Shown: positions 1 through 64,000 of the stretch, one piece after another | Position numbering within the stretch: position 1 is the stretch's first letter | How the letters are laid out: each line of letters begins with the position of its first letter | From: Armatimonadota bacterium | Lineage (GTDB): Bacteria > Armatimonadota > Fimbriimonadia > Fimbriimonadales > Fimbriimonadaceae | Assembly: GCA_018268395.1 (NCBI GenBank) | Contig: JAFDWQ010000003.1 | Coordinates: forward strand, 283,238-347,237 | Length of the DNA stretch: 64,000 bases | Reading direction: 5' to 3' | Program-made: the position numbers and the translations under genes | Notes under the pieces: model-generated | The model's input: only the letters and a program-made list of their open reading frames with translations | Database searches by the model: none | Told to the model about the DNA's origin: nothing

Positions 1-485
1 TGGCTCGGGTGAAGCAGGGCGAGCGGCCCCGAGCCGAGCGGGCTGTTCGTCAGACCTTCGGTCGATGGCCGGACTTCGGGGATCCGGGTCACCGTCCGAC
101 CTTCATCGTCGACCATGAGGGTCGGTCCACTGACCAAAACGGCGTCGGAACCCTCCAATTCGGGCACTTGGTTCTTGAGTTTGCCCGGCGGCCAAGTATC
201 GTCGCCTTCGAGGATGGCGACGTACGCTCCCGAGGCTTCGCGCAGTGCCGCATTGTAGGTGTCGCAGAGAGCACCGATCCCGGAGTGCGGCCTTCGAAGG
301 ATCCGGATACGGGAGTCGCGATAGCCTTCGACGATGTCCGGTGTACCGTCCGTCGATCCGTCGTCGACCACGATCATTTCCCAGTCCTCGAACGTTTGTC
401 CGAGCACGCTTTCGACGCATTCGCCCACGTAGCGGGCGTGATCGAACGTCGGCGTCAGCACGCTGACCTTGGGCACAGCCTTCAT
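1..485 (-). CDS. GT2 family glycosyltransferase (3' end outside window)
   Basis: Starts at ATG 485 and stays open to the window edge, so about 161 N-terminal residues are visible. The translation opens with KVSVLTPTFDHARYVGECV, the GT-A nucleotide-sugar binding start. It continues with VVDDGSTDGTPDIVEGY (the conserved first DD) and AYVAILEGDDTWPPGKL, whose EGDD is the DxD-type metal site. Family knowledge says GT2 enzymes transfer a sugar from a nucleotide-sugar to polysaccharide or lipid acceptors on the cytosolic face; the acceptor here is unknown. The coding frame is covered by overlapping spurious frames on both strands, but only this one gives the family motifs. The C-terminal part is missing only because the window ends. 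Confidence 0.88.
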   Translation of the reverse strand, partial: MKAVPKVSVLTPTFDHARYVGECVESVLGQTFEDWEMIVVDDGSTDGTPDIVEGYRDSRIRILRRPHSGIGALCDTYNAALREASGAYVAILEGDDTWPPGKLKNQVPELEGSDAVLVSGPTLMVDDEGRTVTRIPEVRPSTEGLTNSPLGSGPLALLHPS

Positions 486-523
486 TGTGCACCGAGTCGG
501 GTCTGATCAGGACTCGATGTCCG

Positions 524-2089
524 TCATCGGTCGAGTCCGAGTCCGGGCCACATCGCGTCGACCTTTCTCTTCACGTCGTCGGACATGGCGATCAGTTTCG
601 GGTACGGCCGTGAGAACCCGTTCTCACCCGGCCACTTGTGCGTGCAGTCGAAACCGAGCTTTCCTCCGAAGCCTTCTTGTTGCGAAGCATGGTCGAGTTG
701 GTCGACGGGGCCTTTCGAATGAAGGACGTCGCGGCCTGGATCGCAATTGGCGCCAAGACGGAAGAGCACCTCGTCCCGGTCTTGCACGTCGCAATCTTCG
801 TCAAAGACGTAAACGAACTTTGTAAACGCGAGGCCGCCCAGGCCCCACAGGGCGTTCATGACCTTGTACGCATGGCCGGGATACTTCTTACGGATGGAGA
901 CAAAGGCGACGTTGTGGAAACACGCCTCGACCGGAAGGTTCATGTCGACGATCTCCGGCACGGTCATCTGGATGAGCGGTAAGAAGATCCGCTCGACGGC
1001 TTTACCCATCCAACCGTCCTCCATGGGAGGCCGTCCGACGATCGTAGCCGGCCACACCGGCCGCTCCCTCGACGTCATGCACGTGACATGGAACACGGGA
1101 AAGTCCTCGGCCAGGGAATAGTAACCCGTATGGTCACCGAACGGTCCTTCGAGCCGCCTTTCGGAGGGGTCGACGAAGCCTTCGAGGACCATCTCGCAGT
1201 CGGCGGGGACGTGCACGTCGATCGTCTTGCACCGGACGAGCTTCACGGGTTCTCGGCGCAGGAAACCGGCCCACACCATCTCGTCGATCCCGGGCGGCAG
1301 CGGCGAAATGGCGCTGAACATGTACGCCGGGTCGCCGCCGAGGCAGACCGCCACCTGGATGCGCCGTCCTTCTGCGCCGGCGTCCTCCATGTGCCTCATG
1401 CCTGTCTTGTGCATCTGCCAGTGCATGCCGCACTCGTCCTTGCCTTGGACCTGGACACGGTACATCCCGACGTTCCGCTTCCCCGTCCGAGGGTCGTGGG
1501 TGAAGACCATCGGGAGGGTCACGTACGGGCCGGCGTCTTCGGGCCAGCACGTGAGGACGGGTAGCGACGTCAGGTCGATGTCGGCCCCCGTCACGACATG
1601 TTCTTGGCAAAGGGCCGAAGACACGGTTTTCGGCTTGGTCGACTGAAGGGTCTGCAGCAGCATCGGTGCCGCTTTAAGGGCGTCTTGGAGGGACTTGGGC
1701 GGGTCGGAAGGCAGTTTGACGAGACTCCGGAGCCTCTCGGCGTGCTCTTCGAAGTCGGCGCAACCGAGGGCCAGCGACATCCTTCGTCGGGATCCCATCG
1801 TATTGATCGCGACGGGCACGTCGTAGACGGTTTCGCCCGGAGAGGCTCCGCCGAAGGCCGGGAGGTGGATCGACGGCCTGCCCATGACGGCGCTCGTGGG
1901 GTCGGGAGAGCCGAGGCGCATCGGACGCCCTCGAACGTTCTCGAACAAGAGCGCGGGGCCGCCGGACTTCATGACGCGGTCCGCTATCTCGGTGATCTCA
2001 AGATACGGGCTGACCGCCTGTCCGATCCTCCGGAGCTCTCCTTTGGCTTGAAGCTCGTCGAGGAAGTGCTGGAAGTCGCGGTACGCCAT
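524..2089 (-). CDS. ubiD: UbiD family decarboxylase
   Basis: The 521-residue protein has the usual length of UbiD-type, prenylated-FMN-dependent (de)carboxylases. Conserved stretches include LLFENVRG near residue 48, NVGMYRVQVQG and MHWQMHKTG in the middle (prFMN/metal site), and EGPFGDHTGYY near residue 305. Canonical members decarboxylate polyprenyl-hydroxybenzoate in quinone synthesis; relatives act on other aromatic acids, so the substrate is not fixed. No ubiX-like flavin prenyltransferase is adjacent. The start has TAAACT 9 nt upstream and no Shine-Dalgarno, consistent with its own near-leaderless promoter. It runs in the same direction as folD, which lies just upstream with a 53-nt gap. 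Confidence 0.9.
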   Translation of the reverse strand: MAYRDFQHFLDELQAKGELRRIGQAVSPYLEITEIADRVMKSGGPALLFENVRGRPMRLGSPDPTSAVMGRPSIHLPAFGGASPGETVYDVPVAINTMGSRRRMSLALGCADFEEHAERLRSLVKLPSDPPKSLQDALKAAPMLLQTLQSTKPKTVSSALCQEHVVTGADIDLTSLPVLTCWPEDAGPYVTLPMVFTHDPRTGKRNVGMYRVQVQGKDECGMHWQMHKTGMRHMEDAGAEGRRIQVAVCLGGDPAYMFSAISPLPPGIDEMVWAGFLRREPVKLVRCKTIDVHVPADCEMVLEGFVDPSERRLEGPFGDHTGYYSLAEDFPVFHVTCMTSRERPVWPATIVGRPPMEDGWMGKAVERIFLPLIQMTVPEIVDMNLPVEACFHNVAFVSIRKKYPGHAYKVMNALWGLGGLAFTKFVYVFDEDCDVQDRDEVLFRLGANCDPGRDVLHSKGPVDQLDHASQQEGFGGKLGFDCTHKWPGENGFSRPYPKLIAMSDDVKRKVDAMWPGLGLDR

Positions 2090-2098
2090 CAGTCGCCG

Positions 2099-2104
2099 AG
2101 TTTA
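2099..2104 (-). promoter_or_regulatory. -10-like hexamer for ubiD
   Basis: TAAACT on the minus strand, 9 nt before the ubiD ATG. No clear -35 or Shine-Dalgarno. Part of the window-wide start-proximal -10 pattern. Confidence 0.45.
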
Positions 2105-2142
2105 CGTGAGGCGCGCCGGGAGGTTTGGTCCCGACGGGCCGC

Positions 2143-3006
2143 CTATCCGCTTCGGCTCAAGCGTGCTTCAGCCGCCCTGACCGTGTTCTCCAAAAGGCTC
2201 GCGACCGTCATCGGCCCGACACCGCCTGGCACGGGAGTGATCCACGATGCGACAGCGGCGCACGCCTCGTAGTCGCAGTCCCCGACGTCGGTCGCGCGTC
2301 CTTCGACCTTGTTGTATCCTGCGTCGACGACGACCGCACCTGGTTTCAACCACGATCCTTGGACGAACTCCGGCTTGCCGACGGCCGCCACGACGATGTC
2401 TGCGAGTCTGACCAGCGACGGCAGGTCACGGGTCCGAGAGTGGGCGATCGTGACGGTCGCGTTCTTTTCCAGGAGCATCAGCGCGGCGGGCTTGCCCAAG
2501 ATCACGGAGCGTCCGATGACGACGGCATGCCGGCCCGTGCAGTCGATCTCGTAGTGGTCCAGTAGCGTCATGATCCCCATGGGGGTGGCGCACCGGAAGC
2601 CGGGAAGTCCTGCCGTCAGACGCCCGAGCGAAGCGGCGGTGATCCCGTCGACGTCCTTGTCCGGATCGAGGGCGTTGAGGCAACGGTCTTCGTCGATGTG
2701 GCCCGGCAGCGGGTGCTGGACGAGGACGCCGTGCACGTCGTCCTCTTGGTTCAGCTTCCAGATCTGCTCGAGGACGGCGTCCTCGGGCGTGTCCGGGCCG
2801 ACTTCGAAGCTTCCACTGACCATTCCGGCCTTTTCGGCCCAGGCACGTTTCATGCGGACATAGGCCAGACTCGCAGGGTCTTGTGCGGCCACGACCGCTT
2901 CGATCCGAGGCGTGATCCCGCGCTCCCGAAGGGCGGCGACCCGGTCCGCGAGGTCGCACCGGACCTGGCCCGAGAGCGACTTACCGTCAAGGAGTTTTGC
3001 AGGCAT
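2143..3006 (-). CDS. folD: bifunctional methylenetetrahydrofolate dehydrogenase/cyclohydrolase FolD
   Basis: A full-length 287-residue FolD. It interconverts 5,10-methylene-THF and 10-formyl-THF in cytosolic one-carbon metabolism. Visible signatures are the catalytic Tyr49...Lys53 (AYVRMKRAW), [24 protein letters not shown], the NADP-binding [17 protein letters not shown], and the C-terminal [15 protein letters not shown]. It is divergent from purE, which needs formyl-THF-linked purine chemistry, so the neighbourhood is metabolically consistent. The ATG has TACGCT 6 nt upstream. Confidence 0.97.
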
Positions 3007-3012
3007 GCCCGG

Positions 3013-3018
3013 AGCGTA
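3013..3018 (-). promoter_or_regulatory. -10-like hexamer for folD
   Basis: TACGCT (minus strand) 6 nt before the folD ATG. The divergent purE -10 lies 39 nt away on the other strand, so the two genes share one short promoter region. Confidence 0.45.
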
Positions 3019-3056
3019 CCGGGACGCCGGAAAGGGCCTGGGGACGGCCGTGGCGG

Positions 3057-3062
3057 TACTCT
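3057..3062 (+). promoter_or_regulatory. -10-like hexamer for purE
   Basis: TACTCT 6 nt before the purE ATG. The ten bases GCGGTACTCT recur exactly before the RNase J gene at 27488-27497. Confidence 0.55.
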
Positions 3063-3068
3063 AAGTCC

Positions 3069-3563
3069 ATGGCAGAGCCTTTGGTCGGGATCATCATGGG
3101 ATCGGTCTCCGACCTGGACACGATGACCGCGGCCGAAGACGCCTTAAAGGAGTTCGGCGTACCTTACGAACTCACCGTCGTCAGTGCGCACCGGACGCCT
3201 GACCGGATGGTGGACTACGCCAAAACGGCCAAGTCCAGGGGGCTCAAGGTCATCATAGCCGGGGCGGGCGGTGCGGCGCACCTGCCCGGGATGGTCGCCT
3301 CCATGACGACCCTGCCCGTCGTCGGCGTCCCGGTCTCATCCAAGGCGCTGTCGGGACTCGATTCCCTCTATTCGATCGTCCAGATGCCCGCGGGAATCCC
3401 CGTCGCGACGGTCGCGATCGGCAACGCCCGTAACGCAGGGTTGCTCGCCGTCCAGATCCTGGCGGTGTCGGACCCGGTCCTCTCCGACAGGCTCGAGCGG
3501 TTCCGCACCGAGCAGACGCGGCAGGTCCTGGAATCGTCGGACAGGTCGTCCCGCGAGGGCTAA
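3069..3563 (+). CDS. purE: N5-carboxyaminoimidazole ribonucleotide mutase PurE
   Basis: A 164-residue class I PurE, which moves the carboxylate of N5-CAIR to C4 in purine synthesis. Motifs are GSVSDLDTM near the N-terminus, SAHRTPDRM around residue 43 and [11 protein letters not shown] around residue 72, covering the nucleotide and carboxylate pocket. The upstream in-frame extension is not conserved in the family. The chosen ATG sits 6 nt after TACTCT. purK, the usual partner, is not adjacent. ftsZ follows after about 96 nt. Confidence 0.96.
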
Positions 3564-3659
3564 GGCCCTCCGACCTTGTGGAAAACTTTCCGCGCCTTTC
3601 CCTCCGGACGTGGCGTCCTGACACACGATCCATCCCGTGTCGGGGGTGTCGACAACGCC

Positions 3660-4787
3660 ATGAGCCCCAAAAACCTTTTCGAATTCCAAGCAGTCCTCAA
3701 AGTCGTCGGTGTCGGCGGCGGCGGTTGTAACGCCGTCAACCGAATGGTCAGTTCCGGCGTCCAGGGCGTCGAGTTCATCGCCTTGAACACGGACAGTCAG
3801 GCCCTCGAAGAGTGCCTGGCTCCGACCCGCGTGATGATCGGCGAGTCGGCCACTCGGGGGCTCGGCACGGGTGGTGACCCAGAAAAGGGCTATCAAGCGG
3901 CGAAGGAGTCGGAAAAGATCATCTGCGAACTGCTCGAGGGCGCCGACATGGTCTTCGTCACGGCCGGAATGGGTGGCGGTACCGGCACGGGAGCTGCGCC
4001 GTTCGTCGCAGAACTGGCCAAGCGGATGGACGCAGTGACGGTGGGCGTCGTCACGAGACCGTTCGGATTCGAAGGGCCCCGCAGAAAGAAGAACGCGCAG
4101 TCCGGGCTCGACAGCCTGGCCGCACGGACCGACACGGTCATCGTCATCCCGAACGACAACCTGATCCAGGTCGTCGAGCGCAAGACCTCCCTTGGGGACG
4201 CGTTCGTCATCGCCGACGACGTCCTTCGGATGGGCGTCCAAGGCGTTTCGGACATCGTGACCCGGCCGGGACTGGTCAACCTCGACTTTGCCGACGTCAA
4301 GTCCGTGCTGAAGGACGCGGGCATCGCGCTGATGGGTATGGGCCGTGGGGTCGGCGAGCAACGGGCCCGGGTCGCGGCCGAGGCCGCAGCGTCGTCTCCC
4401 CTCCTCGAGACCCGGATCCACGGTGCGACGAGGTTGCTCGTCAACATCACGAGCGGCCCTGACTTTTCGATCGGCGAAGCCTACGACGCGATGGAGTACC
4501 TGCTCCAAATGACTGACGCGGAAGACGCTTCGGTCTTCATGGGTCAAGTGATCGACGAGGCGCTCGGGGACGACGTCTTGGTGACCGTACTGGCCGCTGG
4601 AATGGAGTCCACAGCCCCCGTCCGGCTCGATGCCGAGGTGTTCGCTGAGCCGGTCGTACGTCCCGCGCGGGAAGTCCAACCTGCCCAGCCACCGGCCGGG
4701 ACCCGTGGTGCGCCGAAGGAGATCGAGATCGACGAAATCGACCTCGACATCCCTGCGTTCTTGCGCAAACGCCAGCAGCGCATCTGA
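3660..4787 (+). CDS. ftsZ: cell division GTPase FtsZ
   Basis: The tubulin-like GTPase that polymerises into the cytokinetic ring. The 375 residues contain VGVGGGGCNAVNRM near the N-terminus, the signature GMGGGTGTGAAPF around residue 104 and the T7-loop region NLDFADVKSVL. The C-terminal peptide DLDIPAFLRKRQ normally binds FtsA/SepF-type anchors. Upstream in-frame codons are not FtsZ-like, so ATG 3660 is used. The gene stands apart from any division/cell-wall cluster; its neighbours are purE and a chemoreceptor. No obvious -10 or Shine-Dalgarno was found next to the start. Confidence 0.97.
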   Translation: MSPKNLFEFQAVLKVVGVGGGGCNAVNRMVSSGVQGVEFIALNTDSQALEECLAPTRVMIGESATRGLGTGGDPEKGYQAAKESEKIICELLEGADMVFVTAGMGGGTGTGAAPFVAELAKRMDAVTVGVVTRPFGFEGPRRKKNAQSGLDSLAARTDTVIVIPNDNLIQVVERKTSLGDAFVIADDVLRMGVQGVSDIVTRPGLVNLDFADVKSVLKDAGIALMGMGRGVGEQRARVAAEAAASSPLLETRIHGATRLLVNITSGPDFSIGEAYDAMEYLLQMTDAEDASVFMGQVIDEALGDDVLVTVLAAGMESTAPVRLDAEVFAEPVVRPAREVQPAQPPAGTRGAPKEIEIDEIDLDIPAFLRKRQQRI

Positions 4788-4805
4788 CGCAAGTCCGGAA
4801 CGGGA

Positions 4806-6737
4806 TCAAGCGGCGAGGCGGAGTGGTCCGTCCTCGCCCTTGTCCGTCGTCCTGAACTTTTCGAACATCTCCTCGAGCCGTTCGGCTTCCCGCGAGAGCG
4901 ATTTGGCGAGTTCGTCCAGTCCGCCGAGTTCGTTCGTCTGCTCGCGGATCATCTGGCTGACGGTCGACGCCGAGGCCGACACTTCTTCGCTGATCGCGCT
5001 GAGTTCCTGGGCTGCGGCCGCGGAGTCTTGGGTGAACCCGGCAACGGACTTGACCGTGTCGACGACCGTCTTCACGCTCGACGACATTTGATCGATGCGG
5101 CTCCGGTTGTCGAGCGCGATGGTCTCGACTTCGCCGATGGACTGCAGGATGTCGTCTAACGACGACCGGGCGGCGCCGCTCGACTCGGTTCCGGCCTTGA
5201 CTTCTCGGGCGCTCTCGTCCATGGCGGCGACGGCGCGCTGGACGCCGGCGCGGATCTCGTCGATCAGCTCGGTGATCTCCTTCGTCGCAGAACTGCTCTG
5301 CTCGGCCAACTTACGCACCTCGTCTGCGACGACGGCGAACCCTCGACCGTGTTCTCCGGCCCGGGCGGCTTCGATCGCGGCGTTCAAGGCGAGGAGGTTG
5401 GTCTGCTCGGCGATCCCGTCGATCGTCTGAACGATCGCGCCGATCCTCGCCTGTTTAGCCCCTAGGTCGTGGACGGCCAGAGACGACGATTGGACTTGCG
5501 ACTCGATCTTCACCATGCTTGCGATCGTCGTCCCGATCGCCTCGCTCCCGACCGCGACCACGGACCTCGCCCGGACGTTGGCGTCGTTCTGGGCGTGTCC
5601 ACCTTCGATCAAACCGTCGAGTGCGGATTGAAGCTCTTCCATGGCGTGGGACGCTTGGTTCGCCGAGACGGCGAGCCGCTCGCTGTTCGTCGCCATCATC
5701 TGGGCGGTCTGAGAGGACTGATGGCCTGCGTCGTCGACCTGGGACGTGGCTTCGGCGATCGATCGTGCCGACTCGACGGCACCGGTGGACGACCGATTGA
5801 CGCTGTCAGCGGATCCGGCGACGCCGGTCGCGCTCCGCCGGACCTCGGTGATGGTCTGTTCGAGACCGTCGAGAGACCTGTTCAAGGCGTCCATCGTCCC
5901 GTGGGTCGAGTCGAGCATCTTGTTGAAGGTGCGGATCGCCCGACCGATCTCGTCTTCTGACCGATAGGAGATCGGCTGCGTATCGGACGAACAACGGCGC
6001 GTCATATCGCCCTGCTGCATCGCCAAGATCGTGCCGGACAGGCTTGCGAGACATCGGTCGGCGATCGTCTCCAGCCGTTCGGTCAACAGGGCCAGTCCCG
6101 ACTTGACCGAACGGCTGATCCGGAAGAGGATGAAAGCACAGACCGCGATCGCGACGATCCCGGTCCAGATTTGGACGGTATGGACCGACTTCTGGAGGTG
6201 TTCGGCTTGCTTGGCCGTGGCTTGAACCTGGACTTCGATCTCGTCGTTCAACGATCCCATGCTGCTTTCGAGCTTTTCGAAGGCGGCTTGAAACTCGGGA
6301 TAGGAGGCTTCCGCCGTCCTCAAGTCACGGTACGACATCGCCACGGTATCGACCGCCGCCCGGCTGTAGGATTCGAGGTCTGGCCGGACGTCGGCGACGA
6401 GCTTTTTGACGTTCTGCGGGACATGGGACGTGTCGATTTCGTCCAGGCTCGACATGAACGTGTCGCTGAATTCCTTGACTTCGGCTTTGACTTCGTCCTT
6501 TTGGCGTCCGCCGTGGTTCGAGTCGAAAAACGATCTCAGGACGACGGCCCGAAGTCCGTCGTGCATCATATCCGCCCGCATTTGACTGTTACGGGCTTTG
6601 GCGATCTCTAGCGCTTTGGCGTCGGCGGCCTCGACTTGAAGCGAGCCCGAATAGCCCACGAAGAACACGGCCATCAAAGACGCGGCGACCAGCGCGGTCG
6701 TCGCCCACAGGCGTTGGACGATCGATAGTTTCCCCAT
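4806..6737 (-). CDS. methyl-accepting chemotaxis protein
   Basis: A 643-residue chemoreceptor. A membrane segment at about residues 9-29 is followed by a mostly helical sensor domain to about 185, a second membrane segment at about 186-208 and a HAMP-like region with [20 protein letters not shown] long coiled-coil signalling domain carries the hairpin-tip motif [15 protein letters not shown] (about residues 446-460) and [18 protein letters not shown], which contact CheA/CheW. It would control a phosphorelay from a periplasmic signal; the ligand is unknown. There is no C-terminal NWETF-type receptor-tethering peptide. No che genes are adjacent. The upstream region holds two hairpins and no start-proximal -10. 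Confidence 0.95.
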
Positions 6738-6811
6738 ATCGGACCCGGCCCTTCCCCAAAGGCCCTCCCTTCATTGTCGGCTCACCACGACTTGTCCTTC
6801 ATGATTCCTTG

Positions 6812-6857
6812 CCGATCCTTTCGGATCCGATCGGGGCATTCTTGCTTTCTGCCCCGA
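6812..6857. repeat. tandem hairpins between the chemoreceptor and pseudopilin genes
   Basis: TCGGGGCA (6831-6838) and TGCCCCGA (6850-6857) form a perfect 8-bp stem with an 11-nt loop. Next to it, GATCC/GGATC with a GAAA tetraloop on the minus strand forms a second hairpin (about 6815-6828). They lie in the shared upstream region of two divergent genes, so they could be a 5' UTR element of the chemoreceptor gene. No U-tract supports a terminator. No known riboswitch was recognised. Confidence 0.4.
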
Positions 6858-6878
6858 AGCATAGGTTCCAAATTGGCG

Positions 6879-6884
6879 TACGAT
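6879..6884 (+). promoter_or_regulatory. -10-like hexamer for the pseudopilin
   Basis: TACGAT, 8 nt before the ATG at 6893. Confidence 0.4.
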
Positions 6885-6892
6885 AGCGAAGA

Positions 6893-7569
6893 ATGGAACG
6901 TCGCGGCCATGGCTTCACCTTGATCGAGGTGCTCGTCGTCATGGCGGTCGTCGCGGTGTTGGCGGCAATCCTTTTCCCCGTCTTTGCCCGTGCGAAGTCG
7001 GCGGCCCTCTCCTCGACGTGCCTTCAGCAGACGAAGCAAGTCGGATCGGCTTTCGCGCTCTATCTCGGGGACTCGGACGGCGTTCTGCCGGACAGGAGGG
7101 ATCTCAAGTCCTCGCTTCCCGGGGGATACCGACCATGGACGAGTTGGCCCCCGAGCGACCCTCGGGCAGGATGGGCCAAAGTCGTGCTGGAACCTTACGT
7201 CAAGAGCGGTCAAGTCTGGTCGTGCCCCGCATCGGCCCAGACGTTCCGGAACGTGGTCCAAGTCGAACAGGACGGGGCGAACCTATGGCTCTGGCGGTTC
7301 GACCGGACAGACGACCCTGTACCCCTCGACAATTTCTGGGGCAAGTCTGAAGATCAGGCGGTCAACGACCTGAAGCGTCAGGGAACCCGCAAGCGGGTGA
7401 TCCGCAGGGCGTGGCCGACGTCGAACTCGCGGTCGACGTCTACTTTCCAAAGACCATCGGGTCGGTCCCTGAAGCCCTCAAGGGGAAAAGTCCCCACTTC
7501 GGCGGCAGGAACAGGCTGTTCCTCGACCTTCACGCCCGGTTCCAACGGGATGCGCGACTCGATCCCTAA
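6893..7569 (+). pseudogene. DUF1559-type pseudopilin with apparent 1-nt frameshift
   Basis: The N-terminus MERRGHGFTLIEVLVVM is a class III signal: cleavage is expected after the Gly and the mature protein starts FTLIE. A hydrophobic helix ending FPVFARAK follows, typical of secreted or surface pseudopilins of Armatimonadota and Planctomycetes. The starting frame keeps the family pattern to about 7374 (DQAVNDLK). From 7375 the family's conserved C-terminus (NPQAGDPQGVADVELAVDVY, then PHFGGRNRLFLDLHARFQRD) continues in the frame whose codons begin at 7381. That frame ends at TAA 7567-7569. Adding one G near 7375 would restore NDLKASGNPQ across the junction. Without it the first frame runs to 7657 with an unfamily-like Arg/Ser-rich tail. 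It may be a real recent lesion or a sequencing error. It converges on the metalloprotease gene, overlapping it by 4 nt. Confidence 0.8.
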
Positions 7570-10500
7570 GAGCCGTCGCCTCCGCCGAGCAGATCGGACA
7601 GGCTCGGACGGGCCGAGGCGCCACCGACCGTCTCTTGAGCCTGCATCGCTCTCTTGACCCTCGCCAAGCAGTCCGCGTAGTGGACGCGTTCTGTACGGTC
7701 GGTCTCTGTCGCAAGTGCTTTCTCGAGTCGGGCCGCAAGGTCGCGGAGACCATCCCAGGCCCACATTTTGGCGTCGGCGGGAACGCCCGATCCGGAACGG
7801 ACCGCAAGGCGGGCGAGGTTCTCGACGTGCCTCCGCTGCAATTGACGGCGCAGTGGAGTGACCTCGGCCCCGGTGCCGAGTTCCGTCCAGACGACCGACT
7901 GGACTTTGTCGAACACGGACGCGAGCGACAAGGCGGCCGAGCGGCGCTCAGCCTTGAACTCGTTGTTCACGACGCGCGCCATCCTGTCCGGATCCATCAG
8001 CTGGTCGAGGACCGCAGCTTGAAGGCCACTGATCATGTCGAACGCAGGGAACGAGCTCACGCCGCCTAGGTAAGTCTCCGCCAGGTTCGCGTTGGGGTCG
8101 TCCGTCAGTCGCAGCAAGTACGACTTCGGGACCTGGAACGCGGACGGGGAGAGGGCAAGCTCGCAGACTTTGTTCAAGGCCGACTCTTGAACGGCCTTCG
8201 ACAGGGGTTCGAGCGGAGGTCTTTCACCCGTGTCTCCCTTGAGGTTGGCGTTCCTTCGCAGGCCTCCGACAAAGCGCGTCAGTTGCAGGGCGGCGGAACC
8301 TTGAAGGCTCATCAAAAGCGAGAACTCGCGAGTGAAACCGTAGTAGCTTTCGCCTCTGGAAGGCCTACGGTCGCCCAGGGTGCCCATAAGGGTCTTCGAG
8401 ACGTCCCAGACCCGCGTCCAGTACTTCTGCGGCTCGGAGCTCATGTCGAACCGGGTCACGTACGGGTCGAACCCGTCTGCGGCTTCGTCGGTCTGAAAGG
8501 CCAGACCAGGTTCGTTGCACCGGGCCGCGATCTCCTGGAGTTTGGTCTTCTCACCGGTCGGCGAAGTGGCCCCGAAGTCGCGGTAGCCGTATTCGACCGC
8601 CCACACGTCGTACTTACCGATGCCTTGGCCGTAGTAGTCGATACCGTCCTTGCCGATCGCCTCGATGTTGAAGGGGACGTAGTCCATGACGGACGCCGCG
8701 GGTTGGGCGTCCTGGACGATCGCGGCGTCCCCGAGTTGGACGGCCGAAAGTTCGCAACTGGCCGCAAAGTTGTGCCGGAGTCCCAGCATATGACCGAACT
8801 CGTGCGTGATGACGTTGTGCAGGAACTGCTTCACGTAGGTCGGCGCGTCGATGCGGTGGTCCAAGCTGGAGAGCGCGCTCGCAGCGATCAAACCCAGTCG
8901 GGCTTGCTTCATCCCGTCTTGGACGTAACGGCAGTCCGTCGGTCGCATCGTGCCCGCCGGCGCCACGACCGCGTTGCGCTCACCGGTCAATGCCCGGACA
9001 AGGTTCGCGTCGACCAGGATGTTGCCGTTGATGATTTCGCCCGTGACCGGGTCGACCCGGAACTGGGAGACGGCGTACGCGTCCGATTCCGACGCCACCC
9101 ATCGGATCGTGTTGTAGCGCATGTCGGAGGGGTCCCAATCGACGTCGGCCGGCATCTGCTTGACCTGAACCGCGCCTGTGATCCCGAGCTTTTCGAACGC
9201 TTTGTTCCACACGAGGATGCCGTTCGTCAGGCTCTCCCTGTACTCGTCTGGAACGGCGTTGTCCATCCAGAAAACGATCGGGTCGGCGGCGGGACTGGAC
9301 GCCGCCTGAGGATCGGACTTACGGACGCGCCAGCGGTTGATGTACTGGACTTGCTGGTCGAGTTGCGTCATCCGGCTGAAATCTTGGTACCAGACCGTGA
9401 AGAAGCCGATCCTCGAATCGTAGAGCCGAGGCACGTACCCCGGCGTCGTTTCGAGCGGGAAGACGTTGTATACGACGCGGACGACCTGGCTTCTCGGGTC
9501 ACCGCCCCCGCCGCCGAGCATCTGCTCGATCGACGGCGGCCCGCCACCGACGAAGTTGTAGACCGTTTCGGCCACGACGTTTTTCGGGAACGCCTTCAGC
9601 GAGGCCACGTACGTCTTTTCGCGGTCCATGCTGTAGCCGGGAGTCCCTCCGAACATCGGGTTGCCCCCGCCTTGGAAGACCGCCGACAAACGGGCGATGT
9701 CCCCACGGAAGAGGTCGCTGACGTCGATCAAGAGGCTGGCGCGGGACTTGGACCGGGCTTCGACGGTGTACTGCTCTAAGAACGAGCGGGCAAAGCTCCT
9801 TTCGACGGCCCGAGCCTCCGGCGTTCCGGCGTCGGCCCGGTAAGCCAAGTTCGGCACGACCATCGTGAGTTTGTCCGGCTGGAGTTCTTCGAACTGGAAG
9901 ACCAGGTCGCCGATGGGCGAACCCGTGACCAATTGGCGGCCGTTGCCCGAAGACGCGGTGGCCTGTAGCATCGTCAACTTGCCGATCTGGTCTTGACGGA
10001 TCTCTAGATAGATCGTTTGCCGCCCGCTTTCCCTTTTCCGATAAAGGGTGAAGGCGCCGGGTAGCTTTTCACAGCCCTTCGTGACCTCGTCGATGTCCTT
10101 CGGCTCCGGCGCGGCCGAAGCGGCCGGCCCGGTTCCCGGGAGGGGGCCGCCGGCGGTCCGCTGGGACGTCGAAACGGCATGGGCGTTGGTCGGCCCCGTC
10201 GGACCCGGCAGCGGGATGCCGTCGTAGTCGCTCTCCTCTTTGACGACGTCGCCGCTGGCGAGCTCGACCCAGAGCGTCGCCTTGTTCGAGATCAACGTGC
10301 CCGAACCCGTTTCTTTGTAGGCCATGCGGATCTTGGCGCACTTGACGCCCCCCGCGTCTTCGTTGGCCAGATACTCGAACTCGGCCTCGGCCGCTTTGGT
10401 CCCCAGTGTTCCGTCCGCCTTGTACGACGTCTTCCACTTTTCCCCGACCCCGACGGGCTTCGGCGAAAAGACGGGGTTGTGGGCGACGCCGAGCCTGACG

Positions 10501-10883
10501 TCCAGATGGTCATCGTCCGGTTCGTCTCCGTCCGTCTTCATCGAAACGAGCGTCCCGTCCGGCCTCAGCACGGTGACGGTCGTGGAGGACTTCCCGTCCG
10601 AAGGCAGTTTCTCCCCGTCGATCGTCGTTTCGCTGGACTCTTCCTTGTGTTCGAAGGTGACGTTGCCGTTGCTCTCGACCTTCGTGACCGTCACTTTCGT
10701 CACGTCTTTGGCGACGATCGTCAACTTCTTGCCACCGGCGTCGAAAGTGACGGTCGTTTCGGACTTGTAGCGGCCGAAGGAGCCCTCCTTTCCCTTGACC
10801 GTGAGCAGGGTCTTGTCTTGAGCCTGGGCGACGGCAGGGAGGCTTGCAACCAGGAACAACAGGGTGATCGCAGATCGGGACAT
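7566..10883 (-). CDS. secreted zinc-dependent metalloprotease (DUF5117/DUF4953-like)
   Basis: A 1105-residue protein starting MSRSAITLLFLVASLPAVAQA, a signal peptide with a likely AQA cleavage. The first 300 residues are an Armatimonadota-type beta-rich domain (repeated TVTK/KLTIV strands). A zincin domain follows, with HEFGHMLGLRHNF at about residues 691-703, whose three His (HExxHxxGxxH) bind zinc. A helical C-terminal region follows. Metzincin-like enzymes of this group are extracytoplasmic peptidases; the target is unknown. The reading frame extends upstream of the signal peptide, but that part is antisense to the M24 gene, so ATG 10883 is chosen. CATAAT lies 12 nt upstream. Confidence 0.88.
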   Translation of the reverse strand: MSRSAITLLFLVASLPAVAQAQDKTLLTVKGKEGSFGRYKSETTVTFDAGGKKLTIVAKDVTKVTVTKVESNGNVTFEHKEESSETTIDGEKLPSDGKSSTTVTVLRPDGTLVSMKTDGDEPDDDHLDVRLGVAHNPVFSPKPVGVGEKWKTSYKADGTLGTKAAEAEFEYLANEDAGGVKCAKIRMAYKETGSGTLISNKATLWVELASGDVVKEESDYDGIPLPGPTGPTNAHAVSTSQRTAGGPLPGTGPAASAAPEPKDIDEVTKGCEKLPGAFTLYRKRESGRQTIYLEIRQDQIGKLTMLQATASSGNGRQLVTGSPIGDLVFQFEELQPDKLTMVVPNLAYRADAGTPEARAVERSFARSFLEQYTVEARSKSRASLLIDVSDLFRGDIARLSAVFQGGGNPMFGGTPGYSMDREKTYVASLKAFPKNVVAETVYNFVGGGPPSIEQMLGGGGGDPRSQVVRVVYNVFPLETTPGYVPRLYDSRIGFFTVWYQDFSRMTQLDQQVQYINRWRVRKSDPQAASSPAADPIVFWMDNAVPDEYRESLTNGILVWNKAFEKLGITGAVQVKQMPADVDWDPSDMRYNTIRWVASESDAYAVSQFRVDPVTGEIINGNILVDANLVRALTGERNAVVAPAGTMRPTDCRYVQDGMKQARLGLIAASALSSLDHRIDAPTYVKQFLHNVITHEFGHMLGLRHNFAASCELSAVQLGDAAIVQDAQPAASVMDYVPFNIEAIGKDGIDYYGQGIGKYDVWAVEYGYRDFGATSPTGEKTKLQEIAARCNEPGLAFQTDEAADGFDPYVTRFDMSSEPQKYWTRVWDVSKTLMGTLGDRRPSRGESYYGFTREFSLLMSLQGSAALQLTRFVGGLRRNANLKGDTGERPPLEPLSKAVQESALNKVCELALSPSAFQVPKSYLLRLTDDPNANLAETYLGGVSSFPAFDMISGLQAAVLDQLMDPDRMARVVNNEFKAERRSAALSLASVFDKVQSVVWTELGTGAEVTPLRRQLQRRHVENLARLAVRSGSGVPADAKMWAWDGLRDLAARLEKALATETDRTERVHYADCLARVKRAMQAQETVGGASARPSLSDLLGGGDGS

Positions 10884-10928
10884 GGCGAGTGACCCATTAT
10901 GAGGCGCGTCACGGCGCTCCGTCGTGCC

Positions 10929-10934
10929 TATACT
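10929..10934 (+). promoter_or_regulatory. -10-like hexamer for the M24 peptidase
   Basis: TATACT, 6 nt before ATG 10941. The AAGGA that abuts the ATG is too close to act as a normal Shine-Dalgarno. Confidence 0.5.
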
Positions 10935-10940
10935 CAAGGA

Positions 10941-12053
10941 ATGTCCACCAGTGCGGCCCGAGACACGAGAATGGGTGCCTTGGCATCGGCGTTGACCCGC
11001 CACGGCCGCTCCGCCTACTTCTGCACGAGCGGAGTGACCATGAACTACCTCGCCGGCTTTCAAGAAGAGGGAGGGGAGCGTCTCTTGACCCTGGTCGTCG
11101 GTGCGGACGGGAAGAACTGTCTGATCGCGCCCGCCTTGACCCGGAACCAAGCCGAACGGAGCGGGTTGCAGGACGTCCGAGTCTGGTCCGACGGCGAGGA
11201 CCCTATCGGACTCGTTAAAGGACTGCTCGACGAGTGGGGATGCGCCGACGGCGCGTTCTCGGTCGACGACGAAATGCGGTCGTCCCTGCTCCTCGCCCTC
11301 CAATCCGCGTTGCCCCAAGCGACGTTCACGGCCGGACACGGGCTCCTTGGAGAGCTGACAAGGATCAAGGACCCGGGTGAGATCGCCAAGCTGAAGAAGG
11401 CAGGCGACATCGCCGATTCTTCGCTTGCCGACGTTCTGTCCAAGGTCAAGCCAGGAACGACGGAATGGGCCGTCAACGAATTGCTAGGTGCGGAGATGTC
11501 GCGACGGGGAGGCGTCCCTGTCTTCGCGATCGTCGCCACGGGAGCCCATGGCGCGGAGCCGCACCACCACACGGGCCAGACGGCGGTCGCCGAAGGCGAT
11601 GTCGTCGTCCTCGACTACGGGTGCCAGTACGAGGGCTACCTGAGCGACATCACGCGGACCGTCGTGGTCGGGCGGCCGACCGCGGAGCAAAGCCAGGTCT
11701 ACCGCATCGTGTACGACGCCCATATGGCGGCCAGGGAGGCTATCCGGCCAGGCGTCGCGGCCGAAGACGTGGACCGGGCCGCGCGACGTGTCATCGACGA
11801 TGCAGGGTACGGCGAGTTCTTCGTCCACAGGACGGGCCACGGCCTTGGGATGCGGGTCCACGAAGAGCCTTACATCTGCAAAGGGAACAGCCACGCGCTC
11901 GAAGTCGGTAACGTTTTCAGTATCGAACCGGGGATCTATCTACCGGGACGCTTCGGAGTGCGGATCGAGAACATCGTGGCCGTAACAGACGACGGGCATG
12001 AGAGCATGAACGCTGAGCCGACCGCCGACATCACCGTCGTCCCGGTCTCCTGA
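10941..12053 (+). CDS. M24 family Xaa-Pro aminopeptidase-like protein
   Basis: A 370-residue two-domain protein. An N-terminal creatinase-like domain spans about residues 1-130. The pita-bread M24 catalytic domain has metal ligands visible in VVVLDYGCQYEGYLSDITRT (two Asp), HRTGHGLGMRVHE (His), FSIEPGIY (Glu) and GVRIENIVAV (Glu). The family removes N-terminal residues before proline using two Mn/Co ions, in the cytosol. ATG 10941 is favoured by the -10 at 6 nt; an internal ATG at 10971 is possible. It is divergent from the metalloprotease gene and converges on a PEP-CTERM gene. Confidence 0.93.
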   Translation: MSTSAARDTRMGALASALTRHGRSAYFCTSGVTMNYLAGFQEEGGERLLTLVVGADGKNCLIAPALTRNQAERSGLQDVRVWSDGEDPIGLVKGLLDEWGCADGAFSVDDEMRSSLLLALQSALPQATFTAGHGLLGELTRIKDPGEIAKLKKAGDIADSSLADVLSKVKPGTTEWAVNELLGAEMSRRGGVPVFAIVATGAHGAEPHHHTGQTAVAEGDVVVLDYGCQYEGYLSDITRTVVVGRPTAEQSQVYRIVYDAHMAAREAIRPGVAAEDVDRAARRVIDDAGYGEFFVHRTGHGLGMRVHEEPYICKGNSHALEVGNVFSIEPGIYLPGRFGVRIENIVAVTDDGHESMNAEPTADITVVPVS

Positions 12054-12086
12054 AAAAGGTCCGGCGCGGCTCTTTGAGCCGCGCCG
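12053..12086 (-). terminator. intrinsic terminator of the PEP-CTERM gene
   Basis: CGGCGCGGCTC (12062-12072) and its exact complement (12076-12086) form an 11-bp stem with a 3-nt loop. Read on the minus strand it is followed, after 4 nt, by UUUUU (12053-12057). It lies just past the PEP-CTERM stop codon, between convergent genes. Confidence 0.8.
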
Positions 12087-12111
12087 AGAACCGCGAGAGG
12101 TCGAATCCGGA

Positions 12112-12846
12112 TTACTTCTTTTTGCGCTTCTTGGCGATGAACGCGGCCGCGGCGCCTCCGAGGACGATCATCGAACTCGGTTCCGGGACAGGCGGAGAGT
12201 CTCCCTTGTTCAGGCCCAAGAGCAAACCGGCCATGACGGGAAGGATGAGCGGAGGGGCCGGGACGCGGCCCACGGTCGGCACCGTCGGCGGGACGGGCAT
12301 GACCTCAAGGGCGTTGACTTCCGTCGGCATCGGTTCGAGCATCCCCGGAGGCGTTTCGATGAACGCCGTTTCGGGCTGCTTGACAGCGACGAGGTCGCGG
12401 ACCTCCAATCGGGGGTCGGCATCGACGCCCACGACGGCCGAAGCGACGCCGATGTCCGTGCCCCGGACCATCGGGTTGGCGCACTTGGTCTTGAGGACAG
12501 GGTTGCCCTGCTCGTCCTGCCAGACCAGCGTGCCCTTCCGGAACATGAGGGCTCGCGCCCGGACTTCTTCCCAGTTCGGGACGTTGTAGACGAGATAGAC
12601 GCCGTCGGCCGGGATTCGGCCGAGCTTCAGCTTCGAGAACATCTGAAGGATCTCGTCCTTCGACATTCCGAAGTGCCGCATAAAGCGTGAAGAGACCTGC
12701 GGATCGTTCTTGACCTGCGACAGCAGTTCAGGCAACGTATTGGCAGGCCGATTGAGGAAGCTGTTCTGATCGGTCCGAGCAAGGGCCAAGCTGGCCACCG
12801 CCACGAACGCGAGAACTGACGCGAATCGTCTCAAAACCGACATCAT
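12112..12846 (-). CDS. PEP-CTERM sorting domain protein
   Basis: A 244-residue exported protein. It has a signal peptide (MSVLRRFASVLAFVAVASLALA), a globular middle of unknown fold, then a Pro-rich linker. The C-terminal sorting signal is VPEPSSMIVLGG followed by an Ala-rich helix and AKKRKKK: the PEP motif, hydrophobic span and basic tail recognised by exosortase. Exosortase/EPS biosynthesis genes are not nearby. The start at 12846 is chosen because AGAGAGG lies 4 nt upstream; the longer frame to 12888 adds a non-signal-like basic stretch. Cargo function is unknown. Confidence 0.88.
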   Translation of the reverse strand: MMSVLRRFASVLAFVAVASLALARTDQNSFLNRPANTLPELLSQVKNDPQVSSRFMRHFGMSKDEILQMFSKLKLGRIPADGVYLVYNVPNWEEVRARALMFRKGTLVWQDEQGNPVLKTKCANPMVRGTDIGVASAVVGVDADPRLEVRDLVAVKQPETAFIETPPGMLEPMPTEVNALEVMPVPPTVPTVGRVPAPPLILPVMAGLLLGLNKGDSPPVPEPSSMIVLGGAAAAFIAKKRKKK

Positions 12847-12978
12847 CTTACCTCTCTTAATCTCCCTTGGAGCGTCCGAAGGCCGCACCCGAGGAGCAAA
12901 AACCTCTCTATCTTATGACAGCCAACCCCGTGCCAATGTTGCCTCTGGTTCAAAAACCCCGGACAATACGGGTTGAAT

Positions 12979-13689
12979 TCAGGACTCTTCCCGGGACTGG
13001 GCGTGCGCCGTCAACCTGGCACGCTGGGCCCTGTCGATGACCTCGAGGGCGTCGCGCGCTGCCGATTGTTCGGCCTCTTTCTTGGAGCGGCCCGATCCTT
13101 CGCCCATGACCTCGTTGTCGAAGAGCACCTGGACCGTGAACCTCCGATCGTGGGAGAGGCCCGACTCCCGGGCGACCTTGTACAGCGGAGTTTTCCGCCA
13201 TAGCGACTGTGCCACCTCTTGAAGCCTCGACTTATGGTCGTTCGGACTGACGTCGCCGGCGCTGACCTGCATGAGGTAGGGGTGGAGCTGCTCGAGGACG
13301 AACCACCTCGCTTTCTCGAGTCCCGATTCGATGAACACCGCTCCGACGACCCCTTCGAAGATGTCGCACAAGACCGAGGGGCGGGAGCGTCCGCCGGTCG
13401 ACTCTTCGCCGGGGCTGAGCTCGAGCGTCCGGTCCAGACCGAGCCGGAGCGCGGTCTCGGCCAAGGGGCCTTCCTGGACGACGCTCGACCGCGCCTTACT
13501 CATCATCCCCTGATCCCAGTCGGGATGGTGCTCGTACAGGTACTGGGCGACGATCAGGCCGAGCACGGCGTCGCCGAAGAACTCGATCCTCTCGTAACTG
13601 TCCCGGACCGAGTCGGCCGCGGCGCTCCGGTGCCGCATGGCGAGCCGGAAAAGGGCTTCGCTCTTCAGCGGAATGGCAGGCGGGATCAT
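12979..13689 (-). CDS. rnc: ribonuclease III
   Basis: A 236-residue RNase III, the Mg-dependent double-strand-specific endonuclease that processes rRNA and structured mRNAs. The catalytic signature ERIEFFGDAVLGLIVA is near residue 38, a second acidic patch CDIFEGVVGAVF is near 115, and a C-terminal dsRBD (DHKSRLQEVAQ... to SKKEAEQSAARDAL) is present. ATG 13689 overlaps the TGA of the upstream aminotransferase gene (ATGA), so translation is coupled. The longer in-frame extension is only the other frame of that aminotransferase. Confidence 0.96.
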   Translation of the reverse strand: MIPPAIPLKSEALFRLAMRHRSAAADSVRDSYERIEFFGDAVLGLIVAQYLYEHHPDWDQGMMSKARSSVVQEGPLAETALRLGLDRTLELSPGEESTGGRSRPSVLCDIFEGVVGAVFIESGLEKARWFVLEQLHPYLMQVSAGDVSPNDHKSRLQEVAQSLWRKTPLYKVARESGLSHDRRFTVQVLFDNEVMGEGSGRSKKEAEQSAARDALEVIDRAQRARLTAHAQSREES

Positions 13690-14873
13690 GTCGAAACTCT
13701 CGATAAGGCGTCCTTGATCCGGCGCGTCCCCTCGACGATCTCCCGCTCGGAGCACGCGTAAGACAGGCGCAGACAGCCGGGCCGACCGAAGACCGAACCC
13801 GGAACCGTGGCCACCGACGCCCTGTCCAGCAAGAGCGAGGCCAGTTCCGTATCGTCGCGGACTTCGCCGCCCAGAAAGACAGAAAAGTCGGGCAAGACAT
13901 AAAATGCCCCCTCGGGAGGATCGATCCTCACACCGGGGATGTCGCGCAACGACCGTACGATCAGGTCCCTTCGGGATTCGAACTCTCGCCGCATGGCTTC
14001 GATCTCGTCGGGCGGAAGGTTCAAGGCGGCGACGGCGCCGTACTGTGCGAAGCTCGTGGGATTGCTGGTCGTCTGGTCCTGAAGACACGTCATGACGGCG
14101 GCGACCGGGGCCGGCGCGCACGCATAGCCGATCCGCCAACCGGTCATCGCGTAGGTCTTGCTGCAACCGTTCACGGTCACCGTCCGGTCGAAGACGTCGG
14201 GGCCGAGAGAGGCCGGGCTGAGGGGCCTGGCCCCATAGACGAGCCGCTCATAGATCTCGTCACTGATCAGCCAGAGACCTCTGTCGACGGCCGTCCTGGC
14301 CAGGAACTCGATGATGGCAGGGGGGAAGACGGCTCCGCTCGGATTGCAGGGCGAGTTGACGACGATCGCCTTCGTCTTCGGAGTAAGGGCCGCTGCCACC
14401 GCGTCCTCGGTCGGGACGAAGCCCGCCTCCTGTGACGTCTCGACGATGACGGCCCTGCCACCGGCCAGAGCGATCTGGTCCAAGTACGTCATCCAGTACG
14501 GAGCGAAGACGACGACCTCGTCGCCCGGGTCGACCAAGACCTGGAACGCGTTGAACAGGCTCTGCTTAGCGCCGCAGGACACGACGATCTGGGCTGCAGC
14601 CGCCGAAATCCCGTTGTCCCGGGAGAGTTTGGCGACGATCGCATCCTTAAGTTCGGGGACGCCTGAGGTCGCCGTGTACCGGGTCTTGCCTCCTCGGAGG
14701 GCCTGAACGGCCGCCTCGACGACAGCCGAGGGACTGTCGACGTCAGGCTCACCTGCGCCGAACGAGACCACGTCCTTCCCTTCGGCCTGGAGTTGCCTGG
14801 CCTTCGAGGCGATCGCCAAGGTCGGCGACGGCCTGAGGACCGATGCTCGGGCCGCGAACGGAAGGCTCATCAC
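13686..14873 (-). CDS. class I/II pyridoxal-phosphate aminotransferase (aspartate aminotransferase type Ib)
   Basis: A 395-residue fold-type I PLP enzyme. It has the N-terminal LSFGAGEPD-like motif (VSFGAGEPDVDSP), NSPCNPSGAVF and SDEIYERLVYG, the Schiff-base lysine in GCSKTYAMTGWRIGYA, and the carboxylate-binding Arg in CLRLSYACSE. Best fit is the aspartate/prephenate aminotransferase group; substrate range cannot be read from sequence. It starts at GTG 14873 or ATG 14870. TATCCT is 9 nt before the GTG, which favours the longer form. It forms a coupled pair with rnc. Confidence 0.93.
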   Translation of the reverse strand: MMSLPFAARASVLRPSPTLAIASKARQLQAEGKDVVSFGAGEPDVDSPSAVVEAAVQALRGGKTRYTATSGVPELKDAIVAKLSRDNGISAAAAQIVVSCGAKQSLFNAFQVLVDPGDEVVVFAPYWMTYLDQIALAGGRAVIVETSQEAGFVPTEDAVAAALTPKTKAIVVNSPCNPSGAVFPPAIIEFLARTAVDRGLWLISDEIYERLVYGARPLSPASLGPDVFDRTVTVNGCSKTYAMTGWRIGYACAPAPVAAVMTCLQDQTTSNPTSFAQYGAVAALNLPPDEIEAMRREFESRRDLIVRSLRDIPGVRIDPPEGAFYVLPDFSVFLGGEVRDDTELASLLLDRASVATVPGSVFGRPGCLRLSYACSEREIVEGTRRIKDALSRVST

Positions 14874-14882
14874 AGGCCCGCT

Positions 14883-14888
14883 AGGATA
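14883..14888 (-). promoter_or_regulatory. -10-like hexamer for the aminotransferase
   Basis: TATCCT on the minus strand, 9 nt before GTG 14873. Confidence 0.4.
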
Positions 14889-14923
14889 CCTGTCCGGTAC
14901 GGCCGTTCCCGAAAGCCGCCGGC

Positions 14924-14929
14924 CATAAT
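14924..14929 (+). promoter_or_regulatory. -10-like hexamer for the FecCD permease
   Basis: CATAAT, 6 nt before GTG 14936. The ten bases CGGCCATAAT are shared exactly with the GNAT gene promoter at 25667-25676. Confidence 0.5.
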
Positions 14930-14935
14930 GGTCCT

Positions 14936-15946
14936 GTGGCGGAGGCTCGCTTTCCCTGGAGGGCCCTGGCGGGATGGTGCGCCGTCGCTCTCGCCGCGTG
15001 GTGCCTCTATCTGGCCGTGGGATCGGTCCCGGTCCCCTTCGGCGACCTCCTCCGCACGTTGTTCCATGCCGGCTCGGGCCGCGACGCCGGGCTCGAGACG
15101 ATCGTGTGGCAGATCCGGATGCCGCGCGCCCTCTATTGTGTCGGTGCGGGAACCCTGCTCGCTTACGTCGGGACAGTGTTCCAAGCGCTGTTCCGCAACC
15201 CCCTCTCCGAGCCGTACGTCATCGGGGTGGCGAGCGGCGCCGCCGTCGGTGGGACGACCGCCGTCCTCGTCGCCCTTGACTCGGGGCTGGGCCGGGTCGG
15301 GTTCTCGGCCCTCGGTGCCGTCCTCAGCCTGGGGTTCGTCCTGGCGATCTCGAAGGGCCGGCGCTCGCTCGACGTCCAGACCCTGCTGATCGGCGGGGTC
15401 GTGGCGGGTTCACTGCTGTCCGGTTGGACGACCCTGAACCTCGTGTTGGCCGGACAAGACTCTGGCAAGGTCTTGTGGTGGCTCCTCGGGAGCACGACTC
15501 CGATGTTCTGGGACCGGGCTCTGGTGCTTGCGGCCGTGGCGGTCGTCGGGTTCCTTCTTTTGTACCGGACGTCAAGGGCCTTGAACGCGATGGCGGTCGA
15601 CGAGTTCGTCGCCGGGACTCAAGGGGTGCAGACCCAGCGCTTGAAGCTCACGGCTCTCGTCGTCGGTGCCGTCGCGACGGGGGTCGTGGTCGGGACGGTC
15701 GGGATGGTGGGGTTCGTGGGCCTCGTCGCGCCCCATATCGCCCGAAGGATGGTCGGCAACGACGTCAGGGTCGTCATGCCCGTCTCAGCGGCCATCGGTT
15801 GTTCCCTGTTGTTGTGCGCCGATCTCTTGGCCCAACGGCTCAAGCCGGGTTACGAACTGCCGCTCGGCGCCGTTACGGCCGTCCTGGGCGCTCCCGTCCT
15901 TCTCTGGCTGTTGCGGTCTAAGGGTCGGACAGCGCTCCCATCATAA
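14936..15946 (+). CDS. FecCD-type ABC transporter permease (siderophore/cobalamin)
   Basis: A 336-residue polytopic inner-membrane protein of the BtuC/FecD/FhuB family, with about ten hydrophobic segments. Family motifs are RMPRALYCVGAGTLLAYVG and FRNPLSEPYVIGVASGA near the N-terminus, GTVGMVGFVGLVAPHIARR in the middle (ATPase-contacting region) and ELPLGAVTAVLGAPVLLWLL at the end. It would form the channel of an importer for iron-siderophore, heme or cobalamin. The ATPase and binding-protein genes are not adjacent, so the substrate is unassigned. The GTG start is supported by CATAAT 6 nt upstream. Confidence 0.92.
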   Translation: MAEARFPWRALAGWCAVALAAWCLYLAVGSVPVPFGDLLRTLFHAGSGRDAGLETIVWQIRMPRALYCVGAGTLLAYVGTVFQALFRNPLSEPYVIGVASGAAVGGTTAVLVALDSGLGRVGFSALGAVLSLGFVLAISKGRRSLDVQTLLIGGVVAGSLLSGWTTLNLVLAGQDSGKVLWWLLGSTTPMFWDRALVLAAVAVVGFLLLYRTSRALNAMAVDEFVAGTQGVQTQRLKLTALVVGAVATGVVVGTVGMVGFVGLVAPHIARRMVGNDVRVVMPVSAAIGCSLLLCADLLAQRLKPGYELPLGAVTAVLGAPVLLWLLRSKGRTALPS

Positions 15947-15947
15947 T
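15942..15947 (+). promoter_or_regulatory. -10-like hexamer for hslU
   Basis: CATAAT, 7 nt before ATG 15955. It straddles the stop codon of the preceding permease gene. Confidence 0.45.
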
Positions 15948-15954
15948 CCCGTCC

Positions 15955-17376
15955 ATGTCCTTGCCCATCGAAGACCTGACGCCGCGACAGATCGTCGCCG
16001 AACTGGACAGGTACATCGTGGGGCAGGACGCCGCCAAACGGGCCGTCGCGGTCGCACTCCGGAACCGTCAGCGGCGCCAACGGGTCTCGCCCGAAGAACG
16101 GGACGACATCGTCCCTAAGAACATCCTCATGATCGGGCCGACGGGCGTGGGGAAGACCGAGATCGCCCGACGCCTTGCCCAACTGGCGAGGGCTCCGTTC
16201 GTCAAGGTCGAAGCGACGAAGTTCACTGAGGTCGGCTATGTCGGACGTGACGTCGACAGCATGATCCGCGAACTGGTCGGGAACGCGGTCCGCCTCGTCG
16301 AAGCCGAGCACCTTGCCGCGATCCGACCCGCGGCGCAAGAGGCTGCCGTAGACGAAATCGTCCGTTTGCTCGACGAACAGGACCATCCGGACGATGCGAA
16401 CCTCTCTTGGTCGCCGCTCCCGTTCTTCGGCCATGCGGTCGAGGACGACGGAGAACACGACTCTGAAGAGTTGCGGGCCCGGGCCGAACAGCGGGAAGCC
16501 GAGCGGGACGAACGCCGGGCCAAGCTCGCGGACGAAGTCCGGCAGGGGGTCTACGACCGAAGGACCGTCGAGGTCGAAGTCGAGGAGCCGCAGAACAACT
16601 TCCTGCAGGTCTTCACGCCGCAAGGCATGGAAGAAATGGGGCTCGAGGGCCTACCGATGGGAGGGGGCACGCGAAGGTTCACGCGCAAGGTCACCGTCGC
16701 GGAGGCCAAAGAGATCCTGGTCGAGGTCGAAGCCAAACGGCAGACGGACACGGTCGCGGTCAACCGAGAGGCGGTCTACCGCACCGAACAGACCGGGATC
16801 GTGTTCGTCGACGAGATCGACAAGGTCGCGATGAAAGGGGGCGGATCTGGTCCGGAAGTGAGCCGGGAAGGCGTCCAGCGCGACCTGTTGCCCGTGATCG
16901 AAGGATGCACCGTTCAGTCCAAGTTCGGGCCCGTCCGGACGGACCACGTCCTCTTCATCTGTGCAGGCGCGTTCCATGTCAGCAAACCGAGCGACCTGAT
17001 CCCAGAACTCCAGGGCCGCCTTCCGATCCGGGTCGAACTGGAAGCGTTGACCCAGGACGACTTCCGCCGCATCCTCAAGGAGCCGAAGAACGCCTTGACG
17101 AAGCAATACCGGCTGTTGCTTCAGACCGAAGGCGTCGAACTCGAGTTCACGGACGACGCCTTGGACGAGTTGGCGCTTATGGCCGCAGCCGTCAACGAGA
17201 AGACCGAGAACATCGGGGCCAGACGGTTGCACACCATGTTGGAGAAACTTCTCGAGGACGAGATGTTCGCAGCTCCGGACGGTTCGCCGCGGAAGGTCGT
17301 CGTCGACCGTATGATGGTCCAGATCCGGCTGTCCGGCCTTGTCGACGACCCGGACCGAAACCGCAGGATTCTTTGA
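15955..17376 (+). CDS. hslU: HslU/ClpY ATPase of the HslUV protease
   Basis: A 473-residue AAA+ unfoldase that feeds substrates into the HslV peptidase. LTPRQIVAELDRYIVGQDAAK opens the protein in family fashion. Walker A GPTGVGKT is at residues 61-68, the pore loop GYVGRD near 94, the helical I-domain at about 115-245, and Walker B IVFVDEID near 283. The C-terminal sensor-2 region has ENIGARRLHTMLE. The C-terminal tail VDDPDRNRRIL resembles the HslV-docking tail. hslV is not adjacent, which is unusual because the two are commonly paired. Confidence 0.96.
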   Translation: MSLPIEDLTPRQIVAELDRYIVGQDAAKRAVAVALRNRQRRQRVSPEERDDIVPKNILMIGPTGVGKTEIARRLAQLARAPFVKVEATKFTEVGYVGRDVDSMIRELVGNAVRLVEAEHLAAIRPAAQEAAVDEIVRLLDEQDHPDDANLSWSPLPFFGHAVEDDGEHDSEELRARAEQREAERDERRAKLADEVRQGVYDRRTVEVEVEEPQNNFLQVFTPQGMEEMGLEGLPMGGGTRRFTRKVTVAEAKEILVEVEAKRQTDTVAVNREAVYRTEQTGIVFVDEIDKVAMKGGGSGPEVSREGVQRDLLPVIEGCTVQSKFGPVRTDHVLFICAGAFHVSKPSDLIPELQGRLPIRVELEALTQDDFRRILKEPKNALTKQYRLLLQTEGVELEFTDDALDELALMAAAVNEKTENIGARRLHTMLEKLLEDEMFAAPDGSPRKVVVDRMMVQIRLSGLVDDPDRNRRIL

Positions 17377-17421
17377 TCTTTCAATGGCCCGGCCAGGGTT
17401 TTTCCAGCCCTTTCGACTAGG

Positions 17422-17427
17422 CATACT
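17422..17427 (+). promoter_or_regulatory. -10-like hexamer for the HTTM-partner gene
   Basis: CATACT, 8 nt before ATG 17436. Confidence 0.45.
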
Positions 17428-17435
17428 ACGGACAT

Positions 17436-18086
17436 ATGGATGACGGCGCGGCTGTCAGCCCCAAGCCCAAGAAGGGCGTCAACGTCCTGATCAAGCTGTT
17501 CGTGTTCTGGCACATGTTCGCGATGTTGAGTTGGTCGTTGCCGAACCCGCCGAACGCGGTCGCGAACGGGATCCTGCCGGCGACGACCGAAAACGTCTGG
17601 AAGTACCCGGTCGACTACGCGCTCCTGGCGAACGCCCAGTTGCACGCCCGCCACGCCCCCATGTACGGTTACATGTTCGTCAGCGGTCTTTGGCAGTACT
17701 GGGACATGTTCGCACCGAACCCGAGCGACACCGACCTCTGGTGGGACGCGATCGTCACCTACGAGAGCGGCAGGGTCGAGGTCTTCAAGTATCCGCGCAT
17801 CTACACGATGCCGATCTACGAGAAGTATTTCAAGGAGCGGTATAGAAAGTATCTGGAGAGGGTCAATACCGATGCGAAAGATTCGTGGAAGCGACCTGCG
17901 TTCGCCCAGCGCGTCGCGTTGCTCAGTTACGACGACCCGAACGACCCGCCCGTCGAAGTCCAGTTGAGACGTCACTGGCGGACCTTGGAGTCCATGGAGA
18001 AAGGCGTGCCGGAGAAGGAGAGCGAGTTCGTCCTGTTCCGATACCTGGTCGACCAGGACAAGCTCAGGAAGGACGCCGGGAGATGA
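17436..18086 (+). CDS. hypothetical protein paired with an HTTM membrane protein
   Basis: A 216-residue protein with one hydrophobic helix near the N-terminus (about residues 17-38, VLIKLFVFWHMFAMLSW). A Trp/Tyr-rich region follows (YGYMFVSGLWQYWDMFAPNP, WWDAIVTYESG) and a charged C-terminal half. W-x-MFAPNP is a phrase I associate with proteins encoded beside, or fused to, HTTM (vitamin K gamma-carboxylase-like) proteins. Its stop overlaps the start of the next gene (ATGA), so the two are translationally coupled and probably work together in the membrane. No enzymatic motif was recognised. Confidence 0.8.
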   Translation: MDDGAAVSPKPKKGVNVLIKLFVFWHMFAMLSWSLPNPPNAVANGILPATTENVWKYPVDYALLANAQLHARHAPMYGYMFVSGLWQYWDMFAPNPSDTDLWWDAIVTYESGRVEVFKYPRIYTMPIYEKYFKERYRKYLERVNTDAKDSWKRPAFAQRVALLSYDDPNDPPVEVQLRRHWRTLESMEKGVPEKESEFVLFRYLVDQDKLRKDAGR

Positions 18087-19267
18087 AGTGGCTGAAGTCG
18101 TTCGATAACTCGCTGTTCGGTCAAACGTCGCCCGTGACGATGGGCGTCCTTCGGATGATCACCGGGTTCCTAGCCTTGTTGAACTTCCTGTTCCAAGCCG
18201 GGCAGTTCACGGACTGGTACACCGAGAAGGGTTACTATCCGGTCTGGCAGGCGCAAAAGTGGGCGGGCGGCGACGTCAATCTGAACCTCCTGTGGAACGT
18301 GACCGACGCCCGGGTCACCCTCGCCCTGTACGTCGTGCTTTGCGTTTCGGCCTTCACGACGATGCTCGGTCTGTGGACGCGAGTGTCAAGCATCCTCTTG
18401 TTCGTCCTCACGGTGACGTTCCACCACCGCTGCCCGGACATCCTGAACAGCGGGGACACCCTCCTTCGCCAAATGTGCTTCTTCGTCATGATCGCGCCGA
18501 GCGGAGCGGCGTGCTCGCTCGACCGCCTGACCGCCCTTTGGAAGGGCAAAGCCCCGCTCGTGCCTCCCCTCGTCTCGATCTGGCCGCAGAGGTTGTGGCA
18601 GTACCAAGTGACCATCGTGTACTTCACGACCGTCTGGCACAAGTGGACAGGATCGCACTGGCGCGACGGGACGGCGACGTGGTTCGTGCCTCAATTGCGC
18701 GAGTTCGAGCGCTTTCCGGTCCCTGCCTTCTTCGACCATCAGCCGATGGTCGCGGTCACGACCTACGTCACGCTCGTCATCGAGCTCGGCATCGCGTTCC
18801 TCGCTTACAGCAAGCCGTTGAGGAAGTACGTTCTGATCGGGGGCCTGATCCTCCACGCCGGAATCGAATACCGCTTCAACATCCCCCTGTTCGCGTTCGT
18901 CATGACCAGCACGTACCTCTCGTTCTACTACGGAGACGAAGTCACGGTTTGGGCCAAGCGGCTGGGCCAAAACCTGCGGCGCTTGCGGGTGAAAGTCCTG
19001 ACGCCCCAAGGCACGTCTCTCGACCCCGCAAAGGGTCAGGCCCTTGTGTCCATGGACGCGTTCGGTCTCGTCGACTTCGAGCCCGGCGACTCGACCGGGT
19101 GGAAGGCGGTCGGCCCGGGCGGACACGAACGCGACCCTTATTCCTCGGTCCTCAAGACCGCTCCAGCAGCCTGGCCGCTCGCCCTTGTGCCCCAAGCCTG
19201 GAAGCGGCTGATGGACGGAAGCCTGACGAAGGCCGCGAAAACAGAAGCGCCTCACGTACAATCCTAG
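18083..19267 (+). CDS. HTTM (vitamin K-dependent gamma-carboxylase-like) membrane protein
   Basis: A 394-residue polytopic membrane protein. The HTTM pattern is visible: SPVTMGVLRMITGFLALLNF, then FTDWYTEKGYYPV, TFHHRCPDILNSGDTLLRQM (conserved HxxP-N-GD), and VYFTTVWHKWTGSHWRDGTA. The last third is a hydrophilic tail without recognised domain. Human GGCX carries this domain, but bacterial relatives are mostly of unknown activity. ATG 18083 overlaps the stop of the upstream gene by ATGA. A longer frame starting at 17885 is antisense-free but lies inside the previous gene. Confidence 0.88.
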   Translation: MKWLKSFDNSLFGQTSPVTMGVLRMITGFLALLNFLFQAGQFTDWYTEKGYYPVWQAQKWAGGDVNLNLLWNVTDARVTLALYVVLCVSAFTTMLGLWTRVSSILLFVLTVTFHHRCPDILNSGDTLLRQMCFFVMIAPSGAACSLDRLTALWKGKAPLVPPLVSIWPQRLWQYQVTIVYFTTVWHKWTGSHWRDGTATWFVPQLREFERFPVPAFFDHQPMVAVTTYVTLVIELGIAFLAYSKPLRKYVLIGGLILHAGIEYRFNIPLFAFVMTSTYLSFYYGDEVTVWAKRLGQNLRRLRVKVLTPQGTSLDPAKGQALVSMDAFGLVDFEPGDSTGWKAVGPGGHERDPYSSVLKTAPAAWPLALVPQAWKRLMDGSLTKAAKTEAPHVQS

Positions 19268-19270
19268 GGC

Positions 19271-20182
19271 GTGCGGTACCGCCTGAAGGACATTTTTCCC
19301 GGACGCCGGCCTCAAGCGCCCGTCCTTGAGATCAGCCGGGACACCTATCTTTCGGTCCTGGCGGCCACTGCCGTCCTTCCACCGCTCGACCGCATCGTCC
19401 ACAAAGACGGGCAAGACGGAGCGGTCCGCGGCCTGGGGGTGCCCCTTCGCGAGGGGGCGACAAAAGACGATTTGTCGTCTCCTTTGGAGCGCGGCGTCTA
19501 TGCCTTGTCGACGATCGACCAGAAGACGGTCTTGAAACTGCGCGTCGTGTCGAAAGAGGAAGCCGGCTTCGATCCGGAAGCTGTCGCCGAAAACGCCTCT
19601 CGGCTGGGAATCGCGGAGGAGACCGCCGCAAAGATCCGCGCCACTTGGTCCCTGCTCCAAGTGACGGTCGAATCCTATGACCCGCGCACCTATCCGGCCC
19701 TCGACTTTTTCCTTCAGGTCGCGGCGCGTGCCGCACTGTTGACGCAGGGCGTCGTCGCCGATCCGCTCGCCCACCGGTACCTCGATCCTGCGACGTTTCC
19801 GACCGCGACCGGACCGGACCGACCGTTCCACGTCACGGACCATGTGTCCATCGGCTCCCGCCGAAAGGACGCGGGCACCTCCGTCTACACTCAAGGCCTT
19901 CTAAAATTCTCGAGGCCCGAGATCGAAATCACCGGATTGTCCGATGCGAGCGTCGGGACGGCGGCGTTGTTCTTGACGTCGCTCGCTTCGACGGTCATGG
20001 AAGGGAAGTCCTTGGATCCGGGCGACCGGTTGATCGATTCGGAAGAAGGACTTCAGGTCGCGGTAGGCGGGCTCGACCGGGGACAATGGGACGGAGTCCC
20101 TTGCCTCGAACTGATCCCGGTGCGGACAGGCGGGCTGGGTGCGGCCCTGGACAAGTGGAGATCGGACCATGTCACGGACTGA
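19271..20182 (+). CDS. hypothetical protein
   Basis: 303 residues from GTG 19271, beginning 3 nt after the HTTM gene, and its end overlaps the GAF gene by 14 nt. It therefore sits inside an apparent four-gene operon (17436-20627). No signal peptide or membrane span. Mixed alpha/beta composition with no motif I recognise (VLEISRDTYLSVLAATAVLPPL, TGLSDASVGTAALFLTSLAS). Possibly specific to this lineage. Confidence 0.75.
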   Translation: MRYRLKDIFPGRRPQAPVLEISRDTYLSVLAATAVLPPLDRIVHKDGQDGAVRGLGVPLREGATKDDLSSPLERGVYALSTIDQKTVLKLRVVSKEEAGFDPEAVAENASRLGIAEETAAKIRATWSLLQVTVESYDPRTYPALDFFLQVAARAALLTQGVVADPLAHRYLDPATFPTATGPDRPFHVTDHVSIGSRRKDAGTSVYTQGLLKFSRPEIEITGLSDASVGTAALFLTSLASTVMEGKSLDPGDRLIDSEEGLQVAVGGLDRGQWDGVPCLELIPVRTGGLGAALDKWRSDHVTD

Positions 20183-20627
20183 ATTCACAGACATCTTAGA
20201 GCGACTCGCGAGCACTTCCGACGCCGGTTTCGCGTTGCGCGAAAGGGCGATGCGGGAACTGGACCGGCTCGACGGCTACGACTGGTCCGGGATCTACTTG
20301 TTAGAACCTTCGGACCATGGACCCGGCGAGCTCGTGCTCGACGCCTATGTGGGCGCGCCGACCGACCACGTCCGTATCCCTGTCGGCCGAGGGGTGTGCG
20401 GGACGGCCGTGGCGACGGGGAAAGACCAGGTCGTCGACGATGTCTCCGCCTTGGACAACTATTTGTCCTGTTCGGTCTCCACCCGTTCGGAGATCGTCGT
20501 CCTGATCCGCAAAGGCCCCGAAGTCCTCGGCCAGATCGACGTCGACAGTCATCAGAAGGCCCGCTTCGGGCCCCAGGACGAAGCGTTCTTACGGGACCTG
20601 GCCGCGCTGCTCGCCGACCGCTGGTGA
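20169..20627 (+). CDS. GAF domain protein, fRMsr-like (free methionine-R-sulfoxide reductase)
   Basis: A 152-residue single GAF domain. It matches the fRMsr architecture: WSGIYLLEP, then IPVGRGVCGTAVATG (one Cys), then YLSCSVSTRSEIVVLI (second Cys), and a C-terminal GQIDVDSHQKARFGPQDEAF. In fRMsr, cysteines at these two positions reduce free methionine-(R)-sulfoxide with thioredoxin. A third family Cys between them is absent here (DQVVDDVSALDN), as in some homologues. ATG 20169 lies inside the end of the preceding gene. Confidence 0.85.
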   Translation: MSRTEFTDILERLASTSDAGFALRERAMRELDRLDGYDWSGIYLLEPSDHGPGELVLDAYVGAPTDHVRIPVGRGVCGTAVATGKDQVVDDVSALDNYLSCSVSTRSEIVVLIRKGPEVLGQIDVDSHQKARFGPQDEAFLRDLAALLADRW

Positions 20628-20822
20628 CGGAGTCGGGTCCTGACGCAAATCGGTCGCACGGGAGGCAAGGAGTTTTTCCCGGTGGTCGTTGAAGGTGCAG
20701 ATCGCTCTGAGGCCGTACACGTTCGCGACGTCGACGGCCTGGTCCCACCGTCGAGGGTTCAGCTTGCGGTCCCGGCAGGACTCCGACCCGTGGTCGTATC
20801 GCGGACAATCTTGGCAGTCCAT
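20589..20822 (-). CDS. small Cys-motif protein of unknown function
   Basis: 77 residues from ATG 20822, with AAGGACGAG just upstream. The N-terminus MDCQDCPRYDHGSESCRDRK contains CxxC plus a third Cys, suggesting a metal or redox site. DVANVYGLRAICTFNDHREK follows, and this reads like a conserved core. The C-terminus overlaps the GAF gene end by 39 nt (convergent) and is unordered. I recognise no family. The overlap and short length leave doubt, but composition and Shine-Dalgarno favour a real gene. Confidence 0.5.
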   Translation of the reverse strand: MDCQDCPRYDHGSESCRDRKLNPRRWDQAVDVANVYGLRAICTFNDHREKLLASRATDLRQDPTPSPAVGEQRGQVP

Positions 20823-20840
20823 ACTCGTCCTTGTAGACAG

Positions 20841-22079
20841 ATGATCCCAGTATTCCTTGCCGCTACCGTCTCCGTACAGTCGTCCCCGGCCAAGGTCACG
20901 TTTCAAGACGGCGCTTTTCTCGTATCGGGAGCGCTGGGAAGCGAAATCGTCGCGATCCAAAGGCCAGCGGAAGGGTCCGGTCCCGTGGACCGGAAGTTAG
21001 GCCGGTTCCGGACGACGGTCTCGGGCAAGACCGTGACGTTCGATTCCAAGGGATTGACGGTGACGCAGAAGAAGGCGGTGACGTCCCGTCTCAAGGCCGT
21101 CCCTACGAGCGGAAAAGTCGCGACGAAGGAGTCCAACGCCGAACTGATGCGGCTGGTCGCGGAAGGCAAACGTCGACTCGAAGTGAGCGCCCTTTCCGGA
21201 TGGGAGTTGGTGGGGACCGACCTGTACCTGTTGCTCCGATGGGACGACGTCCAGAAGAAGCCTTGGTTCGAGGCCCTGATGGTCATGGACTTGTCGAAGC
21301 CCGCCCCGGAGGCGCGATTGGTCGGCAAGTTCTCGTGCCTTTCGTTCGGACAGGGTCCGGTCGACGACGTCCTGGTCTCGAAGGAAGGACACTTCCTGAT
21401 CGTCGGTAACGGTAGCGACGGACTCGTCCTGAGCCGCTTGTCCAAGGACGGCGCCCTTCACGACGACAAGCTGGGAGGCGCGGTTTCGAAAGCCCGGTTC
21501 TTGCCGGACGTCCGAACGGCCTGGGCGTTGACCTCGACGCCCTACGGCACCAACGTCGTCAGCTTCTTCGACACGGACAATCCGGTCTTGCACACGGTGT
21601 CCGAGTTCCGGGGAAAGATGAAGAACATCCTCGAACCGGCTTACGCCGTGTTCGAGTCGGGAACGGGCCTGTCGATGGTGAACATGGTTTCTGGCGCCGT
21701 GCGGAGCATGCCGAAAGACAGCGACCAACAGCAGACCGCGAACGGGCTCTTGGTCTGGTCGCCAGCGTCCAAGCCGACCCATGCCGAACTGCTCGACGGC
21801 AGCTTCCGGAAACTGACCGAATGGAACGGCACGACCGAGCCGGCGGTCGCTCCGAACGCCGGAGCGCCTTCCAAGTCAGGGCCGGCGTCGGCTACCGTCC
21901 GGGCGGGCGCACCGAAACCTCCGACCCCCAAGGCCGGCGTCACGAAGCCGGCTGCCAAAAGCTCAACGAAGAAACCGCCGACGAAACAGCCGTCGGCGAA
22001 GCCTGCCGTGAAGAAGCCAGGAAAGGTGAAGACGAGACCGAAGATCGAGGTCCGTTCCCACCCTAGCGGCCGGGGCTGA
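20841..22079 (+). CDS. hypothetical exported protein with Lys/Pro/Ala-rich tail
   Basis: 412 residues from ATG 20841. A short hydrophobic start (MIPVFLAATVSVQSS) may be a signal sequence. A beta-rich region of about 310 residues, with repeats resembling propeller blades (GWELVGTDLYLLLRWD, VLVSKEGHFLIVGNGSDG), is followed by a low-complexity tail of Pro, Lys, Ala and Thr (about residues 350-412). Function unknown. Its TGA overlaps the ATG of the lpxB homologue (TGATG), so the two are coupled. Confidence 0.75.
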   Translation: MIPVFLAATVSVQSSPAKVTFQDGAFLVSGALGSEIVAIQRPAEGSGPVDRKLGRFRTTVSGKTVTFDSKGLTVTQKKAVTSRLKAVPTSGKVATKESNAELMRLVAEGKRRLEVSALSGWELVGTDLYLLLRWDDVQKKPWFEALMVMDLSKPAPEARLVGKFSCLSFGQGPVDDVLVSKEGHFLIVGNGSDGLVLSRLSKDGALHDDKLGGAVSKARFLPDVRTAWALTSTPYGTNVVSFFDTDNPVLHTVSEFRGKMKNILEPAYAVFESGTGLSMVNMVSGAVRSMPKDSDQQQTANGLLVWSPASKPTHAELLDGSFRKLTEWNGTTEPAVAPNAGAPSKSGPASATVRAGAPKPPTPKAGVTKPAAKSSTKKPPTKQPSAKPAVKKPGKVKTRPKIEVRSHPSGRG

Positions 22080-23398
22080 TGCGCGTTTTCTTCTCGGCCG
22101 GGGAGGCGAGCGGCGACGCCTACGGGGCGGCGATCGTCCTGGCCATGACGGAGCTCGGGGCCTTCAGCGACAGGGCCCTTGCGCACGGGCTGGTCGGGTA
22201 TGCGACGGGTCTGTCCGAGAAGGACGGTGACGTCAAGTCGGCCGCCGAATGGATTTCCGGCCTTTATTCGAACGACCCTGCCGTTGGGTTCCTCTCTCGG
22301 GTCGGTTCCGGAAGCCTTAGCCTTGCAGACCTCGAGGCCGAGGTCACAGCCGACATCGGATCGGGACTCATCGACCGTCATCGGCTCCTTTCCGAAACCG
22401 TGTTCGCGATCGGTGGACGCCGGCTTCGGGAAGCGGGAGCGGCGATCGTCGAAGACAGTTCGCAGTGGGGCGCGGTCGGCATCACCGAATCTCTCAAGGT
22501 CGTGCCCAAGGTGCTTTGGGGGTATGACGAGGCCAAGAGGAGGTTGACACGGCACGATCCAGGGCTGTTCGTGCCGATCGATTTCGGTTACGTCAACATC
22601 AAGCTCGCCCGTCGGGCGAAAGCCGCCGGTTGGAAAGTGCTGTACTTCGTTCCACCGGGCAGTTGGCGTCGGGACAAGCAGGGTGCAGACTTACCTTCCG
22701 TGACCGACGCGATCGTGACGCCCTTCCCCTGGAGCGCGGACATCTTGAGAGGCATGGGCGCAGACGCGCGGTTCTACGGCCACCCGCTCAAGGCGATGGT
22801 CGCCAGCGTTCCGGACGTCGAGGAGCGGTCGGGACTGACGCTGTTACCTGGCAGCCGGAACCATGAGATCAAGCACAACCTTCCCTTGATGGCGGCCGTC
22901 GCGAAACAGGTCGAGGGGCCTCTCCGTATCGGCGTCGCGCCGAATCTGAGGACAGAAGACGTCGAGCGGCGCTGGAAGGGCTTGGAAGGCCCTCCTGCAG
23001 AATTCGTGAAGGACGGGAGGGCCGCATTGAAGGCGAGCCGGGCGGCGGTCGTCTGTAGCGGTACGGCCACTCTTGAAGCGGCGCTGTGCCGATGCCCGAT
23101 GGTCATCGTCTACCGGGTCTCGAAGTTGATCGAGATCGAGGCCAGGATCCGGAAACCGAAATTCGGCTTCATCGGCCTCCCCAACATCGTTTTGGACCGC
23201 GCCGTGGTCCCCGAACTGATCCAGCACGACGCCACGGTCGGTGCCGTCCTTTCGCACGTGTCGGCCTTGTCCGTCGACGGGACGGCTCGAAGTCTTCAAC
23301 TCGAAGCCTTCGAGGAAATCGACGCCGCATGCGGCCCGACGGACTGCTTCGAGCAGACGGCCCGGCTCGCCATCGAACTCTCAGGCGGCCTGCCTTAG
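22079..23398 (+). CDS. lpxB: lipid-A-disaccharide synthase-like glycosyltransferase with internal insertion
   Basis: A 439-residue GT-B enzyme of the LpxB (GT19) family, about 60 residues longer than usual. Canonical parts are FFSAGEASGDAYGA at the N-terminus, GGRRLREAGAAIVED near residue 112, YFVPPGSWRRDK (LpxB has SPSVWAW), FYGHPLKAM, LTLLPGSRNHEIKHNLP and CSGTATLEAALCRCPMVIVYR. About 80 extra residues (roughly 30-110) separate the first strand from the GG-RL motif. LpxB condenses UDP-diacylglucosamine and lipid X at the inner membrane. No other lpx gene is nearby, so a related glycolipid is possible. Confidence 0.85.
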   Translation: MRVFFSAGEASGDAYGAAIVLAMTELGAFSDRALAHGLVGYATGLSEKDGDVKSAAEWISGLYSNDPAVGFLSRVGSGSLSLADLEAEVTADIGSGLIDRHRLLSETVFAIGGRRLREAGAAIVEDSSQWGAVGITESLKVVPKVLWGYDEAKRRLTRHDPGLFVPIDFGYVNIKLARRAKAAGWKVLYFVPPGSWRRDKQGADLPSVTDAIVTPFPWSADILRGMGADARFYGHPLKAMVASVPDVEERSGLTLLPGSRNHEIKHNLPLMAAVAKQVEGPLRIGVAPNLRTEDVERRWKGLEGPPAEFVKDGRAALKASRAAVVCSGTATLEAALCRCPMVIVYRVSKLIEIEARIRKPKFGFIGLPNIVLDRAVVPELIQHDATVGAVLSHVSALSVDGTARSLQLEAFEEIDAACGPTDCFEQTARLAIELSGGLP

Positions 23399-23648
23399 GG
23401 CGTGGTCCCAGCCCAGGGAACGGTCGGGCGGATCAGCGTGTTCGAATAAACAGATCCTCATCAGCGAGACGACCGGCCAATGAAAGGCCGCAGCGATCTC
23501 GACGGACCAGGCGAAGAACGAAAGAGTTAAAGCGAGACGCGCCGGATCAGACGAAAGGACGATTCGGCCTCTTTTTTTCTCCAAGGTACGGCCCGATGGG
23601 ACGAGCGGCCCGCCAGACCTCTAGATTCCTGAAAGGGAACCAATGATA
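23399..23648. other. intergenic region upstream of the structured leader
   Basis: No convincing gene. A 67-codon minus-strand frame (23381-23584) overlaps the lpxB end and has no Shine-Dalgarno or family. TAGATT at 23622-23627 could be a -10 for the leader RNA downstream. A run of Ts at 23570-23578 follows no stem. Confidence 0.4.
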
Positions 23649-23765
23649 GGGACAGGCGAACCTTCGGAAGCAAGTCGCGACCGGCGACCCAAAGCTCGAA
23701 GGAAGCTGCAACGAATAACAGTCGCTGCGTCGGATCTGTCCTCTCCGTCTGACGCGGCGCTTTTT
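23649..23765 (+). ncRNA. candidate riboswitch-like leader with intrinsic terminator
   Basis: Three helices can form. P1 pairs GGGACAG 23649-23655 with 23736-23742. P2 pairs CCUUCG 23661-23666 with CGAAGG 23697-23702, enclosing a GUCGC/GCGAC hairpin at 23674-23688. P3 pairs 23708-23714 with 23722-23728, with one mismatch. A competing 12-bp stem (23723-23734 with 23748-23759, including two G-U pairs) is followed by C then UUUUU (23761-23765), a textbook terminator. The terminator's 5' arm overlaps the P3 3' strand, and the P1 3' strand lies in the terminator loop, so the two folds exclude each other. Short words (GGCGAACC, CCCAAAGC) recall c-di-GMP-I aptamers, but the GNRA hairpin is absent; class unassigned. 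Confidence 0.55.
23723..23765 (+). terminator. intrinsic terminator in the leader of the YbjQ-like gene
   Basis: A 12-bp GC-rich stem with a 13-nt loop, directly followed by CUUUUU. It lies 60 nt before a start codon and over 320 nt after the previous stop, so it fits attenuation better than end-of-operon termination. Confidence 0.75.
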
Positions 23766-23813
23766 ATGTGTCAGCCCCCACATTGCGACGGCCCAGGCCG
23801 TCGGAGCCCCGTG

Positions 23814-23819
23814 TAGAAT
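23814..23819 (+). promoter_or_regulatory. -10-like hexamer for the YbjQ-like gene
   Basis: TAGAAT, 6 nt before ATG 23826 and downstream of the terminator. It could give a leaderless transcript independent of the structured leader. Confidence 0.45.
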
Positions 23820-23825
23820 CCGGCC

Positions 23826-24968
23826 ATGCCTGTCATGACGGGACTCTCCGGAAACGAAATGTACTGCCTCCACAAGAAGGGGATGTCCCCGGGAGAGCTC
23901 GTCATCGGGAACAGCGTTTACAGCCTGGGTGTGATCGGCGGAATCGGAGCTGGACTCAAGACCTTGGCGGGGGGAGAGGTCGAACAGATCACCCATTTGA
24001 TCCATGACGGTCGCAAGGCCGCCTTAGACCGGATGACGGCATGGAGCGACCTACGCGGCGCGGTCGGGATCACAGGCGTGTCGAGCGAACTCGTCATGCA
24101 CAGCGGGAACATCGAGTTCCTTTCGATCGGCTCGGCCGTCCATCGGGACGGCTTCGAGGCGACGCACCTCGAGTTCACGTCGTGCGCCGACGGCCAAGAG
24201 CTGTACTGTCAACTCGACTGCGGTTTTAAGCCCGTTCATTTCGTGTTCGGCAACGTCGCTTACTCGATCGGAGTCGGCGGCGGGATCGGCGGAGCCTTGC
24301 GGAGCCTTGGCCGCGGCGAAGTGAAGGAGTACTCGGAGATCTTCAACGTCACTCGTCACTTGGCCCTGACGCGGATCATGGACGAAGCGAAGCAGGTCGG
24401 TGCCAACGCCGTCGTCGGGATCAATACGTCCATCTTTCCTTTCGGCGGAATGCAGGAGATGATCATGATCGGCACCGCGAGCCGTCACGACGGCCTTCCG
24501 CCGGAATACGACCAGAACCCGATCACGAGCGACCTTACGAACGAGGAGATGTGGAACATGATGCACATCGGCTGGATGCCGATGCAGCTCGTCCTCGGGG
24601 TTTCGGTGTACTCACTCGGCCTCGTCGGCGGTATCACGGCTGCGTTCAAGAGTCTCGGCCGGGGCGAAATCGAAGAGCTCACGAAGCTCATCTACGACGC
24701 TCGTGAAAACGCGCTTCAACACATCATGCGGGACGCGACCGCGTGCGGAGCCGACGACGTCGTGGGCATCAAGACGTACGTGTACGAACTGGGCGGCGGG
24801 ATGATCGAGTTCATGGCCATCGGCACGGCCGTCAAGAGGATGCCCGCCGCCAAGACGCTGAGCGAGCACCTGCCGCCGCAAGCCGTCATGCGCGACAAAG
24901 ACACCTTCTACAACCTCGCCGAAAAGTCGATCGGACGGAACCTCAACGAACCGTCCGGGGCACGATAG
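23826..24968 (+). CDS. triple-repeat YbjQ/UPF0145-like (heavy-metal-binding fold) protein
   Basis: 380 residues made of three repeats of about 125. Each opens with a degenerate NEMYCLHKKGMSPGEL-like segment, then GNSVYSLGVIGGIGAGLKTL, then a helix ending with A-G-A-x-x-V-V-G-I and a G-G-M-x-E-F/M strand (VVGINTSIFPFGGMQEMIMI; VVGIKTYVYELGGGMIEFMA). This is the YbjQ/DUF74 pattern, normally one domain of about 100 residues forming pentamers; a tandem triplicate is unusual. Function in the family is unsettled; metal binding has been suggested. Repeats 1 and 2 each have a Cys in the leading segment. A possible riboswitch precedes it. Confidence 0.8.
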   Translation: MPVMTGLSGNEMYCLHKKGMSPGELVIGNSVYSLGVIGGIGAGLKTLAGGEVEQITHLIHDGRKAALDRMTAWSDLRGAVGITGVSSELVMHSGNIEFLSIGSAVHRDGFEATHLEFTSCADGQELYCQLDCGFKPVHFVFGNVAYSIGVGGGIGGALRSLGRGEVKEYSEIFNVTRHLALTRIMDEAKQVGANAVVGINTSIFPFGGMQEMIMIGTASRHDGLPPEYDQNPITSDLTNEEMWNMMHIGWMPMQLVLGVSVYSLGLVGGITAAFKSLGRGEIEELTKLIYDARENALQHIMRDATACGADDVVGIKTYVYELGGGMIEFMAIGTAVKRMPAAKTLSEHLPPQAVMRDKDTFYNLAEKSIGRNLNEPSGAR

Positions 24969-24969
24969 G

Positions 24970-25524
24970 TCAGAAGTCGTCGACGACATGGACGCGGTCG
25001 GTCCGGAGGTTCATGACTTTCCGGACGAACAGGGCGGGGGCGTTGTCTTCGAACCAAGCGGCCGAACACCACGGATAGTCACGGGCTCGTTCGACGAGCC
25101 CGTGGCGCACGGGATTGTTGTGCACGTAAGACACGCGGGCGAGGTACGAAGACTCGAACGTCAGTCGTGTCCGCCAGCACCGGAACCAGACGGAACGCCC
25201 CCTGGCACCGTCGTGCCGGTTCAAAACCTCTGTCGACGTCGCCTGAAAGGCCGATTCGACGTCGTCTGGTTCTCGGCCGACATGCTCTCGCGCCGTAACG
25301 ATGAAGTGAACGTGGTTCGCGAAAAGAGCCCATGCCTGCAGGTTCCAACCCGTCTCGTCGGAGGCTGCGGCCAGGCTGTCTTGGAGGATCGCGAGCCGCT
25401 CTGGGCCCTGGAACAGAGGCTGCTTGTCCCGTACGGCGACCGTGACAAGACAAGCACCTTCTTGGGGCAAACGCTTCACGGGCTCGTGCTTCAAGAAGAC
25501 GTTCATGTGCGGGTTGTGAGGCAC
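24970..25524 (-). CDS. REP-associated tyrosine transposase (RAYT, Y1 family)
   Basis: A 184-residue Y1_Tnp single-strand transposase relative. The HUH-type motif appears as ANHVHFIVTA, and the catalytic Tyr lies in the helix ARVSYVHNNPVRHGLV. The C-terminal YPWCSAAWF (usually YPWSS) is typical of the standalone RAYT clade, which acts on dispersed REP palindromes rather than moving itself as an IS. No IS ends flank it. A GGGCCAG-type palindrome lies 66 nt upstream (25590-25608). The start may be GTG 25524 or the internal ATG six codons later. It converges on the YbjQ-like gene with a 1-nt gap. Confidence 0.9.
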   Translation of the reverse strand: MPHNPHMNVFLKHEPVKRLPQEGACLVTVAVRDKQPLFQGPERLAILQDSLAAASDETGWNLQAWALFANHVHFIVTAREHVGREPDDVESAFQATSTEVLNRHDGARGRSVWFRCWRTRLTFESSYLARVSYVHNNPVRHGLVERARDYPWCSAAWFEDNAPALFVRKVMNLRTDRVHVVDDF

Positions 25525-25589
25525 CTTACACGCAAAAAGTTCTCATGATCGGGAAGTCTGTGTCGTGAATTCGCATGAAATCGTTCAAA

Positions 25590-25608
25590 GGGCCAGTCGG
25601 TCTGGCCC
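25590..25608. repeat. palindrome near the RAYT gene
   Basis: GGGCCAG (25590-25596) and CTGGCCC (25602-25608) with a 5-nt loop. A candidate REP-type target of the adjacent RAYT; no second copy was identified in this window. Confidence 0.4.
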
Positions 25609-25670
25609 AGTGTCGCACCCTCCCGTTGGGCTCAGGTTAAGGCCGGACCGTCGTCCCACGCCGGCTCGGC

Positions 25671-25676
25671 CATAAT
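25671..25676 (+). promoter_or_regulatory. -10-like hexamer for the GNAT gene
   Basis: CATAAT, 5 nt before ATG 25682. Confidence 0.5.
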
Positions 25677-25681
25677 CCTCT

Positions 25682-26239
25682 ATGGCCATTGGCTGGCAAG
25701 GCCGTCTCGTCCGGCTCGTCCCCCTCGACATCGAGAGGCACTTCGAGAACGTCGTGCGTTGGATCAACGACCCGCGCGTGACGGAGTGGCTCCTGGTCGG
25801 CGACTTTCCCCTGACGAGACTCGCCGAAAAGGACTGGTTCGAAGCGCGGAGCCGGCCCTCGGAGACGGACGTCGTCTTCGCGATCGAAACGTCGGACGGC
25901 AGGCACATCGGGACTTCGGGCGTCCACCAGATCTCCTTCCGTCACGGTACCTGCACGACGGGCAGCCTGATCGGCGAGGTCGGGGAATGGGGAAAAGGTT
26001 ACGGCACGGACGCCGCCGCCGTACGCGCCCGGTACTGCTTCGACGTCCTCGGGCTCCGGACACTCTTCAGCGGCTACCTCGACGGCAACGACGCCTCCCG
26101 ACGAATGAGCGAGAAGAACGGATACCGGGAGTGCGGCCGGATGCCCCAGAAGTACTGGAAGCGCGGAGCCTATCGCGACGAGATCGTCGTCTGCCTCGAC
26201 CGTCCGACTTGGGAAGCCGCGACGTCCGGCCAAGGCTGA
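25682..26239 (+). CDS. GNAT family N-acetyltransferase (RimJ/RimL-like)
   Basis: A 185-residue GNAT fold. It starts with VRLVPLDIERHFENVVRWINDP, typical of the RimJ/RimL subgroup. The acetyl-CoA pyrophosphate loop is GEWGKGYGTDAA (pattern Q/RxxGxG/A), followed by LGLRTLFSGYLDGNDASRRM and KNGYRECGRMPQKYWKRGAYRDEI. These enzymes acetylate N-terminal or small-molecule amines; the acceptor is unknown. It has a single-gene promoter and converges on the YchF-like gene. Confidence 0.92.
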   Translation: MAIGWQGRLVRLVPLDIERHFENVVRWINDPRVTEWLLVGDFPLTRLAEKDWFEARSRPSETDVVFAIETSDGRHIGTSGVHQISFRHGTCTTGSLIGEVGEWGKGYGTDAAAVRARYCFDVLGLRTLFSGYLDGNDASRRMSEKNGYRECGRMPQKYWKRGAYRDEIVVCLDRPTWEAATSGQG

Positions 26240-26242
26240 CGT

Positions 26243-27292
26243 TCAGCTCTTGTTGCGGATGTGCAAGAGGTCGCCGTCCTCGATGACGTGGTCTTTACCC
26301 TCCAGCTTCATCTTATTGGCCTTGTACGCCGCGTCGAGCGACCCGCAGTCGGCATAGTCCGCATAGGAGACGACTTCCGCGCGGATGAAGCCCTTGGCGA
26401 TGTCGTTGTGGATCGTGGCAGCGGCCTTCAGCGCACTCGAACCCCGGCGTAGCGGCCAAGCGCGAGTCTCGTTTTCGCCCGCTGTAAAGAACGTGACGAG
26501 ACCCAACGCGTCGTAGATCGCCCGGATCATCCGGTTCGCGGCGGGTTCGGTCAACCCCATAGACGCAAGGAACTCCGGCTGGTCGGCGGGCTCGAGCTGG
26601 GCGATCTCTTCTTCGACCGTCGCGCAGACCGTGAACGCCTGTGTCCCGCCTTTGGCCAGTTCGGCGATCTTGGAAGCCAAAGCGTCCACACCCGAAGCAT
26701 CCTCCCCGACGTTGAAAGCGACCACGCACTGCTTGCCGCTGAGGAACTGATAGTTCCGGACGATCTTCTGCTCCTCGTCGTCGAGTTCCATGGCGCGGAT
26801 CGGCGTGCCGTCCTGCAGGGGCCCGTGAATCTTGGTGAACAGGGCCTTCTCGAGATAGTCCGGGGAGCCCGGGTTCTTGACGGTCATCGATTTCTGGAGC
26901 CGCTCCAGGCGGTTTTCGACGATCCCCAGATCGGTCAAGACCATTTCGACTTCGACGGCTTCGAAGTCACGGACGGGGTTCACGGTGTCGTGATAGGGGG
27001 AGACAGGGGAATCGAACGCCCGGACGACATGGAGGAGAAGGTCGCATTGGCGGGCTTGGTCCAGGAACCGTTGGCCGAACATTTTGCCGCTCGGCTGGAT
27101 GGACTCGAGGTCGTCGTCGAACACGACCGTCGCCGGCGTGACCTTTTTCGGCTTGACCTGGGCGACGATGGCGTCGAACCGGACGTCCGGCACAGGGACT
27201 GCCGTCACCGTGCCCTTGGCGTGCCCCTGGGCGGCGGCCCGGTAGAGCGTGGACTTGCCGGACTGCGGGAAGCCGATGATGCCCGCCTTCAC
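26243..27292 (-). CDS. YchF-like P-loop ATPase (Obg family) with DUF933/TGS C-terminus
   Basis: 349 residues from GTG 27292. The P-loop is GFPQSGKSTL where classical YchF has GLPNVGKSTL. The base-recognition motif is NVGED (NxxE), the YchF type that prefers ATP. An insertion coiled coil (VENRLERLQKSM) and the C-terminal TGS-like block FFTAGENETRAWPLRRG to HVIEDGDLLHIR are present. YchF proteins bind ribosomes and modulate stress responses. The divergent P-loop suggests a YchF paralogue rather than the orthologue. GTG 27292 overlaps the TGA of a small membrane-protein gene (GTGA). The much longer in-frame extension is antisense to RNase J. Confidence 0.9.
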   Translation of the reverse strand: MKAGIIGFPQSGKSTLYRAAAQGHAKGTVTAVPVPDVRFDAIVAQVKPKKVTPATVVFDDDLESIQPSGKMFGQRFLDQARQCDLLLHVVRAFDSPVSPYHDTVNPVRDFEAVEVEMVLTDLGIVENRLERLQKSMTVKNPGSPDYLEKALFTKIHGPLQDGTPIRAMELDDEEQKIVRNYQFLSGKQCVVAFNVGEDASGVDALASKIAELAKGGTQAFTVCATVEEEIAQLEPADQPEFLASMGLTEPAANRMIRAIYDALGLVTFFTAGENETRAWPLRRGSSALKAAATIHNDIAKGFIRAEVVSYADYADCGSLDAAYKANKMKLEGKDHVIEDGDLLHIRNKS

Positions 27293-27465
27293 TTCGAGGC
27301 CCTCTCGAATTCGACCTGGACGGGCTTGTCTTTCCAGGCGTTCGGCAGCACCCAGAACGCGAGCAGGCTCGCGACCAGCAAGGCCAGGGGCAGCCACGGG
27401 AACGGACGGGGCTTCACGCCGAAGAGGATACCGTCGGGCCCGACCGAGCGGACTTCGGGCCGCAT
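27289..27465 (-). CDS. small single-span membrane protein
   Basis: 58 residues from ATG 27465: MRPEVRSVGPDGILFGVKP, then a hydrophobic helix WLPLALLVASLLAFWVLP and a short charged tail. Its stop overlaps the GTG of the YchF-like gene, the main evidence that it is translated. Its start lies only 40 nt from the divergent RNase J start. Function unknown. Confidence 0.6.
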   Translation of the reverse strand: MRPEVRSVGPDGILFGVKPRPFPWLPLALLVASLLAFWVLPNAWKDKPVQVEFERASK

Positions 27466-27491
27466 TTGGTCCCCCGCCTCTTTCGGGGCGG

Positions 27492-27497
27492 TACTCT
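27492..27497 (+). promoter_or_regulatory. -10-like hexamer for RNase J
   Basis: TACTCT, 8 nt before ATG 27506; the ten-base GCGGTACTCT is shared with purE. Confidence 0.55.
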
Positions 27498-27505
27498 CGC
27501 CCGCA

Positions 27506-29155
27506 ATGCCTTGCGTCAAGATCGTCCCCCTCGGCGGGTGCGGTGAGATCGGAAAGAACTGCACCGTCGTCGAACAAGGCGACGACCTGATCGTCATCGA
27601 CGTCGGACTCGCCTTTCCTCACGAGGAGCACTACGGGGTCGACATCGTCGTCCCCGATTTCACGTACCTGATCGAGAACAAGGACAGGCTCCGTGGCATC
27701 TTCCTGACCCACGCCCACGAAGACCACGTCGGAGCCCTCTCGTTCCTCTTGCCCCAGGTTTCGTGCCCCGTGTACGCGACGCCCTTTACCTCCGCCCTCG
27801 TCAGGAGCAAGCTCGAAGAACGGACGCACTTGAAGGACGTCGGCATCGAGACCGTCCAGCCGGGCGACACGGTGACGGTCGGAGACCTGAGCGTCGAGTT
27901 CGTCCGCGTCACGCACTCGATCCCGGAAACGTGCGCCCTCGCCGTCCACACCGTCCACGGCATCGTGCTCTTCACGGCCGACTTCAAGTTCGATTTCACT
28001 CCAGTCGACGGCAAGCTCTCGAACATCTCCCGACTGACAGAACTCGGTCAAGAGGGCGTCGTGCTCCTGTTGAGCGATTCGACCAACATCGACCGTCCGG
28101 GTTGGGGCCCGAGCGAGTCCAGGGTCACCGAGGGCCTGCGCAAGGTCGTCCAGAACGCCCCCGGCCGTGTCTTCGTCACGATGTTCGCGAGCAACATCCA
28201 CCGGATGCAACAAGCCATCGACGTCGCCGTGGAGACCGGTCGGAAAGTCGCCGTCACGGGGCGGCGCATGGAACAGACCATCGACATCGCCCGGCGCCTC
28301 CAGTACTTGCGGATGCCGGAGGGCGTCTACGTCAAGCTCGACGAGATCGGGAAGCACGCGTCGCACGAGTTGCTCGTCCTGACGACGGGAAGCCAGGGCG
28401 AGCCCATGGCCGCACTCTCCCAAATGTCCCGGAACGAGTATTCGCGGGCGAGGGTCGTGGAGGGCGACACGATCGTGTACTCCGCTCGACCGATCCCTGG
28501 AAACGAAGGCGCGATCTGGCGGACGGTGAACCGCCTCTTCAAGATGGGGGCGAACGTCGTCACGGACAGCGACAGCCCGATCCACGTGAGCGGCCACGCG
28601 TACCAGGAGGAGATCAAGATGATGGTCAACCTCGTCCGCCCGTTCTACATCGCTCCTGTCCACGGCGAGCCGCGCCACCAGCACATTTTCAAGAACCTTG
28701 CCGAAGCGATGGGTTGGCCGTCGCACCGGATCTTCGAAATGTCCAACGGGGACGTACTCGTGATCGATGACGACAAGGCCGGGTTCGACGGCACCGTGGC
28801 CCACGGCGAAGTCCTCATCGACCAACACGGCAACGTCCCCGTCACCGACGAAGTCCTGGGCCAACGGGCGTCGCTCGGCCATGACGGCGTCGTCGTGGTC
28901 AGCGTCGGGCTCGATACGGAAGAGGGTGGTCTCGTCGGACGTCCTGAAGCACAGATCCGAGGCTTCTCCGGCCCGGTCGACGTGGTCGAAGACGCCTTGG
29001 ACGAAGTCTGCACGGCGATGGCCAAGCTCGTCCCGAACGAGATTCGGGACGTCGACAAAGTCCGGGCTACGATCTTGGAGACCGTCCGACGGACGATCAA
29101 CCGAAGGTGCCAACAGCGACCGGTCGTCGTCGCGGCGGTCGTGGAACTGGATTGA
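27506..29155 (+). CDS. rnj: ribonuclease J
   Basis: A 549-residue metallo-beta-lactamase/beta-CASP RNase, a main 5'-3' exo- and endonuclease for mRNA turnover in bacteria lacking or supplementing RNase E. The zinc motif [11 protein letters not shown] is near residue 71, with FTADFKFDF, the beta-CASP motif [13 protein letters not shown], and MFASNIHRM. The [10 protein letters not shown] motif near 390 and a C-terminal domain ([16 protein letters not shown]) complete it. The start is ATG 27506 with a -10 at 8 nt; the in-frame upstream stretch is antisense to the YchF-like gene. Confidence 0.96.
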
Positions 29156-29204
29156 CCGGGGCCGGTTGGTCCCGGCCTTGCCGACGCGTCGCTTGGACCG
29201 GGGC

Positions 29205-29210
29205 TACCAT
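29205..29210 (+). promoter_or_regulatory. -10-like hexamer for queC
   Basis: TACCAT, 9 nt before ATG 29220. Confidence 0.4.
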
Positions 29211-29219
29211 GTTCCGCGG

Positions 29220-29909
29220 ATGCCCGATGCCGTCGTCCTCCTGAGCGGAGGCCTGGATTCCGCCACGACCCTGGCCATCGCCATGGACCAGGGGTTCACG
29301 TGCCACTGCCTGACCGTCCTCTACGGCCAACGGCACGAAGTCGAGGTCGAAGCCGCGAAACGGGTCGCGAGCGCGCTCGGTGCGGCCGCTCACAAATTCG
29401 TCAAGGTCGATCTCCGCGAATTCGGCGGCTCGGCGTTGACCGATGACATCGAGGTCCCGAAAGACCAAGAGGATTCGAGTTCCGTACCGGTGACGTACGT
29501 TCCCGCCAGGAACACGGTGATGTTGTCGTTAGCCCTAGCCTATGCCGAGGTCACGGGCTCTTGCGACGTCTTCATCGGCGTCAACGCCGTCGATTACAGC
29601 GGATATCCCGACTGCCGTCCCGAGTTCATCGAAGCGTTCCAGTCCTTGGCCCAGGTCGCGACGAAAGCGGGTGTCGAAGGCCGCCGCCTTCAAGTCCATG
29701 CGCCCCTTGTCGACCTCAAGAAGCCAGAAATCGTCCAGGTAGGGTTGCGGCTCGGAGTGGACTATGCGCTGACCCACTCGTGCTACGACCCCGACGCCCT
29801 TGGGCGTGCTTGCGGGCACTGCGACTCGTGTCTCATCAGGGGCCGGGCCTTCGGAGCGCTGGGTCTGCAGGATCCCGCGCTCGTCCATCTCGGAGCGGGC
29901 GCGCCGTGA
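29220..29909 (+). CDS. queC: 7-cyano-7-deazaguanine synthase QueC
   Basis: A 229-residue PP-loop ATPase that turns carboxydeazaguanine into preQ0 in queuosine synthesis. The PP-loop SGGLDS is at about residues 9-14, with [20 protein letters not shown] and [18 protein letters not shown]. The zinc-binding cluster is [17 protein letters not shown] near the C-terminus. queE follows with an overlapping start, so they form a queCE operon; queD and folE-type genes are elsewhere. Confidence 0.97.
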
Positions 29910-30613
29910 GCATAAAGGCAGGTCAACGGCTCAGGATCGCGGAAACGTTCACGAGCATCCAAGGAGAGGGGATCTGGTCCGGTGTGCCGAGCACGTTCGT
30001 GAGGGTCAGCGGCTGCAACCTTCGCTGTTCCTGGTGCGACACGCCCTATGCGAGTTGGCGCCCAGAGGGCGACGTCCGCGACGTCGACGACGTCGCACGG
30101 GAGGCGCTGTCCTCGGGTGTCCGTCACATCGTCTTGACAGGGGGCGAGCCGATGCTGTTCGACGCCATCGTACCGCTGGCCGCCGCTCTTAAGGCCGAGG
30201 GCCGCACCGTTACGGTCGAGACCGCCGGGACCGTGTTCCGTGAGGTCGCCTGTGACCTGATGTCGATCAGTCCGAAGCTGTCGAACTCTGCGCCGGACGG
30301 GCCGGAACGCGGACGCCACGAGACGGTGCGGGCCGATCTGGATCCGTTGGCCGATCTGATCCGCCGTTACGACGTCCAACTCAAATTCGTCGTCGACCCG
30401 GACAGCGGGTGGGGCGACCTCGACGAGATCGACGCGATCCTCGACCGCCTCCCTCCCGTCCCGGCCGATCGGACGCTCCTCATGGCCGAAGGCACGGACC
30501 CTACGACCCTGAGCCGGAGGGAAGCGCTCTTGGCTCCTGTGCTGGTCGAGCGGGGCTGGCGACTGTCGCCGCGGCTCCACATCGGAATGTTCGGGAACCG
30601 GCGGGGGACGTGA
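29906..30613 (+). CDS. queE: 7-carboxy-7-deazaguanine synthase QueE (radical SAM)
   Basis: 235 residues from GTG 29906, overlapping the queC stop as [23 protein letters not shown] and the compact SAM cluster [15 protein letters not shown] (Cx3Cx2C) identify QueE, which ring-contracts carboxytetrahydropterin to carboxydeazaguanine. VLTGGEPML is the radical-SAM GGE motif. The C-terminal part ([31 protein letters not shown]) is also family-typical. It supplies the substrate of QueC. Confidence 0.96.
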
Positions 30614-30621
30614 GGATGGTG

Positions 30622-30627
30622 TATACA
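30622..30627 (+). promoter_or_regulatory. -10-like hexamer for the lipoprotein gene
   Basis: TATACA, 9 nt before ATG 30637; it also helps reject an upstream in-frame start at 30616. Confidence 0.35.
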
Positions 30628-30636
30628 GGCAGACCG

Positions 30637-31107
30637 ATGTCCCGGACTTCCCTCCTCGCCGTCGTCGCTCTGTTCGGGGCCGCAGCCTGCACTCCCCCGT
30701 CGTCGAAGGGCGGCGCCGCCGTCCCGTCGAAACCGGCGAGCCGGGCCGAGAAGTTGGCGGGCTCTTGGTCGGGCAAAGCCCCGGAGTCCGAGGACAAGGC
30801 GCGGACCGGTACCGAGAGCAACTTCCTCGCCGAACAATTGGGCGGCTATAGGATCGAACTGCAGGCGGACGGGTCCTTCTCCTCGAGCTGGAGGGGCCTG
30901 ACGAAGGACGGTACTTGGGCGATCGATGGGGACACGTTGGTCTTGAAGATCGAGAAGGTGCTGGGAAAGACCCGGGGCGAGACCAAGGCCGCCGATTCCC
31001 CGTTGTTCGACCAGGACACCCGGCTCGAGATCACCGACGGCGACCAGACGCTGAAGCTTTCCCAGAAGGACGGGAACAGCCTTCCGTTGCAGTTCAAGAG
31101 GGATTGA
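30637..31107 (+). CDS. hypothetical lipoprotein
   Basis: 156 residues: signal MSRTSLLAVVALFGAAAC with a lipobox (GAAAC), then a Ser/Pro/Lys linker and a beta-rich domain. That domain (GSWSGKAPES, GYRIELQADGSFSSSWRG, TWAIDGDTLVLKIEKV) resembles lipocalin-like or 'copper resistance/NlpE-like' small domains in strand pattern only. Likely membrane-anchored after lipidation. Function unknown. Confidence 0.75.
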   Translation: MSRTSLLAVVALFGAAACTPPSSKGGAAVPSKPASRAEKLAGSWSGKAPESEDKARTGTESNFLAEQLGGYRIELQADGSFSSSWRGLTKDGTWAIDGDTLVLKIEKVLGKTRGETKAADSPLFDQDTRLEITDGDQTLKLSQKDGNSLPLQFKRD

Positions 31108-31157
31108 GCGGGACGTCCTGACCGTTTTTGACGCTGTTCGGCCGTTTGTGTCGTATC

Positions 31158-31163
31158 AATACT
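31158..31163 (+). promoter_or_regulatory. -10-like hexamer for the deacetylase-like gene
   Basis: AATACT, 5 nt before ATG 31169. The local context ATACTCAAG-A-ATG closely repeats that of the M24 gene. Confidence 0.4.
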
Positions 31164-31168
31164 CAAGA

Positions 31169-31879
31169 ATGACGGTGGCCGACAAGTCCACGATGCCGAT
31201 CGTCAGCCTGACTTACGACGGCACCCAACTTTGCCATTCCGAAACGGCCTTGGCCGACTTGGAACGGTACGGGATCAAGGCGACGTTCTATGCCGACCCT
31301 GTCCCCTTGTTGGACGGTCTGCCGACATGGCGGGACGCCTGCAGGTCAGGGCACGAAGTCGGTAACGGGTGCCTCTCGGCGTCGGTGTCCGAGGCCGGGT
31401 TGCTCGGTGCTTGGACGGTCGACATGTTGACCGACGACATCACGGAAACGGACGCGCTCATCCGCGAAGTCTTGCCCCTTCAGCAATCGTTCTCGATCGC
31501 GTTCCCATGGGCGACGGGCCACTCCGACGCGATCGGCGACGTCCGCTCGGCCGTCGCGGGCCATCACGTGGTGTGCCGCTCGGGCGTTCCAGGCTTGAAC
31601 GCCATGGACGACCCCGAACTCGCGTATCTCAAATGCGTGCACATGCAAGACCTACAGGGGCGCGACATCGTGGAGATCGTCCGCGCCGGAGTCCGTTCGC
31701 GGTGTTGGACGATCCTGGCTTTTGACGGCGTCGGATCGGGCGACCGTAGCGTAGACGGCAAAGCCCACCGCGAGTTGTGCACGTGGTTGTCCGACAACGC
31801 CGATCTGGCCAAGGTCGCCACCGTCCGGGACGCCGCCCGGTCGTTCGTCGACTCGCCCCGCGGCCTGCGGCTGGCTTGA
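31169..31879 (+). CDS. polysaccharide deacetylase-like protein, catalytic residues degenerate
   Basis: A 236-residue NodB-fold protein. The order of NodB motifs is kept: VSLTYDGTQ where active enzymes have TFDDG, YGIKATFYADPV, and GHEVGNGC where active enzymes have GHEIGNH(T/S). The second Asp of motif 1 and the metal-binding His of motif 2 are therefore missing. Later, FPWATGHSDA corresponds to the RPPxG motif region. It may be a non-hydrolytic carbohydrate-binding protein or use another mechanism. No signal peptide, so cytosolic. A GTG at 31148 is an alternative start. Confidence 0.7.
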   Translation: MTVADKSTMPIVSLTYDGTQLCHSETALADLERYGIKATFYADPVPLLDGLPTWRDACRSGHEVGNGCLSASVSEAGLLGAWTVDMLTDDITETDALIREVLPLQQSFSIAFPWATGHSDAIGDVRSAVAGHHVVCRSGVPGLNAMDDPELAYLKCVHMQDLQGRDIVEIVRAGVRSRCWTILAFDGVGSGDRSVDGKAHRELCTWLSDNADLAKVATVRDAARSFVDSPRGLRLA

Positions 31880-31934
31880 GCCCGGACCTGCCCTGGCAAT
31901 TCGTCGGCCCTTTCAGTAAGAATCGGGTTTCGAC

Positions 31935-33968
31935 GTGGAGCCGACCCGCACCGAGTTCCTGCACATGGAGGCGCCGGGATTCCGGACCGCCTTCTACCTT
32001 CTGACCGCCGCGAGCCTGGCCGTCATGTTCTGGCAGTTCCTTGGGCCCGCCAGGCTTTGGATGAAGGGCAAACCCCTGACCTGGCAGCCGGACGTTTTCA
32101 GACAGTTCTTCGACAACGTGCTCGGCCAGCACCGGGTCAAAGGATCGCGCCCTCGGACAGGCGCCCCGATGCACCTCATGATCTTCTACGGGTTCGTCGC
32201 CCTGTTCCTCGCGACGACCCTGCTCGCGGTCGCGACGTACGGCCCATTGATCGGGATCCCGAACTTTCACAAAGGCGGCTATTACATGGTCTACGAGACC
32301 GTGTTCGACGTCCTTGGCCTGTTCTTCGTGGCGGGGCTCGTGTGGGCCCTCGTCCGACGGGTCCGCGAAGACCGGAAACAGAAGTCGGCCGATCCTGAGG
32401 GCGCCGTCCCGCTGACGACCGAAGCCAAAGACTATTGGGCCCTGACGGTCCTCCTGATGTTGGGCGTGACGGGATATCTGCTCGAAGCGGCCCGTATCTC
32501 CAACCATCCGCAGGACTGGGACTGGTGCTCTCCCGTCGGGTTCGCCCTCTCCAAGCTCGCACCGTCGCTGCCTGACGCGGCGTACGTCGGGGTGTGGTGG
32601 TTCCATTTCGCGTGGGTGTGGGCGTTCTTCGCCTTCCTCCCACAGATGCGGATCAAACACATCGTGACGGCGACGCTCAGTCTCTCGGGGGCGCCGGACC
32701 GACCCATGGGCGAGCTCGTTCCGGTCTCGATGAAAGAGGTCGAAGAGACCGGCAAGATCGGTGTCTCCCATGCGACGGAGTACAGCCGATGGCACTTGCT
32801 GTCGCTCGACGCCTGTATGTCGTGCGGGCGGTGTACTGAAGTCTGTCCGGCCCACAACGTCGGCAAGCCGCTCAATCCCAAGAAGGTCGTCGCCGACATC
32901 GCAGGGGCCCTTCGGACAGGTGCGGTCGTCTCCGACGCGGCGACCGAAGAGGCCCTTTGGGACTGCACGACCTGCAACGCGTGCGTCGAGGCCTGCCCTG
33001 TCGCCATCCGTCACGTCGACCTGATCGTCGACGCCCGCCGGTATCTGGTCGCCGAAGGCAAGCTCTCCGGTACAGGTGCGACGATGTTGCGCCAAGTCGG
33101 GTCGACGGGCCACGCTTGGGGCGCGGCGCCGGACGTCCGTGAAGACTGGATGAAGGGGCTCGACGTCCCGCTCGCCCGCGACGGTGACGGTTTCGACGTT
33201 CTGTTCTGGGTGGGCTGTGCCGGTGCGACCGACCCTGGCGCGGTCAAGACCACGAAGGCCGTCGCCGATCTTATGAAGAAGGCCGGCGTCCGTTTCGCCT
33301 GTCTTGGCTCAGAGGAGACCTGCACGGGAGACGCGGCCCGTCGGGTCGGAGACGAGTTCACGTTCCAAGCCCTCGCCGAAGGGAACATCGCGACGTTCCG
33401 CAAGTACGGCGTCAAGAAGGTCGTCACTCCGTGCCCTCACTGCTTCAACACCCTTAAGAACGAGTACCGTCAGTTCGGCGCCGAGCTTGAGGTCCAACAC
33501 CACACCGAATTCCTGCAGGAGCAGGTCCAGCGCGGGGTGCTCCGGCCGGCCTCGCCCGAACCCGGAAAGCTCGCGTACCACGATCCGTGCTATCTCGCCC
33601 GGGTCAACAACGTCAGTGACGCCCCACGGTCGCTCGTCGGAGAGGACACGTCCCTCGATTCGGCCCAGTCCGAACTGATGCGGGCGGCAACGGAAGAGGT
33701 GCAGGCGTCGAGCGTCTTGGCCGAACCCGTGCAACACGGCCGCAAGACCCTGTGCTGTGGCGCAGGCGGAGGGCGCATGTGGTTCGACGAAGAGCCGGGC
33801 CGCCGCCCTAGCGACCGTAGGATCCGGCAGCTCTTGGACACGGGAGCGGAGGAGATCGCGGTGGCCTGTCCGTTCTGCAGGATCATGCTCGACGCCGGTT
33901 TGAAGGGCATCGACGAGAACATCCGCCTTGTCGACTTGGCGGAAAAGCTCCACGAGGCGAACCGTTGA
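31935..33968 (+). CDS. membrane-bound (Fe-S)-binding oxidoreductase, HdrDE-like
   Basis: A 677-residue fusion. Residues about 15-265 hold membrane helices like a NarI/HdrE-type cytochrome b subunit. Two ferredoxin clusters follow: CMSCGRCTEVCP (near 294) and CTTCNACVEACP (near 343). Two CCG-type cysteine-rich domains come last: TCTGDAARRVGD to CPHCFNTLKNEY, and YHDPCYLARVNN, TLCCGAGGGRMWFDE, CPFCRIML. Such proteins pass electrons between the quinone pool and a soluble partner such as an electron-transfer flavoprotein or FadB-like system. The partner genes are not adjacent. The GTG start is chosen by frame length; acpS overlaps its end. Confidence 0.9.
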   Translation: MEPTRTEFLHMEAPGFRTAFYLLTAASLAVMFWQFLGPARLWMKGKPLTWQPDVFRQFFDNVLGQHRVKGSRPRTGAPMHLMIFYGFVALFLATTLLAVATYGPLIGIPNFHKGGYYMVYETVFDVLGLFFVAGLVWALVRRVREDRKQKSADPEGAVPLTTEAKDYWALTVLLMLGVTGYLLEAARISNHPQDWDWCSPVGFALSKLAPSLPDAAYVGVWWFHFAWVWAFFAFLPQMRIKHIVTATLSLSGAPDRPMGELVPVSMKEVEETGKIGVSHATEYSRWHLLSLDACMSCGRCTEVCPAHNVGKPLNPKKVVADIAGALRTGAVVSDAATEEALWDCTTCNACVEACPVAIRHVDLIVDARRYLVAEGKLSGTGATMLRQVGSTGHAWGAAPDVREDWMKGLDVPLARDGDGFDVLFWVGCAGATDPGAVKTTKAVADLMKKAGVRFACLGSEETCTGDAARRVGDEFTFQALAEGNIATFRKYGVKKVVTPCPHCFNTLKNEYRQFGAELEVQHHTEFLQEQVQRGVLRPASPEPGKLAYHDPCYLARVNNVSDAPRSLVGEDTSLDSAQSELMRAATEEVQASSVLAEPVQHGRKTLCCGAGGGRMWFDEEPGRRPSDRRIRQLLDTGAEEIAVACPFCRIMLDAGLKGIDENIRLVDLAEKLHEANR

Positions 33969-34330
33969 TCGTCGGGCTCGGCGTGGACATCGTCGAGACC
34001 TCTCGCATCGCAAAGGCCATGCAACGGCGTTCGTTCGTCTCCCGCGTGCTGACCGAGGGCGAACGGCTGCGGCCCCTCACGGTCGCATACGTGGCCGGAC
34101 GATGGGCGGCCAAGGAAGCCGTCGCGAAGGCGTGGGGCCGTCCTTTGACCTGGCACGACGTGGAGGTCTTGACGTCTCCGGACGGCTCACCGGAAGCGCG
34201 CGTGTTGACCGGGACGCACAAAAGCGGACGCCCCGTCAAGTTGACCGTCAGCATCTCGCACGAAAAGGGCCATGCGGTCGCGGTCGCAGTGATCGAAGGC
34301 ACCGACGTTTCCGGTCCCATCGGACTTTGA
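33965..34330 (+). CDS. acpS: holo-[acyl-carrier-protein] synthase
   Basis: A 121-residue AcpS, which attaches 4'-phosphopantetheine to ACP. Conserved parts are IVGLGVDIVETSRI at the N-terminus (metal-binding Asp), VAYVAGRWAAKEAVAKAWG (Glu and Lys of the site) and SISHEKGHAVAVAV. The start is TTG 33965 overlapping the stop of the Fe-S protein gene (TTGA), implying coupled translation; no ATG fits the conserved N-terminus. Confidence 0.93.
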   Translation: MIVGLGVDIVETSRIAKAMQRRSFVSRVLTEGERLRPLTVAYVAGRWAAKEAVAKAWGRPLTWHDVEVLTSPDGSPEARVLTGTHKSGRPVKLTVSISHEKGHAVAVAVIEGTDVSGPIGL

Positions 34331-34593
34331 CCCCGGCCACGGGTCCAGGGCCCCCGGGCCCGACCGCGTTCGAACGCCGCCCTACCAAGCCCGCAACCCC
34401 GCACCAGACTGGGTCCGCCCCCACGCCACCCTCACCCCGGGGTGACGGGGAGGTGTCGGCGAGGTGACGGTGAGGTGAGGGGAGATGCGTGCTGTCAGGT
34501 CGCCGTGCCGTTCCGTCCACAGCGTCTTGGTGACTCCGCCCTCTCCGTCGTACGCGGCGATGCCACCGTCGTCGGGAGGGGTAAAAGTCGTCC
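34331..34593. other. intergenic region with GC-rich palindrome and GAGGTGA-like repeats
   Basis: Contains the 14-nt palindrome TCACCCCGGGGTGA around 34432-34445. Direct repeats of GAGGTG-like units (GGGGAGGTGTCGGCGAGGTGACGGTGAGGTGAG, written here as its repeating unit GAGGTG) run to about 34482. Similar CCCTCACCCC runs occur at about 60991, suggesting a dispersed repeat. No gene was seen. TAAAAG at 34582-34587, 6 nt before hutI, may be its -10. Confidence 0.45.
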
Positions 34594-35844
34594 GTGCGGA
34601 CGAAGATCCTGAACATCGGCCAACTCGTGACGATGGCAGGTCCGGAAGGGCCGAGACGTGGCTCAGAAATGGGCAGGATCGAAGTCGTCGAAGGGGCTGG
34701 GATCGTGATCGACGGCGGGACGGTCGCCCATGTCGGTCCAACGTCGGAAGTCGAGGGACATATGGCCGACGAGACGGTCGACGCCGAGCGCGGCGTGGTC
34801 TTGCCCGGCTTCGTCGACGCCCACACGCACATCGTCTTTGCCGGACAGCGCGCGCCCGAGTTCGAGATGCGGACGCAGGGCAAGAGCTACCAAGAGATCG
34901 CAGCCGGCGGCGGAGGCATCCGCAACACGGTCCGCGCCACCTGGGCCGCGACGGAAAGCGACCTCGCCAAACTCACGGCCAGACGGCTCGACGAGGCGCT
35001 TTCGCTCGGGACGACGACGCTCGAGGCCAAGTCGGGCTACGGCTTAACGGACGAGGCGGAAAGGAAGATCCTGCGCGTCGTCCGCGACGCCGACGGCCAT
35101 AAAGGGATGACGCTCGTCCCGACCTTTTTGGGCTTGCACGCGACGCCTCCGAACGCGGAAGCCGACCATGACGCCTACGTCCGGCACATGATCGAGGACG
35201 TCCTCCCCTCGGTGGCGACCGAGGGCCTCGCACGTTATGCGGACGCGTTCATCGAGGACGGTTACTTCACCCACGACGACGCGCGGCTGCTTGCGGCGAA
35301 ATGCCGTGAACTCGGTCTCGGCGTCCGGTTGCACGTGGACCAGTTGACCGACGGAGGGGGCGCCCGGCTTGCGGCCGAGTCAGGTGCGGTCACAGCCGAC
35401 CACTTGGAGCAGACGGGCCCCGAGGGATTCAAGGCCCTGGCCGGGTCGGGGACGTTTCCGGTCCTCTTGCCGGCGAGCGTCCTCGGTCTGGGATTGGTCC
35501 GTTATCCGGACGCCCGTGGGATGATCGGGGCGGGACTTCCCGTCGTGCTCGCGACCGACTTCAACCCGGGTTCCTCGCCTACGCTCAGCATCCCGCTCGT
35601 TATGTCTCTGGCGTGCCGCCTCATGAAAATGACGCCTGCCGAAGCGTTGACGGCCGTGACGGTCAACGCGGCCGCCAGTCTGGGCTTGACCGACAGGGGA
35701 CGGCTCGTCCCAGGTCAGCGCGCCGATCTCAGCCTTTGGCGTTTGAGGGACTGGCGGGAGGTGGCTTACTGGATGGACGGCCCCCGCCCCTGTGCCCTTT
35801 GGACTTCGGGGCAGCGGCGGTCCCCTGACCTGGCTTGTCCCTGA
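34594..35844 (+). CDS. hutI: imidazolonepropionase HutI
   Basis: A 416-residue amidohydrolase that opens imidazolone-propionate to formimino-glutamate in histidine breakdown. The metal motif is GFVDAHTHIVFAG (HxH) near residue 78. QGKSYQEIAAGGGGIRNTV and TLEAKSGYGL are HutI-specific, followed by VRLHVDQLTDGGG, GAVTADHLE and LATDFNPGSSPT. GTG 34594 is used. hutH and hutU are not adjacent. The last 116 nt overlap the 3' end of a convergent gene. Confidence 0.95.
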   Translation: MRTKILNIGQLVTMAGPEGPRRGSEMGRIEVVEGAGIVIDGGTVAHVGPTSEVEGHMADETVDAERGVVLPGFVDAHTHIVFAGQRAPEFEMRTQGKSYQEIAAGGGGIRNTVRATWAATESDLAKLTARRLDEALSLGTTTLEAKSGYGLTDEAERKILRVVRDADGHKGMTLVPTFLGLHATPPNAEADHDAYVRHMIEDVLPSVATEGLARYADAFIEDGYFTHDDARLLAAKCRELGLGVRLHVDQLTDGGGARLAAESGAVTADHLEQTGPEGFKALAGSGTFPVLLPASVLGLGLVRYPDARGMIGAGLPVVLATDFNPGSSPTLSIPLVMSLACRLMKMTPAEALTAVTVNAAASLGLTDRGRLVPGQRADLSLWRLRDWREVAYWMDGPRPCALWTSGQRRSPDLACP

Positions 35845-37042
35845 CATAGAGCAGGTGTAAACGGCAAAGTTCGTCGCGCTCGCGATACCCGGGGCCGATG
35901 GTCTGAGGCCTGCGGCCTTCGTTGCGACCCATGTGGATGTCGTTGTCGTAGTTGAACTCTGCTTTCAGTTCTGCACCTTCGGGAAAGGCGACGGGGTCGT
36001 TGTAGCGGTAGACGCCGGGCCAATACGGCTCCCACCGTCGGGTCGCGAACAGGAGCCTTTCCTTCGACCATAGGCGGATCGAGGTGCAGTAGAACCGGGC
36101 TTCCGGGATGACCGCGAGCAGGCGCGTGTCCCGCGGCAACTTTCCGATCGGGTTCAGGACGAGGTTCCCGGGCGCGGGGATCTCGAAATCCTCGTCGGAG
36201 ATCGTGAACCACTCGGGCTCTTTGTCGTCAGTGGAGCGGGAAAAGTACAGGGCGATCTCGAAGTCGGCGCTTTCGATGCGGCCGCGCGGGATCGTCATGC
36301 ATTGGACGACCAACGCGGTGCCGTCCAAGGTCATCGACACGCCCTTGGGGAGCACCCAGCCCGGGTATCCGGAAGCCCAAGTCCCGACATATTTCTTCGC
36401 GTCGACGTCAAGGCTGCCGCCGGTCGTATAGCCCGCCGCTCCTTTCGGAGCTTTGAGGAGCCAGTCGCGGGCGACGGCGATGGTCACGCCACGGACGGCT
36501 TCCGGTTGGGCGACTTTGACGTCGAAGGCCCGCAGCCGTTTGCCCGCGTGCGGCCCGAGGGGCACGACGAAGGCCTTCCAATACGGCCGGCCCTCTTCGG
36601 GAAGTTCGCCCGGCGAGACCGGCTTCACCACCGCGTCGGGCTTACCGAGCGCCCAGGAACCAGGTTCCGGAGCCGCTTTGGGCTGAGACGCCTCGCCCTC
36701 TGGCGCGCCCGCTTGGATCCATTTTTGGAGCAGGACGGCCTCGTCGTCGGTCAGGGGGCCGCCCCCGAGGCAGAACTCGCCCGCGTCCGAGAAGGCCCCA
36801 CAGGGCGGCATCGAACGCGTGAGCATCATCCTGTTGCAGAGGTCGGCGCGCTTTTTGACCTGGGCGTACGTTTGGAGGGGGAACGGCGCCGATCCTCCCT
36901 TGACATGGCACGACAGGCACTTTTCGTCGATCATGGGCTTGATCGTGCTTGTGAACGTGACGGCGTTCGACCCGGTCGGAGCGGACTGGAACGACCCTAG
37001 GGTCATGGCCGTGGCGGCTACGGCAAAGAGGACAGGTTTCAA
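35729..37042 (-). CDS. exported heme c-binding protein with C-terminal monooxygenase-like region
   Basis: 437 residues from TTG 37042. A signal peptide (MKPVLFAVAATAMTLGSFQS) is followed by a mini cytochrome-c domain: CLSCH at residues 42-46 binds heme covalently. FPLQTYAQVKKRADL and RSMPP supply the family's usual distal region. The rest is beta-rich (VRGVTIAVARDWLL, LVVQCMTIPRGRIESADFEI, RLLAVIPEARFYCTSIRLW) and resembles the copper-type ascorbate-dependent monooxygenase C-terminal domain that in other bacteria is fused behind a redoxin and a cytochrome domain. Here the redoxin is a separate, divergent gene 58 nt away. The Lys/Pro/Gly-rich tail is antisense to the hutI end and may not be conserved. 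Confidence 0.75.
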   Translation of the reverse strand: MKPVLFAVAATAMTLGSFQSAPTGSNAVTFTSTIKPMIDEKCLSCHVKGGSAPFPLQTYAQVKKRADLCNRMMLTRSMPPCGAFSDAGEFCLGGGPLTDDEAVLLQKWIQAGAPEGEASQPKAAPEPGSWALGKPDAVVKPVSPGELPEEGRPYWKAFVVPLGPHAGKRLRAFDVKVAQPEAVRGVTIAVARDWLLKAPKGAAGYTTGGSLDVDAKKYVGTWASGYPGWVLPKGVSMTLDGTALVVQCMTIPRGRIESADFEIALYFSRSTDDKEPEWFTISDEDFEIPAPGNLVLNPIGKLPRDTRLLAVIPEARFYCTSIRLWSKERLLFATRRWEPYWPGVYRYNDPVAFPEGAELKAEFNYDNDIHMGRNEGRRPQTIGPGYRERDELCRLHLLYVRDKPGQGTAAAPKSKGHRGGGRPSSKPPPASPSNAKG

Positions 37043-37100
37043 GGGCTCGTCCTAAGGTACCGCAACTCCTGACCGCCGCGAGGCGTCAGAATCAAGACCC

Positions 37101-37658
37101 ATGACCGCGCTGATCGCCCTTGCCGCCATTTTGGGACAGGACGCCCCTCCCCGTCTTGCCAAGCAGGATCTGGCCGACATCGAAGGCAAGTCCGTGTCCT
37201 TGCCTGCCAAGGACGCGAAAGCGACCGTCCTCCTGTTCGTGGCCGTCGATTGTCCGATCAGCAACAGGTACGCGCCGGAGATGCAGCGCCTTTACAAAGA
37301 CTTCCACGAGAAAAGCGTCACGTTCGTCCGGGTCTATGTCGACGACTCGGTGAGCACGGACGACATCCGGAAGCACGGGGTGGAGTTCAAGATGCCGAGC
37401 GCCGCCGTCTTGGACGGAAAACACGCGCTCGTCAAGCAGTTGGGGATGACCGTCACGCCCGAGGTCGCGGTGGTCACTCCGGACGGCAAGCTCCAGTACC
37501 GGGGCCGTATCAACGACCTGTACATCGAACACGGCCGCCTGCGCGAAGGCGACGTGAGGCAAGACCTGCGGGTCGCGATCGAAGAAGTCCTCGCGGGTAA
37601 GACCGTCAGCAAACCGTTCACGAACGCGATCGGCTGCGGCATTCCAGACGGCGACTGA
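37101..37658 (+). CDS. redoxin/thioredoxin-like protein
   Basis: A 185-residue protein with an AhpC/TSA-type fold. VLLFVAVDCPISNRYAPEMQRL carries the CPISN sequence; this group has one Cys where thioredoxins have CxxC. YVDDSVSTDDIRKH, GMTVTPEVAVVTPDG (cis-Pro) and YRGRINDLYIEHG follow. The start is hydrophobic but short (MTALIALAAILGQDAP), a probable signal peptide. In Planctomycetes and Acidobacteria this domain is commonly the N-terminal part of a cytochrome/monooxygenase fusion; here its likely partner is the divergent neighbour at 35729-37042. CAGAAT 8 nt upstream may be its -10. Confidence 0.85.
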   Translation: MTALIALAAILGQDAPPRLAKQDLADIEGKSVSLPAKDAKATVLLFVAVDCPISNRYAPEMQRLYKDFHEKSVTFVRVYVDDSVSTDDIRKHGVEFKMPSAAVLDGKHALVKQLGMTVTPEVAVVTPDGKLQYRGRINDLYIEHGRLREGDVRQDLRVAIEEVLAGKTVSKPFTNAIGCGIPDGD

Positions 37659-37708
37659 AGGAGCGGTCGGGCCGGGTCAGTCGAACGGCCGCAACGAGGG
37701 CCGAAAAG

Positions 37709-38134
37709 TCAGACGACTTCTTCTGGACCGTCGGACTTCGACTCTTCCCGGTCGAAAACGATGGCGGCGTCCGTCCGCTCACGGATCTTTGCGATTTCCG
37801 CCTTCTGCCCGACGTCGAGGTGCCCGTAGACCTCGTCGGTCTCTTTCCGCTCTTGGGCGAGCGCTTCTTCGAAATCGGTCTGCCGCAAGGCCTTCGCTTG
37901 TTCGTTATCGAGCGCAGTTTGGACGTCAGTTGCGTCGGAATTGAGCTGGACCCATTGGCCGACCAGCTGCGCACGGCCGTTTCCGCCGAGTTTCGCCTTG
38001 ATCCGTAGCCAATAGCCCCGTACGGTCGCGACCGAGATCTCGAGTTTCGCGGCGATCGCTTCGTCGGTGAGCCCTTCCGAAGCGTGTCCGAGCAGTTCGC
38101 GTTCTCTAGAGGACAACCCTGGCACGATCGACAT
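37709..38134 (-). CDS. LuxR-type helix-turn-helix protein without receiver domain
   Basis: 141 residues from ATG 38134. The LuxR/GerE DNA-binding domain spans residues 1-60: LSSRERELLGHASEGLTDEAIAAKLEISVATVRGYWLRIKAKLGG. A long charged helix, probably coiled coil, follows (QTALDNEQAKALRQTDFEEALAQE onward). It lacks the usual receiver or sensor domain. It is divergent from a cytosolic histidine kinase. Two palindromes (CCACATTTTTGTGG and a TGGCC/GGCCA pair) lie immediately upstream and could be autoregulatory operators. An upstream start is possible but would translate across those palindromes. Confidence 0.8.
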   Translation of the reverse strand: MSIVPGLSSRERELLGHASEGLTDEAIAAKLEISVATVRGYWLRIKAKLGGNGRAQLVGQWVQLNSDATDVQTALDNEQAKALRQTDFEEALAQERKETDEVYGHLDVGQKAEIAKIRERTDAAIVFDREESKSDGPEEVV

Positions 38135-38139
38135 TATGA

Positions 38140-38170
38140 CCACATTTTTGTGGCCATTAGGATAAGGCCA
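38140..38170. promoter_or_regulatory. two palindromes between the LuxR-type regulator and the kinase
   Basis: CCACA/TGTGG separated by TTTT at 38140-38153 (14-nt perfect palindrome), then TGGCC (38151-38155) and GGCCA (38166-38170). They start 5 nt upstream of the regulator's ATG, a position suited to repression. Operator function is inferred from position and symmetry only. Confidence 0.45.
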
Positions 38171-38256
38171 AACATAGGAGTGCGACGAACCGTGGCGGTC
38201 GTTCGGCGTCGTCAGGTCCAGGCTCACAGCAATGGCGGCTTGTCCGGAGGGCCGTT

Positions 38257-39000
38257 ATGGTGTTTCCTAACGGTATGAAGACCGAGGTTCCGCGTTCAGG
38301 CGCCGCTCGCGAAGAGGACTTTCTTGCCGTCGCCGCCTACATCGTCCACGAAATCAGGTCACCGCTGCACGTGATGTCCCAGGCGGCTCCGTTGATCGGC
38401 GGGGCCAACCTGTCGGAAACGCAACAGGCGGCACTGTCGGCGGTTCAGGGACAGGTGACCCAGATCGACCGACTTGTCGCCGGACTGGGCGACTTTATCG
38501 GTCTGCGAGGCACGATCGACCCGCACGAAACGGTCTTGTCCGACGTCTGGTTGTCAGTATTGTCCCGGGTACGGCCCATCGTGGACGCGAAACGCCAGGA
38601 CCTGGTCTGGGAGTTGCCGACCGAGCGGATCCGGCTCTCAGCGTTGGAGGACCGCTTGGTCCAAGCGCTGACGAACATTTTGGCGAACGCGTCGAAATAC
38701 AGCGACGAAGGCACGCAGATCCGAATGACGGCGAGCGTCGAGCCGCCGTGGCTGACGGTCCGCGTCTGCGACGACGGTGCCGGGATCCGGCGCGAAGCCC
38801 TGCCGCACGTCTTCGAGCTGTTCTACCGTTCGGACGAAGCCAGGGAAGCGACTCCGGACGGTTTCGGGCTCGGATTGGCGGTGACGAAAAAATTCATCGA
38901 AGTCGACGGAGGAACGGTTCAGGCGGACAGCGACGGGCCAGGATCGGGGACCGAATTCGTCGTCCGGATCAGGCTCGCGACGCCGTATCGCGACGTGTAA
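38257..39000 (+). CDS. soluble sensor histidine kinase
   Basis: A 247-residue kinase with only the transmitter. The H-box is YIVHEIRSPLHVM near residue 31, a dimerisation helix pair follows, then N-box ILANASKYSDEGT, G1 DDGAGIRRE and G2 GFGLGLAVTKKF. No sensor, membrane or receiver domain, so it must receive its signal through another protein. CGGAGG sits 6 nt before ATG 38257. The divergent LuxR-type protein lacks the phospho-acceptor Asp, so the pair is not a standard two-component system. Confidence 0.9.
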   Translation: MVFPNGMKTEVPRSGAAREEDFLAVAAYIVHEIRSPLHVMSQAAPLIGGANLSETQQAALSAVQGQVTQIDRLVAGLGDFIGLRGTIDPHETVLSDVWLSVLSRVRPIVDAKRQDLVWELPTERIRLSALEDRLVQALTNILANASKYSDEGTQIRMTASVEPPWLTVRVCDDGAGIRREALPHVFELFYRSDEAREATPDGFGLGLAVTKKFIEVDGGTVQADSDGPGSGTEFVVRIRLATPYRDV

Positions 39001-39033
39001 GGGGCCGAACGGGAACGGCCCGTCGACGTCCGT

Positions 39034-40278
39034 TCAGGGCCTTGGTTCCGGATACTTGATGTCGTAGACCTGTCGGGCCTGTTTCAACCTGCCCGCCATG
39101 GCCGCGCTCCGGTCCGAGTTCGGCAGGAGGTTGTCGTCCCACGCCCGGTAGACCTTGTAGTCGGTGAACCCTCGCCGGACGGCCTTGACTTCCCAGTCGA
39201 AAGCGTACGAACCGCGCCCGCGACGGAGTTCTCGTACCGAGAAACCGGTGTTCGACTTCGCGGTCACGGCCAGTCCCTCCGAGTCGGGACTGAGGGGCGT
39301 CACTTGGACGGTGAGGCCCTCTGCCACGGTGACGTTCTGGAAGTGGCGCGGAAGCGCCACGACGGCGGCACCGTCGACGAGCCGCCCGGTGCCACGGACG
39401 TAGGCAGCGGCCTCTGGCCCTTCGACGCAGGCGTAGACGATGTCGCGCTCGGGATCGTCGGGATCGGCTTGGACGAAGTTTTTGACGTCGGCTTGGAACC
39501 GCCCGACATTGTCGGTTCCGATCCGTCCCTGGACGCGGATAAAGCTGTTGCGTTCCAGGGTCATGAAGATGTTGTTGACGCCGGCCGCGATCGAGGCGAA
39601 GTTGCCCGGAGCGCCCGCACCTTGGACCCGGATGTCGCCGGACGTCGCGTCGCTCGACGTCTTCCACACGGTGAAACCCTGGGACGTCGTCCCGACGAGG
39701 TTCTTCCCGTTCTTCATCACGAGGTTGCCGAACATCCATGCGGCCTCTCCGCCGGTCGTGTTCTCGGCGATCAGGGCCGGGCCGCCAGAACCGAGCCGAC
39801 GGGCATGGACCCCGGCGCCGCCTCCTGTATTGACTTCGCCATAGACGCCGATACCGCTCGAACTCGTGCCTTCGACACCGATCCCGCTCGCGCACGAACC
39901 GAGGACGCCGATCCCAGTCGCAGAACGAGAATCACCGATGACTCCGTATGTGAACCCGGTGGTCGCCGTGGCGGTGCCCCGTAGGGCGATGCTGGACTGT
40001 TGGCCGGCGCTGAACGAGCCTCCGATGGCTCCGCCCGCGCCGACGGAGGTGTTGTTCCCGACGACGGGGATCGTGGCGTTCGACGCTTGTTGGACGAACA
40101 CTTGTCCGGCCCGGAACGTGCCTTTGATGTTCGCATGGCCGATCTGGGCGTCGCCGGGCGTGGCGTCTTGGAGGAAGACGTTGCCCACGACCGACCGGAC
40201 GCCCCCGTCCTGGGCGAGGGCGGCGCCTGCCGACAAGAGCACCGTCAGGGACAAGAAGAGCCATGAGCGTTTTCTCAT
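39034..40278 (-). CDS. exported Gly/Ser-rich repeat protein with tail-fibre-like C-terminal region
   Basis: 414 residues. Signal peptide MRKRSWLFLSLTVLLSAGAALA. Residues about 60-180 are Gly/Ala/Thr-rich with recurring G-I-G-V motifs (TGIGVLGSCASGIGVEGTSS, here cited in part as SGIGVYGEV), like parallel beta-helix or trimeric fibre repeats. A C-terminal domain with YACVEGPEAAAYVRGTGRL resembles the domain following such repeats in many environmental surface proteins and phage fibres. Probably a secreted or surface protein. TAGAAT lies 6 nt before ATG 40278. Confidence 0.75.
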   Translation of the reverse strand: MRKRSWLFLSLTVLLSAGAALAQDGGVRSVVGNVFLQDATPGDAQIGHANIKGTFRAGQVFVQQASNATIPVVGNNTSVGAGGAIGGSFSAGQQSSIALRGTATATTGFTYGVIGDSRSATGIGVLGSCASGIGVEGTSSSGIGVYGEVNTGGGAGVHARRLGSGGPALIAENTTGGEAAWMFGNLVMKNGKNLVGTTSQGFTVWKTSSDATSGDIRVQGAGAPGNFASIAAGVNNIFMTLERNSFIRVQGRIGTDNVGRFQADVKNFVQADPDDPERDIVYACVEGPEAAAYVRGTGRLVDGAAVVALPRHFQNVTVAEGLTVQVTPLSPDSEGLAVTAKSNTGFSVRELRRGRGSYAFDWEVKAVRRGFTDYKVYRAWDDNLLPNSDRSAAMAGRLKQARQVYDIKYPEPRP

Positions 40279-40284
40279 GTCCCC

Positions 40285-40290
40285 ATTCTA
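40285..40290 (-). promoter_or_regulatory. -10-like hexamer for the repeat protein gene
   Basis: TAGAAT on the minus strand, 6 nt before ATG 40278. Confidence 0.5.
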
Positions 40291-40342
40291 TCGTTGGATT
40301 TCGGGACGGGCGCCTAACGTTCGACAGGGCGTTTCGAAGGCT

Positions 40343-42334
40343 TCAGTCGCGCCGAAGGAACTCTTTCACGGTCTCCGCTTGACGGAGCGTCAAGGTCGGG
40401 ACGGCCGCGATCTCCTCGAGCGTGGCCCGGCGGATGGCTTCGATCGATCCGAACGTGCGGAGGAGCAACCGTCGCCGTTTCGGCCCGATACCGGGGACTT
40501 CGTCGAGGACGCTCCCGTGTGTGCGTTTGTCCCGGACCTTGCGATGGTAGGTGACGGCGAAGCGGTGGGCTTCGTCCCGTAAGCGGCGGAGCATGGTCAG
40601 TCCGGGCGAGTTCAGGGGAAGGACGACTTCGCGGAAGCGGTCGGATTTTTGACCTCTGAGGGCGACCTCCGGCGGAAGGAGCCCTGGCGGGTCTTCATGC
40701 TGCGGCGTCTCGTCCAGCGTGTCCGGTCTCGCGTCGGCCGCCGTCGCCTCTGAGGGCAGGGAGGGAATGGAGCCGATCCCTCCGGCATGTCCGTTCTGGA
40801 CGTAGATCACTTCGTGCTTTTTGGCGAGTCCGACCATCGGAACGGTCATGCCGAGCGTGTCGCGCGCCTTCAGGGCTGCCCCGAGTTGACCTTTTCCGCC
40901 GTCGATGACGATGAGGTCCGGCAGTTTGGCGAACTTCGGATCGCCGTCCAGGTAGGCGCGAAGGCGCCGTGTCAGCACTTCGTTCATCATGGCGAAGTCG
41001 TCCGGCGATTCCGGGTGCCACTTGACCTTAAAGCGTCTGTACTCGCCTTTGGACGGCTCCGCGTTCTCGCAGACGACCATCGATCCGACCGGCGCCGTCC
41101 CTTGGACGTTCGAGATGTCGTAGCACTCGATCCTTGCGGGCGGTGTCGGCAGTTGGAGCGCTTCGGCGAGCTCTTCCATAGCGTTCTGCGCGTAGGCTTC
41201 CTTTTGTTCGAGCTCCAACGACATCGTTTTGAGGGCCATCTCGGCGTTCTGGGCGGCGAGGTCGACGAGCCGCAGGCCCTCGCCGCCTTGAGGCACGTCG
41301 ACCGAGACCGCCGAGCCGCGTCGTTGCCGCAACCACCGTTCCACGATCTGCCGCTCTAAGATCTCGACAGGAAGCAGCACCTCCCGGGGCACCTCGGGGA
41401 CGTCCGTGTAGTACTGCTTGACGAACTCTTGTACGGCTTCGCTGGGCGACGCTTCTTTCGAACCGTCGAGGACGAAGTGGCGTTGGCCGATCAGGCGCCC
41501 GCCACGGATGTACATCATCTGGATCGCCGCTCCGCGCTCGTCCTTGACGACCGCGATGACGTCCTTGTCCGTCACCTCCTCGCTCAAGACCTTCTGCTTT
41601 TCGAGCACGCCTTCGATCGCATGGATCCGGTCGCGCAACGATGCCGCCCGTTCGAACTCCGTCTCCTCGGCCGCCTGCTGCATTTGCTTGCGGAGGTCGT
41701 CCAGGAGTTTCGTCTCCTTACCTTCGAGGAACCGCCTGACCTGGTCGACGACTTTCGCATACTCGGCCGGGACGGACAGCCCCGCACACGGGGCCATGCA
41801 CTGTCCGATATGGTGGTAGAGGCACGGCTTCTGTTCCGGTTGGCCGCTCCAGCTCTTGCCGCAAGGGATCAAGGGGAAGACCTTGTGGAGCAGGGCGAGC
41901 GTGTCGCGGACGGCGTACGCCGAAGTGTAAGGCCCGTAGGTTTTGCCTTGTCCCCGGCGGGGGTTGCGGGTGAAGAGCACCCTCGGGAACGGTTCCTTCG
42001 TGACGACGATGTACGGGTAGCTCTTGTCGTCCCGCATCACGACGTTGTACGGCGGGCGGTGTTCCTTGATCAGGTTGCACTCGAGGACGAGCGCTTCGAG
42101 TTCGCTGTCGACGACGATCCACTCGAGGTCGCAGATCTTGGAGACCAGCCGTTCGTTCTTTCCGCTGTGTTTGGTGCTGGGTTGGAAGTACGACCGCACC
42201 CGGTTCCGCAGGTCGATCGCTTTGCCGACGTAAAGCACGTCCGCGTCTTTGTCGCGATAAATGTAGCACCCGGGCCTCTTTGGGAGGGTCTTGAGCTTTT
42301 CGACGACGTGGTCCGGAAAGGCGCGCCTGCGCAT
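40343..42334 (-). CDS. uvrC: excinuclease ABC subunit C
   Basis: A 663-residue UvrC, the dual-incision nuclease of nucleotide excision repair. An N-terminal GIY-YIG domain (GCYIYRDKDADVLYVGKAID, residues about 22-41) makes the 3' cut. The Cys-containing CLYHHIGQCMAPC is followed by a UVR helix hairpin (DDLRKQMQQAAEETEFERAA). The RNase H-like domain (ECYDISNVQGT, DLIVIDGGKGQL, HRFAVTYHRKVR) makes the 5' cut, and a HhH tail (VPGIGPKRRRLLLR) ends the protein. An insertion at about residues 545-575 is poorly conserved. CTGGAGA lies 5 nt before the ATG. Confidence 0.97.
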   Translation of the reverse strand: MRRRAFPDHVVEKLKTLPKRPGCYIYRDKDADVLYVGKAIDLRNRVRSYFQPSTKHSGKNERLVSKICDLEWIVVDSELEALVLECNLIKEHRPPYNVVMRDDKSYPYIVVTKEPFPRVLFTRNPRRGQGKTYGPYTSAYAVRDTLALLHKVFPLIPCGKSWSGQPEQKPCLYHHIGQCMAPCAGLSVPAEYAKVVDQVRRFLEGKETKLLDDLRKQMQQAAEETEFERAASLRDRIHAIEGVLEKQKVLSEEVTDKDVIAVVKDERGAAIQMMYIRGGRLIGQRHFVLDGSKEASPSEAVQEFVKQYYTDVPEVPREVLLPVEILERQIVERWLRQRRGSAVSVDVPQGGEGLRLVDLAAQNAEMALKTMSLELEQKEAYAQNAMEELAEALQLPTPPARIECYDISNVQGTAPVGSMVVCENAEPSKGEYRRFKVKWHPESPDDFAMMNEVLTRRLRAYLDGDPKFAKLPDLIVIDGGKGQLGAALKARDTLGMTVPMVGLAKKHEVIYVQNGHAGGIGSIPSLPSEATAADARPDTLDETPQHEDPPGLLPPEVALRGQKSDRFREVVLPLNSPGLTMLRRLRDEAHRFAVTYHRKVRDKRTHGSVLDEVPGIGPKRRRLLLRTFGSIEAIRRATLEEIAAVPTLTLRQAETVKEFLRRD

Positions 42335-42400
42335 GCGGTCTCCAGAAGATACCTAGACGCCTGTCGGGCGGTGGGCGGAACTGTCCGCACGATCGTCATG

Positions 42401-42406
42401 TATCCT
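42401..42406 (+). promoter_or_regulatory. -10-like hexamer for the redoxin lipoprotein
   Basis: TATCCT, 7 nt before ATG 42414 but only 1 nt before ATG 42408. This favours the second start. Confidence 0.45.
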
Positions 42407-42413
42407 TATGGAC

Positions 42414-43061
42414 ATGAACCGACAATGGCGTTTCGGACCGGCCGCGCGGAGCGGCCTTCTTCTGGCGGTCTCGGTCGCGGTGACCGCGTGCCGGGATGTG
42501 CCTGAGGCGACGGTCTCAGCCGGTGACCAAGGCCTGAACGGCCTGAAAACCGCATCGGGTTGGCAGGACTCGGCCGGGAAACCCTCGGACAAGGCCGCCG
42601 CCGATTTCTCTGCCGGTGGAAGCGACGGCAAGACCTATACCCTGGCCTCTTTCGACGCGACGAAGCCGCTCGTCCTTGTCTTCATCAAAGACGGGTGCGG
42701 AGCCGTACCGACGTCCTTCCCGTTCTTCAACGCGATCGCGGAAGCGTTCCAAGGCGATAAGGCCGTACAATACGTGGGGGTCATCGATGACGACGCAGAA
42801 GCGTTCGCAAAATGGAGCAGCGAGCACAAACCCAGGTTCACGTTCCTGCTCGATCCTGACAAGAAGATCATCGGTGCCTACGGCGTCGAAGCGTCGAACG
42901 AAGTCAAGATCGTCGTCGGCGGAAAATTGACCAAACACTACAAAGGATTCTCGAAGAAGAGTTTTACGGAAATCGGGAAGACGTTGGCCTCCGTTTCGAC
43001 AGGTGGCAAGGGTAAAGACCTCGACTTTTCGCGCGCCCCCGAGCGCGAACGCTTTGGTTGA
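42414..43061 (+). CDS. peroxiredoxin-like lipoprotein
   Basis: 215 residues from ATG 42414 (an ATG two codons earlier is also possible). The signal ends in a lipobox, SVAVTAC. A thioredoxin-fold AhpC/TSA domain follows: ADFSAGGSDGKTYTLASFDA, LVLVFIKDGCGAVPTSFPFF (single Cys at the peroxidatic position, preceded by KDG rather than PxxT/SxxC), FTFLLDPDKKIIGAYGVE and EVKIVVGGKL. Likely a lipid-anchored extracytoplasmic thiol protein. The lack of a second Cys implies an external reductant. Divergent from uvrC. Confidence 0.82.
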   Translation: MNRQWRFGPAARSGLLLAVSVAVTACRDVPEATVSAGDQGLNGLKTASGWQDSAGKPSDKAAADFSAGGSDGKTYTLASFDATKPLVLVFIKDGCGAVPTSFPFFNAIAEAFQGDKAVQYVGVIDDDAEAFAKWSSEHKPRFTFLLDPDKKIIGAYGVEASNEVKIVVGGKLTKHYKGFSKKSFTEIGKTLASVSTGGKGKDLDFSRAPERERFG

Positions 43062-43142
43062 AGTTTCTGACGCCGTGCGCCGGTCGGCGCACACGAAGTT
43101 GGCGGATCCGAACTCTTCCTGAGGCGCGGTTCGTCGTAGACA

Positions 43143-45071
43143 GTGACCATGGTCGCCGCGTGTACCGCTTTGTTGCTGTTCCGGACGTCCGGGCCGCTCG
43201 TCGACGTCAAGACATGGGGGCCTGCTAGGGACGTCGTCCGGCGGTTGGCGACGGCCTCCGGACAGAACCTGACCGTGAGTCCGGAACTCGCCTGGGAGCC
43301 CCTCGTGCTGCGGTTGAAGGGCGCGTCCGTGGTGCAGGTCAAGAGCCGACTGGCGACGGCGCTCGACGCCGAGTGGACGGTGGGCGGGGACGGAGAAGTC
43401 CTTCGACCTTCCGAGGCAGTGTGCTTGGCCCGTCGGACCGCCGAAGCACAGGATTATCAAGACAAAGTCCGTGCGGCACTAGCGATGCCCTACACGAAGG
43501 AGTCGGTCATGAAACTCCTTGAAGAACGGGACCGGGCCGCCGCCGCATGGAGACCGGGCAAGGGGATTGCCGAATCGGTCAGTCCGACCGGTTCGCTCAT
43601 GGACAATTCGCCGAGGCAGCGGTTGGCCATGCGGCTCATCCTCTCGGTCGCTCCGGCAGAATTGGCCGCCTCGACCGACGAAGGCCGCTCGGTCTTTGCT
43701 GCGAGCCCAACGGCACGGCAGCACGGTTTTGAAAGGGACGTCGAGCCCGCGCTGACCGCGTTTCGAGAGGAAGTGACTGTCTGGGAACAAGCCGGATGCC
43801 GCCCCGAACTCCAAGCGGACGTCTTGAAGACGGCCCTGTCCGGATCCGTGCCCGTCTTGGAGTTCCTGCGGCAGGGGCCGATCGGATCCAGCCTTGTTTC
43901 CGTGCGGTGGAAGATGCCCTCTGGTCTTTACCAACCGACTTCGCGCAGCGTCGTCACACAAGCGTTCGGCTCCATCGCCGCGGTTCGAAACGGTGCGACG
44001 GCACTCAGGATTGGGCTTTCGGGCGACGACAAAGCCAAGATCTCTGAGTTACGGGCGGTGCAGTCCAAAGGCGTCGACGCTGTGGGTGTCGAGGGCGTCC
44101 TCAAGTTGCCCGACGGCACCGACCTCTTCGACCGCATCGTGTCCAGGGCCATGATTTCGGTCGCCGAGAGGCAGAAGCTGAACCTGGTCGCCGTCGTTCC
44201 GGATTCGATGCGGACGTCCACTCTCGAAACGGCCCGACAGGGGTTTCCCCTCTCCTTCGACTTCACTCGGAGCGCCGACTCCTTCGTCTTCGTCGTGTCG
44301 TCGGACGGGACGTGGACGACTTTCCGGCCCAGCGACCCGACTTCGGAGCGGAAGGCACGCGTACCTCGACACGACGCTTACAGCCTGTCACGTAAGGTTT
44401 TCGCCGGGGGATCCCTCGACGTCGCGCCCATTTATGACTTTGCAGCGAAGCACCCCGATGTGGGGCCGTTCGGCCGTGCGCTGTACATCGATGGGTTGAT
44501 GAAGGCCGTCGACCCGTACTCCAACGCGCTCCATCTGTACTCCGATTGGCAAGAGATGTCGTTGATCGGGATGCTGTCGGCAGACCGCGGTCATGAAGGG
44601 CGGTTGACCGACCCGAGGACGTCGGAACAGGCGTGGCGGGTCTTCGGTAGCTTCACGTCCGAATTGCGCGTGCCCACGAGGAACGGCGGAGCCTTCGAGC
44701 CGACGGACGCCTTTTCGGACGGGTTCGGGGACGCGGCCCTCTACCTTACGAGAGACGACCGTCCGACGCTTCTCACGTGGTCTAAGATCGCGGGAGAGTG
44801 GATGTGCGTCCGTGAAACGCGGACGGTAGAGATCGCGCTGGAGCAGTCCGGTAGGACCTCCCAACCGGGGTCAAAGCCGATCTCGAACCGATATTCGACG
44901 GCGAAGACGGAGACGGTTTCGATCGTCTTAAAGGCTCAAGGGCGGGAATACCCCTTTGTCGCCGTTCGAATCCGCAAGGCGGACGCGGGAGCCCGTCCCG
45001 TACTCTGGAAGAAGTTGCCGGCCACGGTCGTCGCCGAAATCCAGAGTCACATCGACCGGCTTAAGAAGTGA
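43143..45071 (+). CDS. hypothetical exported protein with STN-like N-terminal domain
   Basis: 642 residues. The N-terminal 80 residues (VVRRLATASGQNLTVSPELA to VKSRLATALDAEWTV) match the secretin/TonB short N-terminal domain pattern, seen in protein-protein docking modules. A short hydrophobic start (MVAACTALLLF) may be a signal peptide. The remaining 550 residues are unrecognised and mostly soluble. ATG 43149 is an alternative start. It converges on holB. Confidence 0.75.
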   Translation: MTMVAACTALLLFRTSGPLVDVKTWGPARDVVRRLATASGQNLTVSPELAWEPLVLRLKGASVVQVKSRLATALDAEWTVGGDGEVLRPSEAVCLARRTAEAQDYQDKVRAALAMPYTKESVMKLLEERDRAAAAWRPGKGIAESVSPTGSLMDNSPRQRLAMRLILSVAPAELAASTDEGRSVFAASPTARQHGFERDVEPALTAFREEVTVWEQAGCRPELQADVLKTALSGSVPVLEFLRQGPIGSSLVSVRWKMPSGLYQPTSRSVVTQAFGSIAAVRNGATALRIGLSGDDKAKISELRAVQSKGVDAVGVEGVLKLPDGTDLFDRIVSRAMISVAERQKLNLVAVVPDSMRTSTLETARQGFPLSFDFTRSADSFVFVVSSDGTWTTFRPSDPTSERKARVPRHDAYSLSRKVFAGGSLDVAPIYDFAAKHPDVGPFGRALYIDGLMKAVDPYSNALHLYSDWQEMSLIGMLSADRGHEGRLTDPRTSEQAWRVFGSFTSELRVPTRNGGAFEPTDAFSDGFGDAALYLTRDDRPTLLTWSKIAGEWMCVRETRTVEIALEQSGRTSQPGSKPISNRYSTAKTETVSIVLKAQGREYPFVAVRIRKADAGARPVLWKKLPATVVAEIQSHIDRLKK

Positions 45072-45083
45072 CAAGAAGGCGTC

Positions 45084-45953
45084 TTAGGGCCGAAGGACAG
45101 CCGTCCACAGTCGGTCGAAAACGAGTCCCGGGTTGGCGTTGCCGACGATCAACCGATGGGCTTCGACCGCGGCTTGGGCCCGCTCTGGATCGTCCGGTCG
45201 TCGGTGAAGGAGCCATGCGGCGACGCAACGCGTCACTTCGGTGTTCGCAACGCGCGCGTTCGACTTTTGCGCCGAGGCAAGGGACTCTCCGATGCCTCGA
45301 CACCTTTCGGAGAGGGCGATCGCAGCCCCGAACGGTGCGTCGAGGGACGACTCGAGGAGCGACCATAGCTTCTCATAGAGCTCACGATGCGATTCGACCC
45401 TGGCGAGCAGCCCCGGAGTCGGGCCGAAGGCGCGGAGCATCGGGTCGTCAGAAGGCGGCTGGCTCGTCATCGCCACGTTCAGGCACCTCGACCGGATCGT
45501 CGGGAGCAACCTGCCGAACTCGGCGGTCGTCAAGACGAGCCTGGCGTAGTCCGGAGGCTCTTCGAGGGTCTTGAGAAGGGCGTTCGCAGCATCGGCGTTC
45601 ATGCGGTCGGCCCTCTCGATCCAGACCACTTTGCTGCGGGCCATCAACGGGCGCATGCGTAGGAATTCCAAGATCGTCGGATCCGGTGCGTCCTCATCAC
45701 GCTTGTTACGGGCGGGAGGGTGGACGGCACCGACCTTGATCAACGACGACGGGCCCCAAGGGGCCACGTGCATGAAGTCGACGCACCGTCGGGTCTCGAA
45801 CGCCCTGCAAACGGCGCACTCGCCGCACCCGCCTTGGGGACAAAGCCATTTCTGGGCGAGGCCTACGGCGGCGTCCTCCGGTCCGGACCCTTCGGAGCCG
45901 TAGAAGAGGACGGCGTGGGATCCAGAGTAGCGGTCCAGGTCAATACCGGACAA
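45084..45953 (-). CDS. holB: DNA polymerase III delta' subunit-like clamp-loader protein
   Basis: 289 residues from TTG 45953, chosen because GGAGG lies 9 nt upstream. AVLFYGSEGSGPEDAA stands at the P-loop position but is degenerate, as in delta' proteins. The zinc-binding cluster is CPQGGCGECAVCRAF. KVVWIERADRMNADAANALLKTLEEPP is the clamp-loader hallmark, followed by LLPTIRSRC. Delta' helps load the sliding clamp and does not hydrolyse ATP. It overlaps the end of darA by 14 nt; darA-holB adjacency is also conserved in Firmicutes (tmk-darA-holB). Confidence 0.92.
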   Translation of the reverse strand: MSGIDLDRYSGSHAVLFYGSEGSGPEDAAVGLAQKWLCPQGGCGECAVCRAFETRRCVDFMHVAPWGPSSLIKVGAVHPPARNKRDEDAPDPTILEFLRMRPLMARSKVVWIERADRMNADAANALLKTLEEPPDYARLVLTTAEFGRLLPTIRSRCLNVAMTSQPPSDDPMLRAFGPTPGLLARVESHRELYEKLWSLLESSLDAPFGAAIALSERCRGIGESLASAQKSNARVANTEVTRCVAAWLLHRRPDDPERAQAAVEAHRLIVGNANPGLVFDRLWTAVLRP

Positions 45954-46269
45954 AGCGGTCGACCTCCAAGACGAACGCGACCGCCCCGCCAACCGGAACC
46001 TTCACGGGACTGCCGAGGAACGGTCCGCCTGGAGCGGCTTCGAGCGGAGCGACGTTCACGACCTGTTCCCTGGCGCAACAGTTGGCTTGGACGAGGACCA
46101 TGAGGGGATCGACAAGGTCGTCCTCGACACCGATGAGAAGGGTCGAGTTGCCTTCGCGCAGGAAGCCGCCCGTCGAACCGATGACCGTGAACTTGAAGCC
46201 CTCCTTGACGAGCGCATCGCCGAGGCGGTTGCGATCCCGGTTGTGGACGACGCACACCACGAGCTTCAT
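45940..46269 (-). CDS. darA: cyclic-di-AMP receptor, PII-like (DarA/PstA)
   Basis: A 109-residue PII-like protein. MKLVVCVVHNRDRNRLGDAL is the conserved start; FKFTVIGSTGGFLREGNSTLLIGVED contains the G-S-T-G-G-F-L loop and the T-L-L-I-G-V strand that bind c-di-AMP in DarA/PstA. It lacks the PII T-loop residues for GlnK function. It forms an operon with holB and is divergent from the potassium-uptake operon, which in other bacteria is a c-di-AMP target. AGAAGGA is 3 nt before the ATG and CATAAT 9 nt before. Confidence 0.93.
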   Translation of the reverse strand: MKLVVCVVHNRDRNRLGDALVKEGFKFTVIGSTGGFLREGNSTLLIGVEDDLVDPLMVLVQANCCAREQVVNVAPLEAAPGGPFLGSPVKVPVGGAVAFVLEVDRFVRY

Positions 46270-46278
46270 GTTCCTTCT

Positions 46279-46284
46279 ATTATG
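46279..46284 (-). promoter_or_regulatory. -10-like hexamer for darA
   Basis: CATAAT on the minus strand, 9 nt before ATG 46269. Confidence 0.4.
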
Positions 46285-46399
46285 GTCCGACACCCTTTGC
46301 GTCGAACGAGCGGGCGTCGGCGGGGCGTCGCCGGCGCGGGCTCCAGAGTGAGGAATCTTGAGCAAATCCTGAGGCGTACGACGAAATGCTGATGCGGGC

Positions 46400-46405
46400 T
46401 TGACA
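46400..46405 (+). promoter_or_regulatory. -35-like TTGACA before the kdp operon
   Basis: A perfect TTGACA box, 30 nt before GTG 46430. No good -10 is seen 16-18 nt downstream (the position reads TTGAGG). It could need an activator such as KdpE; this is inference. Confidence 0.3.
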
Positions 46406-46429
46406 TTCCCGTACCGCAAAACTTGAGGC

Positions 46430-47191
46430 GTGAAAGAACGCCTATCGTTCGTTATCGCGGCAGGGCTCGCGGTCGCGGGCGCCCATGCTCAAGACGGCTA
46501 TCCGATCAGTACGGACCGGCCGAGCTTTTCCGACGGCACCGGGATCGTTCCGATGGGTCGGTGGCAGATCGAGTCCGGATTCACCTTCACCAAGGTGGAC
46601 AAGTCCGAGTTCAAGACCTTCGGCGAGTTCCTTCTTCGCTATCCGTTGCACGAAAGGGTCGAACTGCGACTGAGCAACTTGAGCTATGGACGCGCGAACG
46701 TCGCCGGAGGCGGCGGCTCGGGATGGCTCGATCCCGTGGTCGGCGTGAAGTACCGCTTCCAGACAGGAGTCACGGGCAAGACGCCGGATTTGGCCGTCAT
46801 CGCCCAGACGTCGCTCCCCATGGGTGACCGCGACTTCCGGACCGACGCCCACCAGCCCACCTTAAAGTTCGCCGGCTACTACCAAGCCGATGCGGACGAC
46901 GGGTTCGGCTGGAACGTGGTCTGGTCGAGGCTGGGTTCCGACCCGAGCGACTTCGACCAGTGGGCGTTCGGCGGCTATTGGTCCAGGACGGTCAACGCCA
47001 AGACGGGCGCGTTCGCCGAGATCTATCACCTGACGCCTGTCTCGAACGGGGGGGCCGACGCGACGTATGCCGATTTCGGCGTCGTCTACCTGCTCGACAA
47101 GGCGACCCAGGTCGACTTTCGGGTCGGATCGGGTTTCGACCAGAAGCGCGACGGTTGGTTCGTCGGTGCGGGGATCGGTTTCCGATTCTAA
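46430..47191 (+). CDS. outer-membrane beta-barrel protein at head of kdp operon
   Basis: 253 residues from GTG 46430. Signal peptide KERLSFVIAAGLAVAGAHAQ. DGYPISTDRPSFSDGTGIVP is the start typical of the 'transporter/MetA-pathway phenol degradation' barrel family. Alternating-hydrophobic strands follow, ending with GWFVGAGIGFRF, whose terminal Phe is the BAM recognition signature. It probably forms a small outer-membrane channel. Only 12 nt separate it from the next gene, so it is likely co-transcribed with kdp. An associated porin in a kdp operon is not standard. Confidence 0.85.
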   Translation: MKERLSFVIAAGLAVAGAHAQDGYPISTDRPSFSDGTGIVPMGRWQIESGFTFTKVDKSEFKTFGEFLLRYPLHERVELRLSNLSYGRANVAGGGGSGWLDPVVGVKYRFQTGVTGKTPDLAVIAQTSLPMGDRDFRTDAHQPTLKFAGYYQADADDGFGWNVVWSRLGSDPSDFDQWAFGGYWSRTVNAKTGAFAEIYHLTPVSNGGADATYADFGVVYLLDKATQVDFRVGSGFDQKRDGWFVGAGIGFRF

Positions 47192-47203
47192 CGGAGCTTG
47201 ACA

Positions 47204-47308
47204 ATGCAAGACCTCTTCTATCTCATGGTCGCGGTGGGCTTCTTCGCCTTGGCCGCCGGCGCCACGCTTTGGCTTAGAAAACTGCAGCCGGAGAACGGCG
47301 ATGAGTGA
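47204..47308 (+). CDS. 34-residue single-span membrane peptide upstream of kdpF
   Basis: MQDLFYLMVAVGFFALAAGA then TLWLRKLQPENGDE: one membrane helix and a short charged tail. CGGAG lies 8 nt before ATG 47204. It overlaps kdpF by 8 nt. Size, position and topology resemble KdpF, so it may be a second small subunit or regulator of the Kdp pump. No family assigned. Confidence 0.7.
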   Translation: MQDLFYLMVAVGFFALAAGATLWLRKLQPENGDE

Positions 47309-47387
47309 ATACGTTTGGATCTCTCTCGTTTCGCTCGGGCTCTTGGCCTACTTGTTCTACGCCCTGATCAAACCGGAGAAGTTCTGA
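47301..47387 (+). CDS. kdpF: KdpF small subunit of potassium-transporting ATPase
   Basis: 28 residues, MSEYVWISLVSLGLLAYLFY then ALIKPEKF. The LxYLxxxLxxPEKF pattern is the KdpF signature. GGAGA lies 6 nt before the ATG. KdpF stabilises the KdpABC complex in the inner membrane. Confidence 0.92.
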   Translation: MSEYVWISLVSLGLLAYLFYALIKPEKF

Positions 47388-47388
47388 G

Positions 47389-49172
47389 ATGACGATGAAC
47401 GGGTTCCTCCAGATCGCGCTGTACTTCCTGCTGATCTTGGCGGTGGCCAAGCCGATGGGCTTGTTCTTGACCAAAGTCTTCAACGGTGAACGGACGTTCC
47501 TATCACCCGTCCTCGGTTGGTTCGAGCGCGGGGTCCTGAAGCTACTCGGGGTCCGAGAGGACGACGACCAGCCCTGGTGGAAGTACGCCTTGTCGATGCT
47601 GGCCTTCAGCCTCGTTTCGCTCGTGGCGACCTATGCTCTCTTGCGCCTTCAGGGCGTTCTGCCGTTGAACCCGCAGCACTTCGGTGCGAAGCAGATGCCG
47701 GAGCACCTCGCGTTCAACACGGCGGTCTCGTTCACCTCGAACACGAACTGGCAGGCGTATTCGCCGGAAGTGACGCTGAGCTACCTGTCGAACATGGTGG
47801 CGCTCGCGATGCACAACTGGGCGTCGGCGGCGGTCGGGATCGCGATCGCGGTCGCCTTGGTGCGCGGCTTCGCGCGTAAGAGCGCGTCGGGTATCGGCAA
47901 TTTTTGGGTGGACTGCGTAAGGTGCACGGTCTACGTGCTCCTGCCGATCTCGCTGATCGGTGCTCTCGTCTTCGTCTCGCAGGGCGTTCCGCAGAACTTC
48001 CTGCCGTACACCGAAGTGACGACCTTAGAGGGCGCGAAGCAGACGATCGCTATGGGGCCGGTGGCCTCGCAAGAGGTCATCAAGCAGCTCGGGACGAACG
48101 GGGGCGGGTTCTTTAACGCGAACTCTTCGCACCCGTTCGAAAACCCGACCGCGTTCAGCGACCTGTTCACGAAGTTCCTGATCTTCCTGATCCCGGCCGG
48201 ACTGACCACCATGTTCGGCAAGATGGTCGGGAACGTCCGTGCAGGCTGGGCGGTGTTCGCCGCGATGTCCGCATTGTTCCTCGCCGGGGCGGCCGTCTCG
48301 ACCGTCGCGGAGCAAAGCGGCAATCCTCATTTCACGCGACTCGGTGTCGAAGCCGCGAACATGGAAGGCAAAGAAGTCCGTTTCGGCATTCCTGCATCGA
48401 CTTTGTTCGCGACCGTGACGACAGGCGCCAGTTGCGGCGCCGTCAACTCGATGCACGACTCGTACACGCCGCTCGGCGGACTTGTGCCGTTGTTCAACAT
48501 GCAGACGGGAGAGGTCGTGTTCGGCGGCGTCGGTGCCGGACTCTACGGCATGCTGGTGTTCGCCATCTTGGCCGTCTTCATCGGAGGCCTGATGGTCGGC
48601 CGGACGCCCGAGTATCTCGGGAAGAAGATCCAGAAGTTCGAGGTCCAGATGTCGATGCTCGCCATCCTCGTCTGCGCGGCGAGCATCCTATGCTTCACGT
48701 CGGTCGCCAGCGTCGCGGAATTCCCGAAGGATGGGCCGCAAGCGGCCCTTAATACCTGGCCAGGCTCGGCGTACGGAGGTGCGGACAACGCCTACGGCCC
48801 GGCTTCGGCGAACATCAATAACTCTGGCGCCCACGGTTTCAGCGAGATCCTCTACGGGTACTCCTCGCAGACCGCCAATAACGGTTCGGCCTTCGCAGGC
48901 ATCACCTGGAACACCCCGTTCTACAACTTCACGGGCGGTCTTGCGATGCTCTTCGGACGCTTCCTGATGATCCTGCCGATCTTGGCGATCGCAGGCAACC
49001 TCGCACGGAAGAAAGCGGTGCCAGTGACCGCAGGGACGTTCCCCACCGACGGCGGCACGTTCGTCGTGCTGCTCGTCGGGGTCGTCCTGCTGGTCGGTGC
49101 CCTGACCTATCTTCCTGCTCTCGCGCTCGGCCCCATCGTCGAGCACTTTCAAATGAACGGACTCCAAACGAA

Positions 49173-49176
<4 letters not shown>
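47389..49176 (+). CDS. kdpA: potassium-transporting ATPase subunit KdpA
   Basis: A 595-residue channel-like subunit that selects and conducts K+. Family motifs are [19 protein letters not shown] (first selectivity-filter region), [40 protein letters not shown] and [12 protein letters not shown]. About ten membrane helices are visible. It starts 1 nt after kdpF and its stop overlaps kdpB (ATGA). It acts with KdpB, KdpC and KdpF in the inner membrane under K+ limitation. Confidence 0.98.
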
Positions 49177-51275
<2,099 letters not shown>

Positions 51276-51279
51276 GACC

Positions 51280-51960
51280 ATGACGACACAACCTTCGTTG
51301 CAATCCGAAACCGCTGCGAAAGCCGCTACGACCCGTTCACCGATCGTCTGGCCGGCGATCGGAATGACCCTGTTCTTCGTCGTGTTCACCGGGCTTGTCT
51401 TCCCCTTTGCGGTGTACGGCCTCTCCCAGGTCCTGTTCCCGAACCAAGCGAACGGCAGTCTGATCAAAGATGCCAAGGGCCAGGTCGTCGGATCGGCGGT
51501 TTTGGGACAGGACTTCGCAAGGCCGGAGTACTTCCACCCCAGACCGTCTGCCGCAGGAAGCGGATACGATGCGGCCAATTCGAGCGGCACCAACCTTGGC
51601 CCGACCAGCGACAAACTGATCAACGGCATTGCCGACGATCCGAAGACCAAGGACGTCGACGAATCGTTCGCCGGAGTGAAGCAACTGGCCGAAGCCTATA
51701 GGGCCGAAAACGGCTTGCCTGCCGACACGAAGCTGCCTTCGGACGCCGTGACGCGGTCCGCGAGCGGGCTCGATCCGCACATTTCTGTGGAAAACGCGCT
51801 GTTGCAGGCGGCGCGGGTCGCCCGCGAGCGGAACCTGAGCGTAGCCAAAGTGCGGGCGTTGATCACGGCGTCGACAGACCCGCGGTTCGCCGGCGTCTTC
51901 GGCGAGCCGGCTGTCCACGTCCTGCGCTTGAACATGGCCTTAGACCGCGGAGGGCCCTGA
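51280..51960 (+). CDS. kdpC: potassium-transporting ATPase subunit KdpC
   Basis: A 226-residue single-span protein. The helix is at about residues 22-45 ([21 protein letters not shown]). A periplasmic domain follows with [36 protein letters not shown], and the C-terminal [21 protein letters not shown] and [16 protein letters not shown]. KdpC aids K+ affinity of the complex. ATG 51280 is preferred over TTG 51268, which lies inside the kdpB end. Confidence 0.96.
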
Positions 51961-51962
51961 CT

Positions 51963-52349
51963 GTGGACCGCCCGTTCCGCGTGCTGTGCTTCGAAGGACT
52001 GCCGGCATCGTTCGTGGCGATGGCGAAGGGGGAACTCCAGAAAGCCGGGCGCATCGTGTTCTTGTGCCTGATGGGGGTCGGCGAACCGTCGGAGGGAGTC
52101 CGCAACGCCTGGGAGAAGTCCGTGCAACCCGACTGGCCCGACGCCCATCTGTTCGTACTCCGGACGAAACCGGGTTCGTCCGACGACGACCTTCGCGCGT
52201 TCGTCGCCGAACTCGCGGCGCGCCACCGGGAGATCGACCTTCTCGTGCTAGCCGACGATGCCGGGCTCCGGTCGAGCCGACGCCTCGCCGTCAGGTTGGA
52301 GCGGCTGAGCGCGTCCTTACCCGAGAGCACGGTCGTGAGGCGCGTTTGA
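51963..52349 (+). CDS. unknown protein between kdpC and kdpD
   Basis: 128 residues from GTG 51963, 2 nt after kdpC, with GGAGGG about 9 nt upstream. Alpha/beta pattern: FRVLCFEGLPASF, KAGRIVFLCLMGVGEP, DAHLFVLRTKPGSSDDDLRAFVAE, IDLLVLADDAGLRSS. This strand order suggests a small Rossmann-like or receiver-like fold without the catalytic Asp set. No membrane span. Position implies a role in Kdp regulation; no family recognised. Confidence 0.7.
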   Translation: MDRPFRVLCFEGLPASFVAMAKGELQKAGRIVFLCLMGVGEPSEGVRNAWEKSVQPDWPDAHLFVLRTKPGSSDDDLRAFVAELAARHREIDLLVLADDAGLRSSRRLAVRLERLSASLPESTVVRRV

Positions 52350-52376
52350 CACGGGGTGCTAACCTGAACGAGGAGC

Positions 52377-55040
52377 ATGCGCGCTAGACCGGACCCCGAT
52401 GCTCTCTTGGCACGGCTGGGCCACGAAGAAGCCCGGGCCAAACGGGGCCGACTGAAGGTCTATCTCGGAATGGCTGCGGGCGTCGGCAAGACGTACAGCA
52501 TGCTCCAAGCCGCGCAAGAGGACCGGAAGCGGGGCGTCGAGGTCGTCATCGGATACCTTGAACCGCACGGTCGCGCCGAAACGGAGGCGATGGCCGACGG
52601 TCTTGAACGGATGCCCTTGAAAGGCCTTGAGCACAACGGGGTCACCTTCAACGAGTTCGACGTGGACGCGGCCCTTGTTCGCCGGCCGTCGCTGCTTCTC
52701 GTGGACGAGCTCGCCCACACCAACGCTACGGGGAGCCGCCACAAAAAGCGATGGCAGGACGTCGAGGAACTCCTTCGGGCCGGCATCAATGTCGCTACGA
52801 CGGTCAATGTCCAACACCTCGAAAGCCTGAACGACGTAGTGGCGCAGATCACGGGGATCCGCGTCGCCGAGACCGTCCCGGACGCCCTCGTCGCTCAGGC
52901 CGATGAGGTCGAACTCGTCGACATCCCGCCGGAAGAACTCGTCCAGAGGCTCAGGGAAGGCAAAGTCTACGTCCCAGAGAAGGTCGAACACGCCTTAACG
53001 CACTTCTTCAAGCGACCGAACCTGCTCGCCCTCCGAGAACTCGCCCTCCGGCACACCGCAGAGCGCGTGGAGCTGGACGTCCGGACGGCCAGGGCCGCAG
53101 AAGGATCGGTCCAGCCTTGGGCGACCAACGAGCGCATCCTCGTCTGTATCGCTCCGAACAAGATGGGGACGCGCATCGTCAGGGCGGCCAAGCGGATGGC
53201 GGGCGCCCTCCATGCCGGACTGATCGCCGTGTACGTCGAGAGTCCTCGACAAGCCGCACTGTCCGACCGCGACCGCCTCTTCGCGTCCGAAGCCGTCCGG
53301 CTTGCCGAGAGCTTGGGCGCCGAGACGCTGATGCTGAGCGGGCAGGACATCGCGGCGGAGATCGTCCGCGCGGCCCAAGAGCACAACGCGACGATGATCG
53401 TCGTCGGAAAGCCCGTCCGACCCCCATGGAGAGAGTTCCTTTTCGGATCCGTCGTCGCCTCCATCGTCCGCGCGAGCGGGGACATCGACGTCCACGTCAT
53501 TACGGGCGGCGACGACCTCGGTACGCCGATCCGGTTGGCTCCGCGCACCGAAAGGCACGACTGGCAAGGATTTGCCACCGCGGTCGTCGTGACGGCATTG
53601 GCGACCGTGGTCAACCTTTTGGTGGCAGGGGGCCTCTCGCTCGTCAACCACGTGATGCTGTACTTGCTCGGCGTCGTCTTCGTCGCGGCCAGGCACGGGC
53701 GGACAGCCGCCGTCGTCGCATCGCTTCTGAGCGTGCTGGCGTTCGATTTTACGCTCGTGCCTCCACGATGGACGTTCGCGGTCGACGACGCCGAGTACCT
53801 TCTCACCTTCGTCGTCATGTTGGTCGTCGGTGTGCTCGTCAGCAGCCTGACCTCGCGCTTGCGCGATCAGTCCGGGGCCGCATCCGACCGGGAACGCCGC
53901 ACCGCCGCGCTCTACGACTTGAGCCGCAAACTTTCGAGCACCCGGAGCCGCCACGAGATCGGCGATTATGCCGCAGGCAAAGTCCGCGAAGTCCTCGGAT
54001 GCGACGTCGCCGTTCTCGTCCGGAGCCGTTCGACAGGCAAGCTTTTCCCGGCTCCCGAGTCGAGGTCCGGCTTCGAGAAGGCCGCGAACGAAACGGTCGT
54101 CGCCGAGTGGGTCTTGGAGCACGGCATCCGGGCAGGCCGGGGGACCGACACCCTTTCCGGGGCCGAGGGGCTCTATGTCCCCCTCAATGCAGAGTCAGGG
54201 TGCGTCGGCGTGATGGCGCTTCAGACGAGCGTGGCAGGCGAGGATCCCCGACAACGCCACCTTCTCGAAGCCATCGCCAGCCAACTCGCGGTCGCGATCG
54301 AGCGCACGAACCTGGCCAAAGACTCTCACGAAGCCTCCATCGCCGTCGAGCAGGAAAGGCTTCGGAACAGCCTGCTGAGTTCGGTCTCGCACGACCTCCG
54401 ATCGCCTCTCGCCGTCATCGCTGGAGCCGCGGAGAGCCTGGCTTCGAGCCCCTCGGTCCTCGGTCGCGACAAGGAGCTCGCCGATGCCGTGCTGACCGAG
54501 GCCAACCGCCTGGAACGGCAAGTCCGAAACCTGCTCGACATGACCCGAATGGAGTCCGGTACCGTAGTCCTCGACCGTCAATGGCAGTCGCTCGAGGAAC
54601 TCGTCGGTTCTGCGGTCGAGCGCACCGAACCCCTTCTTGGCCCGCGTCCTCTCAGTGTGGGACTCGATCCCGACATGCCGCTGATCGAAGTGGACGGCGT
54701 CCTGATCGAACAGGTCTTCGTCAACCTTTTGGAGAACGCTGCCCGTCACACCCTGCCCACGACCCACGTGTGGATCCACGGCTCGCGAACGCCGGGGGGC
54801 GTCCAGGTGGAGTTCGCCAACGACGGCCCTTCAATCGAGGGCGGTGCGTCGGACAGCCTCTTCCAACGCTTCCAGAAGGGTCCGAACCGTGAAGGATTCG
54901 GGCTCGGTCTGGCGATCTGCAAAGCGATCGTGGACGCTCACGGCGGGACCATTACGGCTCTGGACCGGAGTGGCGGCGGCGTCGTCTTCCGGATCGGGCT
55001 GCCTGTCGACGGTCAACCGCCCGAGGTGCCACATGGCTGA
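52377..55040 (+). CDS. kdpD: sensor histidine kinase KdpD
   Basis: 887 residues in the standard order: N-terminal KdpD domain with Walker A-like GMAAGVGKT (31-39) and VDELAHTNATGSRHKKRWQD; Usp domain (ILVCIAPNKMGTRIVRAAKR, about 247-370); four membrane helices (about 400-490); GAF domain (about 515-640); then H-box SVSHDLRSPLAVIAG with His near 671, N-box NLLENAARH and G2 FGLGLAICKAIVDAHGG. It senses K+ supply and phosphorylates KdpE. The SxS Usp motif that binds c-di-AMP in S. aureus KdpD is not present (APN instead). It overlaps kdpE. Confidence 0.97.
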   Translation: MRARPDPDALLARLGHEEARAKRGRLKVYLGMAAGVGKTYSMLQAAQEDRKRGVEVVIGYLEPHGRAETEAMADGLERMPLKGLEHNGVTFNEFDVDAALVRRPSLLLVDELAHTNATGSRHKKRWQDVEELLRAGINVATTVNVQHLESLNDVVAQITGIRVAETVPDALVAQADEVELVDIPPEELVQRLREGKVYVPEKVEHALTHFFKRPNLLALRELALRHTAERVELDVRTARAAEGSVQPWATNERILVCIAPNKMGTRIVRAAKRMAGALHAGLIAVYVESPRQAALSDRDRLFASEAVRLAESLGAETLMLSGQDIAAEIVRAAQEHNATMIVVGKPVRPPWREFLFGSVVASIVRASGDIDVHVITGGDDLGTPIRLAPRTERHDWQGFATAVVVTALATVVNLLVAGGLSLVNHVMLYLLGVVFVAARHGRTAAVVASLLSVLAFDFTLVPPRWTFAVDDAEYLLTFVVMLVVGVLVSSLTSRLRDQSGAASDRERRTAALYDLSRKLSSTRSRHEIGDYAAGKVREVLGCDVAVLVRSRSTGKLFPAPESRSGFEKAANETVVAEWVLEHGIRAGRGTDTLSGAEGLYVPLNAESGCVGVMALQTSVAGEDPRQRHLLEAIASQLAVAIERTNLAKDSHEASIAVEQERLRNSLLSSVSHDLRSPLAVIAGAAESLASSPSVLGRDKELADAVLTEANRLERQVRNLLDMTRMESGTVVLDRQWQSLEELVGSAVERTEPLLGPRPLSVGLDPDMPLIEVDGVLIEQVFVNLLENAARHTLPTTHVWIHGSRTPGGVQVEFANDGPSIEGGASDSLFQRFQKGPNREGFGLGLAICKAIVDAHGGTITALDRSGGGVVFRIGLPVDGQPPEVPHG

Positions 55041-55731
55041 GCCCGTGCGCGTCGTCGTGATCGACGACGAAGTCCAGATCCGGCGCTTCCTCAAGGCGGG
55101 ACTCGGTGCGGAGTCGATCGAACTCTTCGAAGCGGAGACGGGCGAGGAGGGGCTGCGCATCGTCGCCCGCGCCAATCCCGACGTCGTTCTGCTCGATCTC
55201 GGTCTACCGGACATGGACGGACTGGAAGTCGCGCGTAGGCTCCGCGAATGGACCGACGTGCCGATCATCGTGCTCTCGGCCAGAGGCCAGGAGAAGGACA
55301 AGATCGCCGCCCTTGACGCAGGAGCAGACGACTATCTCACCAAACCGTTCGGCGTGGGCGAGCTCATGGCGCGCATCCGCGTCACCCGGCGCCACGCCGC
55401 TCGGTTGAAAGGCGCCGAGCCGGAGCCCCTGTTCGAGGCCGAGGGCCTGAGGGTCGACCTCGCCGCCCGCCTCGTCTTCTTGAACGGGTCCGAGGTCAAG
55501 CTCACACCGATCGAATACAGGCTGCTCGCGTGCCTCGTCCGCAATGCCGGGATGGTGCTGACACACCGCCATTTGCTGACCGAGGTCTGGGGCCCGGCCT
55601 ATGCCGACGAACTGCACTACCTGCGCGTCTACATGGCCCAATTGCGGCACAAGCTGGAGCGCGACCCCGCCCGCCCCAAGCTCCTGACGACCGAGTCTGG
55701 CGTGGGCTATCGGTTACGGGTCGAGGGGTGA
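55033..55731 (+). CDS. kdpE: OmpR-family response regulator KdpE
   Basis: 232 residues. Receiver domain: VVIDDEVQIRRFL, phospho-acceptor Asp55 in VVLLDLGLPDMDG, and the conserved Lys in ADDYLTKPFGVGEL. A winged-helix DNA-binding domain follows: LTPIEYRLLACLVRNAGMVL and LRVYMAQLRHKLE, ending GVGYRLRVEG. It activates kdp transcription when phosphorylated by KdpD. It starts inside the kdpD end (8-nt overlap). Confidence 0.97.
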   Translation: MAEPVRVVVIDDEVQIRRFLKAGLGAESIELFEAETGEEGLRIVARANPDVVLLDLGLPDMDGLEVARRLREWTDVPIIVLSARGQEKDKIAALDAGADDYLTKPFGVGELMARIRVTRRHAARLKGAEPEPLFEAEGLRVDLAARLVFLNGSEVKLTPIEYRLLACLVRNAGMVLTHRHLLTEVWGPAYADELHYLRVYMAQLRHKLERDPARPKLLTTESGVGYRLRVEG

Positions 55732-55744
55732 GGCGGAAAGCACC

Positions 55745-56683
55745 CTACACCCGTACCGTTCCGACCGGCACGAGCGCCGAGCTCTGCCCTGTCGACGGGC
55801 GGACGAAGCGCACCGCACAGGCGTAACACCCTGAGGGCACCGCGACGGTCCCCGAGAGGGACCCGGAGGTGAAGGTGTGGAAACCCTTCGTCCGGAACAG
55901 CGCCGGCGTGCCCTTCGAATGGAGCGATCCGACCGGCTGAAGAAGCAGCTCCGTCGTGACATCGGCGCCGTTCGGCGCGTTGGTGGAGAAGACCACTCCC
56001 GCTCCCCCTCCCTCGTGGGGACCGGATGGTTCGTGCCGGACACATGAGGGAGGGGCTAGGGGAGGGAGATCCGGGCCCGCTTGGGGACCGGACGGTTCGT
56101 GCCGGACACAGGCTCCACCCCCAACCCCCTCCTCATGTTCGGGGCACGAACCATCCCCTGCACACGAGGAGGGGGCTCCGGACTCCTCCTCTCCTTCCTT
56201 GCCCAAGCCGTCACCTGCACACGGGGAGCGGGCTCCGGACTCCTCCCGCTCTCTCGTGCACGGATCCTCTGCGGCGACCGATGAGGGGGCCACCGTGACC
56301 ACGACCGCGTCGCCTGTAAAACCTTCGCCGGGCGGCAGGCGCGGGACGTCGCCGTCCGGGTCGACTTGGAGGAACTTGACTGCGAGCCCGGAGAAGACGG
56401 TGTGGGGCCGTCGGGCGGCGCCGCTTTCGGTCGGGCCGAGGGAACGGTCGAGCCCGCGGGCATAGGCGGACCAAGCCTCGGCTTCGGCCGGAGTGAGCTC
56501 CCGCCAAATGCGGGTGGCCCGAGACATCGCCTCGCGCACGGCCCTCTGGCCCGGGGTCTGCGGGTTCCGTGGCGTGATCCTTGGCCGTACGTAGACCGCG
56601 CCCGACGGCCCTCGCACCAAGACCACCGTGCCGGGTTTCCCCGTCAACCCGCCGAAGAGGACTCCTGTCGTCGCCCGCGCCAT
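55745..56683 (-). CDS. DUF6266-like protein with in-frame repeat insertion
   Basis: 312 residues from ATG 56683. The N-terminus MARATTGVLFGGLTGKPGTV, then RPRITPRNPQTPGQRAVREA and WRELTPAEAEAWSAYA, is paralogous to the gene at 60153-60860 (RPRVTPANPSTPAQQAVRTN, YKNLTPAQAAAWELYA). The G-K-x-G-x-V plus N-P-x-T-x-x-Q layout resembles DUF6266 proteins. Between VVVTVAPSSV (about 145) and VVFSTNAPNGADVTTELLLQ lies an extra segment of about 90 residues rich in Cys, Gly and Glu. It is encoded by imperfect DNA repeats (55998-56272) and is absent from the paralogue. Function unknown; it may be a phage-structural or surface-layer-like domain. Confidence 0.7.
   Translation of the reverse strand: MARATTGVLFGGLTGKPGTVVLVRGPSGAVYVRPRITPRNPQTPGQRAVREAMSRATRIWRELTPAEAEAWSAYARGLDRSLGPTESGAARRPHTVFSGLAVKFLQVDPDGDVPRLPPGEGFTGDAVVVTVAPSSVAAEDPCTREREESGARSPCAGDGLGKEGEEESGAPSSCAGDGSCPEHEEGVGGGACVRHEPSGPQAGPDLPPLAPPSCVRHEPSGPHEGGGAGVVFSTNAPNGADVTTELLLQPVGSLHSKGTPALFRTKGFHTFTSGSLSGTVAVPSGCYACAVRFVRPSTGQSSALVPVGTVRV
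55998..56272. repeat. block of imperfect repeats inserted in the DUF6266-like gene
   Basis: A 29-nt unit occurs at 56016-56044 and 56082-56110 with one mismatch, and part of it in inverse orientation near 56139-56156. A 34-nt unit occurs at 56157-56190 and 56214-56247 with three mismatches (core CTCCGGACTCCTC). The block keeps the host reading frame open. The paralogue at 60153 lacks it, so it is best read as a secondary insertion of repeat DNA. Confidence 0.7.
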
Positions 56684-56735
56684 CCTGACCTTGATCTTCG
56701 GCGCAGCAAGCCGCTTTCTGCAGTGGTGCGGCCTT

Positions 56736-56783
56736 CCTTCACGCATGCTTCACGCATGCGGATGCGTGAAGCATGCGTGAAGG
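56736..56783. repeat. perfect 22-bp inverted repeat (strong hairpin)
   Basis: Arms 56736-56757 and 56762-56783 are exact complements with a 4-nt loop (GCGG). Each arm contains the word TTCACGCATGC or its complement. It lies 53 nt upstream of the left paralogue start. There is no T-run, so a terminator is unlikely. Confidence 0.85.
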
Positions 56784-56905
56784 AGCGGTGAAAGACCGGG
56801 GAAAATGGCGTGTTTCGACGGACAGGGGGCAGGACGGGACGCTTCCGTAGGCCGGCCGCGGGAGCAGGGTTGTCTGGTAGCGTGCCTGGAGTCGGTGCGG
56901 ACGAA

Positions 56906-56967
56906 GCATCCAGACTAGGTTCGGCGGCGCGCGGTGTGAGGTGGTGTCCGGAGTCTGGAGGCAGCAA
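56906..56967 (-). repeat. 57-nt palindromic repeat, left inverted copy
   Basis: Read on the minus strand, TTGCTGCCTCCAGACTCC (18 nt, 56950-56967) is followed by 29 variable bases and ACCTAGTCTGGATGC. The ends of each unit are complementary (GCCTCCAGACT with AGTCTGGANGC). The same layout occurs in opposite orientation at 59384-59445. Confidence 0.8.
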
Positions 56968-57052
56968 TTCGTGAGAAGTCCGAACGCGAGGGGAGGTGGT
57001 GAGCCGAGTGTGGAGGAAACGAAATCTAGACCTCAAATTGCAGAATCTGTGA

Positions 57053-57058
57053 TACAGT
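57053..57058 (+). promoter_or_regulatory. -10-like hexamer for the cassette's first gene
   Basis: TACAGT, 6 nt before GTG 57065. Confidence 0.4.
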
Positions 57059-57064
57059 GAATAT

Positions 57065-57571
57065 GTGGCTTATACCTCGTACACGGTGCTAGGGGTTATA
57101 GGAGCTTTAGCTTCGTTGGGCGCACTGTATAAGCTTTCGTGCGATCTTTACACAGAGAGTCGACTGCGGGCGGCGGGGGGGGGCGACCTTCGCCGAGATC
57201 CACGGATTGGTTCACGCATCACATTGCCCGGCCACGACGTCGACAATCGAGGGATCGGGTTAGCACAAGGCAAAGTGCTCGTCGTCTATGCGGGAGCTTG
57301 CACCTCTTGCAGCCTAAATGCCGTTGATCCGACCGTGTTGCCCTTCAAAGCGTTCGATCAAATCGTTTTGGTGTTCTCCGCCACGCCACAGGAGGTTCCC
57401 AAAGCGCTGCGCTCAGTCAATGCCAAGCTGCGCCTGATCGCCGATCCGCACCTTGATCTTACAACTTCGCTCAACGCCCTCTGGGTCGGACGTTGGTATG
57501 AATACATCGACGGAACGCTTGTGCGCATGCAACGGAGCGCTGACGAGAAATGTATTGGACGTGCCTCGTGA
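57065..57571 (+). CDS. membrane-anchored CxxC thioredoxin-like protein
   Basis: 168 residues from GTG 57065. A hydrophobic N-terminal helix (YTVLGVIGALASLGALYKLS) would anchor it outside the cytosolic face. A thioredoxin-fold segment follows: GKVLVVYAGACTSCSLNAVD with CTSC at residues 79-82, then FDQIVLVFSATPQEVPKALR and LIADPHLDLTTSLNA. The layout resembles redoxins that shuffle disulfides of exported proteins. The downstream Cys-rich secreted peptide is a plausible substrate (inference). It overlaps the pseudopilin gene as GTGA. Base use is less GC-rich than the window. Confidence 0.75.
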   Translation: MAYTSYTVLGVIGALASLGALYKLSCDLYTESRLRAAGGGDLRRDPRIGSRITLPGHDVDNRGIGLAQGKVLVVYAGACTSCSLNAVDPTVLPFKAFDQIVLVFSATPQEVPKALRSVNAKLRLIADPHLDLTTSLNALWVGRWYEYIDGTLVRMQRSADEKCIGRAS

Positions 57572-58149
57572 CAACGATCAATGGCTCCAAGTTTAGGCAC
57601 GGCGTCACATTGTTGGAGGTAGTCACATGTTTGACGGTGCTCGTTCTACTCTTCACAGTCCTCATGCCGGTCTTCGCAAAGGCCAGGAGATCAGCGATCA
57701 TTTCAAAGAGCTCGGCACAAATGAGGCAGTTTCAGCAGGCACTCTATTTGTACCAGATCGACCACGACTTTCAGGGCGGGCCATCACAAATCGGATTGCC
57801 ACAGAGTTTAGCCATATTCAGGTTTACGCCCTACCGCTATCCATTGGACATGTTCAAGACGGGCGGTACGCCAAAGCCCGGCAGCAAATATGCAGTCTAT
57901 ATCCAGATGTTCCCCTCGGAGCATGACGCTGCCTCATCGAAAGGGAAGGGTGGTGAAAGTCCTTGGATGACGCACAATTCACGAACCGGCGGGAACCCGG
58001 TCCTCTTGGTCGACGACAGTCAAAACGTCGAAGATTCTTGTACTGATTGCTATTTTGAGAGCAGGTTCGGCCTGGGTATCTATGCGGACGGGCACGTACG
58101 AAGGCAATGGACAAAAGGGCTCTTGGCCCGGTACGAGGCATGGGAGTGA
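57568..58149 (+). CDS. pseudopilin-like protein
   Basis: 193 residues from GTG 57568, which overlaps the previous stop (GTGA). A class III leader MTTINGSKFRHG is followed by VTLLEVVTCLTVLVLLFTVL; Glu is at position +5 of the mature form, as prepilin peptidase substrates require. PVFAKARRSAIISKSSAQMRQ is the usual continuation. The C-terminal part (RFGLGIYADGHVRRQW) ends like H-X9-DG pseudopilins. Likely inserted in the membrane or in a secretion pseudopilus. Confidence 0.85.
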   Translation: MTTINGSKFRHGVTLLEVVTCLTVLVLLFTVLMPVFAKARRSAIISKSSAQMRQFQQALYLYQIDHDFQGGPSQIGLPQSLAIFRFTPYRYPLDMFKTGGTPKPGSKYAVYIQMFPSEHDAASSKGKGGESPWMTHNSRTGGNPVLLVDDSQNVEDSCTDCYFESRFGLGIYADGHVRRQWTKGLLARYEAWE

Positions 58150-58186
58150 GACCACCCGCGACAGATCGACCCAAAAGGTGAACACT

Positions 58187-58528
58187 ATGAAATACTTAAC
58201 AAAGATGACAAGCGTCCTAGCGGCGACATTAGCCATAGCAGCGAACTCAATAGCGCTCTGCAACTGGGGTAGCGGTAGTTTTGCACCGTCGACGCCTCCG
58301 AACAACTGCGTAGGATATAACTGTGCTCTTGGGTGCGACCTAACGGTGTGGGGCCCAACGGCTGACACGTGCTACCAGAGCATGGACGCTTGCTGCCAGT
58401 GCACGTATTATTATGGAACTTGCGTGAATTGGTCTTGGTGCGGAGGTGGGACAGGCGCACTGTCGGCTTCAAGACTGGAGTACTCGACCAGGCTCTGCAA
58501 CGGTGTGGTCGGACGGTGCTCTCCGTAG
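58187..58528 (+). CDS. secreted 12-cysteine peptide
   Basis: 113 residues from ATG 58187, with AAGGTG 8 nt upstream. A clear signal peptide (MKYLTKMTSVLAATLAIAAN) leaves a mature region of about 85 residues with 12 Cys (CVGYNCALGCD, CYQSMDACCQCTYYYGTC, SWCGGG, LCNGVVGRC), many Tyr/Trp/Gly and few charges. An even number of Cys and the adjacent CxxC protein suggest a disulfide-rich secreted product. Spacing does not match a toxin, bacteriocin or defensin family I can name. Possibly a surface or signalling peptide. Confidence 0.75.
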   Translation: MKYLTKMTSVLAATLAIAANSIALCNWGSGSFAPSTPPNNCVGYNCALGCDLTVWGPTADTCYQSMDACCQCTYYYGTCVNWSWCGGGTGALSASRLEYSTRLCNGVVGRCSP

Positions 58529-58555
58529 GTTTGGTCGCCGTATCGGAAAACGTCG

Positions 58556-59221
58556 TTGAAGACCACGGTCCGTTCTCTGATTGCAGACAAAAAGCGGCGG
58601 CAGGCACTTTGCGTCGTTGTGCTTTTGGTCACGTCCTCTCTCGTGCTTTGGGTCGTCGTGGCGAGAAGGCCAAGGCCTTTGACTTTGGACGCGAAAGCCG
58701 TCGTAGAAGCATTGCAGTCGGGGGACGGCAACCGCATATTGCCCTACGTCTGGGAAGAAGAGATCAAAGCGAACGGCTATACGGCCGCTAGCCTCACCGC
58801 GATCTGCCGAGAGGCCCTGAACCCTGTACTGACACGGAACACGGCGCGAGGCCTCGAACTTCAGGACGATGGCGGAAGCGCGGCCGCAGGACTTCAACTG
58901 TCTTCGCCAGAAGGCAGGCCAGGGGAATTAGCCGTAAGCGTGTTCAAGACGAGCAACGGGCCGCGCTTCAGCTTTATGAACACGCTTATGGCCGCCTGGG
59001 CCGTCGACCACAGATTGCGAAAGGGAGAACCAAGAAGCCTTGAAACCTTGGCCACCGGCCAGATCGAGGGTTGGGAGAAGTACGGCTCGACTTTGCAGGG
59101 TCTAGGATGCAAGGTCATTGCCCGCGAGCAAGCGAAGGAAGGGGTATTGGAGCTCGAGGGAATCGACGAGTATGTCCAACGATGGAGAGGTCTGTTGGCC
59201 GATTCCAAAAAGGGTGGCTAA
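58556..59221 (+). CDS. single-span membrane protein of the cassette
   Basis: 221 residues from TTG 58556, 27 nt after the Cys-rich gene. A membrane helix (ALCVVVLLVTSSLVLWVVVA) near residues 18-38 precedes a soluble domain with LDAKAVVEALQSGDGNRILP, WEEEIKANGYTAASLTAIC and a C-terminal coiled region. No family recognised. The start is uncertain since no strong Shine-Dalgarno was found. Confidence 0.65.
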   Translation: MKTTVRSLIADKKRRQALCVVVLLVTSSLVLWVVVARRPRPLTLDAKAVVEALQSGDGNRILPYVWEEEIKANGYTAASLTAICREALNPVLTRNTARGLELQDDGGSAAAGLQLSSPEGRPGELAVSVFKTSNGPRFSFMNTLMAAWAVDHRLRKGEPRSLETLATGQIEGWEKYGSTLQGLGCKVIAREQAKEGVLELEGIDEYVQRWRGLLADSKKGG

Positions 59222-59383
59222 GTCATGTCTCAATATCTCCGAACTCCGCCCTCGGCGGATCAGGATCTTCCGCCAGACTCCGATGTGGAGGGCCACGCTC
59301 CGTCGCGGCCGCTTCCGCACGTTTCCCGCAGAGTGTCAAAGATGCGAAGGATCGCAAAGCGCGACCGCCCTCCGATTGACCCT

Positions 59384-59445
59384 TTGCTGCCTCCAGACTC
59401 CAAAGTCCTCGCGGTGACGACAAGGATCCGACCTAGTCTGGAGGC
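59384..59445 (+). repeat. 57-nt palindromic repeat, right inverted copy
   Basis: TTGCTGCCTCCAGACTCC (59384-59401), 29 variable bases, then ACCTAGTCTGGAGGC. Same spacing as the left copy at 56906-56967, opposite orientation, with the TTGCT ends facing inward. Confidence 0.8.
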
Positions 59446-59540
59446 TTGTCGGCCTGCTCCCAAGGGTCTCCCTCTCCCCGCTTGACGGTTGGCCCGGTCT
59501 GGCAACGGTGTCCACGTTTCACTCCGCCGGACCGGCGGGT

Positions 59541-59611
59541 GGCAAGGACAAAACGCTCCGTTCTGCCCTAGGCATGGCTCGTGGACCGAGCGAGCGTTTC
59601 TGTCCTTGTCC
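59541..59611. repeat. long imperfect hairpin
   Basis: 59541-59558 (GGCAAGGACAAAACGCTC) pairs with 59592-59611 with two bulged bases, enclosing a 33-nt loop. Confidence 0.6.
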
Positions 59612-59645
59612 GCAGGACCGCGTCAACGGGGCAGTCGCGCCGCGT

Positions 59646-59683
59646 CCAGGACAAGGCGGCACGCCCGTCCCTCTTTGTCCTGG
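59646..59683. repeat. hairpin with CCAGGACAA stem
   Basis: CCAGGACAAG (59646-59655) pairs with CTTTGTCCTGG (59673-59683), with one extra T on the 3' arm. The stem word overlaps in content with the preceding hairpin (GGACAA). Confidence 0.5.
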
Positions 59684-59812
59684 CCACCTGTCAAGAGGTC
59701 ACCCTTTGGTGGGGCCACCCGCCGCAAGGCCCTGGCTTCCCGTCCGGAAGACTATCCTTGGTCCTCAGCGGGCTCGGACGTCCTGGGACGCGACCCGTGG
59801 TGACGTCCTTGA

Positions 59813-59873
59813 CCCGGTCTGCAACGGGACAAGTGCGCTCGAAAGGCTCGTCACGGCGCGTTGCCAGACCGGG
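59813..59873. repeat. hairpin formed by inverted CCCGGTCTG(G)CAACG units
   Basis: 59813-59826 pairs with 59859-59873 with a single bulge; 32-nt loop. A further direct copy lies at 59493-59507. Confidence 0.6.
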
Positions 59874-60126
59874 CCACCCGTCAGAATCCTTTGTCGAGCG
59901 ACCGGGTTGATCGGGACGATCCCGGGTGCTTGCCCAAACCTTCGCGAACAGGTCTTACGACGGAAGGGGCAAGCGACGGGTGGCCACATTCGCCTGAGGG
60001 ACAAGAATCTTCATGCTTTTTCGCATTCGCCCTAACGAACCGCTTAAAGCGCTCCAAAACTCTATCTTGCGGGCCGAGGGAATACCGGTCCGCAAACCGT
60101 TCCCGAGGCCCGTAACGGATAACAAC

Positions 60127-60156
60127 ATGAAACGAGCCGAAGGAGGTGCGCCATAG
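60127..60156 (+). promoter_or_regulatory. nine-codon upstream frame overlapping an AUA start
   Basis: ATG 60127 encodes MKRAEGGAP and stops at TAG 60154-60156. That stop overlaps the inferred AUA start at 60153 (ATAG), the geometry of a termination-reinitiation leader. It contains the AGGAGG (60141-60146) that would serve the downstream gene. Confidence 0.35.
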
Positions 60157-60860
60157 CACGCGCCGAACTGTCCGTCGCCTTCCAGTCCTTACGAGGTAAG
60201 GCAGGCACTCTCGTCATCGTCAAAGGGCGCGACGGCTATTACATAAGGCCGCGCGTGACACCTGCGAACCCGAGTACTCCCGCGCAGCAAGCCGTCCGTA
60301 CGAACCTTCGCAAGGCCGCTGTCGCTTATAAGAACCTCACTCCTGCCCAAGCGGCGGCATGGGAGCTCTATGCGCAGACGCAGGTCGTGGAGAACCCTCC
60401 GACGGGGCGCAAACCGAAGAAGACCGCAGTCGACGCCTTTGTCGAGTTGGCCGCAAAGTTCTTGCAGGTCACTCCGACCGGAACGGTGCCGACCGCCCCG
60501 CCTGCGGCGTCCTATTACGGGGACAGCATCGCCGTGACGGTCGCTTATTCGGCCGGCAAGGCGACTTTCACCGGGTCGGCGCCGAATAGCCTGAACACGC
60601 GGACCGAGTTGCTCATGCAGCGCCTTCCGGCGCAGAACCGCCATGCGCAAAAGGGCGCTTACCGGAGCAAGGGCTTCGTACAGTTCGTGCCGGGGACGCT
60701 CAGCTTCGACGTGACGGTGCCGCCGGGATACTATGCCGCGGCGTACCGTTTCGTCAACGTCGCGACGGGGCAGGCGACCGACCTGCAACCGATCAACGCC
60801 GGTCAAGTCACGCTCGCGCTGGAAGCGGGTGGGAGCGGGACGAAGAAGAAGGCGGCGTAG
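60153..60860 (+). CDS. DUF6266-like protein, apparent AUA start
   Basis: 235 residues if started at ATA 60153. AGGAGG at 60141-60146 sits 6 nt before it. The next codons (ARAELSVAFQSLRGKAGTLV) align with the paralogue's MARATTGVLFGGLTGKPGTV so that AUA matches its Met. No ATG, GTG or TTG occurs in frame between the stop at 60120 and GTG 60255, which would cut off the conserved G-K-A-G-T-L-V core. The body has YYIRPRVTPANPSTPAQQAV, an Ala-rich helix, AVDAFVELAAKFLQVTPTG and a beta-rich C-terminal domain ending in Lys-rich KKKAA. Unlike the left paralogue it has no repeat insertion. Confidence 0.7.
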   Translation: MARAELSVAFQSLRGKAGTLVIVKGRDGYYIRPRVTPANPSTPAQQAVRTNLRKAAVAYKNLTPAQAAAWELYAQTQVVENPPTGRKPKKTAVDAFVELAAKFLQVTPTGTVPTAPPAASYYGDSIAVTVAYSAGKATFTGSAPNSLNTRTELLMQRLPAQNRHAQKGAYRSKGFVQFVPGTLSFDVTVPPGYYAAAYRFVNVATGQATDLQPINAGQVTLALEAGGSGTKKKAA

Positions 60861-60867
60861 AGCGGGT

Positions 60868-60901
60868 GTCGGGAGTCGGGTCTCGGGTGCCGACTCCCGA
60901 C
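60868..60901. repeat. 12-bp inverted repeat after the DUF6266-like gene
   Basis: GTCGGGAGTCGG (60868-60879) and its exact complement (60890-60901) with a 10-nt loop, starting 7 nt after the stop. There is no U-tract; it could be a Rho-independent-like barrier or a dispersed palindrome. Confidence 0.6.
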
Positions 60902-61070
60902 TCCCGACCGTCGGCCCCTGATCGCCTCCGTCGCCTTGCGCCACCTCCTCCGATAGCGGCACCATGATCTGCATCAGGGGTGGATCGACCCCTCACCCCA
61001 ACCCCTCTCCCCCGGAGGGGCGAGGGGCCCCGGACGATCGACTCCCCACCCCCTGATCCCCTTTCCCGAC

Positions 61071-61076
61071 TAAACT
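61071..61076 (+). promoter_or_regulatory. -10-like hexamer for the kbl-like gene
   Basis: TAAACT, 6 nt before GTG 61083. The region just upstream (about 60989-61034) is a CCCTCACCCC/GGGGCGAGGGG-type palindromic repeat. Confidence 0.5.
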
Positions 61077-61082
61077 AATCGC

Positions 61083-62291
<1,209 letters not shown>

Positions 62292-62336
62292 GGGCACGAT
62301 CCGCGCGCCGGATACGTCTGCATTCTTGAGACCGAC

Positions 62337-63425
62337 GTGCGTCTTCCCCCGATCATCATGTTGACCGCCCTTCTTGCCTGCGTCGCCTGTCAGCCGCCCG
62401 TCGTCTTCACGGAACGGGACAAGGAAGAGGCGTCGCGCGTCGTTGTGGTGGTCAACCAGGGGAGCACGGACAGCGAAGAGGTCGCGGGCTACTACCGCAC
62501 GAAGCGGGCGGTCCCGGCCGAGAACGTGATCAAGGTCAAAACCGTCACGACGGACAACATCCCTTACGACGATTACTACAAGTCGATCGAGAAACCGGTG
62601 AAGGAAGCGATCGGCAAGCTCGGTCGGCGGATCGACTACATCGTGATGACGAAGGGCGTCCCGATCCGGATCAACGACGACGGAGGTGCCGCGACGGACG
62701 CGCTGTTAGCGGGGATGAACCTGCCGTTCGGCACGATCAGCCAGTTGACGGAAGAAGGGGTCAAGAAGTCGATGAACCCGTACTTCGGTTCCGAAGAGCC
62801 GTTCGAGAGCACGAAGTTCAGGGGGATGTACCTGGTGACGCGGCTTGATGGGCCGACCGTGGCCGACGCGAAGCGGTTGATCGACAACGCCTTGGCCGCC
62901 AAGTCGGCGAGGGGTCCCTTCTTCTTCGACCAGGCGGGAAACCGCAACTCGGAAGGCTATTCCGTGTTGAACAAGGCGCTGGAGAAGGCGTGCGAAGACC
63001 TTCGCAGCGGCGGCTGGCAGGCGGCCCTCGAATCGACGAACGCGTTCGTGGCCCCGAGCGAGGCCCTAATGGGCTACTGCAGTTGGGGCAGCAACGACAG
63101 TGGGTTCAGCGAAGTCACGTATCACAAGTTGAAGTTCTTGCCGGGCGCGCTGGCAGAAACGTTCGTGTCGACGAGCGGGCGGTCGTTCGAGCCGGGAAAA
63201 CCAGGTCAGAGCCAGATCACGGATCTGATCAAGCAAGGCGTGACGGGCGTCAAAGGCTACGTCAGCGAGCCGTACACGTTCGCGCTGGCACGACCCGAGA
63301 TCCTGTTCCAGCGCTATACGAAGGGCATGAACCTGGCCGAATCGTTCTACGCGGCCTCACTCGTGGCGAAGTGGAAGGACGTCGTGATCGGTGACCCGTT
63401 GTGCCGTCCGTACCGCAAGGACTAA
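62337..63425 (+). CDS. TIGR03790-like exported protein
   Basis: 362 residues from GTG 62337. The N-terminus MLTALLACVACQPP contains a possible lipobox (CVAC). The domain pattern (SRVVVVVNQGSTDSEEVAGY, YRTKRAVPAENVIKV, IDYIVMTKGVPIRI, MYLVTRLDGPTVADAKRLID, GVTGVKGYVSEPYTFALARP and RYTKGMNLAESFY) fits the TIGR03790 family found in environmental bacteria. The function of that family is unknown. It overlaps the convergent gene by 4 nt. Confidence 0.82.
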   Translation: MRLPPIIMLTALLACVACQPPVVFTERDKEEASRVVVVVNQGSTDSEEVAGYYRTKRAVPAENVIKVKTVTTDNIPYDDYYKSIEKPVKEAIGKLGRRIDYIVMTKGVPIRINDDGGAATDALLAGMNLPFGTISQLTEEGVKKSMNPYFGSEEPFESTKFRGMYLVTRLDGPTVADAKRLIDNALAAKSARGPFFFDQAGNRNSEGYSVLNKALEKACEDLRSGGWQAALESTNAFVAPSEALMGYCSWGSNDSGFSEVTYHKLKFLPGALAETFVSTSGRSFEPGKPGQSQITDLIKQGVTGVKGYVSEPYTFALARPEILFQRYTKGMNLAESFYAASLVAKWKDVVIGDPLCRPYRKD

Positions 63426-64000
63426 CGGGCGCCGCGCTCCCTTGAGACGGCCCACTCGGGTGGAGGGACGTTCTCAAACGTGTTCGCGTTCAAGTCAGCG
63501 ACGAGGGTCGGTGACCCGTCAGGGAAACCGTCCCAAGCCCACAGACAGCCTTTGTCGCCGAAGATCACCCGTCCTCGGTGGTCGACATCGAGCCACCGCG
63601 ATTCAAAGGTCCGTTCGGCAAGGGACAGCCGCTCACGTCCGTCGCTGTCCAAGGCTTTCCAGACGCCACGGTCGTGCCATGAATGACGCTCGAGACGGCC
63701 GTTCGCAAACGACTTGACCATGAGGCCGGCCGCGTCGGTCCGCCACCTTGGGACGCTGTCTTCGAGCAAGGACGAAACCTGGTCCGGATCCAGGCTCGCT
63801 TGCTTTCGAGGATCGAGGAGGCCTTCCAGCACGTTCAGGAGCTTCTTGGAGACGTCGCTCCATGAGGGGTTAAGGATCTCGACCTTGAGTTTTCGAACGA
63901 CGTCCCATCCGTGCCTCTGTAACCTCGTGGTGAAGACCGGTTCGTCCTCGGACCCGCCGAGCGACATCCGGCGGGCCTTAAGCCACGAGGGGGGAGCCTT
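63422..64000 (-). CDS. hypothetical protein, 5' end outside window
   Basis: Stop at 63422; the frame stays open through the window edge (192 codons visible). An internal ATG at 63967 is preceded in frame by codons for KAPPSWLKARR, which read as part of the same protein, so the true start is probably beyond 64000. Visible content: a helical segment with LLNVLEGLLDPRKQASLDPD and a beta-rich part with repeated W-x-D and G-x-V-I-F motifs (SRWLDVDHRGRVIFGDKGCL). No family recognised. Confidence 0.6.
   Translation of the reverse strand, partial: KAPPSWLKARRMSLGGSEDEPVFTTRLQRHGWDVVRKLKVEILNPSWSDVSKKLLNVLEGLLDPRKQASLDPDQVSSLLEDSVPRWRTDAAGLMVKSFANGRLERHSWHDRGVWKALDSDGRERLSLAERTFESRWLDVDHRGRVIFGDKGCLWAWDGFPDGSPTLVADLNANTFENVPPPEWAVSRERGAR

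Follow-up and report, generated by a model that had tools for sequence, protein, structure and literature searches.

The four genes and their predicted products

The window, by which we mean the whole 64,000-nucleotide stretch of DNA analysed here, carries four co-oriented open reading frames on the forward strand (57065-57571, 57568/57550-58149, 58187-58528 and 58556-59221), which lie between two facing repeats at 56906-56967 and 59384-59445. The reading frames and their motifs bear out the initial annotation, which had described four co-oriented genes encoding a CTSC protein, a protein with a prepilin motif, a secreted peptide with 12 Cys and a membrane protein. We refer to their products as P1 to P4.

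Judged by its homologues and by profile searches, the first gene (57065-57571, forward strand) is predicted to encode P1, a membrane-anchored thioredoxin-like protein of 168 aa with a C-T-S-C motif (C79 and C82), and these two Cys are the only residues that are invariant among 19 homologues. Pfam Redoxin was matched in 8 of the 19 members, and the P1 profile finds CcmG (E 8e-4) and DsbE (E 3e-3) in the PDB, suggesting that P1 is DsbE/CcmG-like. A CxxC motif on a membrane-anchored thioredoxin fold, the fold being judged by sequence only, agrees with a DsbE/TlpA-like protein. However, the cis-Pro expected of such proteins is lacking, and the window protein has a Gly at the likely place (LWVGRW, versus W-x-P-R in most members); the same Gly is seen at three other loci (L103, L104 and L114), and Pro in most other P1 proteins. 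For this reason we term P1 DsbE-like rather than a DsbE, and the redox role or the catalytic properties of the window P1 may therefore be altered.

The second gene ends at 58149 on the same strand and starts either at a GTG at 57568, giving a 4-nt GTGA overlap with P1, or at an ATG at 57550. Its motif, profile matches and PDB matches point to a pseudopilin, P2. A Gly/hydrophobic prepilin cleavage motif (RHG/VTLLE), a Glu at +5 that is invariant in 20 homologues and a hydrophobic helix are the features expected of pilins and pseudopilins. The NCBIfam GspG profile matches all 20 members, below its equivalog cut-off, GFxxxE is found in 19 of them, and searches against the PDB return pilins (best E 5e-13), which argues for a GspG-like pseudopilin. 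The Verru_Chthon cassette (TIGR02596, TIGR02599) is likewise a gene set with pilin-like proteins, and P2 has the common N-terminal pilin region. In contrast, the partner genes here are different, and the matches to TIGR02596 and TIGR02599 are weak and occur in only 9 of 20 and 3 of 20 P2 members, respectively. Cassette proteins A to D are not found together; the matches cover no more than the pilin region of proteins C and D, and are weak there too. The genome has four secretin matches and 12 T2SSF matches, indicating that type IV filament machines are present, and no filament gene is linked to the four-gene module.

Homologues and place in the operon identify the third product, P3 (58187-58528, forward strand), as a probable Sec-exported Cys-rich peptide of 113 aa with 12 Cys, the mature part of which would begin near C-N-W. 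Eighteen homologues were aligned, all at the same operon place, with a signal peptide followed in most by C-x-W and with 8-15 Cys including a CCxC; a second P3 type (WC..C..., 6-12 Cys) occupies the same place in other modules. Searches of P3 against Pfam, NCBIfam and PDB sequences gave no match, the fold search was also empty, and the AlphaFold2 model is beta-rich with a mean pLDDT of 80. We infer disulfides in P3 from the Cys count alone. The high Cys content might instead mean periplasmic metal handling, with P3 binding metal through its cysteines and P1 keeping it reduced, and TlpA/DsbE-like proteins are usually reductants. However, the cysteines of P3 are spread along the chain rather than grouped into repeated CxxC clusters for metal, the protein has little His, and a pseudopilin would be an unexpected partner; we regard metal handling as very improbable. 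The beta-rich model, together with the position of P3 beside the pseudopilin wherever the neighbourhood is complete, would also suit a pilus-tip or surface adhesin, in which P2 and P3 make up a cap displayed on a type IV filament and P3 stays on the cell. Such an adhesin seems quite unlikely to us, as P3 has an ordinary Sec signal and neither a prepilin motif nor an anchor, and binding between P2 and P3 is hypothetical.

The fourth gene (58556-59221, forward strand, TTG start) is predicted from its homologues and from a structural model to encode P4, a protein of 221 aa with one N-terminal transmembrane helix and an extracytoplasmic alpha/beta domain. Twenty-two homologues were found, and none of the Pfam and NCBIfam families searched was matched. 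The AlphaFold2 model of P4, with a mean pLDDT of 94.7, shows a long N-terminal helix and an alpha/beta domain, and its best fold neighbours in the PDB are NTF2-like but weak (E 1.4e-3, TM 0.56 by target length and 0.32 by query length).

Conservation of the four-gene module in Fimbriimonadales

Protein searches across 101 genomes place matches to P1, P3 and P4 side by side in genome after genome. When the neighbourhoods were read, complete modules were found at 18 curated loci in 15 genomes, which belong to two families (f1 and f5) of the order Fimbriimonadales. The gene order is P1-P2-P3-P4 at 17 of the 18 loci, the remaining one (genome G010) being P2-P3-P4-P1, and P1 and P2 overlap at 17 of 18, by exactly 4 nt at 10 of them if P2 of the window, which is counted here, starts at GTG 57568. 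A second set of loci, chosen by P4 or P3 matches only, contributes about 10 more complete modules, as well as several P2-P3-P4 sets, P2-P4 pairs and lone P4 genes. This brings the complete modules to about 28 places in about 20 genomes of Fimbriimonadales. The genes next to the module vary between loci, which means that it occupies many different sites. The searches detected P3 in this order only (21 of 291 genomes), and P4 is detected phylum-wide by profile, with strong matches only in the order; a profile scan of genome contigs with the P2 alignment found no relative. The main groups are the same in the P2 and P4 trees, indicating that the genes travel together. In the close pair L111/L112, dN/dS is about 0.17, 0.09, 0.11 and 0.18 for the four genes, which shows purifying selection on all of them, P3 included. 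P1-P2-P3-P4 is thus a conserved operon and a true unit, and the co-occurrence of the four genes in a fixed order across Fimbriimonadales upholds the earlier proposal that they belong together.

The surroundings of the G010 module hold further genes: upstream of it, L103:7894-9594 (reverse strand) encodes a secreted protein of 566 aa with a C39-like GGNMYCVPTSFANVL stretch, and downstream of it lie a second secreted peptide with 10 Cys and then two further pseudopilins.

A point against the export reading given below is that P4 is not tied to P3 everywhere, because P2-P4 pairs without P3 (L192 and L117) and P4 alone (L115, L185 and L191) also occur. Tandem P4 genes are seen next to a pseudopilin or a module, four at L184 of genome G012 and two at L121 of G050, and single genomes may hold several different modules, as in G043 with nine P4 matches. 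In the pair L111/L112, P4 is the fastest-evolving of the four genes. The lone and tandem P4 genes, the several modules per genome and the fast evolution of P4 could be explained if the module were a secreted peptide weapon, which is the main rival to the interpretation given below: P3 would be an antibacterial peptide stabilised by disulfides, P1 its folding enzyme, P2 an export adaptor and P4 a membrane-anchored immunity protein, and immunity genes often stand alone or in tandem. Sublancin, a known bacteriocin, is linked with dedicated thiol-disulfide oxidoreductases, BdbB being that of sublancin, and the feature in common would be a secreted peptide with disulfides whose gene is accompanied by that of a dedicated redox protein. 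However, sublancin is a glycocin with an ABC transporter, whereas the module encodes a Sec peptide with a pseudopilin and has no glycosyltransferase. The selection on P3 is purifying rather than diversifying, with P3 evolving no faster than P1 in the close pair, P2-P4 at L192 does without the supposed toxin, and an NTF2-like fold is much too unspecific to imply immunity. We consider a weapon unlikely, and favour the reading of the module as an operon for the production and export of a disulfide-rich peptide.

Origin of the facing repeats and of the low GC content

The inner ends of the two repeats that face the module are identical over 18 nt, with GGAGTCTGGAGGCAGCAA at 56950-56967 and the complement of this sequence at 59384-59401. 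At the outer ends, 14 of 15 positions agree. This is in agreement with the exact inner and near-exact outer ends reported in the initial annotation. A 14-mer from the end, AGTCTGGAGGCAGC, occurs exactly twice within the window. With up to one mismatch it occurs 34 times in the genome, versus once for a reversed control, and the repeat match is therefore far beyond chance. The 29 bases between the ends, earlier taken to be variable, are not random, and the window copies represent two subtypes, A on the left (23 genomic copies) and B on the right (11 copies).

In an alignment of all repeat copies, conservation extends to one side only and stops at GCTGCC/GGCAGC. Complete copies are about 250 bp long, each with one A-type and one B-type end (n=5). 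The same two ends enclose an intact RAYT gene elsewhere in the genome, in an element of about 709 bp (C1:1286-1994). Its transposase gene (L044:1385-1945) passes the NCBIfam model NF047646 with 80.8 bits against a cut-off of 80 and also matches Pfam Y1_Tnp, and inverted palindromes lie around it, B-type at 1289-1351 and A-type at 1933-1994 of L044. The 250-bp copies are deletion derivatives of this element, matching it at each end but missing the central part. By inspection, a CGTC that may correspond to the known GTAG/CGTC tag adjoins both palindromes (TTCGTCCG and CCGTCCGTC). It has been reported that a RAYT gene is always flanked by two inverted REPs and is accompanied by non-autonomous derivatives (PMC2817692, PMC3116915). 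The repeat family described here has three marks of RAYT/REP elements, namely a REP-associated tyrosine transposase, flanking inverted palindromes and dispersed, species-specific short copies. Like the known RAYT/REP/REPIN systems (PMC2817692, PMC3116915), it places an IS200-like tyrosine transposase gene between inverted palindromes, has short non-autonomous derivatives and is species-specific; it differs in that the palindromes are longer (about 60 nt) and the copies fewer (about 34) than usual. Among 40 relatives the repeat was not found, save for one 23-nt partial match in G007.

Within the window, the left repeat belongs to a truncated RAYT element at 56844-56967 (forward strand), comprising the right, A-type end and the last part of the RAYT gene, with 87% identity to 1871-1994 of L044, where the element at C1:1286-1994 ends. 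The right repeat belongs to a second truncated element at 59384-59484 (reverse strand), a left, B-type end that matches the B ends at C8, C12, C5 and C1 and is joined at 59484 to another, different dispersed palindromic repeat. The facing repeats are thus what is left of RAYT transposon ends and do not belong to the four-gene module. An integron-like attC reading of the repeats was dropped because the A and B ends flank a RAYT gene, and a composite transposon was rejected, the RAYT elements lying outside the cassette, in the same orientation and truncated.

Several other features were observed around the RAYT ends. Other dispersed palindromic repeats (CCCGGTCTGGCAACGGTGTCCAC...), present in many copies, adjoin the RAYT ends in the window at 59484-59535 and 59722-59885, and a nested palindrome, TTCACGCATGCTTCACGCATGCGGATGCGTGAAGCATGCGTGAA, lies to the left of the left repeat at 56738-56783. 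A family of proteins of 235-333 aa (RGKxGTxVxxKG...RPRVTPANPxTPAQQAVR...) is encoded on both sides of the cassette, at 55745-56746 (reverse strand) and 60153-60860 (forward strand), and also at two other RAYT-repeat loci (L044:2426-3133 and L052:6013-6903); only repeat loci were examined for it, and the link may be a bias. The members scanned gave no Pfam or NCBIfam match. Small secreted proteins directly adjoin RAYT ends at L046:7983-8624, L054:8294-8890 and L056:7276-7950, those of L046 and L054 being 36% identical, and two of the three begin with MSAVLAAA....

The initial annotation had regarded the module as an acquired unit bounded by inverted repeats, that is, as a mobile cassette whose ends are the two facing repeats. 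Two well-conserved ends do face the cassette exactly, the segment between them is low in GC, as are segments between such repeats elsewhere, and searches of congeners did not find the module lineage of the window. However, these ends are parts of RAYT elements situated outside the cassette, and the genome-wide search for the repeat end, which had been suggested as a check, returned its 34 ends from many loci unrelated to the module. Pairs of these repeats bracket quite different genes at such loci, including an S1C-like protease, an RHS-like fragment and small secreted proteins (named by eye). Conversely, the repeat is present at none of 40 module loci fetched from other genomes and from a second site in the same genome. 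The mobile cassette is thus largely refuted and in our judgement hardly credible.

The GC content of 56968-59383 is 0.560 versus an average of 0.633, the lowest in the window and within the lowest 3% of the 2.4-kb stretches sampled, confirming that the four genes are less GC-rich than their surroundings. However, a GC content below that of the surroundings is seen in 16 of 20 modules, among them the second copy in this genome. Low GC was therefore rejected as proof of transfer; it is a habit of the module and does not prove a recent arrival. The segments between two RAYT ends at L053, L054 and L048 mostly have a GC of 0.56-0.57 versus 0.633, whatever they encode, and RAYT elements therefore seem to end up in variable chromosomal regions that are richer in AT.

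Of the claim that the module was acquired, what stands is the position of the window copy in the P2 and P4 trees, in which many deep nodes are weak: it groups with copies from other genera (g8, g16, g4 and g19), whereas the second copy of this genome (L122) groups with that of the congener G001 (L105). With the window P3 as query, P3 was not found in three congeners. The glycine C-acetyltransferase-like gene to the right of the module is present in all three but has different neighbours there, so that no clean empty site can be read. Lateral gain of the window module and loss in the congeners are both possible. More generally, a frame of inverted repeats can mislead, since the repeats in this case are transposon debris and the real evidence is the gene order in other genomes.

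A proposed pathway for peptide export

Taking the conservation, gene order, coupling, motifs, predicted folds and purifying selection described above as a starting point, we infer the steps by which the module may work. P3 would cross the inner membrane by Sec, and P1, as a membrane-anchored DsbE/TlpA-like protein, would help to pair its 8-15 cysteines. P2, once processed by prepilin peptidase, would serve as a dedicated adaptor to the type IV pilus or type II secretion machine of the cell, and through P2 this machine would carry P3 across the outer membrane for release or show it on a filament. P4, an inner-membrane anchor with its domain outside, may hold or escort P3 or P2. The initial annotation had suggested that the genes make, oxidise or display a disulfide-rich peptide. 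Its gene unit proves to be conserved and its reading is kept as the best one; that the operon makes and exports such a peptide has, in our estimate, an even chance of being right.

The redox step follows the dedicated oxidoreductases of disulfide-containing bacteriocins, and the adaptor step follows the precedent of TcpB and TcpF, in which the minor pilin TcpB mediates secretion of the soluble protein TcpF (PMC9565799). There, as here, a pilin and a soluble secreted protein are encoded in one operon, and the pilin takes the cargo out. In contrast to TcpB-TcpF (PMC9565799), the cargo of the present module would be a small peptide rich in Cys, the operon additionally encodes a redox protein and a membrane protein, and filament genes are not linked to it.

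Pilin-dependent export and peptide-specific oxidoreductases are already known as kinds, and no account of this gene set was found in a search of the open-access literature. We tentatively suggest, with somewhat less than even confidence, that the modules represent a new export system for disulfide-rich peptides, in which each peptide is accompanied by a pseudopilin, a redox folding protein and a membrane factor of its own and uses a type IV filament machine of the cell, several modules with different peptides working in parallel in one genome. P3 and P4, two families that have no Pfam or NCBIfam entry, now have a place in a conserved operon that exists in multiple copies and also encodes a pseudopilin and a redox protein. 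The order concerned, Fimbriimonadales, is known mostly from metagenomes. If the proposal is true, it would give a first testable role to some of the many pseudopilins of Fimbriimonadales, and these modules would be a natural source of disulfide-rich bacterial peptides.
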